In this document: positions 1 to 64,000 of the stretch, piece by piece
Numbering within the stretch: the first letter of the stretch is position 1
Layout of the letters: each line of letters opens with the position of its first letter
DNA from: Alphaproteobacteria bacterium
Lineage (GTDB): Bacteria; Pseudomonadota; Alphaproteobacteria; Caulobacterales; Hyphomonadaceae
Reading direction: 5' to 3'
Assembly (NCBI GenBank): GCA_009909065.1
Contig: JAAANZ010000027.1
Coordinates: 1-64,000, forward strand
Length of the DNA stretch: 64,000 bases
Position numbers and translations under genes: made by a program
The notes under the pieces: model-generated
Database searches by the model: none
What the model saw: the letters and a program-made list of their open reading frames with translations, nothing else
What the model was told of the DNA's origin: nothing

Positions 1-239
1 ATAGGTCAGCACGCCGCGCAGGCGCAGGCTGTCGGAGAATGCGCGCTGGACATGGAGGCGATGGGCCCTGTCGGTGGCGCCTTCGCCCTCATCGGCGAAG
101 GCGAAGCGGTATTCCGCGGCGCGGTCGCCTGCGTCCACCTCCGGCCCGAACACGGTGCCGAGCGTCTGCGCGCCCGCGGGCGCGGCGGTGAAGCGGCGGT
201 GAAGCTGAGGGCGATGAGCGCAGCAAGAGCTGGCTTCAT
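1..239 (-). pseudogene. Secreted beta-strand-rich protein, 5' part, broken by an 11-bp duplication
   Basis: The ATG at 239 opens a signal peptide (MKPALAALIALSFTAA), but after about 16 codons this frame turns into low-complexity Pro/Arg-rich sequence. The next frame, entered at the second copy of an 11-bp tandem repeat (182-203), continues with APAGAQTLGTVFGPEVD and then EYRFAFADEGEG, and stays open to the window edge. Removing one 11-bp copy fuses the two frames into a normal signal peptide with an A-x-A-type cleavage site. The family is not recognised; a short, charged, strand-like sequence ending LRLRGVLTY hints at an outer-membrane or periplasmic protein. The rest lies outside the window. 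It could be a true null allele, a reversible slippage state or an assembly error. Confidence 0.6.
182..203 (+). repeat. 11-bp perfect tandem duplication
   Basis: The unit gcggcggtgaa occurs at 182-192 and again at 193-203 with no mismatch. It lies inside the signal-peptide region of the minus-strand gene starting at 239 and shifts its frame, since 11 is not a multiple of three. Confidence 0.9.
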
Positions 240-566
240 GGGCGGGGCTCCTGTTTTCCGGGGCGTGGAAAGGGAGCGATGTGGGGGGAGGCGGCGCGAA
301 GTTCCAGTGGGGGGTGGGGTGCATGGCGCGCCGCAATAGGCAACAACGGTTGTGGCGGCGATGGAGGATGGTGCATATCGGGCTTTGCTCTCAATGCGCC
401 CTACGGAGCGAAGCGATGGTTACTGGTTCACCGTCTTCGGGACACATTAATCCACGCTGGGGAGTATGGCAGGGTGCGAAAGGGGGAAGATCAAGCGACA
501 CGCATTCCAACCCACAACTTGCTACGCTTGGTTGATACACTCTACAAATCAATTCTCAGTTCTCTT
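240..566. other. Intergenic region upstream of the reverse transcriptase
   Basis: There is no convincing gene here. Base composition changes from GC-rich to AT-richer from about 400 onward, marking the edge of the foreign reverse transcriptase segment. The reverse transcriptase reading frame stays open back to 279, but the translation upstream of 567 is Gly/Trp-rich and gene-unlike. A weak promoter-like pair (ttgcta near 521, tacaaa near 544) precedes the ATG. Some antiviral reverse transcriptases use a template RNA encoded directly upstream; I see no strong stem that would prove one here. Confidence 0.4.
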
Positions 567-2375
567 ATGCATTCTCCGAAGTTCGAATTAATCATCAAAG
601 AGCTATCTCCGATATTCACGGAGTCTCGGCTTAAACATGTTTGGAAAAAAGTCAGATACGCGGTGCGGCGTTTCCCGCTGAGGGACGCCATCGATCACTT
701 TGATTTCGAGATCGAATTGGAAGCTCGAATTCGGCACTTGAGCCGGAACGTAAAAGAAGGACAGTACGCCCCGAAAGGCCAAAACCGTTATCGTGTGGAG
801 AAATCGAAGGGTCTTTGCCGTCAACTAGTGATGCCGACAGTGCAAGACTGTATCGTTCTACAAATTCTATCGGATTGTCTATACCACGAAATTACCAAAA
901 CCGCCCCAAGCGCTAAAGCTTATTTCAAGCCCGAAGATGGCAACTTCAATAAAAAATTTGAATTACTTGCCGCCGAACAATACGGATCACGAAAAGCCTG
1001 GCTTGATTTTCAAAATAAGCTATTTGGTTTTCCAATAAACTACAAATTTCTCGTGATAACCGATATAGCCAATTACTACGACTTTGTTAAATACTCCCAT
1101 CTGAGAAATGTTATATCGCCAAAAACAGACAAAGCGGAATGTATTCTAGATCTTCTAATATTTGTTTTGTCTGGATTGTCGTGGTCACCAGACTATATGC
1201 CGACGCAACTCACAGGACTCCCTCAAATTGACATAGATGCACCAAGGCTTCTAGCTCACGCCTTGTTATTCGAAATTGATAACCACATAGAGCACACTGC
1301 AAAGATGGATCACGTCAGATTCATGGATGATATTGATGTCGGTGCAAATTCAATATCTGAAGCAAAAAAGATACTCAGAGATATCGACCTGATTCTGCAG
1401 ACTCGACAGCTTCGATTGAATTCTGGGAAAACAAAAATACTTACTGCTAAAGATGCAGAAAAACATTTATGCATCAAAGAAAACTACATCCTAACGGTCT
1501 GGCAGCAACAAATGGATAAGGATATTGCGCACGGGAAGAATACTAAACGTCACGCTGAAAGAGTAGTAAAGATTGTTTCTCGCGGGCTTTCTGAAGGATT
1601 CTTTGATCGAGGGAACGGCGAAAAGATACTCAAGAGGCTGATAACCACAGCAAATAAGCTAGGGGCTGAACTGCGGCTTGATGATATTATTCGAATTATT
1701 AGGCTGCGCCCCGGCGTTAGAGCGAATGCGTTTTGGCACCTTTCCAAGAGAAGGTTAGGAATGCGAGAACTCCGCCCGTTAAGAGATTTGGTGCTGGACG
1801 AAGTTTTTGTTGACGACGACGCGTTTATGCAACTGACAAAACTGCTCACAGAGGCGAGTGTCGTCAAAAGTAAACCCGTCCAAAATACCATTCGCGACAT
1901 TTGCAAATACCTATTTGATAAATCAGGTTTTGGTGTGGTGCTTGCGCAACGAATTGCGGGACGATTCCTTACTAGAAACGAAGTCCTTCATTACACTGGC
2001 GCGAAAAGAACACTTTGGGAGCACAATTATGTAATGGGTCGTTATATCGCGGCCCACTACCCCACAATGATGAAGTCTCCGACCTACCTTGCGAAGTTTA
2101 AAGCGTCTTTAGAGGCATCCAAAAATGATGGCTGTGCCACAGTCCAAGAATTCTATGAAAATTTAGTATTTCAGAAACCAGACAAAAAGATCAAGTATTA
2201 CTGTAGGGCGCCTAATCCTACACTTCCATTAGGGGCAAATTTCGAGAAGGTCATGATGCTGGTTGCACTGGTTCAAAATAATACCGAACTGTCGAAAGCA
2301 GACAAAGACGCTTTAATGGCTAACCACACCAAGCTTGTTTCTGATCCGTATTACGGGCCATTGCTCAAGTATTAA
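567..2375 (+). CDS. Abi/Unknown-Group type reverse transcriptase (probable phage-defence protein)
   Basis: This is a 602-residue protein with an N-terminal reverse transcriptase and a long helical C-terminal part. Motif A is ITDIANYYD (catalytic Asp about 166), motif B is GLPQ (217-220), motif C is FMDD (252-255) in place of YADD, and motif D is LNSGKTKIL (284-292). Residues 300-602 look all-helical, rich in Leu/Lys/Arg, with no maturase, integrase or nuclease motif. That layout matches the solitary Abi/UG reverse transcriptases of which several are known antiviral (DRT) proteins; the exact class cannot be set by eye. ATG 567 is the only in-frame ATG after 279; GTG 474 is an alternative. Codon use is visibly AT-richer than all neighbours, a sign of transfer. 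It converges on uvrB and the two stop codons interlock in TTAA. Confidence 0.85.
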
Positions 2376-4573
2376 ACTCCCAACTCCGCTTCCCTCAACT
2401 TCTTCACCTCGTCGCGCAGCCGCGCGGCTTCCTCGAACTCCAGGTTCGCTGCGGCGTCGCGCATCTGGCGTTCGAGGTCGGCGATATGCGCGCCCATATT
2501 GTGCCCCGGTTCGCCCGCCAGTGGCAAGGCCGGGCTTTCTGCAACCCCGCGGCGGTCGCGGGTGCGGCGGGACTTGCCGCCCTTGAGCTGGCCCTCGCCA
2601 TAATTGCCGGCGCGCGGTTTCTCGCCGAGTTCGCCGAGAATGTCGGACACGGCGCGCTTGATCGTGGTCGGCGTGATGCCGTGCTCGGCATTCCAGGCGA
2701 GCTGTTTGGCGCGCCGGCGCTCGGTCTCGTCCATGGCGCGCTGCATCGAGCCGGTGATGCGGTCGCCATAGAGGATGACGCGCGCTTCCGAGTTGCGCGC
2801 CGCCCGGCCAATGGTCTGCACCAGCGAGGTCTCCGAGCGCAGGAAGCCCTCCTTGTCGGCGTCGAGTATGGCGACCAGCCCGCATTCGGGAATGTCCAGC
2901 CCCTCGCGCAGGAGGTTGATGCCGACCAGAACATCGAACTCGCCGAGGCGCAGGTCGCGGATGATCTCGATCCGCTCCACCGTGTCGATATCCGAATGCA
3001 TGTAGCGCACGCGCACGCCCTGTTCGTGCAGGTATTCGGTAAGGTCCTCGGCCATCTTCTTGGTCAGCGTGGTGACCAGCGTGCGGTGGCCCTTCGCGGC
3101 GGTCTCGCGGATCTCGGCGAGGACATCGTCGACCTGGTTGGCGCCCTCGGCCGCCACGGGGCGCACCTCCACCGGCGGGTCGATGAGGCCCGTGGGTCGG
3201 ATCACCTGTTCGGTGAAGACCCCGCCGGTGCGCTCCATCTCCCAGGGGCCGGGCGTGGCGGAGACATGCATTGTCTGCGGGCGCATCGCGTCCCATTCCT
3301 CGAAGCGCAGCGGCCGGTTGTCGGCGCATGACGGCAGGCGGAATCCGTATTCGGCGAGGGTGCGCTTGCGGTTGAAGTCGCCGCGGAACATCGCACCGAG
3401 CTGCGGAATGGTCTGGTGGCTCTCATCGACGAAGAGCAGGGCATTGTCCGGGATGTATTCGAACAGGGTCGGCGGCGGCTCGCCCGGCTTGCGGCCGGTG
3501 AGATAGCGCGAATAATTCTCGATCCCGTTGCAGGAGCCGGTGGCCGCGAGCATTTCGAGGTCATATTGCGTGCGCTGCTCGATGCGCTGGGCCTCCAGCA
3601 GTTTCCCGTGCTGTTCGAAATGCGCGATGGTGGATTTCAGCTCCGCCTTGATGGACTCGATGGCCTGGTTCAGCGTCGGGCGCGGGGTGACATAATGGCT
3701 GTTGGCGTAGAGCTTGATCGCGTCCAGCCGGTGCAGCGTGCGCCCGGTGAGCGGGTCGAACTCGGTGATCGCCTCCAGCTCGTCGCCGAAAAAGGAGAGT
3801 TTCCAGGCGCGGTCTTCATAATGGGCGGGGAAGATGTCGATGACATCGCCCTTCACGCGGAAACTGCCGCGCGAGAAGGAGACGTCATTGCGGGTGTATT
3901 GCAGGGCGACGAGCTGCTGCATCACCTCGCGCGGGTCGATCTGCTGGCCGGCCTCCAGCTTGGTCGTCATCGAGGTGTAGGTCTCGACCGAGCCGATGCC
4001 ATAGATGCACGAGACCGAGGCGACAATGATCGTGTCATCGCGCTCGAGAATGGCGCGCGTGGCCGAGTGGCGCATCCGGTCGATGGCCTCGTTGATGGAG
4101 GATTCCTTCTCGATATAGAGGTCCCGGTTGGGGACATAGGCTTCGGGCTGGTAATAATCGTAATAGGAGACGAAATATTCCACCGCATTGTCGGGGAAGA
4201 AGGATTTGAACTCGCCATAGAGCTGGGCGGCGAGCGTCTTGTTCGGCGCGAGGATGAGGGCCGGGCGCTGGGTGCGCTCGATCACCTGCGCCATGGTGAA
4301 GGTCTTGCCCGTGCCGGTCGCGCCGAGCAGCACCTGGTCGCGCTCGCCGGCCTGCGCGCCTTCGACGAGTTCGGGGATCGCGGTGCGCTGGTCGCCGGCG
4401 GGCTGATACTCGGCCTCCAGCCGGAAGCGGCGCCCGCCCTCGAACTTCTCCCAGTCCCGCTCGGGCCGGTGCGGCGCCCATTCCTCGGGCGCGCCCTTCA
4501 GCCCCCCCTCGTCCAGAACCGAATAATCGAAAATCGCCGGCGCCTCGGCGGCGCCCTGTTTGCTGCGTGCCAT
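2372..4573 (-). CDS. uvrB: UvrABC excinuclease subunit B
   Basis: This is a 733-residue UvrB, the helicase-like damage-verification subunit of nucleotide excision repair, which takes DNA from UvrA and recruits UvrC. Walker A is GATGTGKT (84-91). The beta-hairpin region with [13 protein letters not shown], the DESHQT Walker B box and helicase motif [11 protein letters not shown] are all present, and a C-terminal UVR motif ([20 protein letters not shown]) ends the protein. Start ATG 4573 (MARSKQG) gives a normal N-terminus; the frame is open to 4813 but that extension is not protein-like. GC content is that of the host core. The gene is bracketed by foreign-looking genes: the reverse transcriptase shares its stop region, and the three-gene cassette diverges from its start 93 bp away. 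Confidence 0.97.
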
Positions 4574-4666
4574 GGGGGGAACATGGCGCGGGATCGTGGC
4601 CAGGGGAAGGGGGTGGTTGAGCCCGCCGGGATTTCTGGTTAACGAACAACTAAAGGGGGAGCTTTT

Positions 4667-5257
4667 TTGCCGTTTGTTAGACCTGAGAGTGCTCTTTATC
4701 CGCTTGTCCACCGCTGGCTGCAGGCGGATTTCAAGGCGTCCGAAGCCATGAGGGCTGAGGCTAGGAACGCCGTCACTTTCACAGATAATATTGCCGAACA
4801 AGGCACGCGACATGGCGGACTATGGTCTCAACCGGACCTGGCTGCGGTGGTGTATGCGAAGGCGCGATATCTGCCACACTGGACCGCCGACCTGTATTCA
4901 TTTGAGGTCAAGACAGGTGATGGGATCGGGCAGGAGGCGGTCTACGAGGCCTTTGCCCATACACGATTTGTGAATTTCTCCTACCTGGTCTGGCAGGTTC
5001 CGATTGCGCAAAGAGACATCGACAATCGGGTTTTGGACTTGTGCCAGAAGTTCGGTTTGGGTGCTCTCATTACCCCCGAACCGGATGATCCAAGAAGCTA
5101 CCGGGTGGTGCATACTCCGCTACGAAGGGAAACCCCGCCATCCACGTTCGACCAATTCATCTCCGAGCGGTTCAGCGAGCAAACCAAGCGCGCGATCCAG
5201 GGCTGGTTGTCGGCGGCGGGCTGGGCGCAGGACGGTCGGCAAGACGGAAGATATTAA
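4667..5257 (+). CDS. PD-(D/E)XK nuclease-like protein, gene 1 of a three-gene cassette
   Basis: A 196-residue protein of no named family that I recognise. The stretch [12 protein letters not shown] followed by [12 protein letters not shown] and then [11 protein letters not shown] fits the order D...ExK...QxxxYxxA of PD-(D/E)XK (Mrr/RecB-like) nuclease folds, so a DNA-cleaving or nuclease-derived role is inferred. The start is TTG 4667, preceded by a good ribosome site (aaggggga at about 4652-4660). The stop overlaps the next start in TAATG, so translation is coupled to the ParA-like gene. Composition is less GC-rich than the core genes. The PD-(D/E)XK assignment rests on short motifs only; it might instead be a catalytically dead DNA-binding relative. 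Confidence 0.7.
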
Positions 5258-6183
5258 TGCGAATAGCAGTTGCGAACATGAAGGGCGGAGTTGGCAAGAG
5301 CACAACGACGATGATGCTTGCTGACACGCTTTCTCTCCACCATGAAAAGCGAGTCCTGATAGTCGATTGTGATCCACAGGCGAATTGTAGTCAGATGGTC
5401 TTAAGCTACGAGGGCCTGAAAGAGGCGAAGGCGTCTCATAAGACGTTGGCATCCTGGATCGAATCGCTGATCGGGCGTTCGATTTACGGAGAGAAGATGC
5501 AGCGCTATCAGGCGGGCCAGACGATCTGCTATGACGTATCCGAACTGACGAACTTCAAGCCAGGATGGTTCAATCAAAACCCATCTGAAGGGCGTTTGTC
5601 GATCTGGCCATCAATCCCCGATTCGCGTTTTGCGGAACTCATGTTCGACGCTGAGCACGTTCAGAACGGCGATCTTGAGCATCCGCGTCGGGTATTGGCC
5701 CAAGAAATCAGCCGCGGACTCAAGGAAGCTTTGACGGACGAAGAGATAGCGATCTTTGATTGTCCGCCTGGGTTCTCAACGCTTGCGCAGGCGGCTCTCC
5801 TGAATGCCGATTTCATCCTGTCACCTCTGAACGTGGACTTCGTTTCACTGTGGAGTCTGAAGACTTTTTGGAATCAGGGACTGTCCGATACCTTGAAGAT
5901 CAGTGATCGGGTTCCCCGCTACGCGATGTTCACGATGGTCAGGAACTCCGGCGGGCGCGAAGAACGAATGCGCCTGAGGCAAGAGCTGTCAGCTTTCGCC
6001 AATGGACAACGGATCCGCGCCGAGGTCTCATTCTCGGTTCAGGGGCTCCGAATGGCCACACGAATCGCTCCCGATTCACAGCGGAGCTTCAACGAAAAAT
6101 ACGGTTCGCTGCGTGGAACCGTCAGAGCGCTTGGTGACGAAGTCGCTGAGCTGATTTCCTCACAAAAGGAGAGTGAAAATTGA
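5257..6183 (+). CDS. ParA/MinD-type (SIMIBI) ATPase, gene 2 of the cassette
   Basis: A 308-residue ATPase of the ParA family. The deviant Walker A box MKGGVGKST is at residues 8-16, the switch-like VDCDPQAN at about 36-43 and a Walker B box IAIFDCPPG in the middle. Family members dimerise on ATP and often bind DNA non-specifically to position plasmids, chromosomes or membrane clusters. There is no ParB partner and no parS-like repeat next to it, so a segregation role is unlikely; instead it sits between a nuclease-like gene and a small protein with 1-bp and 4-bp overlaps, which implies a complex. A 40-residue insertion (about 90-130) departs from standard ParA. Role inferred: nucleotide-controlled regulator or loader of the nuclease-like partner. 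Confidence 0.85.
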   Translation: MRIAVANMKGGVGKSTTTMMLADTLSLHHEKRVLIVDCDPQANCSQMVLSYEGLKEAKASHKTLASWIESLIGRSIYGEKMQRYQAGQTICYDVSELTNFKPGWFNQNPSEGRLSIWPSIPDSRFAELMFDAEHVQNGDLEHPRRVLAQEISRGLKEALTDEEIAIFDCPPGFSTLAQAALLNADFILSPLNVDFVSLWSLKTFWNQGLSDTLKISDRVPRYAMFTMVRNSGGREERMRLRQELSAFANGQRIRAEVSFSVQGLRMATRIAPDSQRSFNEKYGSLRGTVRALGDEVAELISSQKESEN

Positions 6184-6539
6184 CGACTCGGGAAGTTGCG
6201 CCTGACGCAGCGCTGAATGCATTTCTTGAAGCCGTGAGAGATGCGGCCGCGGAAGATCCCGCCTTTAAGGCGCGCCTCATTGACGCCTTGGGCTTTACTG
6301 TTCTGTATGAAGGCGAAGAACAATTCGAAGGCGCCAACCCTGTTTCTCAGGCGGAAAGATGGTCGCCCGATGCATTCAAACGAATATGGAACGCAGCTCG
6401 TGTCCCTCAAATAAGAGAAGCGCTCAAGAATCAAGAGCTCGCTACGACCTCTGACATGAGGGGGCTAAGGAAGGCTGAACTCATCGACTTGATGTACAGG
6501 CGTGCTGAACAGAAGGCACGAAATGACGGACGGATTTAG
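6180..6539 (+). CDS. Small helical protein, gene 3 of the cassette
   Basis: A 119-residue, mostly helical protein that I do not recognise. It starts at TTG 6180, overlapping the ParA-like stop by 4 bp (TTGA), so it depends on upstream translation. The N-terminal half is acidic and helical (LNAFLEAVRDAAAEDPAF), the middle has WSPDAFKRIWNAARVPQI, and the end (RGLRKAELIDLMYRRAEQK) resembles a SAP-like helix-turn-helix that could bind DNA. Its fixed place in the operon suggests an adaptor, inhibitor or specificity subunit. The stop codon is 12 bp from a duplicated piece of the neighbouring SYLF gene, which marks the edge of the transferred segment. Confidence 0.7.
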   Translation: MTTREVAPDAALNAFLEAVRDAAAEDPAFKARLIDALGFTVLYEGEEQFEGANPVSQAERWSPDAFKRIWNAARVPQIREALKNQELATTSDMRGLRKAELIDLMYRRAEQKARNDGRI

Positions 6540-6551
6540 AAGGGCCGGTCC

Positions 6552-6620
6552 CCCCTAACGCACCTTCGTGATCTTCGTGCCCTCGATGCTCACGCCCGCC
6601 ATCAGGCCGCGCTGGTTGAA
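6552..6620 (-). repeat. Left copy of a 69-bp direct repeat (orphan 3' end of the SYLF gene)
   Basis: These 69 bp match 6992-7060 with three substitutions and no gaps, exactly 440 bp apart and in the same orientation. The right copy encodes the last 21 codons and stop of the SYLF lipoprotein; this left copy is a detached duplicate that replaces the body of a vapC toxin gene. It lies directly after the three-gene cassette, so it is either a recombination scar brought in with the cassette or one of a pair of attachment-like sites. Confidence 0.9.
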
Positions 6621-6663
6621 TACGCATCAGGCCGATCCAGGCGCTGGTATCGAACAGGATCAT
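6619..6663 (-). pseudogene. vapC (PIN-domain toxin) remnant
   Basis: After the antitoxin gene the next frame starts at ATG 6663 with an ATGA overlap and reads MILFDTSAWIGLMR, the hallmark first strand of PIN-domain VapC ribonucleases, including the first catalytic Asp. After about 15 codons it runs into the duplicated SYLF 3' end in a wrong frame. The other acidic residues of the active site are gone, so the toxin is dead. Confidence 0.85.
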
Positions 6664-6857
6664 TCGGGCGGGAAGCGACGGCGGGGCGGAGCTTCCAGAT
6701 CAGGTGCCGTTCCGGCCAGCAAGGCGAGCCGCTTCTGGGCATCTCGGGCGATCAGCAGTTTCAGCCCGGCTTCGACCAGTTCAGAGATGGATTTGCCCTC
6801 ATCCACTTCCTTCGCCCGGGCGAGCAATTCATCATCAATGGTCACGGTGGTGCGCAT
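6660..6857 (-). CDS. VapB-type antitoxin (orphan)
   Basis: A 65-residue antitoxin: MRTTVTIDDELLARAKE is the ribbon-helix-helix start typical of the VapB family (DUF2191), and the tail PDLEAPPRRRFPPE is the unstructured toxin-neutralising part. A strong ribosome site (aaggag) lies 8-10 bases before ATG 6857. Normally it represses its own promoter together with VapC. Here the toxin is cut to a stub, so the antitoxin is left without a partner; it may persist as a neutral relic or as an anti-toxin against incoming vapC copies. Confidence 0.85.
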   Translation of the reverse strand: MRTTVTIDDELLARAKEVDEGKSISELVEAGLKLLIARDAQKRLALLAGTAPDLEAPPRRRFPPE

Positions 6858-6991
6858 GGGCTGGGCTCCTTTGCATCAGATATAGCATCATTTGGTGCGG
6901 AATTCCATGCGGGGAGGGGCTTGGCATGTGGCGTGAGCGGTATTCACATCTTGCCCTGGGGCTCAAGCGCAAAGCGGGTCGGCCTGTGACA

Positions 6992-7060
6992 CCCCTAACG
7001 CACCCGCGTGATCTTCGTGCCCTCGATGCTCACGCCGGCCATCAGGCCGCGCTGGTTGAA
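6992..7060 (-). repeat. Right copy of the 69-bp direct repeat (native SYLF 3' end)
   Basis: This is the functional copy: it contains the last codons and TAG stop of the SYLF lipoprotein gene. It differs from 6552-6620 at three positions, which suggests the other copy came from a related but different strain. Confidence 0.9.
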
Positions 7061-7549
7061 GATGAAGGCGTAGGCGTCTTCGCGCAGGGTGGAGGTGGAG
7101 AGGTTTTCCGCCTTGCCGGCATCGACCACTACGACGGTCGGGCCGACGCCGATTTCCCAGCCGCCCGAGCGGCTGAGATAGTCCGCCGCGCCGGCATCCA
7201 TCAGGAAGAGCGCATAGCCATGGCTCTGCGCGCCCGCCTGCAGGCCCCAGCTGCCGCTGAGCGAGGTGTAATAGTCCTGCACCGCGCCGCCGCGCAGGTG
7301 TGCGCCCTCGCCATAAGCGCCGCCGACGACAAGCCCGCCCTTCACGATGGAAGGGAAGACGACGACCGAATGGGCTTGTGCGGCGATCGCGCGCGCGGCG
7401 CGGTTGTTCGCAGTCAGGCGCGCAAGGGCGCGGCGGGAATCGGCGGCCACTTCGCTCTCGTCAAATCCGCCGGGCGTGCTGGCGCAGCCGGCGGCGAGGA
7501 CGAGCGCAAGAAGCAGCGCGGCGAGCAGGGGCAGGCGGGCGAGTATCAT
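6995..7549 (-). CDS. SYLF/Ysc84-domain lipoprotein
   Basis: A 184-residue lipoprotein. The signal peptide ends in the lipobox LAAGC, and the rest is a SYLF (Ysc84) domain, recognised by SVVVFPSIVKGGLVVGG, GAVQDYYTSLSGSWGLQAG and the end motif GLMAGVSIEGTKI. SYLF domains bind phospholipids; bacterial members are periplasmic lipoproteins of unclear function. ATG 7549 is chosen because aaagg sits 7 bases upstream; ATG 7564 is also possible and adds five residues. The 3' end of this gene is duplicated at 6552-6620. Confidence 0.88.
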   Translation of the reverse strand: MILARLPLLAALLLALVLAAGCASTPGGFDESEVAADSRRALARLTANNRAARAIAAQAHSVVVFPSIVKGGLVVGGAYGEGAHLRGGAVQDYYTSLSGSWGLQAGAQSHGYALFLMDAGAADYLSRSGGWEIGVGPTVVVVDAGKAENLSTSTLREDAYAFIFNQRGLMAGVSIEGTKITRVR

Positions 7550-7838
7550 GGCGGGGCCTTTCATTGCGCCCGGCAGTTTACGCCGCGGCGCGCGCCGTGG
7601 CCATTGCCAATTCGTGAATTCGCCGTCAGCCGGATCCGGCGTGGCTCAAGCCGCAGATGCGCGCAAAGCCCATCGCGAGAGCCGGCGCCGCCGCCGTCCG
7701 CAAAACCCTTCCCCCCTTCCGCGGCCCGCGCAGCACATTCTGCCTTGAGCCGCGTCAAACAGCATGGTCAAAGTGTCACAAATCGCGCGCCGGGGGCGTG
7801 TCGGGTCGTCAACACTGGATATTCGGGCAGGGCCATTC

Positions 7839-9674
7839 ATGCAGATCCTTCTCTTCGCCGCGCTGGCGCTCGTGCCGCTGATCTTCGCCTTCTCCATGTG
7901 GGAGATGCGCAAGCATCCGCGCGGGCTGTACATCCTCTTCTTCGCGGAGATGTGGGAGCGTTTTTCCTATTACGGGATGCGCGCGCTGCTGATCTTCTAT
8001 CTCACCTGGCATTTCCTGTTCGACAGCGATTTCTCGCTGACCCTGTATGGCGCCTATGTGGCGCTGGTGTATCTCGGGCCGCTGCTCGGCGGCTGGCTGG
8101 CGGACAAATATATCGGCTTTCGCAAGGCGGTGACCTTCGGCGCGGTTCTGCTGGTGGCCGGCCATGGCCTGATGGGCTTTCACGGCCCGCCGGCAAGCGA
8201 GCGACTGGTCGTCGACGGCACCGAATATGCCCTGGAGCGGCCGACCTATAGCGAGACCCGCGATCAGCGAGAGATCATCGTCGGGGGTGAGGCCTATAGC
8301 GTCACGGCATTCGTCCAGCCTGAAGACGGCTCGCCAATTCGCGAAGTGAGCTATACCGGACCGGGTGGAGAGGCGGCTTCGCTGACCGGCACGGTAGAGC
8401 GCGTGCGCAACCCGCTCTACGAGACCATCCTGTTCGCGGCGCTGGCGCTGATCGTGGCGGGCGTCGGCTTCCTCAAGCCGAACATCTCGACCTGTGTCGG
8501 CGCGCTGTATGAGCAGGGGGACCGGCGCCGGGATTCCGGGTTCACGCTCTATTATATGGGCATCAATCTCGGCTCCTTCCTGTCGGGCATTGCCTGTGGC
8601 TGGGCGGCGGCGAATTATGGCTGGTCGCTGGGCTTCGGGCTGGCGGCCATCGGCATGCTGGCCGGGCTCATCGTCTTCGTGATCGGGCAGGGCTGGCTGG
8701 AGGGCCGGGCCGAGCCGCCCGAGGGCGTGGACCTGAAGACACCGGTCTTTGCCGGGCTGAACCGGGAATGGCTGGTCTATCTCTCAGGGCTGGGATTTGC
8801 CGCCGTGGCCTTCGTTCTGCTGCAATTCGCCAGCTTCACCTCGGCGGCGATGTATCCGGTCTTCTTCCTGGTGACCGCCGCGATCGTGGTCTACATGCTG
8901 GCGCGGCTCGATGCCGATACGCGCAATTCGATGATCGGGCTCCTGATCCTGTCGATCTCCTCGGTCCTGTTCTGGACGCTGTTCGACCAGGGGCCGACCT
9001 CGCTGAACCTGTTTGCCGGCGCGCATGTGGTCAACGAGATTGGCGGCCAGGAATTCCCGGCGACATGGCTGCAATCGGCCAATCCGTATTTCATCATCGT
9101 GTTCGCCCCGCTGGTCGCGGCGCTGTGGACCTGGTTGGGCGATCGCGGCTGGGAACCCAACGCCTTCATCAAGTTCGGCTTCGGCATGGTCCAGATCGGG
9201 GCGGGTTTCTATGTGCTCAATCTCGGCATCCAGACCGCGACGCCCGACGCGGCCGGCGCCCTGCGCATCTCGGTCCTGTTCATCATCCTGATGTATCTGT
9301 TGCACACAACGGGGGAGGTGTTCCTCTCGCCGGTGGGCCTGTCGGCGGTGACAAAGATGTCGGCCCCGCAGATTGTCGGCTTCATGATGGGCTACTGGTT
9401 CCTCGCCTCGTCCTTCGCCAATGTCATTGCCGCCGAAGTCGCCAAGCGCACCCAGGTGCCCGAGGGCGCGCCGACGGCCGAGAGTCTTGCGGCTTATAAT
9501 GCGGTCTATCTGCAACTCGGCACCGCGGCGGTGGGCCTCGGCGCGGCGCTGATCCTGCTGAGCCCCTGGCTGCGCAAGCTGTCGCGCCAGTCCGACGACC
9601 ACACGCGCGCCATGGAGGTGGACGCGTCCGGCGTTGCGCTCGACAGGTCCGGGGCGAAATCGCCGGGCGAGTAG
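7839..9674 (+). CDS. Proton-dependent oligopeptide transporter (POT/PTR family)
   Basis: A 611-residue inner-membrane carrier of the POT family, which imports di- and tripeptides with protons. The family signature is visible as RGLYILFFAEMWERFSYYG near the N-terminus (ExxER type) and NPLYETILF...GFLKPNISTCVG in the middle, followed by FTLYYMGINLGSF. A hydrophilic insertion of about 60 residues (around 115-180) separates the early helices from the middle ones, a feature of longer POT relatives. ATG 7839 starts the first transmembrane helix; the frame is open to 7764 but that part is basic and unlikely. Transcribed away from the SYLF gene across a shared 290-bp region. Confidence 0.9.
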   Translation: MQILLFAALALVPLIFAFSMWEMRKHPRGLYILFFAEMWERFSYYGMRALLIFYLTWHFLFDSDFSLTLYGAYVALVYLGPLLGGWLADKYIGFRKAVTFGAVLLVAGHGLMGFHGPPASERLVVDGTEYALERPTYSETRDQREIIVGGEAYSVTAFVQPEDGSPIREVSYTGPGGEAASLTGTVERVRNPLYETILFAALALIVAGVGFLKPNISTCVGALYEQGDRRRDSGFTLYYMGINLGSFLSGIACGWAAANYGWSLGFGLAAIGMLAGLIVFVIGQGWLEGRAEPPEGVDLKTPVFAGLNREWLVYLSGLGFAAVAFVLLQFASFTSAAMYPVFFLVTAAIVVYMLARLDADTRNSMIGLLILSISSVLFWTLFDQGPTSLNLFAGAHVVNEIGGQEFPATWLQSANPYFIIVFAPLVAALWTWLGDRGWEPNAFIKFGFGMVQIGAGFYVLNLGIQTATPDAAGALRISVLFIILMYLLHTTGEVFLSPVGLSAVTKMSAPQIVGFMMGYWFLASSFANVIAAEVAKRTQVPEGAPTAESLAAYNAVYLQLGTAAVGLGAALILLSPWLRKLSRQSDDHTRAMEVDASGVALDRSGAKSPGE

Positions 9675-9704
9675 GGCCGCAAAGCCGTCGTTGCCGGCGC
9701 GGCT

Positions 9705-10178
9705 TCAGCAGCTTGCGGTGATGTCCGCGCCCGTGCAGCCGGCATCGGCGAGGCTGACAGTCGGGTAGCCCTCACTGTTCCAGCCGTTGCGCGCGAGCAT
9801 GCCGCCGGCCACGCTCGTGACATGGGGGTATCCGGCGCGTTTCAGCCGGTCGCGCGCCGTTTTCGAGCGGTTGCCCGAACGGCAGATGAAGGCGATTTTC
9901 GCTGACTGGTCGCCGCCGGTGATCGCCTCCACCTCCCCGACAAAGGCCGGATCCTGAAGCGACACGCGCTCTGCGCCGCGGGCGAGCCCGGTCTGCGCCC
10001 ATTCCCCGGGTGTGCGCACATCGATCAGGATGACATCGTCCTCGATCATGGCGCGGCGGGCCTCGGCCGCGCTGATCTCGGCCCTGAGATCAGACGCCGG
10101 CAGGCCGGCGCCCTCATCCGCGCAGGCGCCGAGAGACAGCGCGCCTGAAAGCGCGCAGACGAGCGCCTTCAGCCTCAT
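9705..10178 (-). CDS. Rhodanese-like lipoprotein
   Basis: A 157-residue periplasmic lipoprotein. The signal peptide ends at LGAC, followed by one rhodanese domain with ILIDVRTPGEW and the active-site loop CRSGNRS (catalytic Cys about 98), then GGMLARNGW. Rhodaneses carry sulfur as persulfide; the physiological acceptor is unknown. Two more cysteines near the C-terminus (DAGCTGADITASC) could form a disulfide. The start overlaps the tldD stop by 4 bp (ATGA), so the two are co-translated. Confidence 0.9.
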   Translation of the reverse strand: MRLKALVCALSGALSLGACADEGAGLPASDLRAEISAAEARRAMIEDDVILIDVRTPGEWAQTGLARGAERVSLQDPAFVGEVEAITGGDQSAKIAFICRSGNRSKTARDRLKRAGYPHVTSVAGGMLARNGWNSEGYPTVSLADAGCTGADITASC

Positions 10179-11578
10179 CCTGCGCCCCCGACGGTCAGGC
10201 CTGCGAGTTTCAGGCTGGGCTGGCCCACGCCGACGGGAACGGTCTGACCGGCCTTGCCACAGGTACCCACCCCGTCATCCATGGCGAAATCGTTGCCGAT
10301 CATCTCGACCTGGCTGAGCGCGCTCGGACCGTGGCCGATCAGCGTGGCATTCTTGACCGGCGCGACGACCTTGCCGTTTTCGACCAGATAGGCCTCGGTG
10401 CACTGGAAGACGAAATTGCCCGATGTGATATCCACCTGTCCGCCGCCGAAATCGACGGCCCAGATGCCGCGCCCGATCGAGGCCACCATTTCCCCGGGAT
10501 CGTGTTCGCCGGCGAGCATCACCGTATTGGTCATGCGGGGCATGATGCCGGAATCATAGCTTTCGCGCCGGCCGTTTCCGGACGGGGCATGGCCCATCAG
10601 CCGGGCATTCTGGCGGTCCTGCATATAGCCCTTCAGGACGCCGTCCTCGATCAGGACATTGCGCCGGCTCGGCGTGCCCTCATCATCGAATGAGAGCGAG
10701 CCGCGGCGATGTTCCATCGTGCCATCATCGACGATCGTCACGCCGCGGGAGGCGACCTGCTCGCCGATCCGGCCGGCATAGACGCTGGTGCCCTTGCGGT
10801 TGAAATCGCCTTCGAGCCCGTGGCCGACGGCCTCGTGCAGCAGCACGGCCGGCCAGCCAGGGCCGAGCACGACCTCCATCTCGCCCGCCGGCGTGGGGAC
10901 GCTGTCGAGATTGGTTTCGGCCTTTTTCAAGGCGCGGCGCACAAGCCCCTTCCAGCGGTCGGGAGCGATCCATTCATCATAGGCCGCGCGCCCGCCGGCC
11001 CCGGCCGAGGCGCTTTCGCGCCGGCCATCCTGTTCGAGCGTGACGGAGACGTTGAGGCGCACCAGCGGGCGGACTTCATGCATGGCCTCGCCGCCGGGCC
11101 GGAGAATGTCGACCTCGCGCCGCGAGCCGGCAAGCGAGACCGAGACCTGCACAACGCGCGGATCCTGCGCGCGCGCCCAGGCGTCGATCTCGGACAGGAG
11201 CGCCGTCTTGGCGCCGAAATCGGGGGCCTCGGTCGGGTCGATCTGGGCATAAAGGCGCTGGTTGGTGGGTGTCGGGCCGACATCGAGCGTTCCGGAATAG
11301 CCGCGCCGGGCCCGGGCGGCGGTTTCGGCCGCACGCGCGATGGCCGCTTCGCTGAGTTCGGCGGCATGGGCATTGCCGCTGGCCTCACCCGCCACCACGC
11401 GCAGGCCAAACCCCTGCCCGGAATCAAAGGCGGCCGATTTCAGCCGGCCGTCATCGAAGACGAAACTCTCCGAACGGGTGCGTTCGACGAACAGATCACC
11501 ATCATCGGCGCCGGAGGTGGCATCGGCGAGGAGGGCGGTGGCGCGGGCCCGGTCAAAGGGCAGGGATGTGTCACTCAT
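10175..11578 (-). CDS. tldD: Metalloprotease TldD
   Basis: A 467-residue TldD, catalytic subunit of the TldD/TldE zinc protease that trims peptides such as microcin B17 and modified-peptide precursors in the cytoplasm. The zinc motif HEAVGHGLEGD is present, followed by FNRKGTSVY and the conserved end SQVEMIGNDFAMDDGVG. Start ATG 11578 (MSDTSLP) is taken; the frame is open to 11614. tldE is not in this window, which is common because the two subunits are often unlinked. Confidence 0.95.
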   Translation of the reverse strand: MSDTSLPFDRARATALLADATSGADDGDLFVERTRSESFVFDDGRLKSAAFDSGQGFGLRVVAGEASGNAHAAELSEAAIARAAETAARARRGYSGTLDVGPTPTNQRLYAQIDPTEAPDFGAKTALLSEIDAWARAQDPRVVQVSVSLAGSRREVDILRPGGEAMHEVRPLVRLNVSVTLEQDGRRESASAGAGGRAAYDEWIAPDRWKGLVRRALKKAETNLDSVPTPAGEMEVVLGPGWPAVLLHEAVGHGLEGDFNRKGTSVYAGRIGEQVASRGVTIVDDGTMEHRRGSLSFDDEGTPSRRNVLIEDGVLKGYMQDRQNARLMGHAPSGNGRRESYDSGIMPRMTNTVMLAGEHDPGEMVASIGRGIWAVDFGGGQVDITSGNFVFQCTEAYLVENGKVVAPVKNATLIGHGPSALSQVEMIGNDFAMDDGVGTCGKAGQTVPVGVGQPSLKLAGLTVGGAG

Positions 11579-11623
11579 GACCGTGAAGATGAGGCCCGCG
11601 CGCGCCGCTGACAAGACGGCCGG

Positions 11624-12178
11624 TCAGTTCTTCGTGACGGTGAACCGGGCCAGCTGGCGGTCGACGCGTTCCCAGTCCGGCTTGAGATCCTTGGCGCTCT
11701 GGAAATCGTAATAGGCCCCCGGAACGTCGCCCGACTGTTCGCGCGCGATCGCACGATTGTAGTAGGCCGAATGAAGGTCTTCGGTTTCCAGTTCGATGGC
11801 CTTGTCGAGAGCCTCGCGCGCAGCTTCATAATCATCCATGAAGATCAGAGCCGCGCCGCGGTTGAGATAGGCCGCACCGAGATCGGGCCGCAGGTCGAGC
11901 GCGGATTGATAGTCTTCCAGCGAGTCCTCGAGATTGTCGGCGCGCATCCGGGCGATGCCGCGATTGATATAGGTGGCCGCGCGATTCTCCCGGGTGAGGG
12001 TTTCCTGACGCAGGGCATCGGTGCAGATGCGATCGACCTTGCGGAAATTCGTTTCCCCGGCCTTGACAGCCTTGTAACAGTCACTCGCCAGACCGCCGCC
12101 GATAACCATCGTCTGTGGAATGGCGCTTGCCGCGGGCAGGGCGAGAGCAAGGGTGGCAAAAAGGGCTTTGCGCAACAT
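11624..12178 (-). CDS. Secreted tetratricopeptide-repeat protein
   Basis: A 184-residue protein with a cleavable signal peptide (LALALPAASA) and three to four TPR units, seen as ATYINRGIARMRADNLEDS, AAYLNRGAALIFMDDYEAA and SAYYNRAIAREQSGDVPGA. It likely acts as a periplasmic scaffold. Start ATG 12178 follows a perfect aggagg ribosome site. A cysteine pair (DCYKAV, RICTDAL) precedes the repeats. Similar small TPR proteins are widespread in Caulobacterales-type genomes with no defined role. Confidence 0.85.
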   Translation of the reverse strand: MLRKALFATLALALPAASAIPQTMVIGGGLASDCYKAVKAGETNFRKVDRICTDALRQETLTRENRAATYINRGIARMRADNLEDSLEDYQSALDLRPDLGAAYLNRGAALIFMDDYEAAREALDKAIELETEDLHSAYYNRAIAREQSGDVPGAYYDFQSAKDLKPDWERVDRQLARFTVTKN

Positions 12179-12341
12179 GACGGCCTCCTGTTCGTGTTCG
12201 GCGCACATTAGCACAGCTCCGGGATTTCAAAATCGCTCCTCTGAAAAACCGCCTGCGACAATATTGCTGCCGCCGCCCCCTCGCCGGATGGCCCGCCGCG
12301 CGGTAACTCAGGTCCCGATAGAATTGCCGAAGGAGTCGCTT

Positions 12342-13280
12342 GTGCGCGCATTGCTGACACTCTTGCTGACGGGCCTTGCTGCCGGGACGGCCCATGCCGC
12401 CCGACCGGAAGAGGGAGCGCTGGGCCTCCAGCCGGCCGCGACGCGGATCATGGAAAGGCTGCATTTCTTCCATGGCTTCGTCATGGTGTTCCTCACCGCG
12501 GTCGTTATCCTCGTTCTCGGCCTGCTGGTCTGGGTCATGGTCCGGTATAACCGGAAATCCAATGACGAGCCGCGCCGCTTCAGCCACAACACGCTTGTCG
12601 AGGTGGTCTGGACGGTCGTGCCCGTCGTGATCCTCGTCCTGATCGCGATCCCGTCCTTCCCGAACCTGTATTACCAGGATGCCGAGCCGGACCTGGACAA
12701 GATTGCGCAATCAGGTGATCTCGACGATCCGAACGTCTATCCCGAGGCGGCCGAAAAGGGCTGGCTGACGGTCAAGGCGCAGGGCAATCAGTGGAACTGG
12801 ACCTACCAGTATCCCGACTTTGTCGACGACGCCGGCTATGCGATGGAATTCGTGTCGAACCCGCTGCATGTCGGGCTGTCGGACGATCCCGCTCATACTC
12901 AGGATGCGCCGCGCAATCTCGCCGTGGACTATCCGATGGTGGTGCCGGCCAATCGCTATATTCGCTACCAGACGACAGCCTCGGACGTGATCCATTCCTG
13001 GACCGTTCCGTCATTCGGGGTGAAGACAGATGCGATCCCCGGCAAGCTGAACCAGGGCTGGTTCCTGGTCGAGGAGCCGGGCGTTTATTACGGCCAGTGT
13101 TCAGAGCTTTGCGGTGTCAACCATGCCTTCATGCCGATCGAGGTACGCGTGGTGCCCGAGGACCAGTTCGATCGCTGGGCCGAAACCATGATGGAAGGCG
13201 ATTATGACGCTGCCGCCGAGATTGTCGCCGAAATCGAACCGCTGGACGAAGAGGCGACCCGCCTCGCCGCCGCGCAATAA
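12342..13280 (+). CDS. ctaC: Cytochrome c oxidase subunit II
   Basis: A 312-residue aa3-type oxidase subunit II that accepts electrons from cytochrome c at the dinuclear CuA site. A signal peptide (LLTLLLTGLAAGTAHA) and two transmembrane helices lead to a periplasmic cupredoxin domain; the CuA ligands are in GQCSELCGVNHAFM (about 250-263) with the aromatic patch QGNQWNWTYQYP upstream. The start is GTG 12342 with aaggag 8 bases before; the longer open frame back to 12120 reads through the divergent TPR promoter and is rejected. First gene of the oxidase operon ctaC-ctaD-ctaB-(small)-ctaG-ctaE-SURF1. Confidence 0.96.
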   Translation: MRALLTLLLTGLAAGTAHAARPEEGALGLQPAATRIMERLHFFHGFVMVFLTAVVILVLGLLVWVMVRYNRKSNDEPRRFSHNTLVEVVWTVVPVVILVLIAIPSFPNLYYQDAEPDLDKIAQSGDLDDPNVYPEAAEKGWLTVKAQGNQWNWTYQYPDFVDDAGYAMEFVSNPLHVGLSDDPAHTQDAPRNLAVDYPMVVPANRYIRYQTTASDVIHSWTVPSFGVKTDAIPGKLNQGWFLVEEPGVYYGQCSELCGVNHAFMPIEVRVVPEDQFDRWAETMMEGDYDAAAEIVAEIEPLDEEATRLAAAQ

Positions 13281-13306
13281 GCCAGAGGAACTGAAAGAGA
13301 CTCGCC

Positions 13307-14977
13307 ATGCCCATGGATGAAATCACACTCGATCAGGCCGGTCAGGAGCATGACCACAAGCCTGGCTTCTTCACGCGCTGGTTCTTTTCCACGAACCACA
13401 AGGATATCGGGACCCTCTACCTGATCTTTGCGCTCATCGCCGGGATTATCGGCTATGCGCTTTCAGGCCTGATCCGCTGGGAACTGGCCGAGCCGGGCAT
13501 CGGCCCGCTGACCATGTTCGTCGCGGGGGAAGGCGATGCGGCGGTCGAGGCGGCCAAGCATTTCTACAATACGGTCATCACCTATCACGGCCTGATCATG
13601 ATCTTTTTCATGGTCATGCCGGCCCTGATCGGGGGCTTCGGCAACTGGTTCGTGCCGCTGATGATCGGCGCGCCGGACATGGCCTTCCCGCGCATGAACA
13701 ATATTTCCTTCTGGCTGACGGCGGCGGCTTTCATCCTGCTCATGATCTCGATGTTCGTTCCCGGTGGATCGGCCGGTAATGGCTTTGGCGGCGGCTGGGT
13801 GCTCTATCCGCCGCTTTCGGGGCTGAAGGGGCATCCGGGCCCGGCCATGGATCTCGTCATCCTGTCGCTCCACACGGCCGGGATCGCCTCCATTCTCGGC
13901 GCGATCAATTTCATCGTGACCATTCTCAACATGCGCGCGCCGGGCATGACCATCCACAAGATGCCCCTGTTTGCCTGGTCGATGCTGATCACCGCGATTC
14001 TGCTGCTGCTGGCCCTGCCGGTGCTCGCCGGCGCGCTGACCATGCTGCTGACGGACCGCAATTTCGGCTCGCAATTCTTCGTGCCGGAAGGCGGCGGTGA
14101 CCCGGTGATGTTCCAGCACCTGTTCTGGTTCTTCGGGCATCCGGAAGTCTATATCATGATCCTGCCGGCCTTCGGCATCATCTCGCACATCGTGTCGACC
14201 TTCTCGCGAAAGCCGATCTTCGGCTATCTCGGCATGGCCTATGCGATGGTCGCCATCGGCTTCATCGGCTTCATCGTGTGGGCGCACCACATGTATACGG
14301 TCGGCATGAACCTGGACCTGAAAGCCTATTTCGTGGCAGCGACCATGGTGATCGCGGTGCCCACGGGCATCAAGATCTTCTCCTGGATCGCGACGATGTG
14401 GGGCGGCTCGATCGAGTTCAAGGTGCCCATGCTCTGGGCGATCGGTTTCATCTTCCTGTTCACAATCGGCGGCGTGACCGGCGTGATGCTCGCCAATGCC
14501 GGGATCGACCATATCCTGCACGACACCTATTATGTGGTCGCGCACTTCCACTACGTGCTCTCGCTGGGGGCCGTGTTCGGCTTGTTCGCGGCCTGGTATT
14601 ACTGGTTCGAGAAGATGTTCGGCGTGAAGTATAATGAGCGGATCGGACAGGTGCATTTCTGGCTGATGTTCGTCGGCTCGAACGTCATCTTCTTCCCGCA
14701 GCACTTCCTCGGCCTGCACGGGGCCCCGCGCCGCTATGTCGACATGGCGGAAGGTTTCCAGATGTGGAATGCGGTGTCATCCTGGGGATATGTGATCACC
14801 CTGGTGGCGACGGCCGTTTTCTTTGTCGGGCTCGTCGAGGCGATGGTCCGCCGGCGCAAGGCCGAGGCCAATCCCTGGGGCGAGGGCGCGACAACCCTGG
14901 AATGGACCCTGTCCTCACCACCGCCCTTCCACCAGTTCAACACGCTTCCGGTGGTGAAATCAGAGGGCGGCCACTAG
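13307..14977 (+). CDS. ctaD: Cytochrome c oxidase subunit I
   Basis: A 556-residue catalytic subunit of the haem-copper oxidase, with twelve transmembrane helices. Haem a and a3 and CuB ligands are in [32 protein letters not shown] and [14 protein letters not shown]; the HPEVY Tyr-His crosslink pair identifies a type A proton-pumping enzyme. The start is ATG 13307 (MPMDEIT) or ATG 13313. It follows ctaC by 26 bp and is certainly cotranscribed. Confidence 0.97.
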
Positions 14978-14999
14978 GCAGGGCGCGAGACGAGCAGAC

Positions 15000-15026
15000 G
15001 CCCGCGGCCCGGAGAGGGTCGCGGGC
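15000..15026 (+). terminator. Strong hairpin between ctaD and ctaB
   Basis: gcccgcggccc at 15000-15010 pairs with gggtcgcgggc at 15016-15026 (11 bp with one G-U pair, loop ggaga). There is no T-run after it, so full termination is not expected; it may protect the 3' end of the ctaCD message or attenuate expression of the assembly genes downstream. Confidence 0.5.
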
Positions 15027-15103
15027 TTCGCAATATCAAAAGCGGCTTTTGTGCTGCCGCCACTCCTCTGGCCAGTTTTGCAGATGAGGCAAATACAAAC
15101 GCG

Positions 15104-16063
15104 ATGACCGACCAGCCGATCAGTTCCGACCTGCCCGTCGCCACCGCCGGCGATTATGTGCAACTGCTCAAGCCGCGCATCATGATGCTCGTCGTGTTCA
15201 CCGCGGCCGCCGGGCTCGTGGCAGCGCAGGGCATGTCCGGCGTGACCATTCACCCGCTGATGGGCGCGATCGCGATCCTCGCAGTCGCTCTGGGTTCCGG
15301 CGCGGCGGGCGCCATCAATATGTGGTACGACGCCGATATCGACGCGGTGATGTCACGCACCTCGACCCGGCCGATCCCGTCAGGCGCCGTGCCGAAGGAA
15401 GAGGCGCTGGCCATGGGCCTCATAATGTCCGCCGCCTCCGTCCTCCTGATGTGGCTCGCCAGCAATACGCTGGCGGCCGCCCTGCTGGCTTTCTCCATCG
15501 TCTATTATGGCGTGATCTACACGATGTGGCTGAAGCGGGCGACGCCGCAGAATATCGTCATTGGCGGCGGGGCAGGGGCTTTCCCGCCAGTGATCGGCTG
15601 GGCGGCGGTGACAGGCAATACCCCGCTCGATGCCTGGCTTCTCTTCGCGATCATATTCATGTGGACGCCGCCGCATTTCTGGGCGCTGAGCCTGCTGGCG
15701 CACAAGGAATACGAGAAGGCCGGGGTGCCGATGCTGCCCGTGACCCATGGCGCGCGCGCCACGCGGCGCCAGGTGCTGGCCTATACGCTCGTGCTCGCGC
15801 CGCTGGGGCTGGCCCCTGTGCTGACCGGTCTGGGCGGGACGATCTATGCACTCACTGCCGGCCTGCTCGGCCTCGTCTTCCTGGCCCTGTCCGGGCGGGT
15901 TGCGTTTTCGACTGCCGGGGAGCGTGACGCACTGCCGCGCGACAATCGCGCCGCAGCGAAGCTGTTCGCCTTTTCCATCCTCTATCTCTTCCTCATATTT
16001 GCAGCATTGATGCTGGAACATGCCACCGGCTGGCACTGGCCGGTGAGTGAGGTAACGCGATGA
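15104..16063 (+). CDS. ctaB: Protohaem IX farnesyltransferase (haem O synthase)
   Basis: A 319-residue UbiA-superfamily membrane prenyltransferase that converts haem B to haem O, precursor of haem A for the oxidase encoded next door. The aspartate-rich motif appears as NMWYDADIDAVMSRTSTRPI and the second polar loop as KEYEKAGVPMLPVTHG. About eight to nine hydrophobic helices are visible. Its stop overlaps the start of the small gene that follows (ATGA). Confidence 0.95.
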   Translation: MTDQPISSDLPVATAGDYVQLLKPRIMMLVVFTAAAGLVAAQGMSGVTIHPLMGAIAILAVALGSGAAGAINMWYDADIDAVMSRTSTRPIPSGAVPKEEALAMGLIMSAASVLLMWLASNTLAAALLAFSIVYYGVIYTMWLKRATPQNIVIGGGAGAFPPVIGWAAVTGNTPLDAWLLFAIIFMWTPPHFWALSLLAHKEYEKAGVPMLPVTHGARATRRQVLAYTLVLAPLGLAPVLTGLGGTIYALTAGLLGLVFLALSGRVAFSTAGERDALPRDNRAAAKLFAFSILYLFLIFAALMLEHATGWHWPVSEVTR

Positions 16064-16251
16064 CGGACGAAGACAGGATCGAACGCGTGGAACTAAGCGA
16101 GCGGGAAATTGCCGCGCGCAAGCGGCGCAATCTCTGGCTTGCCCTGGCCCTGTTCGGCTTCGTCATTCTTGTCGGCGCCGTGACCATGGTCCGGCTGAGT
16201 CAAACAGGTATGGGACCAGATCAGGAGTTCTATTGGCACATCGACAACTAG
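16060..16251 (+). CDS. Small single-pass membrane protein of the oxidase cluster (CoxF-like)
   Basis: A 63-residue protein: an acidic then basic N-terminus (EREIAARKRRN), one transmembrane helix (LWLALALFGFVILVGAVTMV, about 25-44) and a short periplasmic tail. It overlaps ctaB by 4 bp and the ctaG start by 19 bp. Small proteins of this kind occupy the same position in many alphaproteobacterial ctaB-ctaG clusters and are thought to help oxidase assembly; no enzymatic motif is present. Confidence 0.8.
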   Translation: MTDEDRIERVELSEREIAARKRRNLWLALALFGFVILVGAVTMVRLSQTGMGPDQEFYWHIDN

Positions 16252-16781
16252 TCCTGCTTCTCGCTGCACTCGTCACCGGGATGCTGGCGCTCTCCTTTGC
16301 CGCCGAGCCGCTTTACAACACCTTCTGCCGCGTCACCGGCTTTGGTGGCACAACGCGCGTGGCGGAGGCGGCCCCTGATCGTGTCGTCGACCGGGCTGTC
16401 GATATCCGTTTCGACGCCAACACCTCCGGTGTGCCGATCCGTTTCCGCCCGCTTCAGACCTCGCACGAGATCCGGCTGGGCGAGCATGGCCTCGCCTTCT
16501 ATGAGGCGACCAATACGTCTGATCAGCCCGTTTCGCTCATCGCCAGCTACAATGTGACACCGCACAAGGCGGGGCCGTATTTCAACAAGCTGGAGTGTTT
16601 CTGCTTCGAGGAGCGGATCATCGGGCCGGGTGAAACCAAGAAACTGCCCGTGGTCTTCTTCGTCTCGCCGGATCTTGATGACAGACGGCTCCTTGAGGAT
16701 GTCGGCACGATCACCCTGTCCTACACCTTTTTCCACTACGAGGACTGGCAGGGTGCGACGAAAGAGGCCAGTCTCGACTAG
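16233..16781 (+). CDS. ctaG: Cytochrome c oxidase assembly protein CtaG (Cox11)
   Basis: A 182-residue copper chaperone that inserts CuB into subunit I. One N-terminal anchor helix ([18 protein letters not shown]) is followed by a periplasmic immunoglobulin-like domain with [18 protein letters not shown] and the copper-binding pair in [10 protein letters not shown]. Start TTG 16233 lies inside the previous gene, so translation is coupled. Confidence 0.94.
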
Positions 16782-16855
16782 GGTGTTGCGACACCCGTGC
16801 GGCCCGGTCTAAGACAAGCGGCGATTCTACAGACAATGCATCGGGGTATGCCTCC

Positions 16856-17722
16856 ATGGCCCATGGCGAAGTGAAGCACGACTATCATCTTGTGAACCCG
16901 TCTCCCTGGCCCTTGCTCGGCTCGCTGTTCGTGGCGGTGCTGGCCCTTGGCTTTGTCACCTACACAAAGGGCCTGTTCGGGCTCGAGCCGGGCACAATGT
17001 GGTTGATGGGGCTCGGCCTCCTGGGCGTGATGTATGTGATGTTCGGGTGGTGGCGCGATGTCGTGAAGGAAAGCCGTGCCGGCGATCACACGCCCGTCGT
17101 GCAGATCGGCCTGCGCTACGGCATGATCCTGTTCATCCTGTCCGAGGTGATGTTCTTCGTCGCCTGGTTCTGGGGCTTTTTCGAGTTCGCCATCTTCTGG
17201 CCCGAGCGGACAGCGACCTGGGACGCGGCCAATCCGATCTATGCCGACAGCCTGTCGCGCTTTGCTGACTGGCCGCCGGCGGGTGTGGAGACCTTCGACC
17301 CCTTCCACCTGCCGCTGATCAATACGCTTGTCCTGCTCTTGTCGGGCACCACGGTGACCTGGGCGCACCACGCGCTTCAGCATGGCGACCGGTCCGGGGC
17401 GCGCAACGGGCTCATTCTCACGGTTGTTCTGGGCATGCTTTTCACCGCGCTGCAGGTGCTCGAATACAGCCATGCCGGCTTTACCTATGACGGCACGCTG
17501 TACGGTTCGGCCTTCTACATGGCGACCGGTTTTCACGGGGCGCATGTGGTGATCGGCACCATCTTCCTGGCGGTCTGCCTGATCCGTCTGATGGTGGGCG
17601 GGTTCACCCCGCAGAAGCATTTCGGCTTCGAGGCGGCGGCCTGGTACTGGCACTTTGTTGACGTGGTCTGGCTGTTCCTGTTCGCCTTCGTCTATGTGGT
17701 GCCCTATCTCGTGCTCGGCTGA
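16856..17722 (+). CDS. ctaE: Cytochrome c oxidase subunit III
   Basis: A 288-residue subunit III with seven transmembrane helices, stabilising the catalytic core and the proton path. Family marks are [13 protein letters not shown] at the start, [21 protein letters not shown] (acidic residue in helix III) and [12 protein letters not shown] followed by [14 protein letters not shown]. It follows ctaG by 74 bp. Confidence 0.96.
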
Positions 17723-17800
17723 GGCCGTTCACCTGGCGGGTCCGAGCGCGCTCGACCTGAAACCGGCGCCCGCCCCGGCGCCTCGCGCCAAAGAGCCTCC

Positions 17801-18490
17801 ATGCGTTTTCGCCCTCTGCCCTGGCTGACCGTCTTCACCCTGATCGGGCTGTCCATCCTGTTATGGCTCGGCCACTGGCAATATGGCCGCTTCCAGGACA
17901 AGCTGACAGGGGATGTGGCCCCGGGCATCCCGGCCGAGCCGGTCAGCATCGCGCTTGAAACCGGGGCCGGCCGGCCGGTGCAATCGGTCTATGGCATTGC
18001 TGATGGCGAGGCGATCTGGCGCCACTACCTGCCCGGCCGGACCGTGCAGACGGGCGAGCGTGTCATGGCCATGATCGCGGCGAGTGGTGGGCCGCGTCCG
18101 CGCCTCCCCGACACGCTGCCCGAGCGGGTCGATTATGAGGCCGCACGGATTTTCGAACGCTCGACATCGCGCCCGAGCCCGCGCAACCGCCCTGAGGAAA
18201 ATACCTGGTATGTCTTTGACGCCGCGGGAATGCTGGCGCGCTGGGGAATCGAGGCGGACGCCGTCCCGGTCGCCGAGCCGGTCGAGATGCGTGTCACCTC
18301 CGCGGCCGATCCCAGCCGTACGCGCGTGACGGAGAATCCTTATGCGGCGCCCGAGCCGATCGACCCTTTGCCGCCGCAACGTCATTTCGGCTATGCTCTG
18401 ACATGGTGGGGTCTCGCACTGGCCCTGCTGGGAGTCTATTTCGCCTATCACCGCTCACGCGGGCGGCTGAGTTTCGGGAGCCGGCGTTGA
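17801..18490 (+). CDS. SURF1-family oxidase assembly protein
   Basis: A 229-residue SURF1 protein: an N-terminal helix ending LLWLGHWQYGRFQDK, a periplasmic domain, and a C-terminal helix in RHFGYALTWWGLALALLGVYF, the family's two-helix layout. SURF1 helps insert haem A into subunit I. The stop overlaps the TTG start of thrC (TTGA), so the last oxidase gene is translationally fused to amino acid biosynthesis. Confidence 0.92.
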   Translation: MRFRPLPWLTVFTLIGLSILLWLGHWQYGRFQDKLTGDVAPGIPAEPVSIALETGAGRPVQSVYGIADGEAIWRHYLPGRTVQTGERVMAMIAASGGPRPRLPDTLPERVDYEAARIFERSTSRPSPRNRPEENTWYVFDAAGMLARWGIEADAVPVAEPVEMRVTSAADPSRTRVTENPYAAPEPIDPLPPQRHFGYALTWWGLALALLGVYFAYHRSRGRLSFGSRR

Positions 18491-19869
18491 AATACATCTC
18501 GACACGCGGCGGCGGGGCGCCCGTGGATTTCCTTGAGGCCTGTCTTGCCGGGCTGGCGCCCGATGGCGGGCTTTTCGTGCCGGAAACCTATCCGAAGATC
18601 GCTCCGCCGGCGCCCGGCGAGACCTATGTCGACACCGCCGCGCGCATCCTCGGCGCGTTTGCTGGCGACAGTCTCGGCGAGACGGACATGTTGCGCCTGT
18701 GCACGAAGGCCTATGAAGGCTTTGCCCATCGCCTTGTTGCGCCGCTGGTCGAGGTCGGGCCCGGGCGCTGGATGATGCAGCTGCATGAAGGCCCGACCCT
18801 GGCCTTCAAGGATGTGGCGATGCAGTTCATCGCCCGGCTCTATGACCATGCGCTTGCCGCGCGCGGCGAGACGATGACCATTGTCTGCGCCACCAGCGGT
18901 GACACGGGCGGGGCGGCGGCCGCCGCCTTTGCCGGGCTGGAGCGGGTGCGGCTGGTCATCCTGCATCCCCATGAGCGCATTTCGCCGGTCCAGCGCCTGT
19001 TCATGACCACGACGGGCGCGCCCAATGTCACGAATCTCGCGGTCGAGGGTGATTTCGACGCCTGCCAGGCCATGGTCAAGCAGATGTTTGCCGACCGTGA
19101 ATTCGCTGACCGGGTGCGCCTGTCCGGTGTGAACTCCATCAATTGGGCGCGGATCGCGGCCCAGTCGGTCTATTATGCCCGCGCGCAGGCGGCGCTGGGC
19201 GCCGGGCGGGCGCTGCAATTCATCGTGCCCAGCGGGAATATGGGCGACGCGCTGGCCGGTTACGTGGCCGCGCGCTGCGGGCTGTTGGACGGGTTCGAGC
19301 TTGTCTGCGCCGTCAATGACAACCGCGCCCTGGCCGAGGCTCTGGAGGCGGGGCGAATGCGCCGCAGCCCGGCCGTGGCCACGCCGAGCCCTGCCATGGA
19401 CATCACCGTGCCGAGCAACCTGGAACGAGTGCTGTTCGAGGCGTCCGGGCGTGACAGCGACCTGGTGTCCGGGCTGTATGGCGCGTTTGCCCAGTCCGGC
19501 GAGGTGGCACTGCCCGAGCGGGTGCGCGGTCCCCTCGGCTGCATGGGACTGTCGGCCCGCAGCATCGATGCGGCGCGCACCCATGACGAAATCCGCCGGA
19601 GCGCGGCAGAGACCGGCTGGCTGGTCTGTCCGCATACCGCCGTCGGCATGGCCGCGGCGCGCGAGACGGCCCGTGAGGGGGTCACGCAGGTCGTCCTGGC
19701 GACAGCGCACGCGGCGAAATTTCCCGAGACGATCGAAGCGGCCACGGGCCGGCACCCGAACCTGCCGGAGCGCTGCGCGGCGCGCCTCGATTCGGGCGAA
19801 GTCTTCGAGCGGGTGCCAAGCGACCTGCCGGCGGTGCGCGATGCCGTCGAACGCGCCTCGGTGATTTGA
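18487..19869 (+). CDS. thrC: Threonine synthase
   Basis: A 460-residue PLP enzyme that makes L-threonine from O-phosphohomoserine. The PLP lysine is in EGPTLAFKDVAMQF, the phosphate loop in VCATSGDTGGAAAAA, and SGNMGDALAGYVA follows. Length fits the long bacterial class. The start is TTG 18487 giving MKYISTRGG, the conserved N-terminus; the frame is open to 18403 but that overlaps SURF1. It overlaps the acetyltransferase start by 1 bp (TGATG). Confidence 0.96.
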   Translation: MKYISTRGGGAPVDFLEACLAGLAPDGGLFVPETYPKIAPPAPGETYVDTAARILGAFAGDSLGETDMLRLCTKAYEGFAHRLVAPLVEVGPGRWMMQLHEGPTLAFKDVAMQFIARLYDHALAARGETMTIVCATSGDTGGAAAAAFAGLERVRLVILHPHERISPVQRLFMTTTGAPNVTNLAVEGDFDACQAMVKQMFADREFADRVRLSGVNSINWARIAAQSVYYARAQAALGAGRALQFIVPSGNMGDALAGYVAARCGLLDGFELVCAVNDNRALAEALEAGRMRRSPAVATPSPAMDITVPSNLERVLFEASGRDSDLVSGLYGAFAQSGEVALPERVRGPLGCMGLSARSIDAARTHDEIRRSAAETGWLVCPHTAVGMAAARETAREGVTQVVLATAHAAKFPETIEAATGRHPNLPERCAARLDSGEVFERVPSDLPAVRDAVERASVI

Positions 19870-20441
19870 TGACCCTGCCAGCGGCCGGCCAGACCCGTAT
19901 CGAGACCGGCCGCCTTGTCATACGCGCGCCCCAGCGCGGCGATTATGAGGCCTGGCGGTCCGTGCGGGCGCGCTCGCGCGGGCATCTGGAGCCCTGGGAG
20001 CCGCGCTGGCCGGCCGATGCGCTGAGCCGCGAGGACTGGGCCCGGCGGCTTAAGGCCTGGCGATCCGGCTGGCGCAATGACCGGGCCTATGTCTTCCTGA
20101 TCTTTCCCCGGGAGGAGGCGGTGCTCCTGGGCGGGGCATCGGTGACGAATGTGCGGCGCGGATCGGCGGCCAGCGGGGTGATCGGCTATTGGCTGGGTGA
20201 GGCGGCGCTGGGCCAGGGTTATATGCGAGAGGCCGTGTCGGCTGTGTGCGAATGGTGTTTCAGTGTGCTGGGCCTGGAACGTCTCGAGGCGGCAACGCTC
20301 CCGGAAAACCAGCGCTCGCGACGCGTTCTGGAGGCGGCGGGGTTCACTGAGGAGGGGTTTGCGCGCGGTTACCTCGAAATCGCCGGACGCCGGCGCGATC
20401 ATGTCGTCTACGGGCGCCTGGCAGGAGATGTTGTACGATGA
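19869..20441 (+). CDS. GNAT acetyltransferase, RimJ/RimL type
   Basis: A 190-residue N-acetyltransferase. The start TGRLVIRAPQRGDYEAW, the acetyl-CoA loop GYWLGEAALGQGYMREAV and the end ATLPENQRSRRVLEAAGF are typical of RimJ/RimL enzymes that modify protein N-termini or small amines. The actual substrate cannot be told. It is coupled to thrC in front and to the EAL gene behind (ATGA). Confidence 0.9.
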   Translation: MTLPAAGQTRIETGRLVIRAPQRGDYEAWRSVRARSRGHLEPWEPRWPADALSREDWARRLKAWRSGWRNDRAYVFLIFPREEAVLLGGASVTNVRRGSAASGVIGYWLGEAALGQGYMREAVSAVCEWCFSVLGLERLEAATLPENQRSRRVLEAAGFTEEGFARGYLEIAGRRRDHVVYGRLAGDVVR

Positions 20442-21475
20442 TGGACGATCACGCTCATCAGGCCTGCGAGGGCCGGTGGACCTGGGATGCGCGCCTGCGC
20501 CGGCTGAACATGGAGGTGCCGCCCGGCTCACCGGTCCGCGATCTCAAGGGAAGCTGGTCGCCCGAGGGGCTGGCCAGTCTGATCGACGGCCTAAGCCGCC
20601 AACGCCTGATCCGCAGTTTCGATGGGGGCGATGTCAGCGTGAATTGTGCCCTGCGCCTGTCGGACGGACGGCGGGTGCAGCTGGTCGGCGCCTTCCTGAG
20701 TGCCGGCGAGGCGCAGGGACTCCTGCTTTCCGACGAGGCAGTCGAGGCCGCCAGGGGCGAGCATGATCCCGGACCCGAACTGGATCCGGTCTACCAGCCG
20801 ATCCTGGCGCTCTCGCCCGGTCAGCCCATTGTCGGCTTCGAGGCACTGGCCCGCTGGCGCGGTGAAGTGACCGGTCGTTTCGATGATGACGGCCTGGCGC
20901 TGAACATGCTGCTCAAGGCGGCCGATGCGCTCTCGGCCTGGCAGCGCGAAACCGGGCGCGCCGACCTGTTCGTGCATGTCAACCTGACCGGGCGGGACCT
21001 CGAAGAACCCGGCCTGCCGGACCTGATCGCCACGCTGATCGACGGTCATGGCCTGGCGCCCGGCGCGCTGAAGGTCGAACTGACCGAACAGGCCGCGCTG
21101 CGCGACGCCGATTCCGCCCTGAATGCCGCCCACCGGATAAAGGCGGCCGGAGCGGGCCTCGTGCTCGATGATTTCGGAACCGGCCATTCCTCCTTTGCCT
21201 GGCTGGCAGACCTGCCGGCCGACGGCGTCAAGATCGACCATGCGCTGACCTGCCGGGCCGGCGAGCCGCGCACGCGCGCCATCCTCGAATCGGTCACCGC
21301 GCTGGGACACAGGCTGGGCATGCGGGTGACCGCCGAGGGGGTCGAGATTGCCCGCGAAGCCGATCTGCTTGCCCGCATCGGGTTCGACCAGGTGCAGGGT
21401 TTCGCCTTCGGGCGGCCGGCCGGGTTGCGCCGCTCCAGCGAGCGGCTGGCAGACCGCTCAGGCGCTGCCGGATGA
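20438..21475 (+). CDS. EAL-domain cyclic-di-GMP phosphodiesterase with PAS-like N-terminus
   Basis: A 345-residue protein. Residues 11-100 look PAS-like (GRWTWDARLRRLN at the start); residues 115-335 form an EAL domain with EAL (135-137), Asn in HVNLTG (182), VELTE, LDDFGTG (244-249), VKID (Lys 265) and AEGVE, so the metal- and substrate-binding residues for hydrolysing cyclic-di-GMP are kept. There is no GGDEF domain and no transmembrane segment. It probably turns the second messenger over in response to a cytoplasmic signal. The last 18 bp overlap the 3' end of yqgE on the other strand. Confidence 0.9.
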   Translation: MMDDHAHQACEGRWTWDARLRRLNMEVPPGSPVRDLKGSWSPEGLASLIDGLSRQRLIRSFDGGDVSVNCALRLSDGRRVQLVGAFLSAGEAQGLLLSDEAVEAARGEHDPGPELDPVYQPILALSPGQPIVGFEALARWRGEVTGRFDDDGLALNMLLKAADALSAWQRETGRADLFVHVNLTGRDLEEPGLPDLIATLIDGHGLAPGALKVELTEQAALRDADSALNAAHRIKAAGAGLVLDDFGTGHSSFAWLADLPADGVKIDHALTCRAGEPRTRAILESVTALGHRLGMRVTAEGVEIAREADLLARIGFDQVQGFAFGRPAGLRRSSERLADRSGAAG

Positions 21476-22018
21476 AGATTGCAGCCGCCCGGACGAGACC
21501 CCGATCGCATCCAGGGCGCGTTCCCATTTCATCTCGTGATCGCCGCCATAGATCAGTGCCGGCTCCGCAGAGCCGATGAGCCAGGCATTCTCTCGCAGTT
21601 CGAGTTCGAGCTGGCCGGGGCCCCAGCCGGAATAGCCCAGGGCCAGCGCGGCGCGCTCGGGCGCCTCGTCGGTGGCAATCGCATGCAGAACGTCGCGTGT
21701 GGCGGTCAGATAGATATCCCCGGTCACGTCCATGGTCGCGCCTTCGCAATAATAGTCGCCGCCATGCAGCACGAAGCCGCGATCGGTGCCGACCGGCCCG
21801 CCATCGAGAACGTCACTGTCGGGAACGGTGATCGTCATGGGGATTTCGAGCTGGTCCAGCAGGTCGGGCAGTTTCAGCCCCTCCATGGGCTTGTTGAGCA
21901 CGAGACCCATGGCGAATTCGTCGGTATGGGCGCAGACCAGCACCACGGCGCGGGAAAAGCGCTGGTCTCCGATACTCGGCATGGCGATGAGCAATTGCCC
22001 TGTGAGGCTGGTATCCAT
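21458..22018 (-). CDS. YqgE/AlgH family protein
   Basis: A 186-residue UPF0301 (YqgE/AlgH) protein, recognised by LTGQLLIAMPSIGDQRFSRA, GLVLNKPM, GGPVGTDRGFVLH and LGYSGWGPGQLE. The family is conserved but its biochemistry is unresolved; in pseudomonads it affects alginate transcription. It converges on the EAL gene with an 18-bp 3' overlap. Confidence 0.93.
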   Translation of the reverse strand: MDTSLTGQLLIAMPSIGDQRFSRAVVLVCAHTDEFAMGLVLNKPMEGLKLPDLLDQLEIPMTITVPDSDVLDGGPVGTDRGFVLHGGDYYCEGATMDVTGDIYLTATRDVLHAIATDEAPERAALALGYSGWGPGQLELELRENAWLIGSAEPALIYGGDHEMKWERALDAIGVSSGRLQSSSGSA

Positions 22019-22157
22019 GTCCGGCTCCGGCTCTCATTTGCGTTCCCGAAAGGCTGTGCCAAACGGGGCGGTTTGGCAAGAGCGCCGCGACCCCGTTGCC
22101 AGACATGGCCGGGCACGCCATCTTGAAAGCCGATCGCAACACAGGAGGATATGCGAG

Positions 22158-22640
22158 ATGCCCATCCAGCCCGGAGACAAGCTGCCCGAAGCCACCTTCA
22201 TGGAAATGACGGCCGACGGTCCGCAGCCGCGTTCCAGCGACGAGATCTTTTCCGGCCGGACCGTGGCGCTTTTCGCCGTGCCCGGCGCGTTCACGCCGAC
22301 CTGTTCGGCCAAGCACCTGCCGGGCTTTGTCGACAAGGAAGGCGAGCTGAAGGCCCGGGGAGTGGACGATATCGTCTGCACCGCTGTCAATGACGTTTTC
22401 GTCATGGGCGCCTGGGGCGAGCAGGCCGGGGCCGACGGCAAGGTGCGGATGCTGGCCGACGGCAATGGCGACTTTGCCAGCGCGCTGGGCCTCGAGTTCG
22501 ACGGCACGCGACTGGGCATGGGCAAGCGTTCGCAGCGCTATTCCATGATCGTCAAGGATGGCGTTGTCAGCGAGGTGAATGTCGAGGACGGACCGGAATT
22601 CAAGGTCTCCAGCGCCGATTACATGCTCGGCCAGCTGTGA
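22158..22640 (+). CDS. Peroxiredoxin, Prx5/AhpE-like
   Basis: A 160-residue atypical peroxiredoxin that reduces hydrogen peroxide and organic peroxides. The peroxidatic Cys 49 is in VPGAFTPTCSAKHLPGF, and the YSMIVKDGVV strand near the end is conserved. It starts at ATG 22158 with aggagga 8 bases upstream. It is a stand-alone gene that probably draws electrons from glutaredoxin or thioredoxin. Confidence 0.94.
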   Translation: MPIQPGDKLPEATFMEMTADGPQPRSSDEIFSGRTVALFAVPGAFTPTCSAKHLPGFVDKEGELKARGVDDIVCTAVNDVFVMGAWGEQAGADGKVRMLADGNGDFASALGLEFDGTRLGMGKRSQRYSMIVKDGVVSEVNVEDGPEFKVSSADYMLGQL

Positions 22641-22760
22641 CCCGGCGCGGCAATCGCCGGGGCCGGCTCCACGGGCCGGAACAGGCGGTGCGGGCCCCGG
22701 CTTGACGCTTGCGGTGACCATACGCACTCTCGCGCGCCATCAGACAGCGGCGAGAGTATC

Positions 22761-23873
22761 ATGGACAGCGCATCGCGTACCGGCATCTGGATCATCGCCA
22801 CCGGCGTCATCATCGCGCTGCTTTATCTCGGCCGGTCGATCCTGGCGCCCTTCGCGCTGGCGGTTTTCCTGTTCCTGATCATCGAGGGCTTTGCCACCAG
22901 CATTGCCGAGCGCGTGCGCCAGGTAAGCCTTGGCTGGGCCCGCGCGGTGGCGATCCTTGTCGTGCTCAGCGGGTTCATCGCCTTCGTGGCCATGATGGCG
23001 CAGGGAATCGCCCAGTTCGGGGGCAGTCATTCGGCTGATTATGAACGCCGGATCAATCAGTTGATCGGTGATGCCTATGGCGCTTTCGGAATGGAGAATG
23101 CCCCGACCCTGACCGAGCTGATGTTCAATGAGCGCGGGCAGCGTTTTGCCGGCATGATCGCCAATGAAGTGGGCGAATTGTCGAGCGACCTTGTCCTGAT
23201 CGTGATCTATATCGCGTTCCTGTTCCTCGCGCAGGCCAACTGGTCGCGAAAGCTCGACCGGATCTTTGTCGGCCGCGAGCGGCGCAGCCGGGTGCGTGAG
23301 GTCGGGGATGCCGCGCGTCGGGGGATCGAGACCTATCTGTGGACCCAGACCGTGATTTCCGCGATGATCACGCTGCTGACCTATGGATCCCTGCGGCTTC
23401 TGGGCGCCGAGAATGCGCTCTTCCTGTCGGCGCTGATCTTCGTGCTCAACTATATCCCGACCCTTGGCTCCATTGTCGCCGCGCTGGTGCCGCCCCTGTT
23501 TGCCCTGGTCCAGCCGGACCTGCCCGCCTGGCTGCCGGCGCAGCCGCCCCGCGACAGTTATCTGTTCGCGGCGATCGTTTTCGGCGTGGTCAGCTTCTGG
23601 CAGTTCGCCATCGGCAATTTCGTGCAGCCGCGCATGATGGGCGAATCGCTCAATCTCTCCGCGCTCGTTGTGCTCCTGTCTCTGGCAATCTGGGGCGCGA
23701 TCTGGGGCATTCCGGGCATGTTCCTGTCAGCACCGCTCACCGTCCTGATCATGATCCTGTGTGCGCAGTCGAAATCCACGCGTTGGGTTTCGATCCTGCT
23801 GTCATCCAATGGCCGGCCCAAATTCGGCGCCCCGCCCGCCGGACGAGCCCGCAGCGCCGAGGCGGCAAAGTGA
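22761..23873 (+). CDS. AI-2E family transporter
   Basis: A 370-residue membrane protein of the AI-2E (YdiK/PerM/TqsA) family, with about eight helices. Visible marks are YLGRSILAPFALAVFLFLI at the start, the soluble linker with RRGIETYLWTQTVISAM, and LNYIPTLGSIVAALVPPLFAL, the signature re-entrant region. Members export AI-2 or act as Na+/H+ antiporters; the substrate here is unknown. Confidence 0.9.
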   Translation: MDSASRTGIWIIATGVIIALLYLGRSILAPFALAVFLFLIIEGFATSIAERVRQVSLGWARAVAILVVLSGFIAFVAMMAQGIAQFGGSHSADYERRINQLIGDAYGAFGMENAPTLTELMFNERGQRFAGMIANEVGELSSDLVLIVIYIAFLFLAQANWSRKLDRIFVGRERRSRVREVGDAARRGIETYLWTQTVISAMITLLTYGSLRLLGAENALFLSALIFVLNYIPTLGSIVAALVPPLFALVQPDLPAWLPAQPPRDSYLFAAIVFGVVSFWQFAIGNFVQPRMMGESLNLSALVVLLSLAIWGAIWGIPGMFLSAPLTVLIMILCAQSKSTRWVSILLSSNGRPKFGAPPAGRARSAEAAK

Positions 23874-24187
23874 GCGATTGACTGCTATTTCCGCCTGCGA
23901 CTCAACAGATTGTCACTTGCATACCTGAAGCAAATCATACATAGGCCTACCTCGAAGATTTCGTGACGCCCCGCGGCGTCGCGTAACAAGACAGGCCTCC
24001 GCGTGCGTCCCCCCACCCAGCCTGCGATGGGGCCTGTACCCGGGCCCGCTGGACACGTCCCCGTCCGGCGGGCCCATTTATGCTCTTGGCTCTTGCAGCC
24101 ATCACATCTCGGTCAGCGCAGTTGAATTGTCCCGGGTCGGCATGAGGGCTAGGATGACGCGAAACGTGTTCAATCCAGGATGACCTG
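23874..24187. other. Intergenic region with two GC-rich hairpins
   Basis: This 314-bp stretch has no gene-like frame. It holds a hairpin at 23963-23982 (gacgcc/ggcgtc core, loop ccgc) and a larger one at 24042-24075. An AT-rich patch near 23905-23945 may carry the promoter of the glutamate dehydrogenase gene, but no clear -35/-10 pair can be named. Confidence 0.5.
24042..24075 (+). terminator. Long hairpin upstream of glutamate dehydrogenase
   Basis: gggcccgctgga (24042-24053) pairs with tccggcgggccc (24064-24075) with one G-U pair and a 10-base loop, followed by atttatgct. It could end the AI-2E transcript about 170 bases after its stop, or form in the leader of the following gene. Confidence 0.45.
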
Positions 24188-27100
24188 ATGTCAGCGGACG
24201 ATCTCGCGGCGGTGAGCCCGAAGCAGCAACTTTTTGCCCAATTCTCCCAGGAAGCCGGAAACGGCGATGTCAGCGGGCTGTCGTCCGGGGATATCGAGGC
24301 CCTTGCCGGGACGCTCTGGGCATTTGTCGAGGGTGGCGGACATGATGAGGGCGCGCAGGTGCGTGTGCGCCTGGCCGTGGGCGAGGGCGGTCGGAAGATG
24401 GGTCGCTCCGTGCTCGAGGCGGTCGGCCCGGACATGCCTTTCCTGGTCGATTCGCTGCTCAATGAATGCTCGGCGCAGGGGCTGGAAGTGCTGACCCTGT
24501 TCCACCCGATCCTGGAACTGGATGACGGCCGGCGCCTGTCCACGATACAGATCCACCTGCCGCTGCTCGCGGAGGCCGAAACGGAGGATCTGGCCGCCGG
24601 CGCGCGGGCGACACTGTCCGATGTGGCGCTGGCGGTATCCGATTTTCACGCCATGCGCGAAGCCATGTCGGATGAGATCCAGCGCCTGGCGGGCGAAAAG
24701 CACATCGATGAGACCCGCCGCCAGGATGGTGTCGATTTTCTCGAATGGCTCGAGTCGGAGCATTTCGTCTTTCTCGGCAAGCGCACCTATGAATTCGTGC
24801 GCGACAGCGAGGGGAATGTTCTGCCCGAGGAGCCGGAAATGGTCGAGGGCTCCAATCTCGGCCTGCTTCGCAACGAGGATCTCAATGTCCTCAACCGGTC
24901 CAGTGAGCCGACGGTGCTCACGCCGGAAATCGGGGCCTTCCTGCAGCGACCGGACCCCCTGATTATCGCCAAGTCGACAATGATCAGCCGTGTGCACCGG
25001 CGGGTGAACGCCGATTATGTCGGCATCAAGCATTATGACGAGGCCGGCCGGGTGAGCGGCGAGACGCGCTTCCTGGGCCTGTTCACGGCCGACGCCTATG
25101 ACGAGACGGCGCGATCGATCCCGCTGATCCGCCGGCGGGTGCGCGAGGTGATAGAAGCCTCGGGCGCCAATCGCGGCGGGCATAGCGAAAAGGCGCTCGC
25201 CAACCTGCTCGAGACCTGGCCGCGCGACGAGCTCCTGCAGACCGACAGCGAGACGCTGACCCCGATGCTGCTTTCCGCGCTGCACCTGATCGGCCGGCCG
25301 CGCACGCGCCTGTTCCTGCGTTTTGACGAGTTCGACCGCTTCGTCACCGCCATCGTTTTCGTGCCGCGCGAGGCCTATGATACGCAGCTGCGTTTGCGGA
25401 TCACGCGGATCCTGGAAGACGCTTTCGATGGCGAGGTGACGGATTTCAAGCCGCGCTTCGATTCCGGACCGCTGGCGCGTGTCACCTATCATGTGCGCCT
25501 GTCGACCGGTCATCCCGTTCCCGATTCCGCGGCGCTGGAGTCCGAGATTGTCGCTGCGGCGCGCACCTGGGACGAGGCTTTCCGGGAGGCCATTGCCCAT
25601 TCCGGGCTGGATGAGGACGCGGCCGCAGGGGCCTTGTGCTTTCGCGGGGCTTTCAATGCCGCCTATCGCGAGGCGTTCGAGCCGTCCGAGGCGATCGAGG
25701 ATGTCCGCCAGATTGCCCGGCTCAGCGATACCTGGCCCGTGCGTCTGAGGGCCTACCGCCTCGATAATGACGGCGACCATGTGATTCGCGCCAAGATCTA
25801 TACGCGCAAGGGCTCGATCCCGCTGTCGCAATGCGTGCCCGTCTTCGAGCATATGGGCCTGTTCGTGGAGTTCGAGACCGGCTATCCGGTCCGCCCTAAT
25901 GAAAAGCCCGTCGCGGATGCGCCCGACACCTACTGGGTTCATTCCCTGTCGATGCGCACGCGGGACGGCACGGCCTTCGGGATCGATGCCATCTCGACCA
26001 AGTTCGAGGAAGCCTTCGTCGCGATCTGGCGCGGCCGGGCTGAGGATGACGGGTTCAACCGGCTGGTCTTGACGGCCGGGGCGAGCTGGCACGAGGCGGC
26101 GCTTGTCCGCGCGCTGGCGGCCTATCGCAAGCAGAGCGGCATGGACCCGGAGCGGCTGACACAGATCGAGGCGCTGAATGCCCATCCCGGCCTTACCCGC
26201 GCGATCCTGGACCTGTTTGCCGCGCGCTTCGATCCCGGCCTCGACATGGACTTGGAGGCCCGCCAGGCGCGCTGTAAGGAAATACGCGCCGAGATCGAGG
26301 CAAAGCTGGAAAATGTGGCCGCCCTGGACGATGACCGGGTGATCCGCCGGATCGCCGACCTCGTCATGGCCTTGCAGCGCACGAATTTCTACCAGACCAC
26401 TGCCGATGGAGGACGGCGCGAGTCCGTCTCCTTCAAGATCGCCAGCGGCGAGGTCGAGGAATTGCCCGACCCGAAACCCTATCGCGAGATCTTCATGGCA
26501 AGCCCGCGGGTCGAGGGGGTGCATTGCCGTTTCGGCCCGGTCGCGCGCGGCGGGATCCGCTGGTCGGACCGGCGCGATGATTTCCGCACCGAGGTTCTCG
26601 GCCTGGTCAAGGCCCAGCAGGTGAAGAATGCTGTCATCGTGCCTGTGGGGTCAAAGGGGGGCTTCTTTCCCAAGCAGTTGCCGGTCCAGGGGACGCGCGA
26701 AGCGGTGCGCGATGCCGGCATCGCGGCCTATCGCCAGTTCATCACGAGCCTTCTGGACCTGACCGACAATCTCATTGATGGCGAAGTCCGGCCTCCGGAT
26801 GATACAGTTGTCTGGGACGCCGACGACCCCTATCTGGTCGTGGCCGCCGACAAGGGCACGGCGACGTTTTCCGACATTGCCAACGAGATCAGCGAGGCCC
26901 ATGGCTTCTGGCTGGGCGATGCCTTCGCCTCGGGCGGTTCGGCGGGTTATGACCACAAGAAGATGGGCATCACCGCGCGCGGTGCCTGGGAAGCGGTCAA
27001 GCGCCATTTCCGCGAAAAGGGCAAGGATATCCAGTCCGAGCCCTTCACCGTGATCGGTATCGGCGACATGGGCGGCGACGTGTTCGGCAATGGCATGCTG

Positions 27101-28924
27101 CTGTCGAAACAGATCCGGCTCATCGCCGCCTTCAACCATCTGCATGTCTTCGTCGATCCCGACCCGGGCGATCCCGAACGCCTCTGGCAGGAGCGCAAGC
27201 GGCTGTTCGATCTGCCGCGTTCCAGCTGGGCCGATTATGACACAGAGCTGATTTCCGAAGGCGGCGGCATCTTCGAGCGATCGGCCAAGTCGATCACGCT
27301 GACCCCGCAGATCAAGGCGCTCGCCAACTTGTCCGCCGACAGGGTGACGCCGAACGAGCTGATCCATGCCCTGCTCAAGGCGGATGCCGAGTTGCTCTGG
27401 TTCGGTGGCATCGGCACCTATGTGAAATCGCGCGAGGAAAGCCATGGCGATGTCGGCGACCGGGCCAATGACGCGATCCGCGTCGACGGGCGCGAGCTGG
27501 GCGTCGAGGTGATCGGCGAGGGGGCCAATCTCGGCATGACGCAGGCCGCGCGGATCGAGTTCGCTCTGGCCGGCGGTCGCGTGAACAGCGATGCCATAGA
27601 CAATTCGGCCGGCGTCGATAGTTCCGACCATGAGGTGAACATCAAGATCCTCGCCTCCGAAGCCATCCGCCGCGGCGCGCTGGCGCGCGGGGAGCGGAAT
27701 ACGCTGCTGGCGGAGATGACGGAGGATGTCGCCGCCCATGTGCTGCAGCACAATTATGCCCAGGCCGGCGCACTGAGCCTGGCCCGCCACATGGCCATGC
27801 AGGACCATGATGCGCTGGAACGTGCCATGGTCGAACTCGAGGCGCTCGGCGTGCTCGATCGCGTGCTGGAAGGTCTGCCCGACACTGCGGAGATGCATCG
27901 CCGCCGGGACAATCGCGAACCGCTGACACGCCCGGAACTGGCGGTGATCCTGGCCTGGTCCAAGATCACCCTGTTCGATGATATCGTGGCATCCGACCTG
28001 CCCGACGACCCGGCCTTCGAACGCACGCTGGCGGCCTATTTCCCGCCGGCGATCCGCGAATATGGCGAGGCCATGCAGGCCCACCGGCTGAAGCGGGAAA
28101 TCATCGCCACGGTGCTGGCCAATCGCATCCTGGACACGGGCGGGCCGGCCTTCCTTCTGCGTCTTCGCGAGGCGACAAATCATGACAATGCCTGCGTGAC
28201 CCGGGCCTTCGAGGTTGCCCGTGTTCTCCTGTCCATGGAGGAGTTCGAGACGGCGCTCAGCGCGCTTGACACGAAGGTGCCCGAAGACGTTCTGACCGGT
28301 ATGCGCGCTGATGCAATGCGCGCGCTTTCCGGCGCCAGCGAGTATTTCTGCGCCCATCACCTGCATGACCCGCTGGGCGAGGTGATCGCGCGCTACCGCG
28401 ACCCGCTCGACAGGTTCAAGGCGAGCCTGCGGGAGACCGCTTCCTCACACGCGGCCGCGCGGATCGAGCGCCGGGCAAGGGCCCTGATGGCGAGCGATGT
28501 GCCCGAACCGCTGGCCCGCTGGTGTGCGGCGATCGGCTATTTCGCGCAGGGCATCGCACTGGTCCCCGTTGCCGAGGAGACCTGCCGGCCCATGCCCGAA
28601 GTGGCCGGTGCCTGTTTCGCGATCGGCGACCAGCTGCGCCTCGACAGGCTGCGCGCTTCGGCCGAAGAGGCGATTGTCGAAGCCGATTACTGGGACCGCG
28701 TGGCCACGCGCCGGCTGATCGACGATCTGCTTACCCAGCAATTCGAGGCGACGCGCCTCGCCCTGCATGAGGGCGGCGTCGAAACATGGATGGCCCGGCG
28801 CGAGACCCACCGCGTGGAACTGACCGACCGGCTTCAGCAGCTTTCGGCCGGCCATAGCTGGTCCTTCTCGCGCTTTACCCTTGCGGCAGACGCCGTGCGC
28901 CGCTTCATGCATGCGGAGATATGA
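24188..28924 (+). CDS. NAD-specific glutamate dehydrogenase, large (L_1500/1600) class
   Basis: A 1578-residue catabolic glutamate dehydrogenase that oxidises glutamate to 2-oxoglutarate and ammonium with NAD+. The N-terminal 650 residues hold ACT-like regulatory segments (PFLVDSLLNE, DFLEWLESEHFVFLG); the catalytic core follows with GGIRWSDRRDDFRTEVLGL, VPVGSKGGFFPKQLP and the dinucleotide region ITARGAWEAVKRHFRE. The C-terminal third (RPELAVILAWSKITLFDD) is the family's helical domain. Length matches the Pseudomonas/Streptomyces class. It stands alone with its own leader. It is likely important for growth on amino acids. Confidence 0.96.
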   Translation: MSADDLAAVSPKQQLFAQFSQEAGNGDVSGLSSGDIEALAGTLWAFVEGGGHDEGAQVRVRLAVGEGGRKMGRSVLEAVGPDMPFLVDSLLNECSAQGLEVLTLFHPILELDDGRRLSTIQIHLPLLAEAETEDLAAGARATLSDVALAVSDFHAMREAMSDEIQRLAGEKHIDETRRQDGVDFLEWLESEHFVFLGKRTYEFVRDSEGNVLPEEPEMVEGSNLGLLRNEDLNVLNRSSEPTVLTPEIGAFLQRPDPLIIAKSTMISRVHRRVNADYVGIKHYDEAGRVSGETRFLGLFTADAYDETARSIPLIRRRVREVIEASGANRGGHSEKALANLLETWPRDELLQTDSETLTPMLLSALHLIGRPRTRLFLRFDEFDRFVTAIVFVPREAYDTQLRLRITRILEDAFDGEVTDFKPRFDSGPLARVTYHVRLSTGHPVPDSAALESEIVAAARTWDEAFREAIAHSGLDEDAAAGALCFRGAFNAAYREAFEPSEAIEDVRQIARLSDTWPVRLRAYRLDNDGDHVIRAKIYTRKGSIPLSQCVPVFEHMGLFVEFETGYPVRPNEKPVADAPDTYWVHSLSMRTRDGTAFGIDAISTKFEEAFVAIWRGRAEDDGFNRLVLTAGASWHEAALVRALAAYRKQSGMDPERLTQIEALNAHPGLTRAILDLFAARFDPGLDMDLEARQARCKEIRAEIEAKLENVAALDDDRVIRRIADLVMALQRTNFYQTTADGGRRESVSFKIASGEVEELPDPKPYREIFMASPRVEGVHCRFGPVARGGIRWSDRRDDFRTEVLGLVKAQQVKNAVIVPVGSKGGFFPKQLPVQGTREAVRDAGIAAYRQFITSLLDLTDNLIDGEVRPPDDTVVWDADDPYLVVAADKGTATFSDIANEISEAHGFWLGDAFASGGSAGYDHKKMGITARGAWEAVKRHFREKGKDIQSEPFTVIGIGDMGGDVFGNGMLLSKQIRLIAAFNHLHVFVDPDPGDPERLWQERKRLFDLPRSSWADYDTELISEGGGIFERSAKSITLTPQIKALANLSADRVTPNELIHALLKADAELLWFGGIGTYVKSREESHGDVGDRANDAIRVDGRELGVEVIGEGANLGMTQAARIEFALAGGRVNSDAIDNSAGVDSSDHEVNIKILASEAIRRGALARGERNTLLAEMTEDVAAHVLQHNYAQAGALSLARHMAMQDHDALERAMVELEALGVLDRVLEGLPDTAEMHRRRDNREPLTRPELAVILAWSKITLFDDIVASDLPDDPAFERTLAAYFPPAIREYGEAMQAHRLKREIIATVLANRILDTGGPAFLLRLREATNHDNACVTRAFEVARVLLSMEEFETALSALDTKVPEDVLTGMRADAMRALSGASEYFCAHHLHDPLGEVIARYRDPLDRFKASLRETASSHAAARIERRARALMASDVPEPLARWCAAIGYFAQGIALVPVAEETCRPMPEVAGACFAIGDQLRLDRLRASAEEAIVEADYWDRVATRRLIDDLLTQQFEATRLALHEGGVETWMARRETHRVELTDRLQQLSAGHSWSFSRFTLAADAVRRFMHAEI

Positions 28925-28958
28925 GACGTGCGCGGGTGAACGCGCGGGACCTCCCGGC

Positions 28959-29864
28959 CTATCCGGCAGCGATCATTTCGCGCTTGTATTTCGGGCAATC
29001 GCTCCGGCAGACGCCGTCATGGGACCATTCGGGCGGGCGCCAGAGATAGGCCAGCCTGTCCGGCCACCGCTCGGCGGTCTTCATCCGTGCCCAGAGCTGC
29101 TTGAAACCGACGAACTGGGCCGTCAGCGGATTGTTGTCATAGACCGGGCTGACAAGGCCGACGACAGGGGGCTCGGCGTCGTCATAGGGTTCGAAACTGC
29201 CGAAGATGCGGTCCCATATCGTCAGCACCTGGGAATAGTTCTTGTCGATATATTTGGGCTGGTTGGCATGATGGACCTTGTGGATGCGCGGCGTGGCGAA
29301 CACGCGCTCCATCCAGCCCAGATGGCCCACATAGCTGGCATGGTTCCAGATTCCGTAAAGATTCTTCACCGCCGCCACGGCGAGGTAAACCACCGGGCCG
29401 ATGCCAATCAGGGCGGCGGTCAGTCCGAAAAGGCCCTTCAGCTGGCCGTCCAGGAAAAAGGCGCGCGCCGCCGTGGTGTGATTGAACGCGTTGGAGGAGT
29501 GATGAATGGTATGAAAGGCCCAGAAGAGGCCCACCCGGTGGGAGATGCGGTGCTCGGCATAATAGGCGAGCTCGTTGATCAGGAAGGCCAGCGGGATCGC
29601 CATCCAGAGGCTGTCGAGGGTGAAGAGCCGCGCATTGTCATATAACAGGACATAGGCTGCGAAGGGCAGGACCCCGGCGAAGATCACGTTCAGGAGCGAA
29701 CTGATCAGGTTGAGGCCGACCGAGCAAAGCGCGTCGCCGTCATCATAACGAAGGCCCTTGAGCGCGACATAGATGCGCTCGGCCAGCACCATGGAAAAAT
29801 ATCCGCCGGCCAGCCACCAGATACCATTCGGCCCGCCAAGGCTTTCAATAAGGCTCTCAGGCAT
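28959..29864 (-). CDS. Sterol desaturase / fatty acid hydroxylase family protein
   Basis: A 301-residue membrane di-iron enzyme. The histidine clusters HRISH, HTIHHSS and HKVHH are in the right order for eight iron ligands. Four to five hydrophobic helices surround them. Bacterial members hydroxylate or desaturate lipids such as carotenoids, ornithine lipids or alkylglycerols; the substrate is not deducible. Four cysteines/histidines near the end (DGVCRSDCPKYK) are extra. Start ATG 29864 has an aggaga site upstream. It converges on the dehydrogenase gene. Confidence 0.88.
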   Translation of the reverse strand: MPESLIESLGGPNGIWWLAGGYFSMVLAERIYVALKGLRYDDGDALCSVGLNLISSLLNVIFAGVLPFAAYVLLYDNARLFTLDSLWMAIPLAFLINELAYYAEHRISHRVGLFWAFHTIHHSSNAFNHTTAARAFFLDGQLKGLFGLTAALIGIGPVVYLAVAAVKNLYGIWNHASYVGHLGWMERVFATPRIHKVHHANQPKYIDKNYSQVLTIWDRIFGSFEPYDDAEPPVVGLVSPVYDNNPLTAQFVGFKQLWARMKTAERWPDRLAYLWRPPEWSHDGVCRSDCPKYKREMIAAG

Positions 29865-30031
29865 TCACGGTCTCCTCCGACTGCGAAGTGTAGCGCAGCA
29901 TTTGTCGCAACGCAAGTCTCGCTCCAGTGCCGGCAGGCCGCCTCCCGAGCCGGGACGGGGGCCATGCTTGCGGACACTCGGCAAGGTCGTCACACTGTCA
30001 AAAAGACAATGTGAAAAGGGGAGGCCGGGCG

Positions 30032-31528
30032 ATGGCCCTTATCAGGAATATTCTTCTGGCCGTGCTGGCCGTGACCGTGGTGCTGGCCGGGATCGTGCTG
30101 TTTCGCACTTTCACTTATGGCGGGGAACTGGAAAGCGTTGATGTGGAGTTGCCGGAACCGCCGCCGGTCAGCGCCGACGAAGCTGCCGAGAGACTTTCAC
30201 AGGCGCTGCAGATCCGCACCATCACGGTCGCGCCGGGCGACCCGCGGCCCGGCAATGAGGGGCCCTGGCTGGAGCTGCATGACTGGCTGGAGACAAATTA
30301 CCCGGCCGCCCATTCGGCCATGCGCCGCGAGACGGTCGCCGATTACACGCTGCTCTATACCTGGCCGGGCCGTGACGAGACGCTCAAGCCCCTCCTGCTG
30401 ATGGCGCACCAGGATGTCGTGCCGGTCAATATCGGCACCGAGGGCGACTGGACTGGGGCCCCCTTTGCCGGCGAGATCATTGACGGTTATGTCTATGGCC
30501 GCGGCGCGATCGACGACAAGGGCTCCATGGTCGCGCTGATGGAAGCGGCCGACGCCCTGGCGCGGGACGGTTTCACGCCGCGCCGCACGATCCATTTCCT
30601 GTTCGGTCATGACGAGGAAGTCTCCGGGCGCGGGGCGGCGGCAGGGATCGAACTGTTGAAAAGCCGCGGTGTCGAGCCGGTCATGGCCCTCGATGAGGGG
30701 TTCATGATCGTCGATCCCTCGCCCCTGACGGGCGCGCCGATGGGTTTCATCGGGGTTGCCGAGAAGGGCTATATCACGGTCGAGATCACGGCGGTGGCCG
30801 AGGGCGGACACAGTTCCACACCCCCGCGTGACAGTGCCGCCGTGCGCCTTTCCCGGGCCCTCGTCGCGCTGGACGAGAACCAGATGCCGGCCGATTTCTC
30901 GAAGCCGCCCGTGTCGGACCTGTTCCGCGCCGCCGCACCGGACATGGGCTTCACCTCGCGCATGGCCTTCGCCAATCTCTGGGTGTTCAGGGGCATGGTC
31001 GAGGGGCAAATGGCCGAAATCCCGGCGGCCAATGCGCTGATCCGCTCCACCACGGCGCCGACCATGCTGGTCGGGTCGGCCAAGGAAAACGTCCTCGCCC
31101 AGCGCGCCACGGCGATCGTCAATTTCCGGATTCATCCGAATGATACCGAAGATGACATTCTCGACCATATAAGAAGGGTCACCGGGGATATTCCCGGGCT
31201 CGAGATCGAGAAGGGCCGTTCCGGGGTGCGCGGCACCGGGGCCTCGCCGGTCTCGCCGACGGATAACCGTGCCTATGGCGTGCTGGCGGAGGTGGCGCGC
31301 CAGGCCGGTGATGGCGCGCCGGCCGCGCCCGGGCTGGTGCTTGGCGCAACGGACGGGCGCTATGCCACCGCGATCACCGACAGTGTCTACCGTTTTGCCC
31401 CGGCGGTCATGTCCCCCGACGAGCTGACCGGCTTTCACGGCACGAATGAGCGGATCTCGGTCGAGAATATGGCCCGATTGGCGCGCGGCTATGGCCAGAT
31501 CATCCTGGCGATGGATGGCGCAAAGTAA
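30032..31528 (+). CDS. Membrane-anchored M20 metallopeptidase
   Basis: A 498-residue M20-family peptidase (carboxypeptidase Cps1-like) with an N-terminal anchor helix (ILLAVLAVTVVLAGIVLF), facing the periplasm. Zinc-binding and catalytic residues are in LLMAHQDVVPV, GRGAIDDKGSMVALMEA, GHDEEVSGRG (catalytic Glu pair), MALDEGFM and GFHGTNE. A dimerisation domain with HSSTPP lies between. Start ATG 30032 follows ggggagg. It likely degrades periplasmic peptides, which fits with the peptide transporter elsewhere in the window. Confidence 0.92.
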   Translation: MALIRNILLAVLAVTVVLAGIVLFRTFTYGGELESVDVELPEPPPVSADEAAERLSQALQIRTITVAPGDPRPGNEGPWLELHDWLETNYPAAHSAMRRETVADYTLLYTWPGRDETLKPLLLMAHQDVVPVNIGTEGDWTGAPFAGEIIDGYVYGRGAIDDKGSMVALMEAADALARDGFTPRRTIHFLFGHDEEVSGRGAAAGIELLKSRGVEPVMALDEGFMIVDPSPLTGAPMGFIGVAEKGYITVEITAVAEGGHSSTPPRDSAAVRLSRALVALDENQMPADFSKPPVSDLFRAAAPDMGFTSRMAFANLWVFRGMVEGQMAEIPAANALIRSTTAPTMLVGSAKENVLAQRATAIVNFRIHPNDTEDDILDHIRRVTGDIPGLEIEKGRSGVRGTGASPVSPTDNRAYGVLAEVARQAGDGAPAAPGLVLGATDGRYATAITDSVYRFAPAVMSPDELTGFHGTNERISVENMARLARGYGQIILAMDGAK

Positions 31529-31540
31529 GCGATAACGGGC

Positions 31541-33108
31541 TCAGCGCAGAAAGTCATGCGTGGTCAGGCCGCGATAGTCGCGGCTCCCGGCCTTGCGAAA
31601 GCCCGTCCCTGTGAGTTCGGAATGGATCTGCTCGGCTTCGGTGCCCTGGCAATAGATGGCGGCTTGCAGGAACACGATGCGTGAATACCGCTCATGCAGG
31701 TCGGCCGGTGAAAGGGTCGGGCCGGAGACCTCGCCAAGCGGCGTTTCGAGCCGGTCGCGGACCGATTGTCCGTACAGGCTTGTCCAGTCATCCCGGGCCA
31801 TGTCCCAGTATTGCCCCGGGCGGTGGACATGAACCCGGCCTTCGCCGGCATAGGTCGCGGCGACGGGCCAGGAGAATGTCTCGCAAATGGTAAAGGCCAT
31901 CGGGCCATCGCGGCGGCTCGTCTCGCTTTCGGCGATGGCCTGGCGCCAGTCCTGCACGAGGTGGGCGCCCAGGTTTTCCTGAGCCTCGCCGCGCAACGGA
32001 TAGGCCATGGCCGAGGCCAGGCTGGCGGCGAGAGCAAGGGCGGCGAGGCCGGGGCCGGCGGCGAGGGGTCGCACTCTTGCGGCGAGCGCGCCCATGGCAA
32101 GCGCCGCGCCCAGCGTGGCGATCAGAATGATGCGCTCCATGTAGATGGGCACATAGACGAGGCCGACGAGCCAGATCAGGGCGGGATAGATGGCGAGGTG
32201 AAAGGCGATCAGCAGGTTCGTCAGGCCGGTGCGCCAGATCACGGAGGCCCAGCCGCCGGCGAGCGCGGCGAAAAAGACCAGTGCAGCCGGCGCCGGCACG
32301 TCATTGGGGCGGATCGTGACCGCCAGCGCGAACAGGGCCTGAAGGACTGATTTCTGTTCCAGCCAGTTGAAGCCGCTGGTGGCCGTGAGCATCACGGCCA
32401 GCCAGGGCAGCCAAAGCAGGATCGGCAAAGCGTTGAAGGCAAACAGGCGCACCATGAAGGCTGAAGCCCTGCGCGGCGCGTTGACCAGTTGCCAGGCGCA
32501 GAGCGCGGCATTGATCGCGAAGAGATAGAGAAAGGCGGTATTGTGTGTGTAGAGCGCACCAAGGGCGCCGACAGCATAGAGCCCGCCGACAAGTGCCATG
32601 CCGGATGTGCGCAGCCGGTCACCTCTCGCCAGCCGTTCGGCCAGGATGACCAGCGCGTGAAGCGCCACGACCAGGAAGAAGATCAGTTCGCTATAGTTTC
32701 GCCCATTATTGGCGTATACGAGCTGGGTATAGGACAGGGCCCAGACCGTAATGGCGACAAGCGCGCCGAGATTGCCGAGGCGCCGCCGGGCCAGGAGATG
32801 GAGCGGGATGAGCGTGGCAAGGCCGAACAGGGCCGATGGCAGTCGAACCGCCCATTCCGGGGCGGCGATCCATGAAAACAGCTTCACGATCGCGAAATGC
32901 AGGAGGGATGGGTGTCGAAGGGCACCGTCCAGAGGGTCGACAAAGGCAAATCGGCGGCGGCCAGCGTATAGCCCTCATCGATCCAGAGGGAATCATCGCC
33001 CAGCGTGGCGAGGCGCAGGATCAGCGCCGCAGTGAAAACCAGCGCGAATGACAGCGCTTCGATGGGCCTGGAAATCACCCGCGGGGCCGGGCGCAGAAAC
33101 GGTGCCAT
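31541..33108 (-). pseudogene. Family-39-like membrane glycosyltransferase, split by a frameshift
   Basis: Two frames join into one ArnT/PMT-type glycosyltransferase. The upstream frame (from ATG 33108) ends with RLATLGDDSLWIDEGYTL and VPFDTHPSC before a stop; the downstream frame, read without a start, supplies LHFAIVKLFSWIAAPEWAVRLPSALFG, exactly what should follow the catalytic DTHP motif. A single missing base in the run near 32901-32908 explains the break. The downstream part has about ten transmembrane helices and a periplasmic C-terminal domain. If the shift is real, the enzyme that would transfer a sugar from a polyprenyl-phosphate donor is inactive; a sequencing error cannot be excluded. 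An upstream ATG at 33192 is also possible. Confidence 0.8.
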
Positions 33109-33294
33109 CTGCCGGCGAAGCCATGGCCAGGCGACCGGCGCCTTCGGTCGGCCAGGATCCCCGCGAGGGCGTTCACGCTCCATCTGCGCCATGGCTGGAT
33201 GTCCCCTGCTTCCCGCGAGCCCTTGTCCGGGATTTCCCGGCGCGGAGCAAGTTTCATGCAATGAGGCGCCGGGCGCCGGAGCGGCCGCGCCGCC

Positions 33295-34155
33295 TCAGTC
33301 CCTGGCTGTGGCGCGCTCATCGCCGGGCGCATGGCCGAGACCGGTGGCGGCCTTGCGCGCGGCCTTTTCCTGTTCGCGCTCGCGAAGCTCGTCGGAAAAG
33401 GCGCTGGCGAACACGCCGGCAGGCAGGGCGACCACGCCGATCCCGGCCAGCGCAATCACCGATGCCGCCACCCGGCCGAGTGTCGTGACTGGGTAGACAT
33501 CGCCATAGCCGACCGTGGTCAGCGTCGCGATCGCCCACCAGACCGCCCGCGGAATGGAGCCGAATTCCTCGCGGCCCTGTCCGATCCCCTCGATGAAATA
33601 AAGCGCCACCGCCGAGATGTAGACAAGCGCCAGCGCCACGGCGAGCGTGGTGAGCAGCTGGCTGCCGGCGCGGCGCATCGCGGCGCCGAGTATATCGAAG
33701 GCCGGCACGCATCGTGCGATCTTCACGAGCCGGAACAGGCGCAGGACCCGCAGCATCATCAGGGTCTGCTCACTGTTTCCCTGCGCATGGATGAGAAACA
33801 GCATCTCGGGCAGGAAGGCGATCAGGTCGGCGATGGCGTAGGGCGTGAAGACATAGCGGATGCGTCCGGTCACGCCGCGGTAACGCGGGTCTTCCCCGGC
33901 AATCCAGAGGCGCACCAGGTATTCGAAGGCGAAAATCGCGATAATGACGATATTGAAAAGGAAGAGGCCGCGCCGCCAGGTGTCCGAAATCGACGGTTCG
34001 GTCTCGATGGCCAGCGCGACGAGGCTGAGCAGAACCAGTCCCACAATGAAGGCGTTGATCGGGGACACGCCCGGATGGTCGCGCGCCTTCGGCTCCATTT
34101 CGTGATAGAGCTTCGCGCGCAGCCCGTGCTGTGTCACCGTGACGTGTGCGACCAT
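33295..34155 (-). CDS. Voltage-gated potassium channel (Kv/KvAP type)
   Basis: A 286-residue six-helix channel. The S4-like segment LRVLRLFRLVKIAR carries spaced arginines, and the pore has the selectivity filter TLTTVGYGDVYP. The conserved LYHEMEPKARDHPG supports the long N-terminus and ATG 34155. The C-terminal tail is a charged helix (SDELREREQEK) that may form a coiled coil. It likely sets membrane potential or K+ efflux. Confidence 0.92.
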   Translation of the reverse strand: MVAHVTVTQHGLRAKLYHEMEPKARDHPGVSPINAFIVGLVLLSLVALAIETEPSISDTWRRGLFLFNIVIIAIFAFEYLVRLWIAGEDPRYRGVTGRIRYVFTPYAIADLIAFLPEMLFLIHAQGNSEQTLMMLRVLRLFRLVKIARCVPAFDILGAAMRRAGSQLLTTLAVALALVYISAVALYFIEGIGQGREEFGSIPRAVWWAIATLTTVGYGDVYPVTTLGRVAASVIALAGIGVVALPAGVFASAFSDELREREQEKAARKAATGLGHAPGDERATARD

Positions 34156-34195
34156 TCCCGGAAAGTCCTCTGCTGTTGAAAACTCCCCACCCGGA

Positions 34196-36604
34196 TCAGC
34201 TTCGTAGCACGCCGCCTGTGCCCTTGGCGACGGCGGTGATCAGCTTGTCCATGATCGCGTCGATATCCTTGTCCTTCAGCGTGTCTCCGGAGGGCTGGAG
34301 CGTGATCTCGATGGCGATGGATTTCTTGCCGGGGTCTATGCCTTCGCCCTGATAGACATCGAAGACCTGTATCCGAGAAATGAGCGTCTTCTCCGCCGCG
34401 CGGCAAAGCCGCAGGATTTCCCCGGCCGGCACATCCTCGTCGACAAGGAAGGCAAGGTCGCGGCGAACGGGGGAGAGATCCGAGACGTCCAGCGCGCGGC
34501 GTGTCTTCAGCCTGCGCGCCTTCATCTGGGGCAGGGCGTTGAGATTGAGTTCGAATCCGTAGAGCGGGCCCTCCACGTCGAGGGCTTTCAGCACACGCGG
34601 ATGCAGCGCGCCGAATTGTGCGACAGTGACTTTAGGGCCAAGCTTCAGGCTTGCCGACTGGCCGGGATGCCAGTGCGTGTCGCGCGGCGCGGCAATCTGG
34701 AAGCGCTCTTCCGGCTGGCCCAGCGCGTCGAGCAGGGCGAGCAGGTCGGCCTTGGCGGCGAAGGCGTCATAGGCCGGCGTGCCGGGCTGCCAGTGACGCG
34801 CAGGCGCCGGACGCACAAGGGCGCTGACCATGCGGCGCTGGTCCCTGGGACCGTCACCGAGATAGACCGGACCGGCCTCGAAAAGCCGCACCCCGCGCTC
34901 GCCGCGGTCGGCCGCCTTCTGGATGGCCGTGGCGAGGTTGGCGAGGATCGATGGACGCATCTGGTCGAGATCGCTGGCCACGGGATTGGCGATGGCGAGT
35001 GCCGGGTCGGCCCCGTCATCGCCATTTGAAAACAGCGCCGCATGCTCGCGGGCCATGAAACTCCAGGTCACCGCCTCGAGAAAGCCGCGCGCCGCCATGA
35101 CGCGCCGGGCCACGCGCACCCGCTCCTGCAGCGGTGTCAGCATCGCCCTGCGCCCCTCGGCCGGCGTCTCGAGTGAGGCCACGGGCAGTTCGTCATAGCC
35201 GACCAGCCGGGCAATCTCCTCGACAAGGTCTGCCGACTGTTCGATATCGAACCGCCAGGACGGCACCGTGAGATACCAGGCATCGCCGGCATCCTCGATC
35301 GCGAAACCGAGATCCCTGACCATCCTTTTCATCTGCGCGGGCCTGACCTTTAGCCCGGTCAGGCGTTCCACATCGGCAAGCCTGAAGGCGACCTTGTCGC
35401 GGGGCTGCGGCGGTGTGCCGACCATGAGCGTGTGCGAGGCCTCGCCCCCGCCATAACGGGTGATCAGCTGCATGGCGAGGTTGAGCCCGTCCAGGCAGCT
35501 TTTCGGGTCCACGCCCCGCTCGAAACGATAGCGCGCATCAGAGACGATCCCCGTATCGCGCCCGGTGCGCGCCGTGCGGTCGGGGTCGAACCAGGCGCTT
35601 TCGATGAAAACCTCGGTGGTTTCCTCGCTGACGGCCGTGCTCTGCCCGCCCATGACGCCGCCAAGACCGATGGCGCCGCTGTTGTCGGCAATGACGCACA
35701 TCTCCGGGCCGATTTCATAGGTCTTGCCGTCAATCGCCTCGAGCCGTTCGCCCGGCTTGCCCAGCCGGGCGCACACTGCGCCGTCCAGCTTGCCGGCATC
35801 ATAGACGTGCAGGGGGCGCGCGCGGTCATGGGACAGATAGTTCGTGACATCGACCAGGAGCGATCTCGGCTGGATGCCGATGGCCTTCAGGCGCTGGCGC
35901 ATCCATTCCGGCGAGGGACCATTCTTCACGCCGCGTATCGTCGCGCCGGCAAAGACTGCGCAGGCTTCGGGCGCCTCGATGACAATATCGACGGGGCAGT
36001 CATGGCTGCCTGGCACCGGCCTGATATCCTTGTGCAGGAAACGTCCGGCGCCCGCCGCAGCGAGATCGCGCGCAATTCCGGACACGCCCAGCCAGTCGGC
36101 ACGGTTGGGCGTGACCTCGAAATCGATGGCCGCATCATCCAGGCCCAGCGCCTCGGCCGCCGGCGTGCCGACCGCGAATGGCGTGTCGAGATCGGCAATG
36201 CCGTCATGATCCTCGCCGGCTTCCAGCTCCTTTGTCGAGCACAGCATGCCCTGGCTCTCAATGCCGCGGATCTTCCGGGGCTTCTTGTCGAGGGCGAAAT
36301 CGAGACCGGGAATATATGTCCCCAGAGGGGCATAGATCGCCGTCATTCCGGCGCGCGCATTGGGCGCCCCGCAAACGATCTGTTTCTCGCCATCCACCGT
36401 GTCCACGCGGCACACACGTAGCCGGTCGGCGTCCGGGTGGGGTTCGGCCGCTTTCACATGCGCGACGCTGAAGGCGGCGAGCCTGTCGGCGGGATTGTCG
36501 ACATGTTCGACTTCGAGGCCGGCCTTGAGCATCACCTCCCGGATACCCTCGAGGTCGAGCTTTGTGGCCAAATGATCCTTCAGCCAGGAAAGCGTGAATT
36601 TCAT
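34196..36604 (-). CDS. pheT: Phenylalanyl-tRNA synthetase beta subunit
   Basis: An 802-residue beta chain of the alpha2beta2 synthetase. Domains in order are an EMAP-like tRNA-binding domain (about 40-150, AEPHPDADRLRVC), the B3/B4 editing domain (SHDRARPLHVYDAGKLDG), B5, a catalytic-like domain and the C-terminal anticodon-binding FDX-ACB domain (VRRDLAFLVDEDVPAG). It overlaps the pheS stop by 1 bp (TGATG), so the subunits are made in step. Confidence 0.97.
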   Translation of the reverse strand: MKFTLSWLKDHLATKLDLEGIREVMLKAGLEVEHVDNPADRLAAFSVAHVKAAEPHPDADRLRVCRVDTVDGEKQIVCGAPNARAGMTAIYAPLGTYIPGLDFALDKKPRKIRGIESQGMLCSTKELEAGEDHDGIADLDTPFAVGTPAAEALGLDDAAIDFEVTPNRADWLGVSGIARDLAAAGAGRFLHKDIRPVPGSHDCPVDIVIEAPEACAVFAGATIRGVKNGPSPEWMRQRLKAIGIQPRSLLVDVTNYLSHDRARPLHVYDAGKLDGAVCARLGKPGERLEAIDGKTYEIGPEMCVIADNSGAIGLGGVMGGQSTAVSEETTEVFIESAWFDPDRTARTGRDTGIVSDARYRFERGVDPKSCLDGLNLAMQLITRYGGGEASHTLMVGTPPQPRDKVAFRLADVERLTGLKVRPAQMKRMVRDLGFAIEDAGDAWYLTVPSWRFDIEQSADLVEEIARLVGYDELPVASLETPAEGRRAMLTPLQERVRVARRVMAARGFLEAVTWSFMAREHAALFSNGDDGADPALAIANPVASDLDQMRPSILANLATAIQKAADRGERGVRLFEAGPVYLGDGPRDQRRMVSALVRPAPARHWQPGTPAYDAFAAKADLLALLDALGQPEERFQIAAPRDTHWHPGQSASLKLGPKVTVAQFGALHPRVLKALDVEGPLYGFELNLNALPQMKARRLKTRRALDVSDLSPVRRDLAFLVDEDVPAGEILRLCRAAEKTLISRIQVFDVYQGEGIDPGKKSIAIEITLQPSGDTLKDKDIDAIMDKLITAVAKGTGGVLRS

Positions 36605-37677
36605 CAGCTCAATCCCCCGCTCACGCTGGGCGTCAGCCAGGGACGGAAGCCGTAATGGCGTGTCCAGGCCGGATCGGCCTCGAAATAGGGGCGCAGGTCC
36701 GGCATGCCGTATTTGAGCATCGCCAGCCGGTCGACGCCGACACCGAATGCGAATCCCTGATGCTTGTCGGGATCAATGCCGCAATTCTTCAGCACATTGG
36801 GGTGGACCATGCCGCAGCCGAGAATTTCCATCCAGTCCTCGCCCTCGCCGATCTTCATCTGCCCGCCGGAGCGGTCGCATTTCACGTCCATTTCCGCCGA
36901 GGGCTCGGTGAAGGGGAAGAAATGCGGGCGGAAGCGTGCCTCGACCTCGTCGATCTCGAAAAAGGCCTTCACGAAATCGATCAGGCAGCCTTTCAGGTGC
37001 CCCATATGAACGCCGTCCTCGATGACGAGGCCTTCGACCTGGTGGAACATCGGCGTGTGTGTGGCGTCCCAGTCATTCCTGTAGACGCGGCCCGGCGCGA
37101 TGATGCGGATCGGCGGGGCCTCCTCGACCATGGTGCGGATCTGCACCGGCGAGGTATGCGTGCGCAGCACCTTCTGCGCGCCCTCCTTGTCGGGCGCCAT
37201 GAAGAAAGTGTCATGGGTCTCGCGCGCGGGATGGCCCTCCGGGAAGTTCAGTGCGGTGAAATTGTGCCAGTCATCCTCGATATCCGGGCCCTCGGCGACG
37301 GCGAAGCCCATATCGCCGAAAATGGCCGCGATCTCCTCGAAGACCTGCATCACCGGATGCAGCCGGCCGACCGGTTCGGGCCGCGCGGGCAGGGTAAGGT
37401 CGATCTTCTCGGCGGCGACCTGCGCCTCGAGGGCTTCATCTTCGAGCACCGCCTTGCGCGCCTCGATAGCGGCGGTCACACGCTCCTTCAGCGCGTTCAG
37501 CTTCGGGCCCATTTCCTGGCGCTCTTCGGGGCTCATCTTGCCGAGCGTCTTCATCAGGCCCGAGACGCGCCCCTTCTTGCCAAGCTCGGCCACGCGCACC
37601 GCATCGAGGGCGGCGAGATCGCCGGCATTCTCAATGGACGCAAGCGCTTCGGATTCTATCGTGGGGATGTCGCTCAT
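36604..37677 (-). CDS. pheS: Phenylalanyl-tRNA synthetase alpha subunit
   Basis: A 357-residue catalytic chain. An N-terminal coiled coil that grips tRNA precedes a class II core with [25 protein letters not shown] (motif 2 region), FEVEA-like [16 protein letters not shown] and [14 protein letters not shown] (motif 3). ATG 37677 is preferred over the preceding TTG. No phenylalanine-rich leader peptide is visible between rplT and pheS. Confidence 0.97.
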
Positions 37678-37798
37678 CAATCAGTCCCGCGCGCGCCGGC
37701 CCCGGAGGCAGGGAGCCGGTCCGGCTCAATCGTCTGTCTCTTCAGGGCACCCGGCATTCCCGACGATCCAGGCTGGCAAGCTGCAAAATCACGCGAGC

Positions 37799-38161
37799 CT
37801 AGCCGAGCGCCGCTTTCGCCTGTTTGACCACTTCGCCGAAGGCTTCCGGCTCGCGGATGGCGAGGTCGGAGAGCACCTTGCGGTCCATGTCGATGCCGGC
37901 CTTCTTCATGCCGTCCATGAAGCGACTGTAATTGAGCTCGCCGTCATGGGCGCGCACGGCGGCGTTGATGCGCTGCACCCAGAGCGAGCGCATCTTGCGC
38001 TTTTTCACCTTGCGGCCGACATAGGCATATTCGCCGGCTTTCCAGACAGCGGCATGGGCGGTGCGGAACGTGTTCTTGCGGCGGCCGCGATAGCCTTTGG
38101 CCTGGTCGAGGATCTTCTTGTGCCGGGCGTGCGCGGGCACCTTGTTGCGGGAACGGGGCAT
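37799..38161 (-). CDS. rplT: Ribosomal protein L20
   Basis: A 120-residue L20, an early-assembly protein of the large subunit, with the usual basic N-terminus ([14 protein letters not shown]) and the [12 protein letters not shown] segment. It lies 48 bp after rpmI and is probably autoregulated through that message, as is known for this operon in other bacteria. Confidence 0.98.
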
Positions 38162-38209
38162 CGAAAGCCTCCTGTCAGTCTCGGTTCAAATGATCAGCGC
38201 GCGGGGCGG

Positions 38210-38410
38210 CTAGAGCCCGTAGGGCAGGTATTTCCGCACCCGGGCCTCATCGGCCTTGGCGACAACGGAGGTGCCGCGATTCTGGCGGATATATTTGCCA
38301 TTGTGCGAAATCAGCCGGTGGCGCTTGCCGGCGACACCGTGTTTCAGCTTGCCCGAGGCGGTGAACTTGAACCGCTTGGCAGCGGCCTTCTTGGTCTTCA
38401 TCTTCGGCAT
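38210..38410 (-). CDS. rpmI: Ribosomal protein L35
   Basis: A 66-residue L35, recognised by MPKMKTKKAAAKRFKFTASGK and AGKRHRLISHN. It precedes rplT as usual. Unusually, an unrelated lipoprotein gene separates it from infC. Confidence 0.98.
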   Translation of the reverse strand: MPKMKTKKAAAKRFKFTASGKLKHGVAGKRHRLISHNGKYIRQNRGTSVVAKADEARVRKYLPYGL

Positions 38411-38556
38411 TTCAGCTCTCCTCTTGGCCGGGGCCCTTATGGAGCTCGCCCGGGCCGGTCATGTCATCGCTGCGGGGGCATGCCGTGCGCCCCGTCAGCC
38501 GGAAATCGCGGTGTATGTCCCAGATGCGGCCGGGAATCAACCGTCAATCGGCGCGC

Positions 38557-38922
38557 TCAGCCGCATTTGAAGCCGATCACCGTGCCGGCCTCATCGGTGA
38601 GGATATTCAGGCGCCGGGGCACATAATCCATGGTCACCTGCGTGTCCGGGCCGACGATGCGGGCCTGCTCGGGCAACTCGCCATCGGGAATCTCGTCCGC
38701 GGCTTCCCCGAGATAGCCGCGCAGGGGCGCAATCCCGCATCGGTCGCCGACACGGTCCAGGGCATCCATTTCGGGTTGCACCCTGACCTCGCCCTCGGGG
38801 GCGGTTTCAACCGTCTCGGCAGGCATTTCCGGTTCGGCAGGCGTTGCGCCCTCCTCGCTTCCGGGTGTCTGACCGCAGGCGCACAGTGCCAGCACGAATG
38901 ATCCGACCAGAATGTGTCTCAT
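38557..38922 (-). CDS. Peptidase inhibitor I78 family lipoprotein
   Basis: A 121-residue lipoprotein. The signal peptide ends at ALCAC, an acidic Pro/Glu linker follows, and the C-terminal 70 residues match inhibitor I78: CGIAPLRGYLG, then GPDTQVTMDYVPRRLNIL and DEAGTVIGFKCG. Members inhibit serine proteases in the envelope. The start is ATG 38922, with gaaaggg upstream. It sits between infC and rpmI, which are normally adjacent. Confidence 0.85.
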   Translation of the reverse strand: MRHILVGSFVLALCACGQTPGSEEGATPAEPEMPAETVETAPEGEVRVQPEMDALDRVGDRCGIAPLRGYLGEAADEIPDGELPEQARIVGPDTQVTMDYVPRRLNILTDEAGTVIGFKCG

Positions 38923-39047
38923 AACCCTTTCCCCTCTGTGTCCACCCCGCGACATCACCGGACAGGACGGGCGCATCGCGCCGGCAGTATAGGCGCCATG
39001 CAAGCATTGGTCGAATGAAAGTATCAGGAGACCGGGCGCGCCTCGCC

Positions 39048-39587
39048 TCAGCGCGGCGCCATGACCATGGTCATCTGGCGGCCTTCGAGCTTGGGCTCGA
39101 GCTCCACCTTGGCGACATCGCTGAACTCCTCCTTGACCTTCTGAAGCAGTTCCATGCCGAGATGCTGGTGGGCCATTTCGCGACCACGGAAGCGCAGCGT
39201 GACCTTGACCTTGTCGCCTTCCTCGAAAAAGCGCGTCATGGACTTGGTCTTCACCTCATAATCATGCGTATCGATGTTCGGACGCATCTTGATTTCCTTG
39301 AGGTCGGCCGATTTCTGCTTCTTGCGGGCCGCTGCCTTCTTTTTCTGCTCTTCGAATTTGAGCTTGCCATAGTCGATGATCTTGCAGACGGGAATGTCCT
39401 GGTTCGGTGACACCTCGACCAGGTCCAGCCCGGCTTCCTGGGCGGCATCGAGCGCTGCGGAAACGGGCATTTCACCCTGTTTCTCGCCATTCTGGTCGAT
39501 GAGCAGGACCTTCTCGGCGCGGATATCCCGATTGACGCGCGGTCCGGTTTTCTTTTGCGGCGGGGCCGCATGGGGTCTGCGAGCTAT
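39048..39587 (-). CDS. infC: Translation initiation factor IF-3
   Basis: A 179-residue IF-3 that keeps ribosomal subunits apart and checks start-codon fidelity. The N-domain has [17 protein letters not shown] and [12 protein letters not shown]; the C-domain has [17 protein letters not shown] and the end [12 protein letters not shown]. The only start that gives the right N-terminus and has a ribosome site is ATA at 39587-39585, with aggag 7 bases upstream; no ATG, GTG or TTG fits. Rare start codons are known for infC (AUU in Escherichia coli) and let IF-3 limit its own synthesis, so the same loop is inferred here. Confidence 0.93.
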
Positions 39588-39648
39588 GACAAATCTCCTT
39601 TTGCAACGACAGGGACAAAGCCGATTATGCCTTCGGTCGCGCCGTTCT

Positions 39649-40707
39649 TCAAGCACGGGGCCGCGGTGCGGGCAGGATATCGAGCGCGATGATCGCCTGC
39701 CAGATATCATCTGTGCTGATTTTCCTGAGCGTTTCGCCGTGGATGACAATGCTCAGCGCGCCCTGCGGCCGGTCGCGGTCGGGGTCATTTTGGCTCTGCG
39801 AGAGAACCAGCACCGTGGGCGTTCCCGAAAGTGCGGCCATGTGCACCGGTTCCAGCGCGCTGCCCAGGACGAACAGGGCCTGGCGGGCCAGTGCCGACAC
39901 CTGGAACAGGTCGGTACGACCGATCAGGTTTTTCGCCGAGGGCACGGCGCGGGCGATTTCGTGGCCGACGGGGCTCTCGGCATGTCCCCCGATCACTACC
40001 GGCTGCACGCCGGCCGCGGCGATTCGCCGGGCGATCTCGACATGGCGCTCGGCCGGCCAGCGCAGCGCCCGGTCCGCCTCTGACTGCACCGGCGCGTAGA
40101 GCATGAAGGAAGTGGCGAGTGAGAAATAGGCCGGTCTCAGCCGCGGCGGGTCGCCGAGAACCGGTGCGACCCAGCCGAGATCGGGCAGCGCCGGCGCGGA
40201 TGACGGCGCGCCGGCAAGGGCAGGTAGCGCCCCGGCCTGGCGCAGCTGGTCGGACAGGCGCTCGATCGTGGGCTGGCGCTCCCGGTTGGCCATGTCATGG
40301 GGCAGGGCGCAATCGGGCGCGGTTCCCGACCAGGGCGCGACCCGGCCCCGCTGGCGGCGCATCCGCTTGTACAGGCGGGCCGTCGTCTCGCTGGTCTCGA
40401 AATCATAGATGATGTCATAGCGCCGCGCGGCGAGATCACCTGCGAGCGCCTTCCGGGCCTTGCCATCGCCGGGAACGCCGCCGGCAATCACATCGTCGAA
40501 ATAGGGGCAGGCCTGCGCGAATTCCCGGTAGGCGGGGCGCGTGAGGCAGTCGATCCGGGCATGGGGATGGACCCGCCTGAGCGCTTCGACCGCGCCGAGC
40601 GCCAGGATGAACGGCCCGCGTTCTGCCAGGCGGATGACCAGGACGGCCCTGGCCTCCCGCCCGGGGTTGAGTGATTGAGGGTCTGTGCTCTTGATCCTGT
40701 CAGTCAT
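39649..40707 (-). CDS. Family 9 glycosyltransferase (heptosyltransferase-like)
   Basis: A 352-residue GT9 protein of the ADP-heptose:LPS heptosyltransferase kind. The N-terminal fold starts [22 protein letters not shown], and the donor-binding region includes [21 protein letters not shown]. It probably adds a sugar to lipopolysaccharide core on the cytoplasmic face. Start ATG 40707 with aagggcg upstream is chosen over a longer frame reaching 41052, which overlaps the next gene. Only 16 bp separate it from the upstream glycosyltransferase, so they form one unit. Confidence 0.88.
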
Positions 40708-40723
40708 CTCGGCGCCCTTGGGA

Positions 40724-41938
40724 TCAGCGCGCCCCCAGCAGCTGTGAATACACGCCCAGCGTGGCTGCCTGAAGCCCGCGCTTCGAATAATTTGCAGCGA
40801 TATGGGCGCGTCCGGTTTCGCCAAGAGCTTTCCGCCCACGCTCGCCGAGCGCCACCAGTGTGCGGATGGCGCCGGCCAGGGCATGAGGGTCGCCGGGGGC
40901 AAAGCGTGTCCCGGTCTCGCCGTCGAGCACGATTTCCCGGGCGCCGCCATGATCGGGAGCGATGACCGGGCGCCCCATGGCCGAGCCCTCGGCCACGATC
41001 CGTCCGAATGCTTCCGGCCGGATCGAGGCGCTGATGACGATATCGGCGGCAAGGAGGGCGGCCGGCATGTCGGGGCTGTGGGGGGCGATGATGACGGCGC
41101 CCGTCAGGCCCGCCTCGGCGACATCGCGCTGGAGGGCTTCGACATAATCGGCGCGTCCCTGCGCATCGCCCATGCAGACCAGGACGCGTTCGGCGCGCTC
41201 TTCGTCGCTCATCCGCGCCAGCGCCGAGACCGCCAGCCTCTGGCCCTTCCAGTCGGTCAGCCGGCCCGGAAGCAGCAGCACCAGCCGGCGGTCATCCGGA
41301 TGCAGGCCCCAGGCGGCGCGCTGGTCCCGCGCGCGCTCGGGCGGTATGGTGTCGGGGTCGAAACTCATCAGGTCGACGCCGCGCTTGATGGTGACCAGGC
41401 GATCCTCGCCCAAGCCATGCACCGCGCGCACATGAGCGGCCATCCAGTCGGAATTGGCGATCACCCTGTCGCCCCGCGCCATCACGGAATTATAGAGGAT
41501 TTTCGCACGGTTCCCGCCGGAATAGGCCCCGTGATAGGTTGTCACGAACGCCGCGCCCGCCTTGCGCGCGGCCCAAAGGGCGCTCCAGGCCGGCGCGCGC
41601 GAGCGGGCATGGATCAGGTCAATGCCGCGTGCGGCGACGAGCGCGGCGAGGCGCCGGGAATTGGCGCGCAGGGTCAGGGGATTCTTCGAGCGCGCATCGA
41701 TACGGACCACCTCACCGCCCAGCGCTTCCAGGTCACGGGCCATGCGCCCGCCACGTGTCGCCACGAGGCTGCGGGCGCCGGCCTCCCGCAGCGCCTCGGT
41801 GATTTCCAGGACGGTGCGTTCGGCCCCGCCGGCATCGAGTTCGGGGATGGCCTGCAGAATCGTGCGTCCGGCCAGCTCCGGCAAAGGGGCTGGCGCGGCG
41901 CCGGTTGCGGGAGCGGGCGAATCGGGGGGCGGGCTCAT
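40724..41938 (-). CDS. Family 4 glycosyltransferase
   Basis: A 404-residue GT-B enzyme. The N-terminal half has PELDAGGAERTVLEI and the second half has LLLPGRLTDWKGQRLAV and the nucleotide-sugar site EAFGRIVAEGSAMGRPVIA (E-x7-E). It likely works on lipopolysaccharide or exopolysaccharide with the GT9 neighbour. ATG 41938 is preferred to the adjacent GTG. The region between it and ybgC, 42 to 86 bases from the two starts, must hold divergent promoters. Confidence 0.9.
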   Translation of the reverse strand: MSPPPDSPAPATGAAPAPLPELAGRTILQAIPELDAGGAERTVLEITEALREAGARSLVATRGGRMARDLEALGGEVVRIDARSKNPLTLRANSRRLAALVAARGIDLIHARSRAPAWSALWAARKAGAAFVTTYHGAYSGGNRAKILYNSVMARGDRVIANSDWMAAHVRAVHGLGEDRLVTIKRGVDLMSFDPDTIPPERARDQRAAWGLHPDDRRLVLLLPGRLTDWKGQRLAVSALARMSDEERAERVLVCMGDAQGRADYVEALQRDVAEAGLTGAVIIAPHSPDMPAALLAADIVISASIRPEAFGRIVAEGSAMGRPVIAPDHGGAREIVLDGETGTRFAPGDPHALAGAIRTLVALGERGRKALGETGRAHIAANYSKRGLQAATLGVYSQLLGAR

Positions 41939-42024
41939 CACCGGGGACAGATGCCATGGCGGGGGCGGACCATAAAGGCCTTAAGGCAGGTGACGCCGGC
42001 GCGCGGATCGATTATCCCGCCGCC

Positions 42025-42477
42025 ATGAGCCGAACTGATCGAGACACAAGCCGCTTCGACCGGCAGGGCCGCCACTGGTCGCGTGTCCGGGTCTATTATG
42101 AAGACACCGATTTCACCGGCATGGTCTATCACGCCAATTACCTGCGCTATTTCGAGCGCGGGCGCAGCGATTTCCTGCGCGAGGCCGGGGTCTCGCACAC
42201 GACCTTGCTCGAACGCGATGATCCGGCGGCCTTCACGATCGTGCGGGCCGAGATCGACTACCGCGCCGCGGCCCGCATTGATGACGAACTCGACATCATT
42301 ACCAGCTATCACGGCACGCAAGGCGCGCGGATCGTTTTTTCGCAGGAATGCCGGCGCGGCGATGAGGTGATCGCGACGGGCCAGATCATTGCCGTCCAGA
42401 TCCATGCCGACGGACGCCCGCGTCGTCCGATCCGCGAGATCACGGAACGGCTGGCGCGTCTGATCCCTCCAGGCTGA
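42025..42477 (+). CDS. ybgC: Acyl-CoA thioesterase YbgC
   Basis: A 150-residue hotdog-fold thioesterase; VYYEDTDFTGMVYHANYLRYFERGR contains the catalytic Asp of the family. It hydrolyses acyl-CoA or acyl-ACP and is linked to phospholipid metabolism at the Tol-Pal complex. First gene of the tol-pal cluster; a 224-bp gap to tolQ contains a small hairpin (ctgttt/aaacag, 42489-42503). Confidence 0.93.
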   Translation: MSRTDRDTSRFDRQGRHWSRVRVYYEDTDFTGMVYHANYLRYFERGRSDFLREAGVSHTTLLERDDPAAFTIVRAEIDYRAAARIDDELDIITSYHGTQGARIVFSQECRRGDEVIATGQIIAVQIHADGRPRRPIREITERLARLIPPG

Positions 42478-42701
42478 TTGCGCTGCATCTGTTTCAGAAA
42501 CAGGGTTGATTAACCAATACGGCCTAGGCAGTTGGCAACTGCACGCTGCGGCGCGGCTGCCCCGATTTCGTCAGAATTTCGGGTAAAGGCTGGCCGCGAC
42601 CGAAAACCAAGCCCGGCAGGCCGTGCCGGCACCGGGCGCCCGGCTGGATTGAATGCCGCCCTGTCCGGAACTCCGCAGGCCTGCCCAGAAAGAGGTAGCC
42701 G

Positions 42702-43430
42702 ATGATTCTCGCCCTGATGCAGGAAACCACAGTCACCGGCCTGGCGGCGGACGAAGCCGGGTTCTCCCTGATCGGATTGTTGCTCGAGGCCGACCCGATC
42801 GTGCAGGCGGTTCTGGTGATTCTCCTGATCGCCAGCATCTGGTCCTGGGCAATCATCGTCGAGAAATTCTTCGCGCTTGGCGGGGCGCGCCGTTCCTCGC
42901 GCAAGTTCGAGGAAAGCTTCTGGAACGGGAGCATGGAAGATATGGATGCCCGGCCCGGAGCCGGCAGTGATCCGGCCGCACGCGTCTTCGCCTCGGTCTC
43001 GCGCGAATGGAATGATGCGCGCCGCGGCATCGTTGCCGACGGGCATTCCGAGGCGCTCGTCAGCCGCGCCGAACGCACGCTTCGCGCCGCTGTCGACCGC
43101 GAGGTGACGCGCCAGAGCGGCGGGCTCGGCGTGCTGGCCTCGGTGGCCTCGGCCTCGCCCTTCATCGGGCTTTTCGGAACGGTCTGGGGCATCATGAACG
43201 CTTTCATCGAGATCGCCGAGCGTCAGGATACCAGCCTCGCGGCGGTCGGCGGCCCCATCGCCGAAGCGCTGTTCGCCACCGGGCTCGGCCTCATCGCGGC
43301 CATTCCGGCGGTGATCTTCTACAACAAGTTCTCGACCGACCTGAACCGGCTGGCCGACCAGCTGGACAGTTTCTCTCAGGACGTGCTGGTGCGGCTGTCG
43401 CGCCGTGTTCACGAACCGGCGGGGGTCTAG
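42702..43430 (+). CDS. tolQ: Tol-Pal motor protein TolQ
   Basis: A 242-residue inner-membrane proton-channel subunit with three transmembrane helices (AVLVILLIASIWSWAII at about 30-50, and two in GLGVLASVASASPFIGLFGTVWGIM and FATGLGLIAAIPAVIF). Together with TolR it energises TolA for outer-membrane constriction at division. The tolR gene starts 3 bp after its stop. Confidence 0.96.
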   Translation: MILALMQETTVTGLAADEAGFSLIGLLLEADPIVQAVLVILLIASIWSWAIIVEKFFALGGARRSSRKFEESFWNGSMEDMDARPGAGSDPAARVFASVSREWNDARRGIVADGHSEALVSRAERTLRAAVDREVTRQSGGLGVLASVASASPFIGLFGTVWGIMNAFIEIAERQDTSLAAVGGPIAEALFATGLGLIAAIPAVIFYNKFSTDLNRLADQLDSFSQDVLVRLSRRVHEPAGV

Positions 43431-43433
43431 GCC

Positions 43434-43883
43434 ATGGGCGTGCAACTGGGATCGGGGCGTGTGGCGCGCGGGCGGCGCGCCCTGAACGCCGAAATCAATG
43501 TCACCCCTTTCGTGGACGTCATGCTGGTCTTGCTTATCGTGTTCATGGTGACCGCCCCGCTGCTGGTGCGCGGCGAGGAAGTCAGCCTGCCGAAAACCAG
43601 TTCCGAGCAATTGCCGTCTGTCTCCCAGCAGCCGCTCTCCCTCACTCTGACGGCGGACGGGCGCATCTTCCTGAACAATGAGCGCGAGAACGAGGTCGCG
43701 ATCGGCGATCTGGGGCCCAAGCTGCGCGAGATCACCGGAGCGGGCTATGAGCAGCTTGTCTATCTCCGCGCCGACGAGACCGCGCCGCATGGTTTCGTGA
43801 TGGATGTCACCGCCCGGGTGCGCGGGGCGGGATATTCGCGCATTGCCTTCGTGACCGATCCCACGGGCGAGGGAGGGCGCTGA
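43434..43883 (+). CDS. tolR: Tol-Pal motor protein TolR
   Basis: A 149-residue ExbD/TolR protein: a cytoplasmic N-terminus, one helix with the protonatable Asp (NVTPFVDVMLVLLIVFMV), and a periplasmic domain ending with YSRIAFVTDP. It forms the stator with TolQ. Confidence 0.96.
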   Translation: MGVQLGSGRVARGRRALNAEINVTPFVDVMLVLLIVFMVTAPLLVRGEEVSLPKTSSEQLPSVSQQPLSLTLTADGRIFLNNERENEVAIGDLGPKLREITGAGYEQLVYLRADETAPHGFVMDVTARVRGAGYSRIAFVTDPTGEGGR

Positions 43884-43893
43884 GCGACAAGCG

Positions 43894-44802
43894 ATGATCC
43901 GTGGCCTGCCAGCTTCTCTCCTGATCCATGCGGCGGTGATCGCCTCGGGCTATATCGTCCTGCCCGGCCTGCAGCAGGACCTGGAAACAACTTATACCGC
44001 CGTGCCGGTCGACATCGTGAATGTCTCGCAGGTGCCCGATGTGGCCCCGCGTGTCGAACGCGACCGCGAAACGGTCGATGAGGCTGAAGAGGAAGAGCCG
44101 CCGCCCCTCGAGGAATTTCTCGAGGATCTCGATACGCTCCCGGGAGATGTGCCGCCGGAAGAGGAGGCGTTCGCCGCCGAGGAGGCAACGCCGCCCCCGC
44201 CGCAGGACGAAGAGGCCCCGCCCCTGCCGGACCCGCAGGCCGAGACCCGCGACGATCCCGAGCCGGAAGAGCCCGAGCCCGACCCGGCCGAGGAGGAAGA
44301 ATTGCTCGCGCGCCCGAGCGAGGAAGACGAGCTGGCCGACCTGCTCGGCGAGGCGTCCAACCTGTTCGACAAGACGCCGAAGGAGCCGGCCCGAGCCCCG
44401 CCTAAGGCGCCCGAACCCGAACAGGAACTCGAGGATGAGACGCCCGCGCCGAGCGAGGCGCGAAAAGGCGCCGGCGAGCGGCGCGGCGACACGACTTCGG
44501 TGATCGCCATGATCCAGTCGCAGATGACTATCTGCTGGGACGATGTCGATGACCTTCCGAATCCGGAACGCCTGAACGTGACCATCGAGATGACGCTGAA
44601 CCGCGACGGCACGCTCAAGCGCGATGCGCGCCTCGTCAAGCCGTCGCGCGCGCCCATCGGGGACCGCCCGATGCAGGTCGCGATCGAACGGGCCTTGCGT
44701 GCGGCGCGCAAATGCGCCCCCTATCGCCTGCCGGAAGAGGCGCTCGATTATTACGAGGACTGGGACGAGGTCACACTCAATATCGGTCCGGCCTACAAGT
44801 AA
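43894..44802 (+). CDS. tolA: TolA-like periplasmic linker
   Basis: A 302-residue TolA equivalent. The N-terminal helix (LLIHAAVIASGYIVLPGL) anchors it to TolQR; residues 45-200 are a Pro/Glu/Asp-rich linker instead of the long Ala/Lys helix of enterobacteria; residues 205-302 hold the TonB/TolA-like domain with MIQSQMTICWDDVDDLPNPE and two cysteines. Assignment rests on position and on this C-terminal domain. Confidence 0.9.
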   Translation: MIRGLPASLLIHAAVIASGYIVLPGLQQDLETTYTAVPVDIVNVSQVPDVAPRVERDRETVDEAEEEEPPPLEEFLEDLDTLPGDVPPEEEAFAAEEATPPPPQDEEAPPLPDPQAETRDDPEPEEPEPDPAEEEELLARPSEEDELADLLGEASNLFDKTPKEPARAPPKAPEPEQELEDETPAPSEARKGAGERRGDTTSVIAMIQSQMTICWDDVDDLPNPERLNVTIEMTLNRDGTLKRDARLVKPSRAPIGDRPMQVAIERALRAARKCAPYRLPEEALDYYEDWDEVTLNIGPAYK

Positions 44803-44830
44803 GAGACCCCGACAAGGAGCCTGAAGACCC

Positions 44831-46192
44831 ATGATCCGATCTTTCATCACCGCCCTGGCCATGGCCCTGGCATTCGCCCTGGCGCCCTTGCAGCTGGCCG
44901 GTGCACAGATCACCGTGAATGTCGGCGATGGCACCGCCAAGCCGCTGCCCATCGCCGTGCCGGAATTCAATGCCGAGCCGGGCGAAGCGCGTGAGTATGG
45001 CGACCAGATCGCCGAGGTGCTTCGCAGCGATTTGCGCCTGACCGGCCTGTTCGAGCTGAAGAAGCCCGAAGCCTTCATCCAGCGCGACCTCGATATCGGC
45101 GCCGAGCCGCGCTTTGCCGACTGGAAGATCATCCAGACCGATGCTCTGGTTGTCGGCGAGACCGAGATGCTGCCCGACGGGCGCCTGCGCGTGGCCTTCC
45201 GGCTCTGGGACATCTATGGCGAGCAGGTGATGCGCCTGGGCGGCCAGCCGGGGCGGCAATATGTGACCACGCCGGAAAACTGGCGGCGGATCGCCCACAA
45301 GATTGCCGACAGCATCTATACCCGCCTGACGGGTGAGGACGGCTATCTCGATACCCGCATCGTCTATATCGCCGAGACGGGTCCGAAAACCGCGCGCGTC
45401 AAGAAGCTCGCCATAATGGATGCGGACGGCGCCAACCAGCAGGACCTGACATCGGGCGCCCACACGGTGCTGACCCCGCGCTTTTCCACCTCGGACCAGG
45501 AAATCACCTATATGTCCTATGAGGGCGGCACTCCGCGGGTGTATCTGTTCAATATCGAGACCGGACGCCAGGAAGTGCTCGGAAATTTCGACGGGATGAC
45601 CTTCGCGCCGCGATTCTCGCCGGATGGGCGCAGCGTCCTGTTCAGCCAGGCGCGCGGCGGCAATTCCGATCTCTACATCATGGACCTGCGCACCCGTCAG
45701 GAGGAGCAACTGACCTCGCATCCCGATATCGACACCTCGCCCTCGATGTCCCCGGACGGGCGCCAGATCGTCTTCACCTCCGATCGGGGCGGCTCGCCGC
45801 AGCTTTACGTGATGAACCGGGATCAGTCGGCGCTGACCTGCCCGTCGGGCGGGCGCGACACGGCTTGCCGGATCACGTTCGGAGAGGGGCGCTACTCGAC
45901 CCCCGTGTGGAGCCCGCGCGGCGACCTCATCGCCTTCACCAAGCAATTGCGGGGGCGCTTCTATATCGGCGTGATTGGAACGGATGGCAAAGGCGAGCGG
46001 CTGCTGACCGAATCCTATCTCGATGAAGGGCCGACCTGGTCGCCGAACGGGCGTGTCATCGCCTTTTTCCGGGAGGCCAGACCCGGCGCGGGGCCGCGCC
46101 TGTGGTCCGTCGACCTGACGGGCAAAAATCTGCGCCAGCTTCCCACGCCCACGGATGCCTCGGACCCGGCCTGGTCGCCGCTGCTGGATTGA
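44831..46192 (+). CDS. tolB: Tol-Pal system protein TolB
   Basis: A 453-residue periplasmic protein with signal peptide (ending LQLAGAQ), an N-terminal alpha/beta domain and a six-bladed beta-propeller with repeated LTSG, PRFSPDGRSVLFSQ, PSMSPDGRQIVFTSDR and PTWSPNGRVIAFF motifs. It binds Pal and hands it to TolA. It is separated from pal by 142 bp. Confidence 0.97.
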   Translation: MIRSFITALAMALAFALAPLQLAGAQITVNVGDGTAKPLPIAVPEFNAEPGEAREYGDQIAEVLRSDLRLTGLFELKKPEAFIQRDLDIGAEPRFADWKIIQTDALVVGETEMLPDGRLRVAFRLWDIYGEQVMRLGGQPGRQYVTTPENWRRIAHKIADSIYTRLTGEDGYLDTRIVYIAETGPKTARVKKLAIMDADGANQQDLTSGAHTVLTPRFSTSDQEITYMSYEGGTPRVYLFNIETGRQEVLGNFDGMTFAPRFSPDGRSVLFSQARGGNSDLYIMDLRTRQEEQLTSHPDIDTSPSMSPDGRQIVFTSDRGGSPQLYVMNRDQSALTCPSGGRDTACRITFGEGRYSTPVWSPRGDLIAFTKQLRGRFYIGVIGTDGKGERLLTESYLDEGPTWSPNGRVIAFFREARPGAGPRLWSVDLTGKNLRQLPTPTDASDPAWSPLLD

Positions 46193-46270
46193 TGGCGGGC
46201 GGGCGATGCACTTGCGGTTGACCATGACATGTAAAAATTGAAATCCTCTACGGAAATTCCCGTCATGAAG

Positions 46271-46300
46271 TTGACATTTCCGTCCGCTAAGGCGTGATGC
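46271..46300 (+). promoter_or_regulatory. Possible pal promoter (-35 element)
   Basis: A perfect ttgaca lies at 46271-46276, 64 to 59 bases before the pal start, in an AT-richer intergenic patch. No good -10 hexamer is found at the right spacing, so this is a weak candidate for a separate promoter giving extra Pal, the most abundant product of the cluster. Confidence 0.25.
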
Positions 46301-46334
46301 GGACCGAGGCAGTAGCAATCTGGAGCGTTCAGAC

Positions 46335-46919
46335 ATGAATGATTTTCTGAAGACAGTGGCGGCGAGTGCGATCCTGCTCGGGCTCGGGGCCTGCGCTTCG
46401 CAACCCGAGCCGGCTGAGACGGAAGTGGCCGAAGCGCCCGAGCCGGTGGTCGTTGAGGAAACCGAGACCGAAACGAACACGACAACCCGCAGCACCGTGA
46501 CCGAGGAGCCGGCCGAACCGGTCCGCGAAGCCTATTCCGGCCCGAAGCCCGGTTCACTGGCCGATTTCCGCGTCAATGTCGGCGAAAGGGTCTATTTCGA
46601 TCTCGACCAGTCGCGTCTCGATGCCGATGACCGTGAGATTCTCAAGCGCCAGGCCGCCTGGCTGCAGTCTTATCCTGAAGCCCGCATCATGGTGGCCGGC
46701 AATTGCGACGAGCGCGGAACGCGTGAATACAATCTCGCACTCGGCGAACGCCGCGCGGCGACCGTGAAGGACTATCTGGTCAGCCTGGGCGTCGATCCCG
46801 CGCGGATTGACACGATTTCCTATGGCAAGGAGCGCCCGATCGCCGAAGGATCCAATGAACGTGCCTGGGCGCTCAACCGGAACGGCTTTACACAGATCCT
46901 GTCCGGCGCCACCGGCTGA
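46335..46919 (+). CDS. pal: Peptidoglycan-associated lipoprotein Pal
   Basis: A 194-residue outer-membrane lipoprotein. The lipobox is LGAC, an acidic Pro/Glu/Thr linker (about 22-75) follows, and the OmpA-type peptidoglycan-binding domain has VYFDLDQSRLDADDREIL, GNCDERGTREYNLALGERRA and the diaminopimelate-binding Asp/Arg pair. It ties the outer membrane to the wall through TolB and TolA. Confidence 0.97.
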   Translation: MNDFLKTVAASAILLGLGACASQPEPAETEVAEAPEPVVVEETETETNTTTRSTVTEEPAEPVREAYSGPKPGSLADFRVNVGERVYFDLDQSRLDADDREILKRQAAWLQSYPEARIMVAGNCDERGTREYNLALGERRAATVKDYLVSLGVDPARIDTISYGKERPIAEGSNERAWALNRNGFTQILSGATG

Positions 46920-46999
46920 GCCGGAGATTCATCCTGTTAAGTGTATCATGCGGCCGGGCTGCCACATTTTGGCCCCGGCCGCTGTCTTATGTAATCCCC

Positions 47000-47986
47000 A
47001 TGTCACCACTACGATTCCTCCTTGCCTCGTCATGTGTCTTCGCGATGGCCGCCGGCAGCGCGAACGCACAATCGGCCCCCATCCGCCAGGGTGTCACCAA
47101 TACCCAGATTGCCGATCGTACACGCCAGCTGCAGCAGGAGAATGCCGATCTCAGGCTGAAAATCTCCGATCTGCGCCGCGAGGTCTCGCAACTGACCGGA
47201 AAGGTCGAGACACTCGAATTCCTGCTCAGCCAGACGCGCGACGAGATCAACCGCATGCAGGGCGATGACAAGGAGATCGGGCGCCAGCTGTCCGAGATCC
47301 AGACCCGTCTCGACAGCCTGAACGAGACGGTCTCGGCGCTTGAGGCACGCCGCGCCGCCGGGCCGGAACGCGTGGTCACGGCGCGCTCGGACGACGGCAC
47401 GACCACACGCCGTGTCGTGCGCCGGGCCGACCCGTCGCCGTCTGGCGGCGAAGCCCAAGCCGGGCCTGAAAACGGAGCCGGGGACCCGCAGGGCGAAAAT
47501 GAGCCGCAGGACCCGCCGGATGAGACGCGCCCGGCCGGTGCCGAGCCGCCGGGCCAGACCGGCTCGCTGGGCACCATTTCCGCGGAAGACCTGCCCGGCG
47601 AGGCCGGCGAGTTGTTTTCCGAGGCCAAGTCGCGGTTGCTGCAGTTCGATTATGCCGGCGCCGAGGTCGCCTTCAGAGCCTTCCTGGACGCGTTCGGTGA
47701 TGACCCGCAGGCGGGCGAGGCGCAATACTGGCTGGGTGAGGTGCTGTATCAGCAGGACCAGTATGAAGCCTCCGGGGCGGCCTATACCGAAATGATCCAG
47801 ACCTATCCGGACGATCCGCGCGCGCCCGATGCGCTGGTGAAACTGGCCCGCTCGATGCGCCTTGTCGGAAATGCGGACAAGGCCTGCTCCGCGCTCGACC
47901 TCCTGCCGCGCAAGTATCCCGAAGCCTCCAGCGTGACGATGAACCTGGCGGCGGTGGAACGCAACCGCTCATCCTGCGGCGAGTGA
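47000..47986 (+). CDS. cpoB: Tol-Pal associated coordinator CpoB (YbgF)
   Basis: A 328-residue periplasmic protein: signal peptide (AMAAGSANAQ), an N-terminal coiled coil (about 38-115, QLQQENADLRLKISDLRREV), a disordered Pro/Glu linker and a C-terminal TPR domain (YWLGEVLYQQDQYEASGAAY). It links peptidoglycan synthesis to outer-membrane constriction. The last bases overlap tilS (GTGA). Confidence 0.94.
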   Translation: MSPLRFLLASSCVFAMAAGSANAQSAPIRQGVTNTQIADRTRQLQQENADLRLKISDLRREVSQLTGKVETLEFLLSQTRDEINRMQGDDKEIGRQLSEIQTRLDSLNETVSALEARRAAGPERVVTARSDDGTTTRRVVRRADPSPSGGEAQAGPENGAGDPQGENEPQDPPDETRPAGAEPPGQTGSLGTISAEDLPGEAGELFSEAKSRLLQFDYAGAEVAFRAFLDAFGDDPQAGEAQYWLGEVLYQQDQYEASGAAYTEMIQTYPDDPRAPDALVKLARSMRLVGNADKACSALDLLPRKYPEASSVTMNLAAVERNRSSCGE

Positions 47987-49149
47987 GCCGGCCGGGACCA
48001 GGCTCTCTCTGCGAGACAGCGCTTCGCGAGCTGGTCGGAGACTGCGAGGCCCCGCTCGCGCTGGCCGTGTCCGGCGGCGGCGATTCCACCGCGCTCCTGC
48101 ACATGATCGCCGCAGCCTGTCGCGGGCAGCGCAAACTGGTGTGTTTCACGGTGGATCACGGGTTGCGAGACGCGGCGCGCGAAGAGGCGGCCTTTGTGGC
48201 CTCGGCGTGTCGGCGGCTGGGTGTCATGCACCGGCGCCTGGCCTGGAAACAGCCGCGCGCCCGGCAGGCCGAGGCGCGCAAGGCTCGCCATCGCCTTCTG
48301 GCCGCGGCTGCGCGCGAGGCCGGCGCGGGCCATCTCCTCACGGGGCATACGCGCGACGACCAGGATGAAACCTTCCTGATGCGCGCCCGGCAGGGGTCGG
48401 GCTGGTTCGGCCTGGCGGGCATGGACCCGCTCGCGCTGTCGCCCGCCTGGCCCGAGGGGCGCGAGGTGCGTGTCGTGCGCCCGCTCCTGGGAGTATCGCG
48501 CGCCGGGCTGCGTGACTGGCTGCGCGAACAGGGCCATGACTGGCGCGACGACCCGAGCAATGACGACCCGGCCTATGAGCGCGTGCGTATGCGCCGGCTC
48601 CTGGACGCGGCCCCCGGTCTTGCCGGCCGGGTTCGTGCAAGCCGCGAGAAGCTGGAGACGCTGCGGCGGGCCGAACTGGGACGGCTGTCGCGTCTCATCT
48701 CCAGCCGCGTGAGGGCGCGCGCCGATGGCAGTGTCTGGCTGGACCCGCGGCATGTCCCTCCGGAAACCTGCCAGAGACTTCTCGGCGCGCTCATCCAGGT
48801 GGCCGCCGGCCATGCCCGTGCGCCGCGGGGCGATGGGCTGCGCGCCTTGACGCGCGAGATTGTCGCGGGCGGGCCGCAACGGCCCGGAACGCTCGCCGGC
48901 GCATGGATTGCAAGGCAGGGGGCGGCAGTCATGCTTGCGCGCGATCCCGGCCTTGTTCCGTCGCCGCCATTGTCCGGCGACACGGTCTGGGATGGACGGT
49001 TCGTGCGCGCGCCCGGTCAGTCCCCGCCGGCGCCGGAAACGGCCATGTCGCGGCGCGGCCTGCCGCCCGAGCCGGCCGGCTGGTGCGCGCTTGCTGGGCA
49101 GAGACTGGAAGAAATGAGCAATTGCTGGCAGATTTTGTCACGATTGTAA
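47983..49149 (+). CDS. tilS: tRNA(Ile)-lysidine synthase
   Basis: A 388-residue TilS that modifies C34 of the CAU-anticodon isoleucine tRNA to lysidine so it reads AUA. The PP-loop is LAVSGGGDSTALLHM, followed by CFTVDHGLRDAAREEAAFV and the GHTRDDQDETFLMR signature. The start is GTG 47983, coupled to cpoB. It is notable beside an infC gene that itself begins with ATA elsewhere in the window. Confidence 0.95.
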   Translation: MSRPGPGSLCETALRELVGDCEAPLALAVSGGGDSTALLHMIAAACRGQRKLVCFTVDHGLRDAAREEAAFVASACRRLGVMHRRLAWKQPRARQAEARKARHRLLAAAAREAGAGHLLTGHTRDDQDETFLMRARQGSGWFGLAGMDPLALSPAWPEGREVRVVRPLLGVSRAGLRDWLREQGHDWRDDPSNDDPAYERVRMRRLLDAAPGLAGRVRASREKLETLRRAELGRLSRLISSRVRARADGSVWLDPRHVPPETCQRLLGALIQVAAGHARAPRGDGLRALTREIVAGGPQRPGTLAGAWIARQGAAVMLARDPGLVPSPPLSGDTVWDGRFVRAPGQSPPAPETAMSRRGLPPEPAGWCALAGQRLEEMSNCWQILSRL

Positions 49150-49233
49150 CAGCGGGTGCGGCGAGATGGAGTCGTCAACCGGGACATGGACCACTATGTT
49201 CAGGTCAGCAGTCCGAAACAGGAAGAACCGGAA

Positions 49234-51162
<1,929 letters not shown>

Positions 51163-51194
51163 CGGTCCTGTCGTAAAAACTACGCTTGCAAGAC

Positions 51195-51223
51195 GGAGCG
51201 CAGCCTTTACTAGGCTGCGCTCC
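51195..51223 (+). promoter_or_regulatory. Perfect 11-bp hairpin ending at a start codon
   Basis: ggagcgcagcc (51195-51205) and ggctgcgctcc (51213-51223) pair perfectly around the loop tttacta, and the next base is the A of the ATG at 51224. There is no ribosome site between stem and start. It may be a 3' stem for ftsH, an operator, or a structure that controls the lipoprotein; a ttgcaa/tactag pair overlapping it could also give a nearly leaderless message. Confidence 0.6.
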
Positions 51224-51814
51224 ATGTCGTTTCGCCAAGCCTTTTTCATTCCGGTTGCCGTATCGCTGGCCCTGGCGGCGTGCGGTGGCCCGTCAACGCC
51301 GGGTCAATTGCCGGACGGCGCCTTCTGGCAGGCCATCGCGCCGGCCTGCGGTGACATCTATGAGGGCGAAATGCTCAGCGATGAGCCGATGGACCGGGAA
51401 TGGCAGAATGCCGGCATCTTCCTGGAAATCACCGAATGCTCCGGCGACGGGATCGAAATGGTGTTCCAGGTCGGCGAGGATCGCAGCCGAAGCTGGCGGC
51501 TGACACCCGTCGGAAATGATATCGATTTCCGGATCGAGCGCGCCGAAGGCACGGGGCCGGGGGTCAGCGGTTATGGAGGCGTCTCCTCGCAGGGCCCCGA
51601 TTCGCTGGTGCAGGTCTTCCCGATCGATGCGCGGACAAAGGAAATGTTCAGGCAAAAGGGGCTGATGCTCGCGCTCGAGAATGTCTGGACGCTGGAGGCG
51701 GACCCGGAGGCCGAAACCCTCACTTACGAGGTCGAGCGTATCGCCAATGGCCGGCGGATGCGTTTCGACCTGTCGGCGCCCTATAGGCGCGAAGACATGA
51801 CCGGCGCAGACTGA
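51224..51814 (+). CDS. Lipoprotein of unknown function
   Basis: A 196-residue lipoprotein: signal peptide with lipobox LAAC, then a soluble domain with a likely disulfide pair (PACGDIYEG and ITECSGDG). The rest is strand-rich with no known motif (FRIERAEGTGPGVSGYGG, YEVERIANGRRMRFDL). The start at ATG 51224 abuts a perfect hairpin. The family is not recognised. Confidence 0.75.
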   Translation: MSFRQAFFIPVAVSLALAACGGPSTPGQLPDGAFWQAIAPACGDIYEGEMLSDEPMDREWQNAGIFLEITECSGDGIEMVFQVGEDRSRSWRLTPVGNDIDFRIERAEGTGPGVSGYGGVSSQGPDSLVQVFPIDARTKEMFRQKGLMLALENVWTLEADPEAETLTYEVERIANGRRMRFDLSAPYRREDMTGAD

Positions 51815-51911
51815 CGCGGAGCCTCTGGCCGCAGCACCGGGATGATCGGGGTTTTCGGCCTGCCAGGCTTTCAGCCCGTAAGGCCTGGGCGTCGGCATCG
51901 ACCTGCGTCGC

Positions 51912-52046
51912 CCACCAACACCACATCCTGCCAGGGGCCTTCAGGTTCGGCTTGCCCCAGGACAGAGCCTCTTCAACGCGTGGCAGGTCCAGCGCCAGCG
52001 CGAAGGCCTTCAGCTCCTCCCAGCCCGCCATCCTCATCGCGTTCAC
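51912..52046 (-). pseudogene. MmcQ/YjbR-like gene, 3'-truncated remnant
   Basis: Starting at GTG 52046 the frame reads WEELKAFALALDLPRVEEALSW, then GKPNLKAPGRMWCWW, the first 45 residues of MmcQ/YjbR DNA-binding-like proteins. What follows (DADAQALRAESLAGR...) is unrelated, and the expected second half is not found in any frame before the lipoprotein gene. The remnant overlaps the small upstream gene by 4 bp. Confidence 0.7.
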
Positions 52047-52207
52047 CCTCCGGCGGGCACTTCGGTGAAGCGTCCGCTATCGGCGGCGAGGCGTTTCAGC
52101 GTTTCGGCCGGGGCAAACCGGTCATCCCCGGCGCCAAGCCGCTCCATCGTGGTCATAACAGCGCGGGCGCCGACCTCATCAGGGGTGAAACTCACGGCCT
52201 CGCTCAT
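52043..52207 (-). CDS. Small unknown protein upstream of the YjbR remnant
   Basis: A 54-residue frame from ATG 52207: MSEAVSFTPDEVGARAVMTT, an Ala/Glu-rich helix, and a Pro/Gly end. It has host-like codon use and overlaps the YjbR remnant by 4 bp, so it was probably once cotranslated with it. No family is recognised; it could itself be a remnant. Confidence 0.4.
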   Translation of the reverse strand: MSEAVSFTPDEVGARAVMTTMERLGAGDDRFAPAETLKRLAADSGRFTEVPAGG

Positions 52208-52235
52208 CGCATTGTCTTCCGGTGTTCGGTTGCGT

Positions 52236-53438
52236 TCAGCGCACCCAGGCGCCCGGCGCATTGGTGCGATAGCCAAGCGCGCGATAGGCCGCGTCGATCA
52301 GGCTCTGGCCGCGCGCATTGACCAGCAGGCCGGCGCCCATGCGGTTCATCGTGTAGCTGAAGGCCAGGCCGCATTCGGGATCGGCAAAACCGATCGAGCC
52401 GCCCGCGCCGACATGACCGAAAGCGGCCTCGCCCAGGATCGCCGTCATCTGCTCGCCCATGGGCAGGGCGCGATTGTCCATCGATTTCATGAAACCGGAC
52501 GCAAACCGCGTCGGCGCCAGCAGGGTCGCATCGCGCGATGTGGCCACCGAGACCCGCGACATGTGCGCAAGCCGGTCCTTCGAGACCAGGGAGCCGTCAT
52601 TGACCGCGAGCGGCGTGTACATGGCGACCTGGCCGCGCGCATTCGAGATGCCGCCGGCGCCGCCGATTTCGGCCCTGTGCGCGGCCGGGTCGTTCGGTGA
52701 CCAGCCGCCATTGTTCAGGAAGGACAGCGCCTGTATCGAGTCCGGCGCCGCCAGCAGGTTCTGTGCAAACTCGCTCAGCTCATCGTCCGGATCGGGCATG
52801 AAGGGGATTATCGGCGCGATATGGGGATCGCAACCTTGCGGCAGGCCGATCCAGAAGCGCGCGCCGGTCGGGCCGGCCACCTCATCGGCGAAGAACCGGC
52901 CGAGGGATTTGCCCGAGACGCGGCGGACCAGTTCGCCCACCGTCCAGCCGAAATTGACCATGTGATAGCCATTGCGCGTGCCCGGCTCCCAGAAAGGTTC
53001 TTCATCCTCCATCCGAGAGACCATGTAGTCCCAGTCGAGGAAACCGCCCTCGCGCACCGGCGCGCGCAGGGCGGGCAGGGCGCTCTCATGGTTCAGCATC
53101 ATCTGGACGGTGGTCCTGTCCTTGCCGTGCCGGCCGAATTCCGGCCAGTAATCGGTGACGGGCGCGTGCAGTTTCAACTCGCCCCGGTCGATGAGGATAT
53201 GGGCGCACAGCGCCGTGGCGGCCTTGGTGCAGGAGAACACGATGGAGACCGTATCCTCGCTCCAGGGCTCGCCGCTGTCCTGATCGGCCGTCCCGCCCCA
53301 GAGGTCGACCCGCGTTTCCCCATTCACCGACAGGCACACGCTGGCGCCGACCTCGCCGCGTTCGGCGAAATTGCGCTCGAATGCTTCTTTCAGCTCCGCG
53401 AATTTCGGATCGCAATACCCCTGAATGCTGGCGCTCAT
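52236..53438 (-). CDS. Serine hydrolase of the beta-lactamase (class C / EstB-like) fold
   Basis: A 400-residue penicillin-binding-protein-like esterase. The nucleophile is Ser 69 in FSCTKAATAL (SxxK); GYHMVNFGWTVGEL supplies the Tyr motif; GHVGAGGSIGFADPE holds the third box (HxG type rather than KTG). No signal peptide, so a cytoplasmic esterase or lactamase-like hydrolase such as EstB or lovastatin-esterase relatives is likelier than a drug-resistance enzyme. Start ATG 53438 follows aggagg. The TetR gene diverges 128 bp away and probably controls it. Confidence 0.88.
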   Translation of the reverse strand: MSASIQGYCDPKFAELKEAFERNFAERGEVGASVCLSVNGETRVDLWGGTADQDSGEPWSEDTVSIVFSCTKAATALCAHILIDRGELKLHAPVTDYWPEFGRHGKDRTTVQMMLNHESALPALRAPVREGGFLDWDYMVSRMEDEEPFWEPGTRNGYHMVNFGWTVGELVRRVSGKSLGRFFADEVAGPTGARFWIGLPQGCDPHIAPIIPFMPDPDDELSEFAQNLLAAPDSIQALSFLNNGGWSPNDPAAHRAEIGGAGGISNARGQVAMYTPLAVNDGSLVSKDRLAHMSRVSVATSRDATLLAPTRFASGFMKSMDNRALPMGEQMTAILGEAAFGHVGAGGSIGFADPECGLAFSYTMNRMGAGLLVNARGQSLIDAAYRALGYRTNAPGAWVR

Positions 53439-53566
53439 CGCCTGCCTCCTCCCGGCTTGTTTTCGCGCGACTATGCGCGCGCGCGCCGCCGGCTGGCAAG
53501 CATTGCAGAGCTTGACGCAAAGGCAGGGGCTGTCGCATCAAGACGGGCTGCGAATGGAGGCGCCCC

Positions 53567-54184
53567 TTGAGTTCCCGTTTCCCGGTCCGAGAGAGGAAGA
53601 AGGCCCGATCGCGTGAGGCGCTGATCGCGGCGGCGCGCGAACTGTTTCATGCGCGCGGTTATGAGCAGACGACGCTGGAAGAGGTGGCCGAACGCGCCGG
53701 CCTGCATGTGCAGACGCTCTACCGCCATTTCGCCACCAAGCAGGAGCTGGCGCTGGCAGGCGACCGGATCTGGCTGGAGCGGTTCCGCCGCGAGATCACC
53801 GATCCGCAGCGCTCGGGCGACACGTTCAGCTTCTGGCGCGCCTGGCTGGGCCGCGCGATCGATGCCCTCACCCCCGAAGGCGACCGCGAATATAAGCGTC
53901 ACCTGAAGATGCGCTCGGCCTCGCCGCACATACTGGGCGCGCTCTGGGCGGTGCAGGCGGAATATGAGGATCTGCTCACCGCATCCCTGGCCCGCGATTT
54001 CGGCCTGCCGGCAGACGGCGCCGGCGCGCCGCGCCTGGTGGCCGGCATGCTGGTCGCGGGGAACGGCTATGTGCTGCGCCGCTATGAGGAAGAGGAAATC
54101 GACCTCAAGGCCATGTCGCTGCAGGTGATCGACGAAGTCGAAGCCATGGCCGGCCCCATGGTGAAGCGCCGCGAAACAGCTTGA
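53567..54184 (+). CDS. TetR-family transcriptional regulator
   Basis: A 205-residue repressor. The N-terminal helix-turn-helix (ALIAAARELFHARGYEQTTL, then AGLHVQTLYRHFATKQEL, about 18-65) is canonical; the C-terminal ligand domain is variable. The start is TTG 53567 with ggagg 8 bases upstream. Position suggests it represses the divergent serine hydrolase and itself. Confidence 0.9.
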   Translation: MSSRFPVRERKKARSREALIAAARELFHARGYEQTTLEEVAERAGLHVQTLYRHFATKQELALAGDRIWLERFRREITDPQRSGDTFSFWRAWLGRAIDALTPEGDREYKRHLKMRSASPHILGALWAVQAEYEDLLTASLARDFGLPADGAGAPRLVAGMLVAGNGYVLRRYEEEEIDLKAMSLQVIDEVEAMAGPMVKRRETA

Positions 54185-54185
54185 C

Positions 54186-54425
54186 AGGCAGGCAGAGCAT
54201 CATTCGGCCGCAGCTCTCGCCGCGAGCATCATTAACAATGGAGGCACGCTGCTGGCGCAAGTCCACAATCGTCCTGAGATCGGATACTCATCCACTAACG
54301 ATAAAGTGAAACGAAGCCCATCTGATGGTGACTGGATTGGTTTCGACACCTTGACAGATCCTCTTAAGTACGGGGCCCCTGATGGATTTGCAATGTATAT
54401 TCTTGCCCCCCCTTCTAACCTATGA
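54186..54425 (+). pseudogene. Orphan C-terminal module of a polymorphic-toxin-like protein
   Basis: An 80-codon open stretch with no start codon begins right behind the tetR stop and ends at TGA 54423-54425. Its translation HHSAAALAASIINNGG, LLAQVHNRPEIGYSS, SPSDGDWIGFDTL, GFAMYILAP resembles the JAB-like/DUF4329 tip of Rhs-type proteins (the His-Pro and Ser-Pro-Ser-x-x-Asp spacing). It is a headless tail, as left behind by recombination at toxin tips. Base composition falls sharply at its start. Confidence 0.55.
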
Positions 54426-54489
54426 GAGCCTTACTTTGTGACCAGCAAGGGGAGGTTTGATCATGGATTGATGGGATGATGTTTCGGAT

Positions 54490-55338
54490 ATGGCAATTGA
54501 CCTCGCTAATGATGCTCTGAATTTCGAGCATCGGCGGCAATTTCTGAAAGACATTGGCAATGACTTCGGCAACAGCGTCAATGGCACGACCGGCTTTGGA
54601 TCGGGCGGTAGAAACTGGGGTATGGAGAGCTTTTACTGCGATGATGAAGAGGAGCCGCCGAGTGTTCAGGAGCCGGTAATCGTCTTGGAGCAACGGATTG
54701 AAGAAGATTCGTGGAATGATCTTCGATATCTGGATACGGTCGTCGTCACAGGCTACGAGCAAGGTCCGTTCGGATTTGGTAGCGGTGGTGGCGGCGGGGG
54801 TGACGAAGGCGAAAGTGATGATCCGCAGGAGCGAAATGATTGTTCCGGCATTCAAAGCGACGTTTACCCGGAGCGTTATCCCGAAGAAGTGGGCGCTCAA
54901 GACTTGGAAGAAGCAGCCCAACGAGCGTTTGACCTAATCCACGAGGAGGTTGGCGCTGAAACTGAGCAAGAGATTGTGTACGGAATCTATACGAATGCTG
55001 ACGGTGAGGTATCAATCGAACGCATAAAAGCAGGTCCAATTTGTGACCGGTTTGATGGCGAATCTGCTCGTGTCGTCTTCTTCCCGATCGAGATGTTTGA
55101 TTCGTCGCTCGGGAAGCTTGTTGGTTGGGTGCACAATCAATTCAGCGAACCCGATCCAAGCGCCGGTGATGTTGAATTGCATCAACGCATACTCGAACAT
55201 TACGTCGCAAATTTATACGCAAGCGAAAATCTCGTGATGTTTATAGGACAAATGAGCTGGCAATCTGGGGACGCGATGGAATTGAATGCCTTTGCGGACG
55301 TGGAGTCCGAGAATGTTTTTGATCGAAAGAACCTCTAA
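54490..55338 (+). CDS. Rhs-tip-like protein with JAB/DUF4329-like domain
   Basis: A 282-residue protein in an AT-richer islet. Residues 1-45 are helical (NFEHRRQFLKDIGNDFGNSV); 45-115 are Gly/Glu-rich with VVVTGYEQGPFGFGSGGGG, like the linker after an Rhs core; 135-270 form a domain with EEAAQRAFDLIHEEVG, IVYGIYTNADGEVSIERI, GWVHNQFSEPDPSAGDVE and NLVMFIG, which follows the same pattern as the headless tail at 54186-54425. It resembles a displaced C-terminal toxin tip, not a complete secreted protein. The start at ATG 54490 is weak; the frame opens after TGA 54469. Function unproven. Confidence 0.6.
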   Translation: MAIDLANDALNFEHRRQFLKDIGNDFGNSVNGTTGFGSGGRNWGMESFYCDDEEEPPSVQEPVIVLEQRIEEDSWNDLRYLDTVVVTGYEQGPFGFGSGGGGGGDEGESDDPQERNDCSGIQSDVYPERYPEEVGAQDLEEAAQRAFDLIHEEVGAETEQEIVYGIYTNADGEVSIERIKAGPICDRFDGESARVVFFPIEMFDSSLGKLVGWVHNQFSEPDPSAGDVELHQRILEHYVANLYASENLVMFIGQMSWQSGDAMELNAFADVESENVFDRKNL

Positions 55339-55339
55339 G

Positions 55340-56113
55340 ATGATCAGGCCGACGGCAATTGTGGGAACCCGTAGCCTTTCAAATTGGCTTTACAGGTTGG
55401 GTCTTAAAGGGGTGCCAATATTACTTGTCGCCTGCGCGCAAGCGGAGGAAGCGCCTAGGAACACGCCAAGTGCGGTAACTGAAATATTGCTTGATGTTGA
55501 CCGCCATGAAGTTGATGGAAGACATGTCTTCATTGGTCCCAAAGTCGAGAACTACAAGCCGCTAGAGCTCGGATTTCGCAACGACAATTATGTGATCCGT
55601 CTCGATACCGCTTGCGATGGTTTTGACGTCTCTGTTCAGGTCGAAGTACCCGACGACCGAACGGATTACTGGCAGACCTCCGCAACGCTTCGTATCGCGG
55701 GTGAAGATGTAGGCACGTATTCTGGCGCTGACGTCAGCCTGCCGCTCGGTGAGATCGGGGCGCCTGTTTCTTATCCGCTCGCGCCATTGATGAACGGTGT
55801 GCAGGGCTTCTCCGTGACACGTTCTACTTGTCACAATCTCGACGGTGAAGCGGGCGTTTCCTTCGAGGCGATTCTGACGAGGACGGTCCGCCGACAGCGC
55901 GATTATGTTGCGGTCTCCAGTGAGCGGTGGGTAGCGACTTACACCCTCGGTCAAAACGAGCTCAGGCGTCTGGAACTCTACTCGCTTGATGGAGAGGTGA
56001 AGTCGTTCCGCTCCGAAAAAGGCATCTCCAATTGCGAATCGCATCTCTGGCCTTGTGACGACGAAACCAGAATCGGTTTATTGAGGCCAATTTGGGATGA
56101 GGCGATCGAGTAA
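55340..56113 (+). CDS. Lipoprotein in the toxin-tip islet (possible immunity protein)
   Basis: A 257-residue protein whose N-terminus has a long, positively charged signal peptide with lipobox LLVAC. The remainder is strand-rich with no known motif; two cysteines sit in NCESHLWPC. It starts one base after the upstream stop, so the two are one transcript. In toxin cassettes the gene right after the tip usually encodes immunity; a lipoprotein would fit a toxin acting in the envelope. This is inference from position only. Confidence 0.6.
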   Translation: MIRPTAIVGTRSLSNWLYRLGLKGVPILLVACAQAEEAPRNTPSAVTEILLDVDRHEVDGRHVFIGPKVENYKPLELGFRNDNYVIRLDTACDGFDVSVQVEVPDDRTDYWQTSATLRIAGEDVGTYSGADVSLPLGEIGAPVSYPLAPLMNGVQGFSVTRSTCHNLDGEAGVSFEAILTRTVRRQRDYVAVSSERWVATYTLGQNELRRLELYSLDGEVKSFRSEKGISNCESHLWPCDDETRIGLLRPIWDEAIE

Positions 56114-56120
56114 TACCTGT

Positions 56121-56149
56121 CGGCTGACCCGCACTGAACAGGTCAGCCG
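56121..56149 (+). terminator. Hairpin after the islet lipoprotein
   Basis: cggctgacc (56121-56129) pairs perfectly with ggtcagccg (56141-56149) across an 11-base loop. It lies 8 bases after the stop codon and likely ends the islet transcript, although the following ccattatcccc is not a T-run. Confidence 0.55.
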
Positions 56150-56170
56150 CCATTATCCCCATTGACTGAG

Positions 56171-56205
56171 CCTCCACGGGTTTGCCGACGGCAAACCCGG
56201 GGAGG
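56171..56205. terminator. Second, stronger hairpin
   Basis: cctcc-a-cgggtttgcc (56171-56186) pairs with ggcaaacccg-g-ggagg (56190-56205), 15 bp in all with loop gac. It is followed by ttcatat. With 56121-56149 it insulates the alkaline phosphatase gene from upstream transcription. Confidence 0.65.
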
Positions 56206-56234
56206 TTCATATCGCTGTCAGATTAGGGTGTTAA

Positions 56235-56263
56235 TTTCAGAGTCATCCTGAAGAACTCTGAAA
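56235..56263 (+). promoter_or_regulatory. 9-bp inverted repeat in the phosphatase leader
   Basis: tttcagagt (56235-56243) and actctgaaa (56255-56263) form a perfect inverted repeat with an 11-base spacer. The right arm overlaps the ribosome site (aaagg, 56261-56265) of the phosphatase gene, so folding or protein binding could block translation. No good Pho box was found nearby. Confidence 0.5.
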
Positions 56264-56275
56264 GGTGAGATCGAG

Positions 56276-57868
56276 ATGCGCAACTGGCTCGCAGTGTTTG
56301 CCGTCCCCGCCCTGATCTTCCTCGCCTCCTGCGCGAGCACGGACACGGTTTCAGACCTTCAAACCGCGTCCGCGCCAAGCGCGAACAGCGAAACGGGGCG
56401 GTCGGCGAAAAACGTGATCCTGATGGTGTCTGACGGGGCGGGCTTCAATGGCTGGCTCGCGGCCGACTATTATCAGGGCCTGGCGGGCCGGCAGTCCTAT
56501 CAAGTTGAGCGCCCCGACGGCACCATGCCGGTGGTTTACGGTATGACCCATGACGCGCTCAACCTGATCGATGCGTCGGGAAATCTCATCACACGGATTG
56601 AAGACCTGCCGAGCGTCGCCGGCGCGGTGGAGCAGGGCTATGATCCGACCACGCGTTGGAAACGTTTCGAGAATGGCTTCCCGAACGACTTCGCGCCCCT
56701 GAATGCGCCTTATACCAGCTACACCGACAGCGCAGCCGCGGGAACCGCCCTCATGTCGGGTCGCAAGACCGCGAACGGTCGTGTCAATGTCGACTGGAGC
56801 GGGCAGGTGGAGTTCCGCACCATCGCGGAGATCGCGATGGAGCGTGATCGGTCTGCGGGCGCCGTGGCCTCGGTCATGGCCTCCCACGCCACCCCGGCCG
56901 CCGTGATTGCCAAGAATGCCTCGCGCAACAATTACGAGGACATCTTCACCGAAATGGTCGAGAGCGACCTCAGGGTCATCATGGGCGCAGGCCATCCATT
57001 TTACGATGCAAGCGGAGCGTCCATCGAGCCCGAGGATGAAGAGGCCTTCCAGTTCGTCGGTGGCGAAGAGACCTTTGACGCATTGACGGGTGAGGCCGAA
57101 CTTAACGGTTTCACCTTCATCGATACAAAATCGCAGTTCGAAGCGCTGGCCAGCGGACAGATGACAGCCGATCGTGTGGTCGGCATCGCGCGGACAAACT
57201 CAACGCTTCAGGCGCAGCGCGAAGGCCTTGCCGAGGCTGATACGCCGTCGGGCATGGCCTTCAATGACGATGTTCCCGATCTCGCGACGATGAGCCTGGG
57301 CGCGCTCAATCTACTCGGCGAGGATGCCAACGGGTTCTTTTTGATGATTGAAGGCGGCGCCGTGGATTGGATGGGCCACGCCAACGACATGCCGCGCTTC
57401 ATCGAAGAGCAGATTGACTTCAATCTGGCAATCGATGCCGTCATTGAATGGGTGGAAGCGAACTCGAGCTGGGACGAGACCCTGCTCATCATCACATCCG
57501 ATCACGAGACGGGCGGTATCTGGGGCGAGGGGACCTGGACCAACAGCCAGGGCGGGCCCGTGGCACGCGACCGCCGCGAGGAGACCGTTCGCTCGGCGCG
57601 CTTTGACCCCACCGAAGACGCGTTCAACCAGTTTCTCGCGGTCCAGGACCGCGGTGCAGGCAATCTGCCAGGCTATCAGTTTGCATCCGGCAACCATACC
57701 AATGAGCTGGTCCCGCTGTGGGCGATCGGTCCAGGCTCGGAGCTTTTTGCCGAGTTCACACGCACCGATGTGCAGGCCGGCGAGCTTTGGGGAGCACCCT
57801 ATGGATGGACGGGCGAGATTATTGATAACACCGTCGTCTTTCGTGTGATGGAGGAAGTTCTCCACTAG
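56276..57868 (+). CDS. Alkaline phosphatase, PhoA superfamily lipoprotein
   Basis: A 530-residue periplasmic lipoprotein phosphatase (lipobox LASC). The first metal site is NVILMVSDGAGF, the nucleophile Ser is in TDSAAAGTALMSGRK, further metal ligands are in IEGGAVDWMGHAND and ITSDHETGGIW, and the last His in SGNHTNELVPLW. It releases phosphate from organic esters. A separate calcineurin-type phosphoesterase gene lies beyond a mobile element on the other strand, suggesting a small phosphate-scavenging locus. Confidence 0.93.
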   Translation: MRNWLAVFAVPALIFLASCASTDTVSDLQTASAPSANSETGRSAKNVILMVSDGAGFNGWLAADYYQGLAGRQSYQVERPDGTMPVVYGMTHDALNLIDASGNLITRIEDLPSVAGAVEQGYDPTTRWKRFENGFPNDFAPLNAPYTSYTDSAAAGTALMSGRKTANGRVNVDWSGQVEFRTIAEIAMERDRSAGAVASVMASHATPAAVIAKNASRNNYEDIFTEMVESDLRVIMGAGHPFYDASGASIEPEDEEAFQFVGGEETFDALTGEAELNGFTFIDTKSQFEALASGQMTADRVVGIARTNSTLQAQREGLAEADTPSGMAFNDDVPDLATMSLGALNLLGEDANGFFLMIEGGAVDWMGHANDMPRFIEEQIDFNLAIDAVIEWVEANSSWDETLLIITSDHETGGIWGEGTWTNSQGGPVARDRREETVRSARFDPTEDAFNQFLAVQDRGAGNLPGYQFASGNHTNELVPLWAIGPGSELFAEFTRTDVQAGELWGAPYGWTGEIIDNTVVFRVMEEVLH

Positions 57869-58178
57869 CGTCGGTATCGCGATCCGCTTTGGCTCAGCCT
57901 TGTGCGGGCCTGCGTCATGCGAAGCGGGATATCCATCACGGCATCGCCGGAACACTGTCGGCGGTTGGAGACCATCGTCTGTGACCCAAAAGCGGCCCGC
58001 AGGCATCTCTGGCGCGGGCGGGTTCGGTTCATGCGCGGCGATCTGGACCGGCGGCTTTAAGACGCCAGGCGACCGGCCGGATTCGGCTCAATCCTGCGCC
58101 GTGCTGTGCGAGCTGTGTCACAGCGGATCAACCGGACGAACGGAGGCTTGCCACCAAGGCAGAGCATCCGATGCGACT
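57869..58178. other. Non-coding stretch between phosphatase and MITE-like element
   Basis: These 310 bases have open frames only by virtue of high GC; their translations are Cys/Arg-rich and not protein-like. I see no RNA gene, terminator or repeat of note. It may be decayed sequence from an older insertion. Confidence 0.5.
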
Positions 58179-58498
58179 TTAGGGCGTTTTCCGCGCAAAT
58201 TGCATGACTTGGCCGCTTGGATTTTTCGTCAGGGCCAGGAGCGTGTCGTCCGGCGATGCGGGCATCGTCGGACCGGCGCGCGACGACGATCCTGGCGGAA
58301 AAGACGAGTGGCTGTCGAGGCTCTAAGAGTTTTCGTTCTACTTTCCAGAAGTCTGACGCCCGGAAACGCTGGGGCGTCTTTTGCGCACTGGCCGCGCCGC
58401 AATCCTCCCAGCATCCGGCATGCTGGTCCGGTCTGCTCCTTGCCAGCTCACAAAATACACCCTGCCAAGTGATGCAATTTGCACGGAAAGCGCCCTAA
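58179..58498. mobile_element. MITE-like element with 35-bp terminal inverted repeats
   Basis: The left end 58179-58213 and the right end 58464-58498 are inverted copies of each other, 35 bp with three mismatches (TTAGGGCG...CTTGGC). If the TA at each edge is the target duplication, the element is 314 bp, as expected for a miniature element mobilised by an IS630/Tc1-mariner type transposase. It encodes no transposase. The stop codon of the neighbouring phosphoesterase lies within the right end. Confidence 0.75.
58355..58382 (+). terminator. Intrinsic terminator inside the MITE-like element
   Basis: gacgccc (58355-58361) pairs with gggcgtc (58372-58378) around a 10-base loop and is followed by tttt. 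It would stop plus-strand transcription coming from the alkaline phosphatase gene. Confidence 0.6.
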
Positions 58499-60540
58499 TT
58501 GCGAACGGGCGGTCCGTTCTCGAAAGCGTTCCACACATCTATGCGGAAAAGCTTTTCCGGTCGTTCGGCACGTATCTCGATCACCATCGACTCCCTGGCT
58601 GTGCGGCCATGGCGGTCGGTGGAAGTGACGACAACCTCATAGACGCCCGGTGCGAGGTCATCAGGCAGTTTGGCCCGCCAGAGATGGACGCTGCGATCAG
58701 CAACTGATCCCTGGGGTTGAGGTGGCTTCGGGCCGAACTGCGTTGCCCGGTGCCGGTTCCATCCCTGGGCGCGGGCATCGCCAGAGCGGCTTTGCAGGGC
58801 CCAGCGCGAAACGGACAATTGGCGCTGGGCAGCAAAGGGGTCAGCCCATTCCGCGCCGATGCGGGCACCTTCGCCCTCTGCGTCCTGCGTTCGTTCCAAT
58901 ACAAGCGTGCGACCATCTATCGTGGCTTGAACACGCGTCTCGGTGGAGCCGTCCCAGACATTGGCCGTGATCCAGGTCCCTCGGACAAGATCGTCGGGCG
59001 TGATGATCTTCACATCGGGAAGGTCATTGAATGAGAGGGGTGGGACAGGGTCGCGTTCGTCTGAGGGTTTGGCGTGCCATGCCATGATCGCGTCGAACCA
59101 GTCCCGGAAATTCGGCGTATTCACCGAAACCCACATGCGCTGGTCGCGCGACAGGTTAGAGCCGTAATAGGTTTCGACATAGGATGTGCCGTCAAATTCG
59201 AGTGATAGCCAGCCGCGGGGCCCGCCAAGACGTTGCAGCGCCATGGGCACACCAAACGTGTCGAAATCACCATTATACCAGGCCCCTGAGGCGGCCCCGG
59301 ACACAATGTGGCGGAAGGGCAACTGCGACAGACCGATCGCCTCGACCCAGCCGGCATAGCTGTCGCCAGGACTGAGATTTTCGATGGTGTGAGTATGACC
59401 CGAAAGTGACAGGGCCTCACGTCCCTCGAGCAGGGCATAGAGCGCTTTGACATTGTCGGTCTGGTGAGCCGTGGCGTTTTGATCGACAAAGCTGACAAAG
59501 GGTATGTGATGGCCGATCACAACCAGCTTGTCTGGATCCGTCAGGGACAACAAATTCTTGACGAATACCATCTGGTCGTCGGTGATGCGTGCATTGTAGC
59601 GCTTTCTGTCGCCCGTGGCGCAAAATTCACGACCGGCCTGGCGGGCATCCTCGGCCGTGCATGGATAGACGACATTGTCGAGAGCGATGAACAGGGCATC
59701 ACCGATTTCGAAGGCGTAGTAGTTCGGCCCGTAGAGATTGCGCCAGCTGTCAGCCGAATCCGCGTCGAAATCGGCGTCGAAATCGAAGTCATGGTTGCCA
59801 TGGACCCACCATTGTGGCGCTTGCACAGGCGCTGTGACCTCGGTCATCCGTTCGATCAGGTCCAAATCATCGCCCATCACGTCGCCAACGGCGAAGATGC
59901 AGTCGGGACGCGCTCGGGATGAAAGGTCGAGCCAGTCATCCACCACGGAGTCGCGGAAGAACCCGATTTCCTGGTTGGAATAGGTCTGGGTGTCGCCGAG
60001 TATCGCGCAGTGGAAGGCGTCAGCTTGCTGTACCCTTACAACGGGGAAATTGATCGCCTCAGGCAGCGGGCCGGTCGGCGCCAGGCCGCCATAGCGAAGC
60101 TGTTTCGGAGAACCGGCGGGTTTGTGCTGATAGGCGAACTGCGGAACCCAGTGCGCATTGTGGGGCACCTGAAAGCCCGATGGCTGTACGACGAACACGG
60201 CCATGTCATCGCGGACCGGCAGGACATAGCTGCCGTCCGCGTCGGTCTTGACCACCTCACGACCATTAGAGACTTTTACGTCCGCCAGGCCGGGTTCGCC
60301 CTCGTCACGCACGGCATTGCGGTTGATGTCTTCAAAGACGAACCCGCGCACCTGATCGCCACCATCATCCTCGCCGCGCCGCACTTCAGGGCCACCACGA
60401 TAGTCGGAGAACAGGCTGCCAGCGCGCGTATCGGCGGGACGGCCTTCATCGACCTGCATGGTTGCACATCCGGACAAGGCGAGCGCGGACAAGACTGTCA
60501 GGGCGAATATCCTGCTGAGGGTATGGGTAAAATGCGTCAT
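58495..60540 (-). CDS. Calcineurin-like phosphoesterase lipoprotein
   Basis: A 681-residue lipoprotein (lipobox LSGC). Residues about 62-125 form an SdrD-B/CNA-B-like domain (GFVFEDINRNAVRDEGEPGL); the metallophosphoesterase core has AILGDTQTYS, FAVGDVMGDDLD, WWVHGNHDFD, VVIGHHIPF and LSGHTHTIEN, so all metal ligands are kept. A C-terminal sandwich domain follows. It cleaves phosphoesters in the periplasm or at the surface. The last codon and TAG stop (58495-58497) lie in the end of a MITE-like element, so its C-terminus may have been trimmed or rewritten. Confidence 0.92.
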   Translation of the reverse strand: MTHFTHTLSRIFALTVLSALALSGCATMQVDEGRPADTRAGSLFSDYRGGPEVRRGEDDGGDQVRGFVFEDINRNAVRDEGEPGLADVKVSNGREVVKTDADGSYVLPVRDDMAVFVVQPSGFQVPHNAHWVPQFAYQHKPAGSPKQLRYGGLAPTGPLPEAINFPVVRVQQADAFHCAILGDTQTYSNQEIGFFRDSVVDDWLDLSSRARPDCIFAVGDVMGDDLDLIERMTEVTAPVQAPQWWVHGNHDFDFDADFDADSADSWRNLYGPNYYAFEIGDALFIALDNVVYPCTAEDARQAGREFCATGDRKRYNARITDDQMVFVKNLLSLTDPDKLVVIGHHIPFVSFVDQNATAHQTDNVKALYALLEGREALSLSGHTHTIENLSPGDSYAGWVEAIGLSQLPFRHIVSGAASGAWYNGDFDTFGVPMALQRLGGPRGWLSLEFDGTSYVETYYGSNLSRDQRMWVSVNTPNFRDWFDAIMAWHAKPSDERDPVPPLSFNDLPDVKIITPDDLVRGTWITANVWDGSTETRVQATIDGRTLVLERTQDAEGEGARIGAEWADPFAAQRQLSVSRWALQSRSGDARAQGWNRHRATQFGPKPPQPQGSVADRSVHLWRAKLPDDLAPGVYEVVVTSTDRHGRTARESMVIEIRAERPEKLFRIDVWNAFENGPPVRN

Positions 60541-60626
60541 GGGAGCCTCGCAGATCCTGCGCTTTCCCCATATTATTCACGATCCATGACGCCGAGATGA
60601 CAGTCGGGACAGAAGAGTGCCGTCGG

Positions 60627-60718
60627 TGACCCAACCCCCCAGAAAATCCGGCCAAGAATTTGCAGCGCCCTCGACGCACGGAGGGTGACACATGCGCAAA
60701 TCACGGTTCGCCGAAGAG
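60627..60718 (+). mobile_element. Truncated left end of an IS3-family element
   Basis: The sequence tgacccaacccccc at 60627 looks like the TG-starting terminal repeat of IS3-family elements, and at ATG 60692, after a gagggtga ribosome site, the frame reads MRKSRFAEE, the hallmark opening of IS3 OrfA. The homology stops after nine codons, 11 bp before the end of the amidohydrolase gene on the other strand, so the rest of the element is gone. Confidence 0.6.
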
Positions 60719-60729
60719 CACCGCCCGGG

Positions 60730-62469
60730 CTATTCGGCGGCCACGGCCTCCACCGGGGCGGCGCGGGGGCCGCGCACAAGCCGGCCGGGGCGCGCGCCCG
60801 TGGGTTCGCCGTCGCGCGAGATGACGCGGCCGGCCACGAGGGTCGCGGTATAGCCCGAGGCGCGCTGGAAGAGGCGGCGCCCGCCGGCCGGCAGGTCATG
60901 GGCCACTTCCGGGGCGTGCAGGGTGAGATTGTCATAATCGATGACATTGAGATCGGCGCGGTAGCCCGGCGCGATCAGGCCGCGATCGAGAAGGCCGACC
61001 GCCTCGGCCGTGTCGCGGCACTGGCGCTTGACGATCCATTCTATCGGAAACCGCTCGCCGCGCGTGCGGTCGCGCGTCCAGTGGGTGAGCATGCTGGTCG
61101 GGAAGCTGCCATCGCAGATCATGCCGACATGCGCGCCGCCATCCGACAGGCCGGGCACGGTGTGCGCCGATTTCAGCATCTCATAGGACGGGTCCAGGCT
61201 GCCCTGAGCATAATTTAGGAAGGGGAAATACAGCATGCCGCGGCCATCGCCTTCCAGCATCAGGTCCAGCGCGGCTTCCTCGGGCGTGACACCGCGCGCC
61301 GCGGCAATGGCCGAGAGCGTCTTTTCGGCCGTCGGCTCGTAATCCGGCGGGTCGCCAAGCACGAACATCTGGCCGAAATTGCGCAGAACCGCCCTGACGA
61401 AGGGATTGTCCGAGGCCGGTTCGTCCGCCAGCAGGCGGGCGCGGAAATCCGGATCGCGCAGCGCCGCCAGCCGCGCCTCGAAGGGTTCATCCTTTATGGA
61501 CTGGTAGAGCGGGCAGGCGGAAAACGGGTTCAGCGTCAGCTCCAGGCCCAGCAGAACCCCGACCGGCCGCCCGCAGACCTGGGCGCGCAGGGGCAGTCCC
61601 TCGCCGGCGGCCTGTTCGACGGCCGCGAGCAGCGCGCGCCAGCCTTCCGGCGCGACATTCGACTGTGCAAGCGAAACCGAGAGCGGGCGCCCGGAGCGCT
61701 CTACGATGCGGCGCAGCATGGCCGCTTCCTTTTCCGGGTCATTGAAGTCCGACACGAATTGCAGGACGCCGCGCCCGGCCGCCTTCAGCGCCATGGCAAT
61801 GCCGGTCAGTTCTGTTTCGCTGGCGGTCAGGGTCGGTGTCGGCTGGCCGTCGCTGGTGCGGTGATTGAGCGTGCGCGAAGTGGAAAAGCCGAGCGCGCCG
61901 GCCTCGACGGCCTGTTTCGCCAGCGCCGCCATTTTCGTGATGTCATCCTCGCTGGCCTCCTCGCGATCGGCCCCGCGCTTGCCCATGACATAGACGCGCA
62001 GCGCGGCATGCGGCAGCTGGGCGGCGAAATCCACGTCGAAAGCGCGCCCCGACAGGCTGTCGAGATAATCCGGAAAGCTCTCCCAGTTCCAGGGCAGGCC
62101 CTCGGCAAGCACGGGGAAGGGAATGTCCTCAACGCCTTCCATCAGGCGGATCAGCCGGTCATGATCGCCCTCGCGGCAGGGGGCGAAACCGACCCCGCAA
62201 TTGCCCATGACCGCGGTGGTCACGCCATGCAGTGAAGACGGGGTCAGCCGGTCGCCCCAGGTGACCTGGCCGTCATAATGGGTGTGGATGTCGACAACGC
62301 CCGGCGTGACGATCTGGCCCTTCGCGTCGATCTCCTCGCGGCCTTTCCCCGAAATCGGGCCGATTGCGGTGATGCGCCCGCCATCGACTGCGATATCGGC
62401 CTCGACCGGCGCCTGGCCCGTGCCGTCATAGACATGTCCGCCGCGAATGATGAGATCATGCGTTGCCAT
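60730..62469 (-). CDS. N-acyl-D-amino-acid deacylase family amidohydrolase
   Basis: A 579-residue zinc amidohydrolase (D-aminoacylase/amidohydrolase 3 group). Metal ligands are in PGVVDIHTHYDGQ, GNCGVGFAPC (metal-bridging Cys type) and LSDGGAHVGMICDG, with ALGFSTSRTLNHR between. It hydrolyses N-acyl groups from D-amino acids or related amides. Start ATG 62469 has ggagg 7 bases upstream. Its 3' end lies 11 bp from the IS3 remnant, and the C-terminal PVEAVAAE may be affected by that insertion. Confidence 0.9.
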   Translation of the reverse strand: MATHDLIIRGGHVYDGTGQAPVEADIAVDGGRITAIGPISGKGREEIDAKGQIVTPGVVDIHTHYDGQVTWGDRLTPSSLHGVTTAVMGNCGVGFAPCREGDHDRLIRLMEGVEDIPFPVLAEGLPWNWESFPDYLDSLSGRAFDVDFAAQLPHAALRVYVMGKRGADREEASEDDITKMAALAKQAVEAGALGFSTSRTLNHRTSDGQPTPTLTASETELTGIAMALKAAGRGVLQFVSDFNDPEKEAAMLRRIVERSGRPLSVSLAQSNVAPEGWRALLAAVEQAAGEGLPLRAQVCGRPVGVLLGLELTLNPFSACPLYQSIKDEPFEARLAALRDPDFRARLLADEPASDNPFVRAVLRNFGQMFVLGDPPDYEPTAEKTLSAIAAARGVTPEEAALDLMLEGDGRGMLYFPFLNYAQGSLDPSYEMLKSAHTVPGLSDGGAHVGMICDGSFPTSMLTHWTRDRTRGERFPIEWIVKRQCRDTAEAVGLLDRGLIAPGYRADLNVIDYDNLTLHAPEVAHDLPAGGRRLFQRASGYTATLVAGRVISRDGEPTGARPGRLVRGPRAAPVEAVAAE

Positions 62470-62564
62470 GAAAGTCCTCCCGGATGGTCGACCCGCCCCG
62501 TCTTGATGTGAGGCGGCTATACTCATCATGGCCGAAAACGCCGCGCGGCGAAAGAGCGCCCGGC

Positions 62565-63374
62565 TCAAACGTCGAATGTGGCCTCAAGCTCGACCGGGCC
62601 GGTCATCAGGACATGGTCGTCGCTTTCACGCCAGTGGATTTCGAGCTCGCCGCCATCGAGGATCAGTGTGGCGCGCCGGGCCGTATGGCCTGCCCGGGCG
62701 GCACAGACCAGCGCCGCACAGGCGCCCGTGCCGCAGGCCTTTGTCAGGCCGGCGCCGCGCTCCCAGACGCGCAGGCGTATCGCCTCGCGATCGATGATCT
62801 GGGCGAAACCGACATTGACGCCTTCGGGAAATATCGGATGCCCCTCCACCAGGGGGCCGATGGCGGGGATGTCATAGGCATGCACATCTTCCACGAAGAA
62901 GACCGCATGCGGATTGCCCATGGAGACCACGGCCGGGCGCGAGAGATAAGGGGCGTCCATCGGGCCGATCTTCACATCAACGCCGCGCACATCCATTTTC
63001 TCGCTCAGCGGGATATCGGCCCAGCCGAGCAGCGGCGAGCCCATATCGACGCTCACCTCGCCGCCCGGCGCGGCCCAGGCCTTGAGCCGGTCAGCGCGTG
63101 TCTGAAGGCTCACCCCCTGGCCTCGGCCCTCGCGCAACAGGAGCCAGGCAACACACCGCGAGGCGTTTCCGCAGGCCGGGACTTCGCCCCCATCGGCGTT
63201 CCAGATGCGCATGAAGGCATCCTTCTCGGCATCGCGCTCAACCGCGATGACCTGGTCGGCCTGCATCATTTCCGCAACGGAAACGACCTGTTCCTTCGTC
63301 GGCTCGAAGGGCTTCTCGCGCGCATCGAAAATCGCAAAGGCGTTTCCCGCCCCGTTCATCTTCCAGACTCTCAT
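62565..63374 (-). CDS. dapF: Diaminopimelate epimerase
   Basis: A 269-residue PLP-independent epimerase that converts LL- to meso-diaminopimelate for lysine and peptidoglycan. The two catalytic cysteines are in PACGNASRC and KACGTGACAA, and MNGAGNAFAIFDAR is the family start. ATG 63374 (MRVWKMNG) is chosen over a longer frame reaching 63497 that overlaps the next gene. A 95-bp gap separates it from the amidohydrolase. Confidence 0.95.
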   Translation of the reverse strand: MRVWKMNGAGNAFAIFDAREKPFEPTKEQVVSVAEMMQADQVIAVERDAEKDAFMRIWNADGGEVPACGNASRCVAWLLLREGRGQGVSLQTRADRLKAWAAPGGEVSVDMGSPLLGWADIPLSEKMDVRGVDVKIGPMDAPYLSRPAVVSMGNPHAVFFVEDVHAYDIPAIGPLVEGHPIFPEGVNVGFAQIIDREAIRLRVWERGAGLTKACGTGACAALVCAARAGHTARRATLILDGGELEIHWRESDDHVLMTGPVELEATFDV

Positions 63375-63442
63375 TCCAGGGGAAATAGCCTCTTTCCGGT
63401 CCGGCCGGAAGTGTCCCGCCCGGGCTTGTTCAAAGGGCAGGA

Positions 63443-63859
63443 TTATCGCGGAAGCCGCATGGCCGCCACCCAGCTCGACACCTGAACGGCCACGCATGCC
63501 AGCAGGGCCACTTCCATCAGCGGGTGGCGGAAAAAGAAGGACACGAAAGCGATGGCAAGCGAGCCCCAGTCAATGAGGTCATTCGAGATGAGATGGCCCA
63601 GCGGGCGCCGGGCGCGTCGGATATCGTCCATGGAGACCTGGCGCCAGACACGCCCCATATCGGGCGGGCCGAACACATCCTGAAGCCGGCCCGGATCGGT
63701 GATGCCGGTCAGTTCGCACAGGTCGAGCGGTGTCGCCTGGCCCAGTTCGACCGCCCGCCGACGCGCGCCCGTGCCAAGAAGGCTGACAATGCCCGACAGG
63801 ATCACGATCAGTGCGGCCGCGGTCGCCGCAAGGCCGTCAAAGGGGGGATAACCGCTCAT
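63443..63859 (-). CDS. Membrane protein of unknown function
   Basis: A 138-residue protein with an N-terminal helix (GLAATAAALIVILSGIVSLLG), a soluble middle (WRQVSMDDIRRARRPLG) and a C-terminal helical hairpin (LIDWGSLAIAFVSFFF, MEVALLACVAVQVSSW). The start is ATG 63859 (MSGYPPF); the frame is open to 63901. The family is not recognised. It is 68 bp upstream of dapF and could be cotranscribed with it. Confidence 0.7.
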   Translation of the reverse strand: MSGYPPFDGLAATAAALIVILSGIVSLLGTGARRRAVELGQATPLDLCELTGITDPGRLQDVFGPPDMGRVWRQVSMDDIRRARRPLGHLISNDLIDWGSLAIAFVSFFFRHPLMEVALLACVAVQVSSWVAAMRLPR

Positions 63860-63969
63860 CCGGGCGAGATAGCAGGCCCGTCCTGTCTGGCAAGTCGCCA
63901 CTGGAAATTGAAGTTTTCAGGCGAGATTAACGAATTTCTTCAAATGATAACATTATTCGGTATTCGATC

Positions 63970-64000
63970 ATGCCGCGTTTCATTGCCTGCGTCCTTTTTG
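63970..64000 (+). CDS. Possible start of a secreted-protein gene (cut by the window)
   Basis: ATG 63970 begins MPRFIACVLF, which could be a signal peptide, behind an AT-rich stretch (63910-63965) suited to a promoter. Only ten codons are visible, so this is tentative. Confidence 0.25.
   Translation, partial: MPRFIACVLF

What the first reader, a model, noticed from the sequence alone, without database searches (positions are those of the whole stretch)
6552..7060. 69-bp direct repeat that decapitated a vapC toxin gene
6552-6620 and 6992-7060 match at 66 of 69 positions, same orientation, 440 bp apart. The right copy is the true 3' end of the SYLF gene; the left copy replaces all but 15 codons of vapC, 12 bp after the cassette. 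Likely explanation: the cassette came from a strain in which it sat directly next to its own SYLF gene, and this scar is the junction. Alternative: attL/attR-like sites of a small element.
Basis: partly seen in the sequence, partly recalled or inferred. Interest (0 to 1): 0.58.

Follow-up and report, generated by a model that had tools for sequence, protein, structure and literature searches.

The report
Recombination scar that truncated vapC
A 69-base copy of the tail end of one bacterial gene sits inside a broken toxin gene nearby, most likely the seam left when DNA from two related strains was joined; this is an ordinary kind of genome scar, not a new genetic element.

Summary
In detail: 6552-6620 and 6992-7060 match at 66 of 69 positions (chance expectation about 2e-24). 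The right copy is the last 21 codons plus stop of a SYLF/Ysc84 gene. The left copy lies 12 bp after a three-gene cassette and cuts vapC after 14 codons plus 1 nt; vapB is intact. Homology ends 3 nt past the SYLF stop on one side and mid-gene on the other. The three differences are one synonymous change and one Arg/Lys exchange (CGG/AAG) at a site where orthologues mostly carry Lys or Arg. I read the left copy as the 3' end of a diverged SYLF allele that had the cassette as neighbour, joined illegitimately to DNA in which vapBC lay beside SYLF. An att-site reading is disfavoured: the spacer is 371 bp and no integrase or resolvase hit lies on this contig. A chimeric contig is not excluded (draft assembly, 133 contigs, 80% complete). 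Low interest.

The parts
4667..6539 (+). three-gene cassette: 196-aa PD-(D/E)xK-like protein (4667-5257), ParA-like ATPase 308 aa (5257-6183), 119-aa protein (6180-6539)
   Evidence: invariant E..YP..PD..ExK in a 4-sequence alignment; GC 0.55 against 0.66-0.70 in uvrB and SYLF
6540..6551 (.). 12-bp spacer between cassette stop and left repeat copy
6552..6620 (-). left repeat copy: orphan 3' end of a SYLF allele (21 codons, stop, 3 nt)
   Evidence: also hit by the SYLF protein search
6620..6621 (.). illegitimate junction SYLF allele | vapC
6621..6663 (-). vapC remnant, first 14 codons + 1 nt, overlapping the vapB stop (ATGA)
6660..6857 (-). vapB antitoxin, intact, 65 aa
   Evidence: Pfam VapB_antitoxin E=1.2e-8
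6992..7060 (-). right repeat copy: in-place 3' end of the SYLF gene
6995..7564 (-). complete SYLF/Ysc84 gene, 189 aa
   Evidence: relatives

Best explanation
The left copy is the native 3' end of a SYLF allele that once lay directly beside the cassette; the right copy belongs to a SYLF allele that had vapBC beside it. One recombination event joined the two neighbourhoods: homology (SYLF or sequence beyond it, or uvrB on the other side) anchored one end of the incoming DNA, and the other end was joined without evident homology inside vapC. This left a 69-bp orphan SYLF tail, a vapC stub and an orphan vapB. Shown here: the repeat, its edges, the allele-like differences and the truncated vapC. 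Inferred: two parental strains, and the mechanism (homology-facilitated illegitimate recombination most likely; a 440-bp circle entering by single crossover gives the same product). Not determined: which strain was the recipient.
For: The outer edge lies 3 nt past the SYLF stop, where two alleles with different neighbours would stop matching, while the inner edge is mid-gene. The differences are one synonymous and one R/K change through two adjacent bases; three random changes would be this mild in 5.0% of 200,000 simulations. Lys is the commonest residue at that position (19 of 50 distinct orthologue tails) and Arg the second (14, the window's own included). The segments left of each copy do not match each other, so this is not a simple tandem duplication. 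Published precedent: PMC3240628 (passages and one section read) reports insertion coupled to deletion, junctions without homology in 3 of 4 clones, and partial duplications in 56 of 60 clones. PMC5361080 (passages read) describes incoming modules that displace an effector but keep the old immunity gene, as vapB is kept here. A ComEC-type competence gene is present in the genome.
Against: Neither parental arrangement was found: cassette DNA only in G000 of 105 family genomes, no vapB beside SYLF in the other loci compared, SYLF absent from both same-genus genomes. Three differences are few, so the allele argument is modest. The contig comes from a 133-contig draft, 80% complete, and read support could not be checked. 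Ku was not found, though part of the genome is missing, and as far as I recall HFIR does not need it.
Confidence: 0.66

Rival explanations
1. Assembly chimera: a contig end from a cassette-SYLF strain was joined to a contig end from a vapBC-SYLF strain (or locus) in a mixed sample, so the junction at 6620/6621 does not exist in any cell.
For: The genome is a draft of 133 contigs, 80% complete. The edges would look the same. uvrB and POT are far apart or on different contigs in relatives.
Against: No ambiguous bases are visible at the join, and no shared sequence is seen there that an overlap assembler would need. Reported contamination is 0.02%.
Confidence: 0.15
2. Templated filler: a break in vapC, for example when the cassette arrived, was patched by copying 69 bp of the nearby SYLF 3' end; the copy then drifted by three bases.
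For: Same-orientation copy only 440 bp away, closest to the resident SYLF of anything found (96%; next best in the searched collections 83% over 93 bp on a plasmid, and 77% in the family).
Against: The patch would have to end 3 nt past the stop by coincidence, and drift in a non-functional piece would not favour a synonymous plus an Arg/Lys change (5.0% in simulation).
Confidence: 0.13
3. attL/attR-like sites of a small integrated element (6621-6991) carrying vapB, made by an integrase acting on the SYLF 3' end.
For: Direct repeats at a gene 3' end are typical of integrase targets (general knowledge, no call).
Against: The spacer is 371 bp with only vapB and a vapC stub. The genome's four Phage_integrase matches are on other contigs (C10, C103, C47, C11) and there is no resolvase match. 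No tRNA in the window. The repeats differ at 3 of 69 positions.
Confidence: 0.03
4. Reverse-transcriptase-made copy (diversity-generating-like template/variable repeat) driven by the UG13-type RT at 570-2375.
For: An RT gene lies 4.2 kb away; two of three differences are at adenines of the left copy's coding strand.
Against: Only 2 of 15 adenines differ and the third difference is G/C. The RT matches the UG13 defence group best (E=1.1e-181). uvrB lies between.
Confidence: 0.01

Closest known systems
Homology-facilitated illegitimate recombination (HFIR; PMC3240628, passages and section 12 read)
   Same: insertion coupled to loss of resident DNA, one end homologous, other end joined with little or no homology
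   Different: the parents are not known here; the 69-bp repeat is a by-product not required by HFIR
Duplication by partial degradation, re-circularisation and single crossover (PMC3240628, section 12)
   Same: leaves a partial copy of the homologous gene end, foreign DNA, then the full copy; 109-950 bp duplications reported
   Different: would require a circle of only 440 bp here, and the shared stretch is 69 bp
Effector displacement leaving orphan immunity genes in Vibrio cholerae T6SS clusters (PMC5361080, passages read)
   Same: toxic partner lost, protective partner kept beside an incoming module
   Different: VapBC, not T6SS; a single event, no array
Orphan type II antitoxin (VapB) with truncated toxin
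   Same: intact vapB, vapC stub of 14 codons
   Different: truncation by junction with another gene's 3' end

Membership tests
HFIR product | one end of the imported DNA homologous to the recipient | tested here: inconclusive
   SYLF (and uvrB) could anchor it, but no recipient or donor genome was found
HFIR product | other end joined with 0-10 bp homology | tested here: inconclusive
   no match run between vapC stub and the SYLF sequence beyond the repeat, but the lost vapC sequence is unknown, so microhomology cannot be scored
HFIR product | resident DNA deleted at the junction | tested here: met
   vapC lacks about 107-135 codons compared with intact homologues, and no PIN gene cut at its start is seen among 7 PIN matches in the genome held; met only if vapBC was the resident side
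Integrase att sites | integrase or resolvase gene within or beside the repeats | tested here: not met
   none on contig C92
Integrase att sites | near-identical short core | tested here: inconclusive
   longest exact run 30 bp within 66/69 (read)
Tandem duplication | unit next to left copy matches unit next to right copy | tested here: not met
   6181-6551 against 6621-6991: local score only 8 at +1 a match
VapBC toxin-antitoxin module | intact VapB | tested here: met
   PF09957 above cut-off
VapBC toxin-antitoxin module | intact PIN-domain VapC | tested here: not met
   43 nt only
Diversity-generating retroelement | differences mostly at template adenines, many of them | tested here: not met
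   2 of 15 adenines differ, plus one G/C

The most novel reading that the evidence does not exclude
The SYLF 3' end is used repeatedly, without any integrase, as a homologous anchor at which strains of this lineage swap accessory modules (the nuclease-ParA cassette against vapBC), leaving SYLF-tail scars and orphan antitoxins as a record of past module exchange.
Probability: 0.08. Interest if true: 0.45.

Novelty: new member of a known kind. Interest (0 to 1): 0.2.

Why it matters
It is a clean fossil of module exchange: a single junction shows how a toxin can be lost while its antitoxin stays, and how a putative nuclease-ParA cassette can enter a chromosome without its own integrase. One instance in one draft genome, it changes no general view.

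Tried and rejected
Looked for a second SYLF or another copy of the junction region in the own genome: only the two known copies (weaker matches are at E above 0.1). Looked for the displaced part of vapC: seven PIN matches elsewhere, none cut at the start. Looked for the cassette's first gene in phages (none), plasmids (one Ensifer plasmid, 28%), viral contigs (none) and 385 class genomes (3 with a match, its own included); the 119-aa gene in viral contigs (none); a 45-base SYLF-tail pattern in viral contigs (none). Terminator, Rfam and tRNA scans gave nothing at the repeat. A 196-aa single-sequence model had mean pLDDT 45 and was discarded. A profile search of solved structures gave only one chance-level hit (E 0.52), not followed.

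SYLF 3' neighbours in 82 loci (loci with under 600 bp downstream were dropped, and several loci come from the same genome, six of them from the window's own) vary. Of the eight neighbour proteins I printed, most look like ordinary chromosomal genes by eye (AMP nucleosidase-like, MscS-like, acetyltransferase-like; names recalled, no family search run), so I did not call the site a defence hotspot. In one search, tails whose alignment stopped before residue 187 and repeated tails were dropped before the count of 50.

A paper search for UG13 with reverse transcriptase gave only unrelated papers. A search on orphan antitoxin/VapB/truncated toxin was seen as a listing only, as was one on single-crossover duplications. 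An earlier count said the outer edge lies 4 bp past the stop; 3 nt is right.

Full report
What is there. The window starts at base 1 of a 91.8-kb contig of a draft genome (133 contigs, 80% complete). One same-family genome (G086) has a contig of the same length as a Hyphomonas chukchiensis record that carries the same gene, so I take the family to be Hyphomonadaceae; that label is my inference. Reading left to right: a reverse transcriptase of the UG13 defence group (model match from about 567, ending 2375), uvrB (2372-4573, minus), a cassette of three genes (4667-6539, plus), 12 bp, the left repeat copy (6552-6620), a vapC stub (6621-6663, minus), vapB (6660-6857, minus), 137 bp, then the SYLF gene (6995-7564, minus) whose 3' end is the right copy, and a POT transporter (uvrB and POT named from their sequence, without a family search).

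The repeat. 66 of 69 positions match, far beyond chance (1.9e-24 expected). Read on the minus strand it is codons 169-189 of SYLF, the stop, and 3 further bases. The left copy reads FNQRGLMAGVSIEGTKITKVR-stop and the right copy FNQRGLMAGVSIEGTKITRVR-stop. The stretch beyond the stop shows no detectable homology between copies (1252 of 2000 shuffles score as well), and neither does the stretch beyond the inner edge.

Why an allele junction. Two strains that differ in what follows SYLF would match up to the end of the coding region and then diverge, and the outer edge does that. The other edge is in the middle of a gene, as a random break would be. The three differences leave the peptide all but unchanged: one silent, and one Arg/Lys exchange made by two adjacent base changes. 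In 200,000 simulated triples of random changes, 5.0% were as mild. Across 50 distinct orthologue tails (including the window's own), Lys occurs 19 times and Arg 14 times at this residue. This is modest but independent support for the left copy having been part of a working gene.

How it could have formed. In HFIR, one end of incoming DNA recombines by homology and the other joins illegitimately, with loss of resident DNA. PMC3240628 (passages, section 12) states that 3-10 bp of microhomology is usual in naturally competent species, and in its own E. coli clones 3 of 4 junctions had none. The same paper found that 56 of 60 recombinants gave a product diagnostic of partial duplication (109-950 bp in the 14 sequenced), explained by a single crossover with a circle that had lost part of the homologous end. 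Here that would need a 440-bp circle holding vapC stub, vapB and the SYLF tail. Both routes give cassette - SYLF tail - vapC stub - vapB - full SYLF. Sequence alone cannot choose between them, nor say whether the cassette or vapBC arrived last. The genome has a ComEC-type protein, which allows but does not prove DNA uptake; Ku was not detected.

vapBC. VapB is complete. Intact VapC homologues next to related vapB genes run 121-149 aa with N-termini such as MILVDTSVWIDHL (9 of the 16 loci examined; in the others, the window's own among them, no such gene followed within the frames tried); the stub MILFDTSAWIGLMR matches this start. Seven PIN matches elsewhere in the genome all begin within the first three positions of the model, so no displaced remainder was seen in the 80% held. 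VapB is therefore an orphan antitoxin, in the manner described for displaced effectors and retained immunity genes in Vibrio (PMC5361080, passages).

Search for the parents. By DNA, the cassette region is found in full only in G000 among 105 family genomes; 46 other genomes match, the strong matches hitting only the SYLF part (up to 77%) and the rest being weak and short. Both same-genus genomes lack SYLF and have other genes before uvrB. In the relatives compared, SYLF and uvrB are not neighbours.

Rivals. An assembly chimera would look the same and cannot be excluded without reads. A templated filler needs a coincidence at the stop codon and an unusually mild drift. Att sites lack an integrase: four Phage_integrase matches lie on other contigs and there is no resolvase match. 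A tandem duplication fails because the flanking units do not match. A retroelement-type copy fails on the base pattern (2 of 15 adenines plus one G/C difference).

Verdict. It is a scar of a known kind, of low general interest.

Noticed in passing
window 570-2375: Reverse transcriptase of the UG13a group (PADLOC E=1.1e-181), GC 0.45, whose stop overlaps the 3' end of uvrB; so foreign-looking modules flank uvrB on both sides.
   Followed up: partly
window 4667-6539: Cassette of a PD-(D/E)xK-like protein (invariant E, PD and ExK residues in 4 sequences), a ParA-like ATPase and a 119-aa protein without family hits; no relatives of the first gene in phages or viral contigs, two distant ones in 385 class genomes and one on an Ensifer plasmid.
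   Followed up: partly
window 7839-9674: The POT transporter is 75% identical to that of one other-genus genome (G014) but only about 44% to those of the two same-genus genomes, while the neighbouring tldD is 87% to the latter: POT may have been exchanged too.
   Followed up: no
window 7008-7100: The SYLF end is 83% identical over 93 bp to plasmid CP131057.1 (24203-24295) of Hyphomicrobiales bacterium UR115, closer than the family's chromosomal copies (up to 77%, over longer stretches).
   Followed up: no
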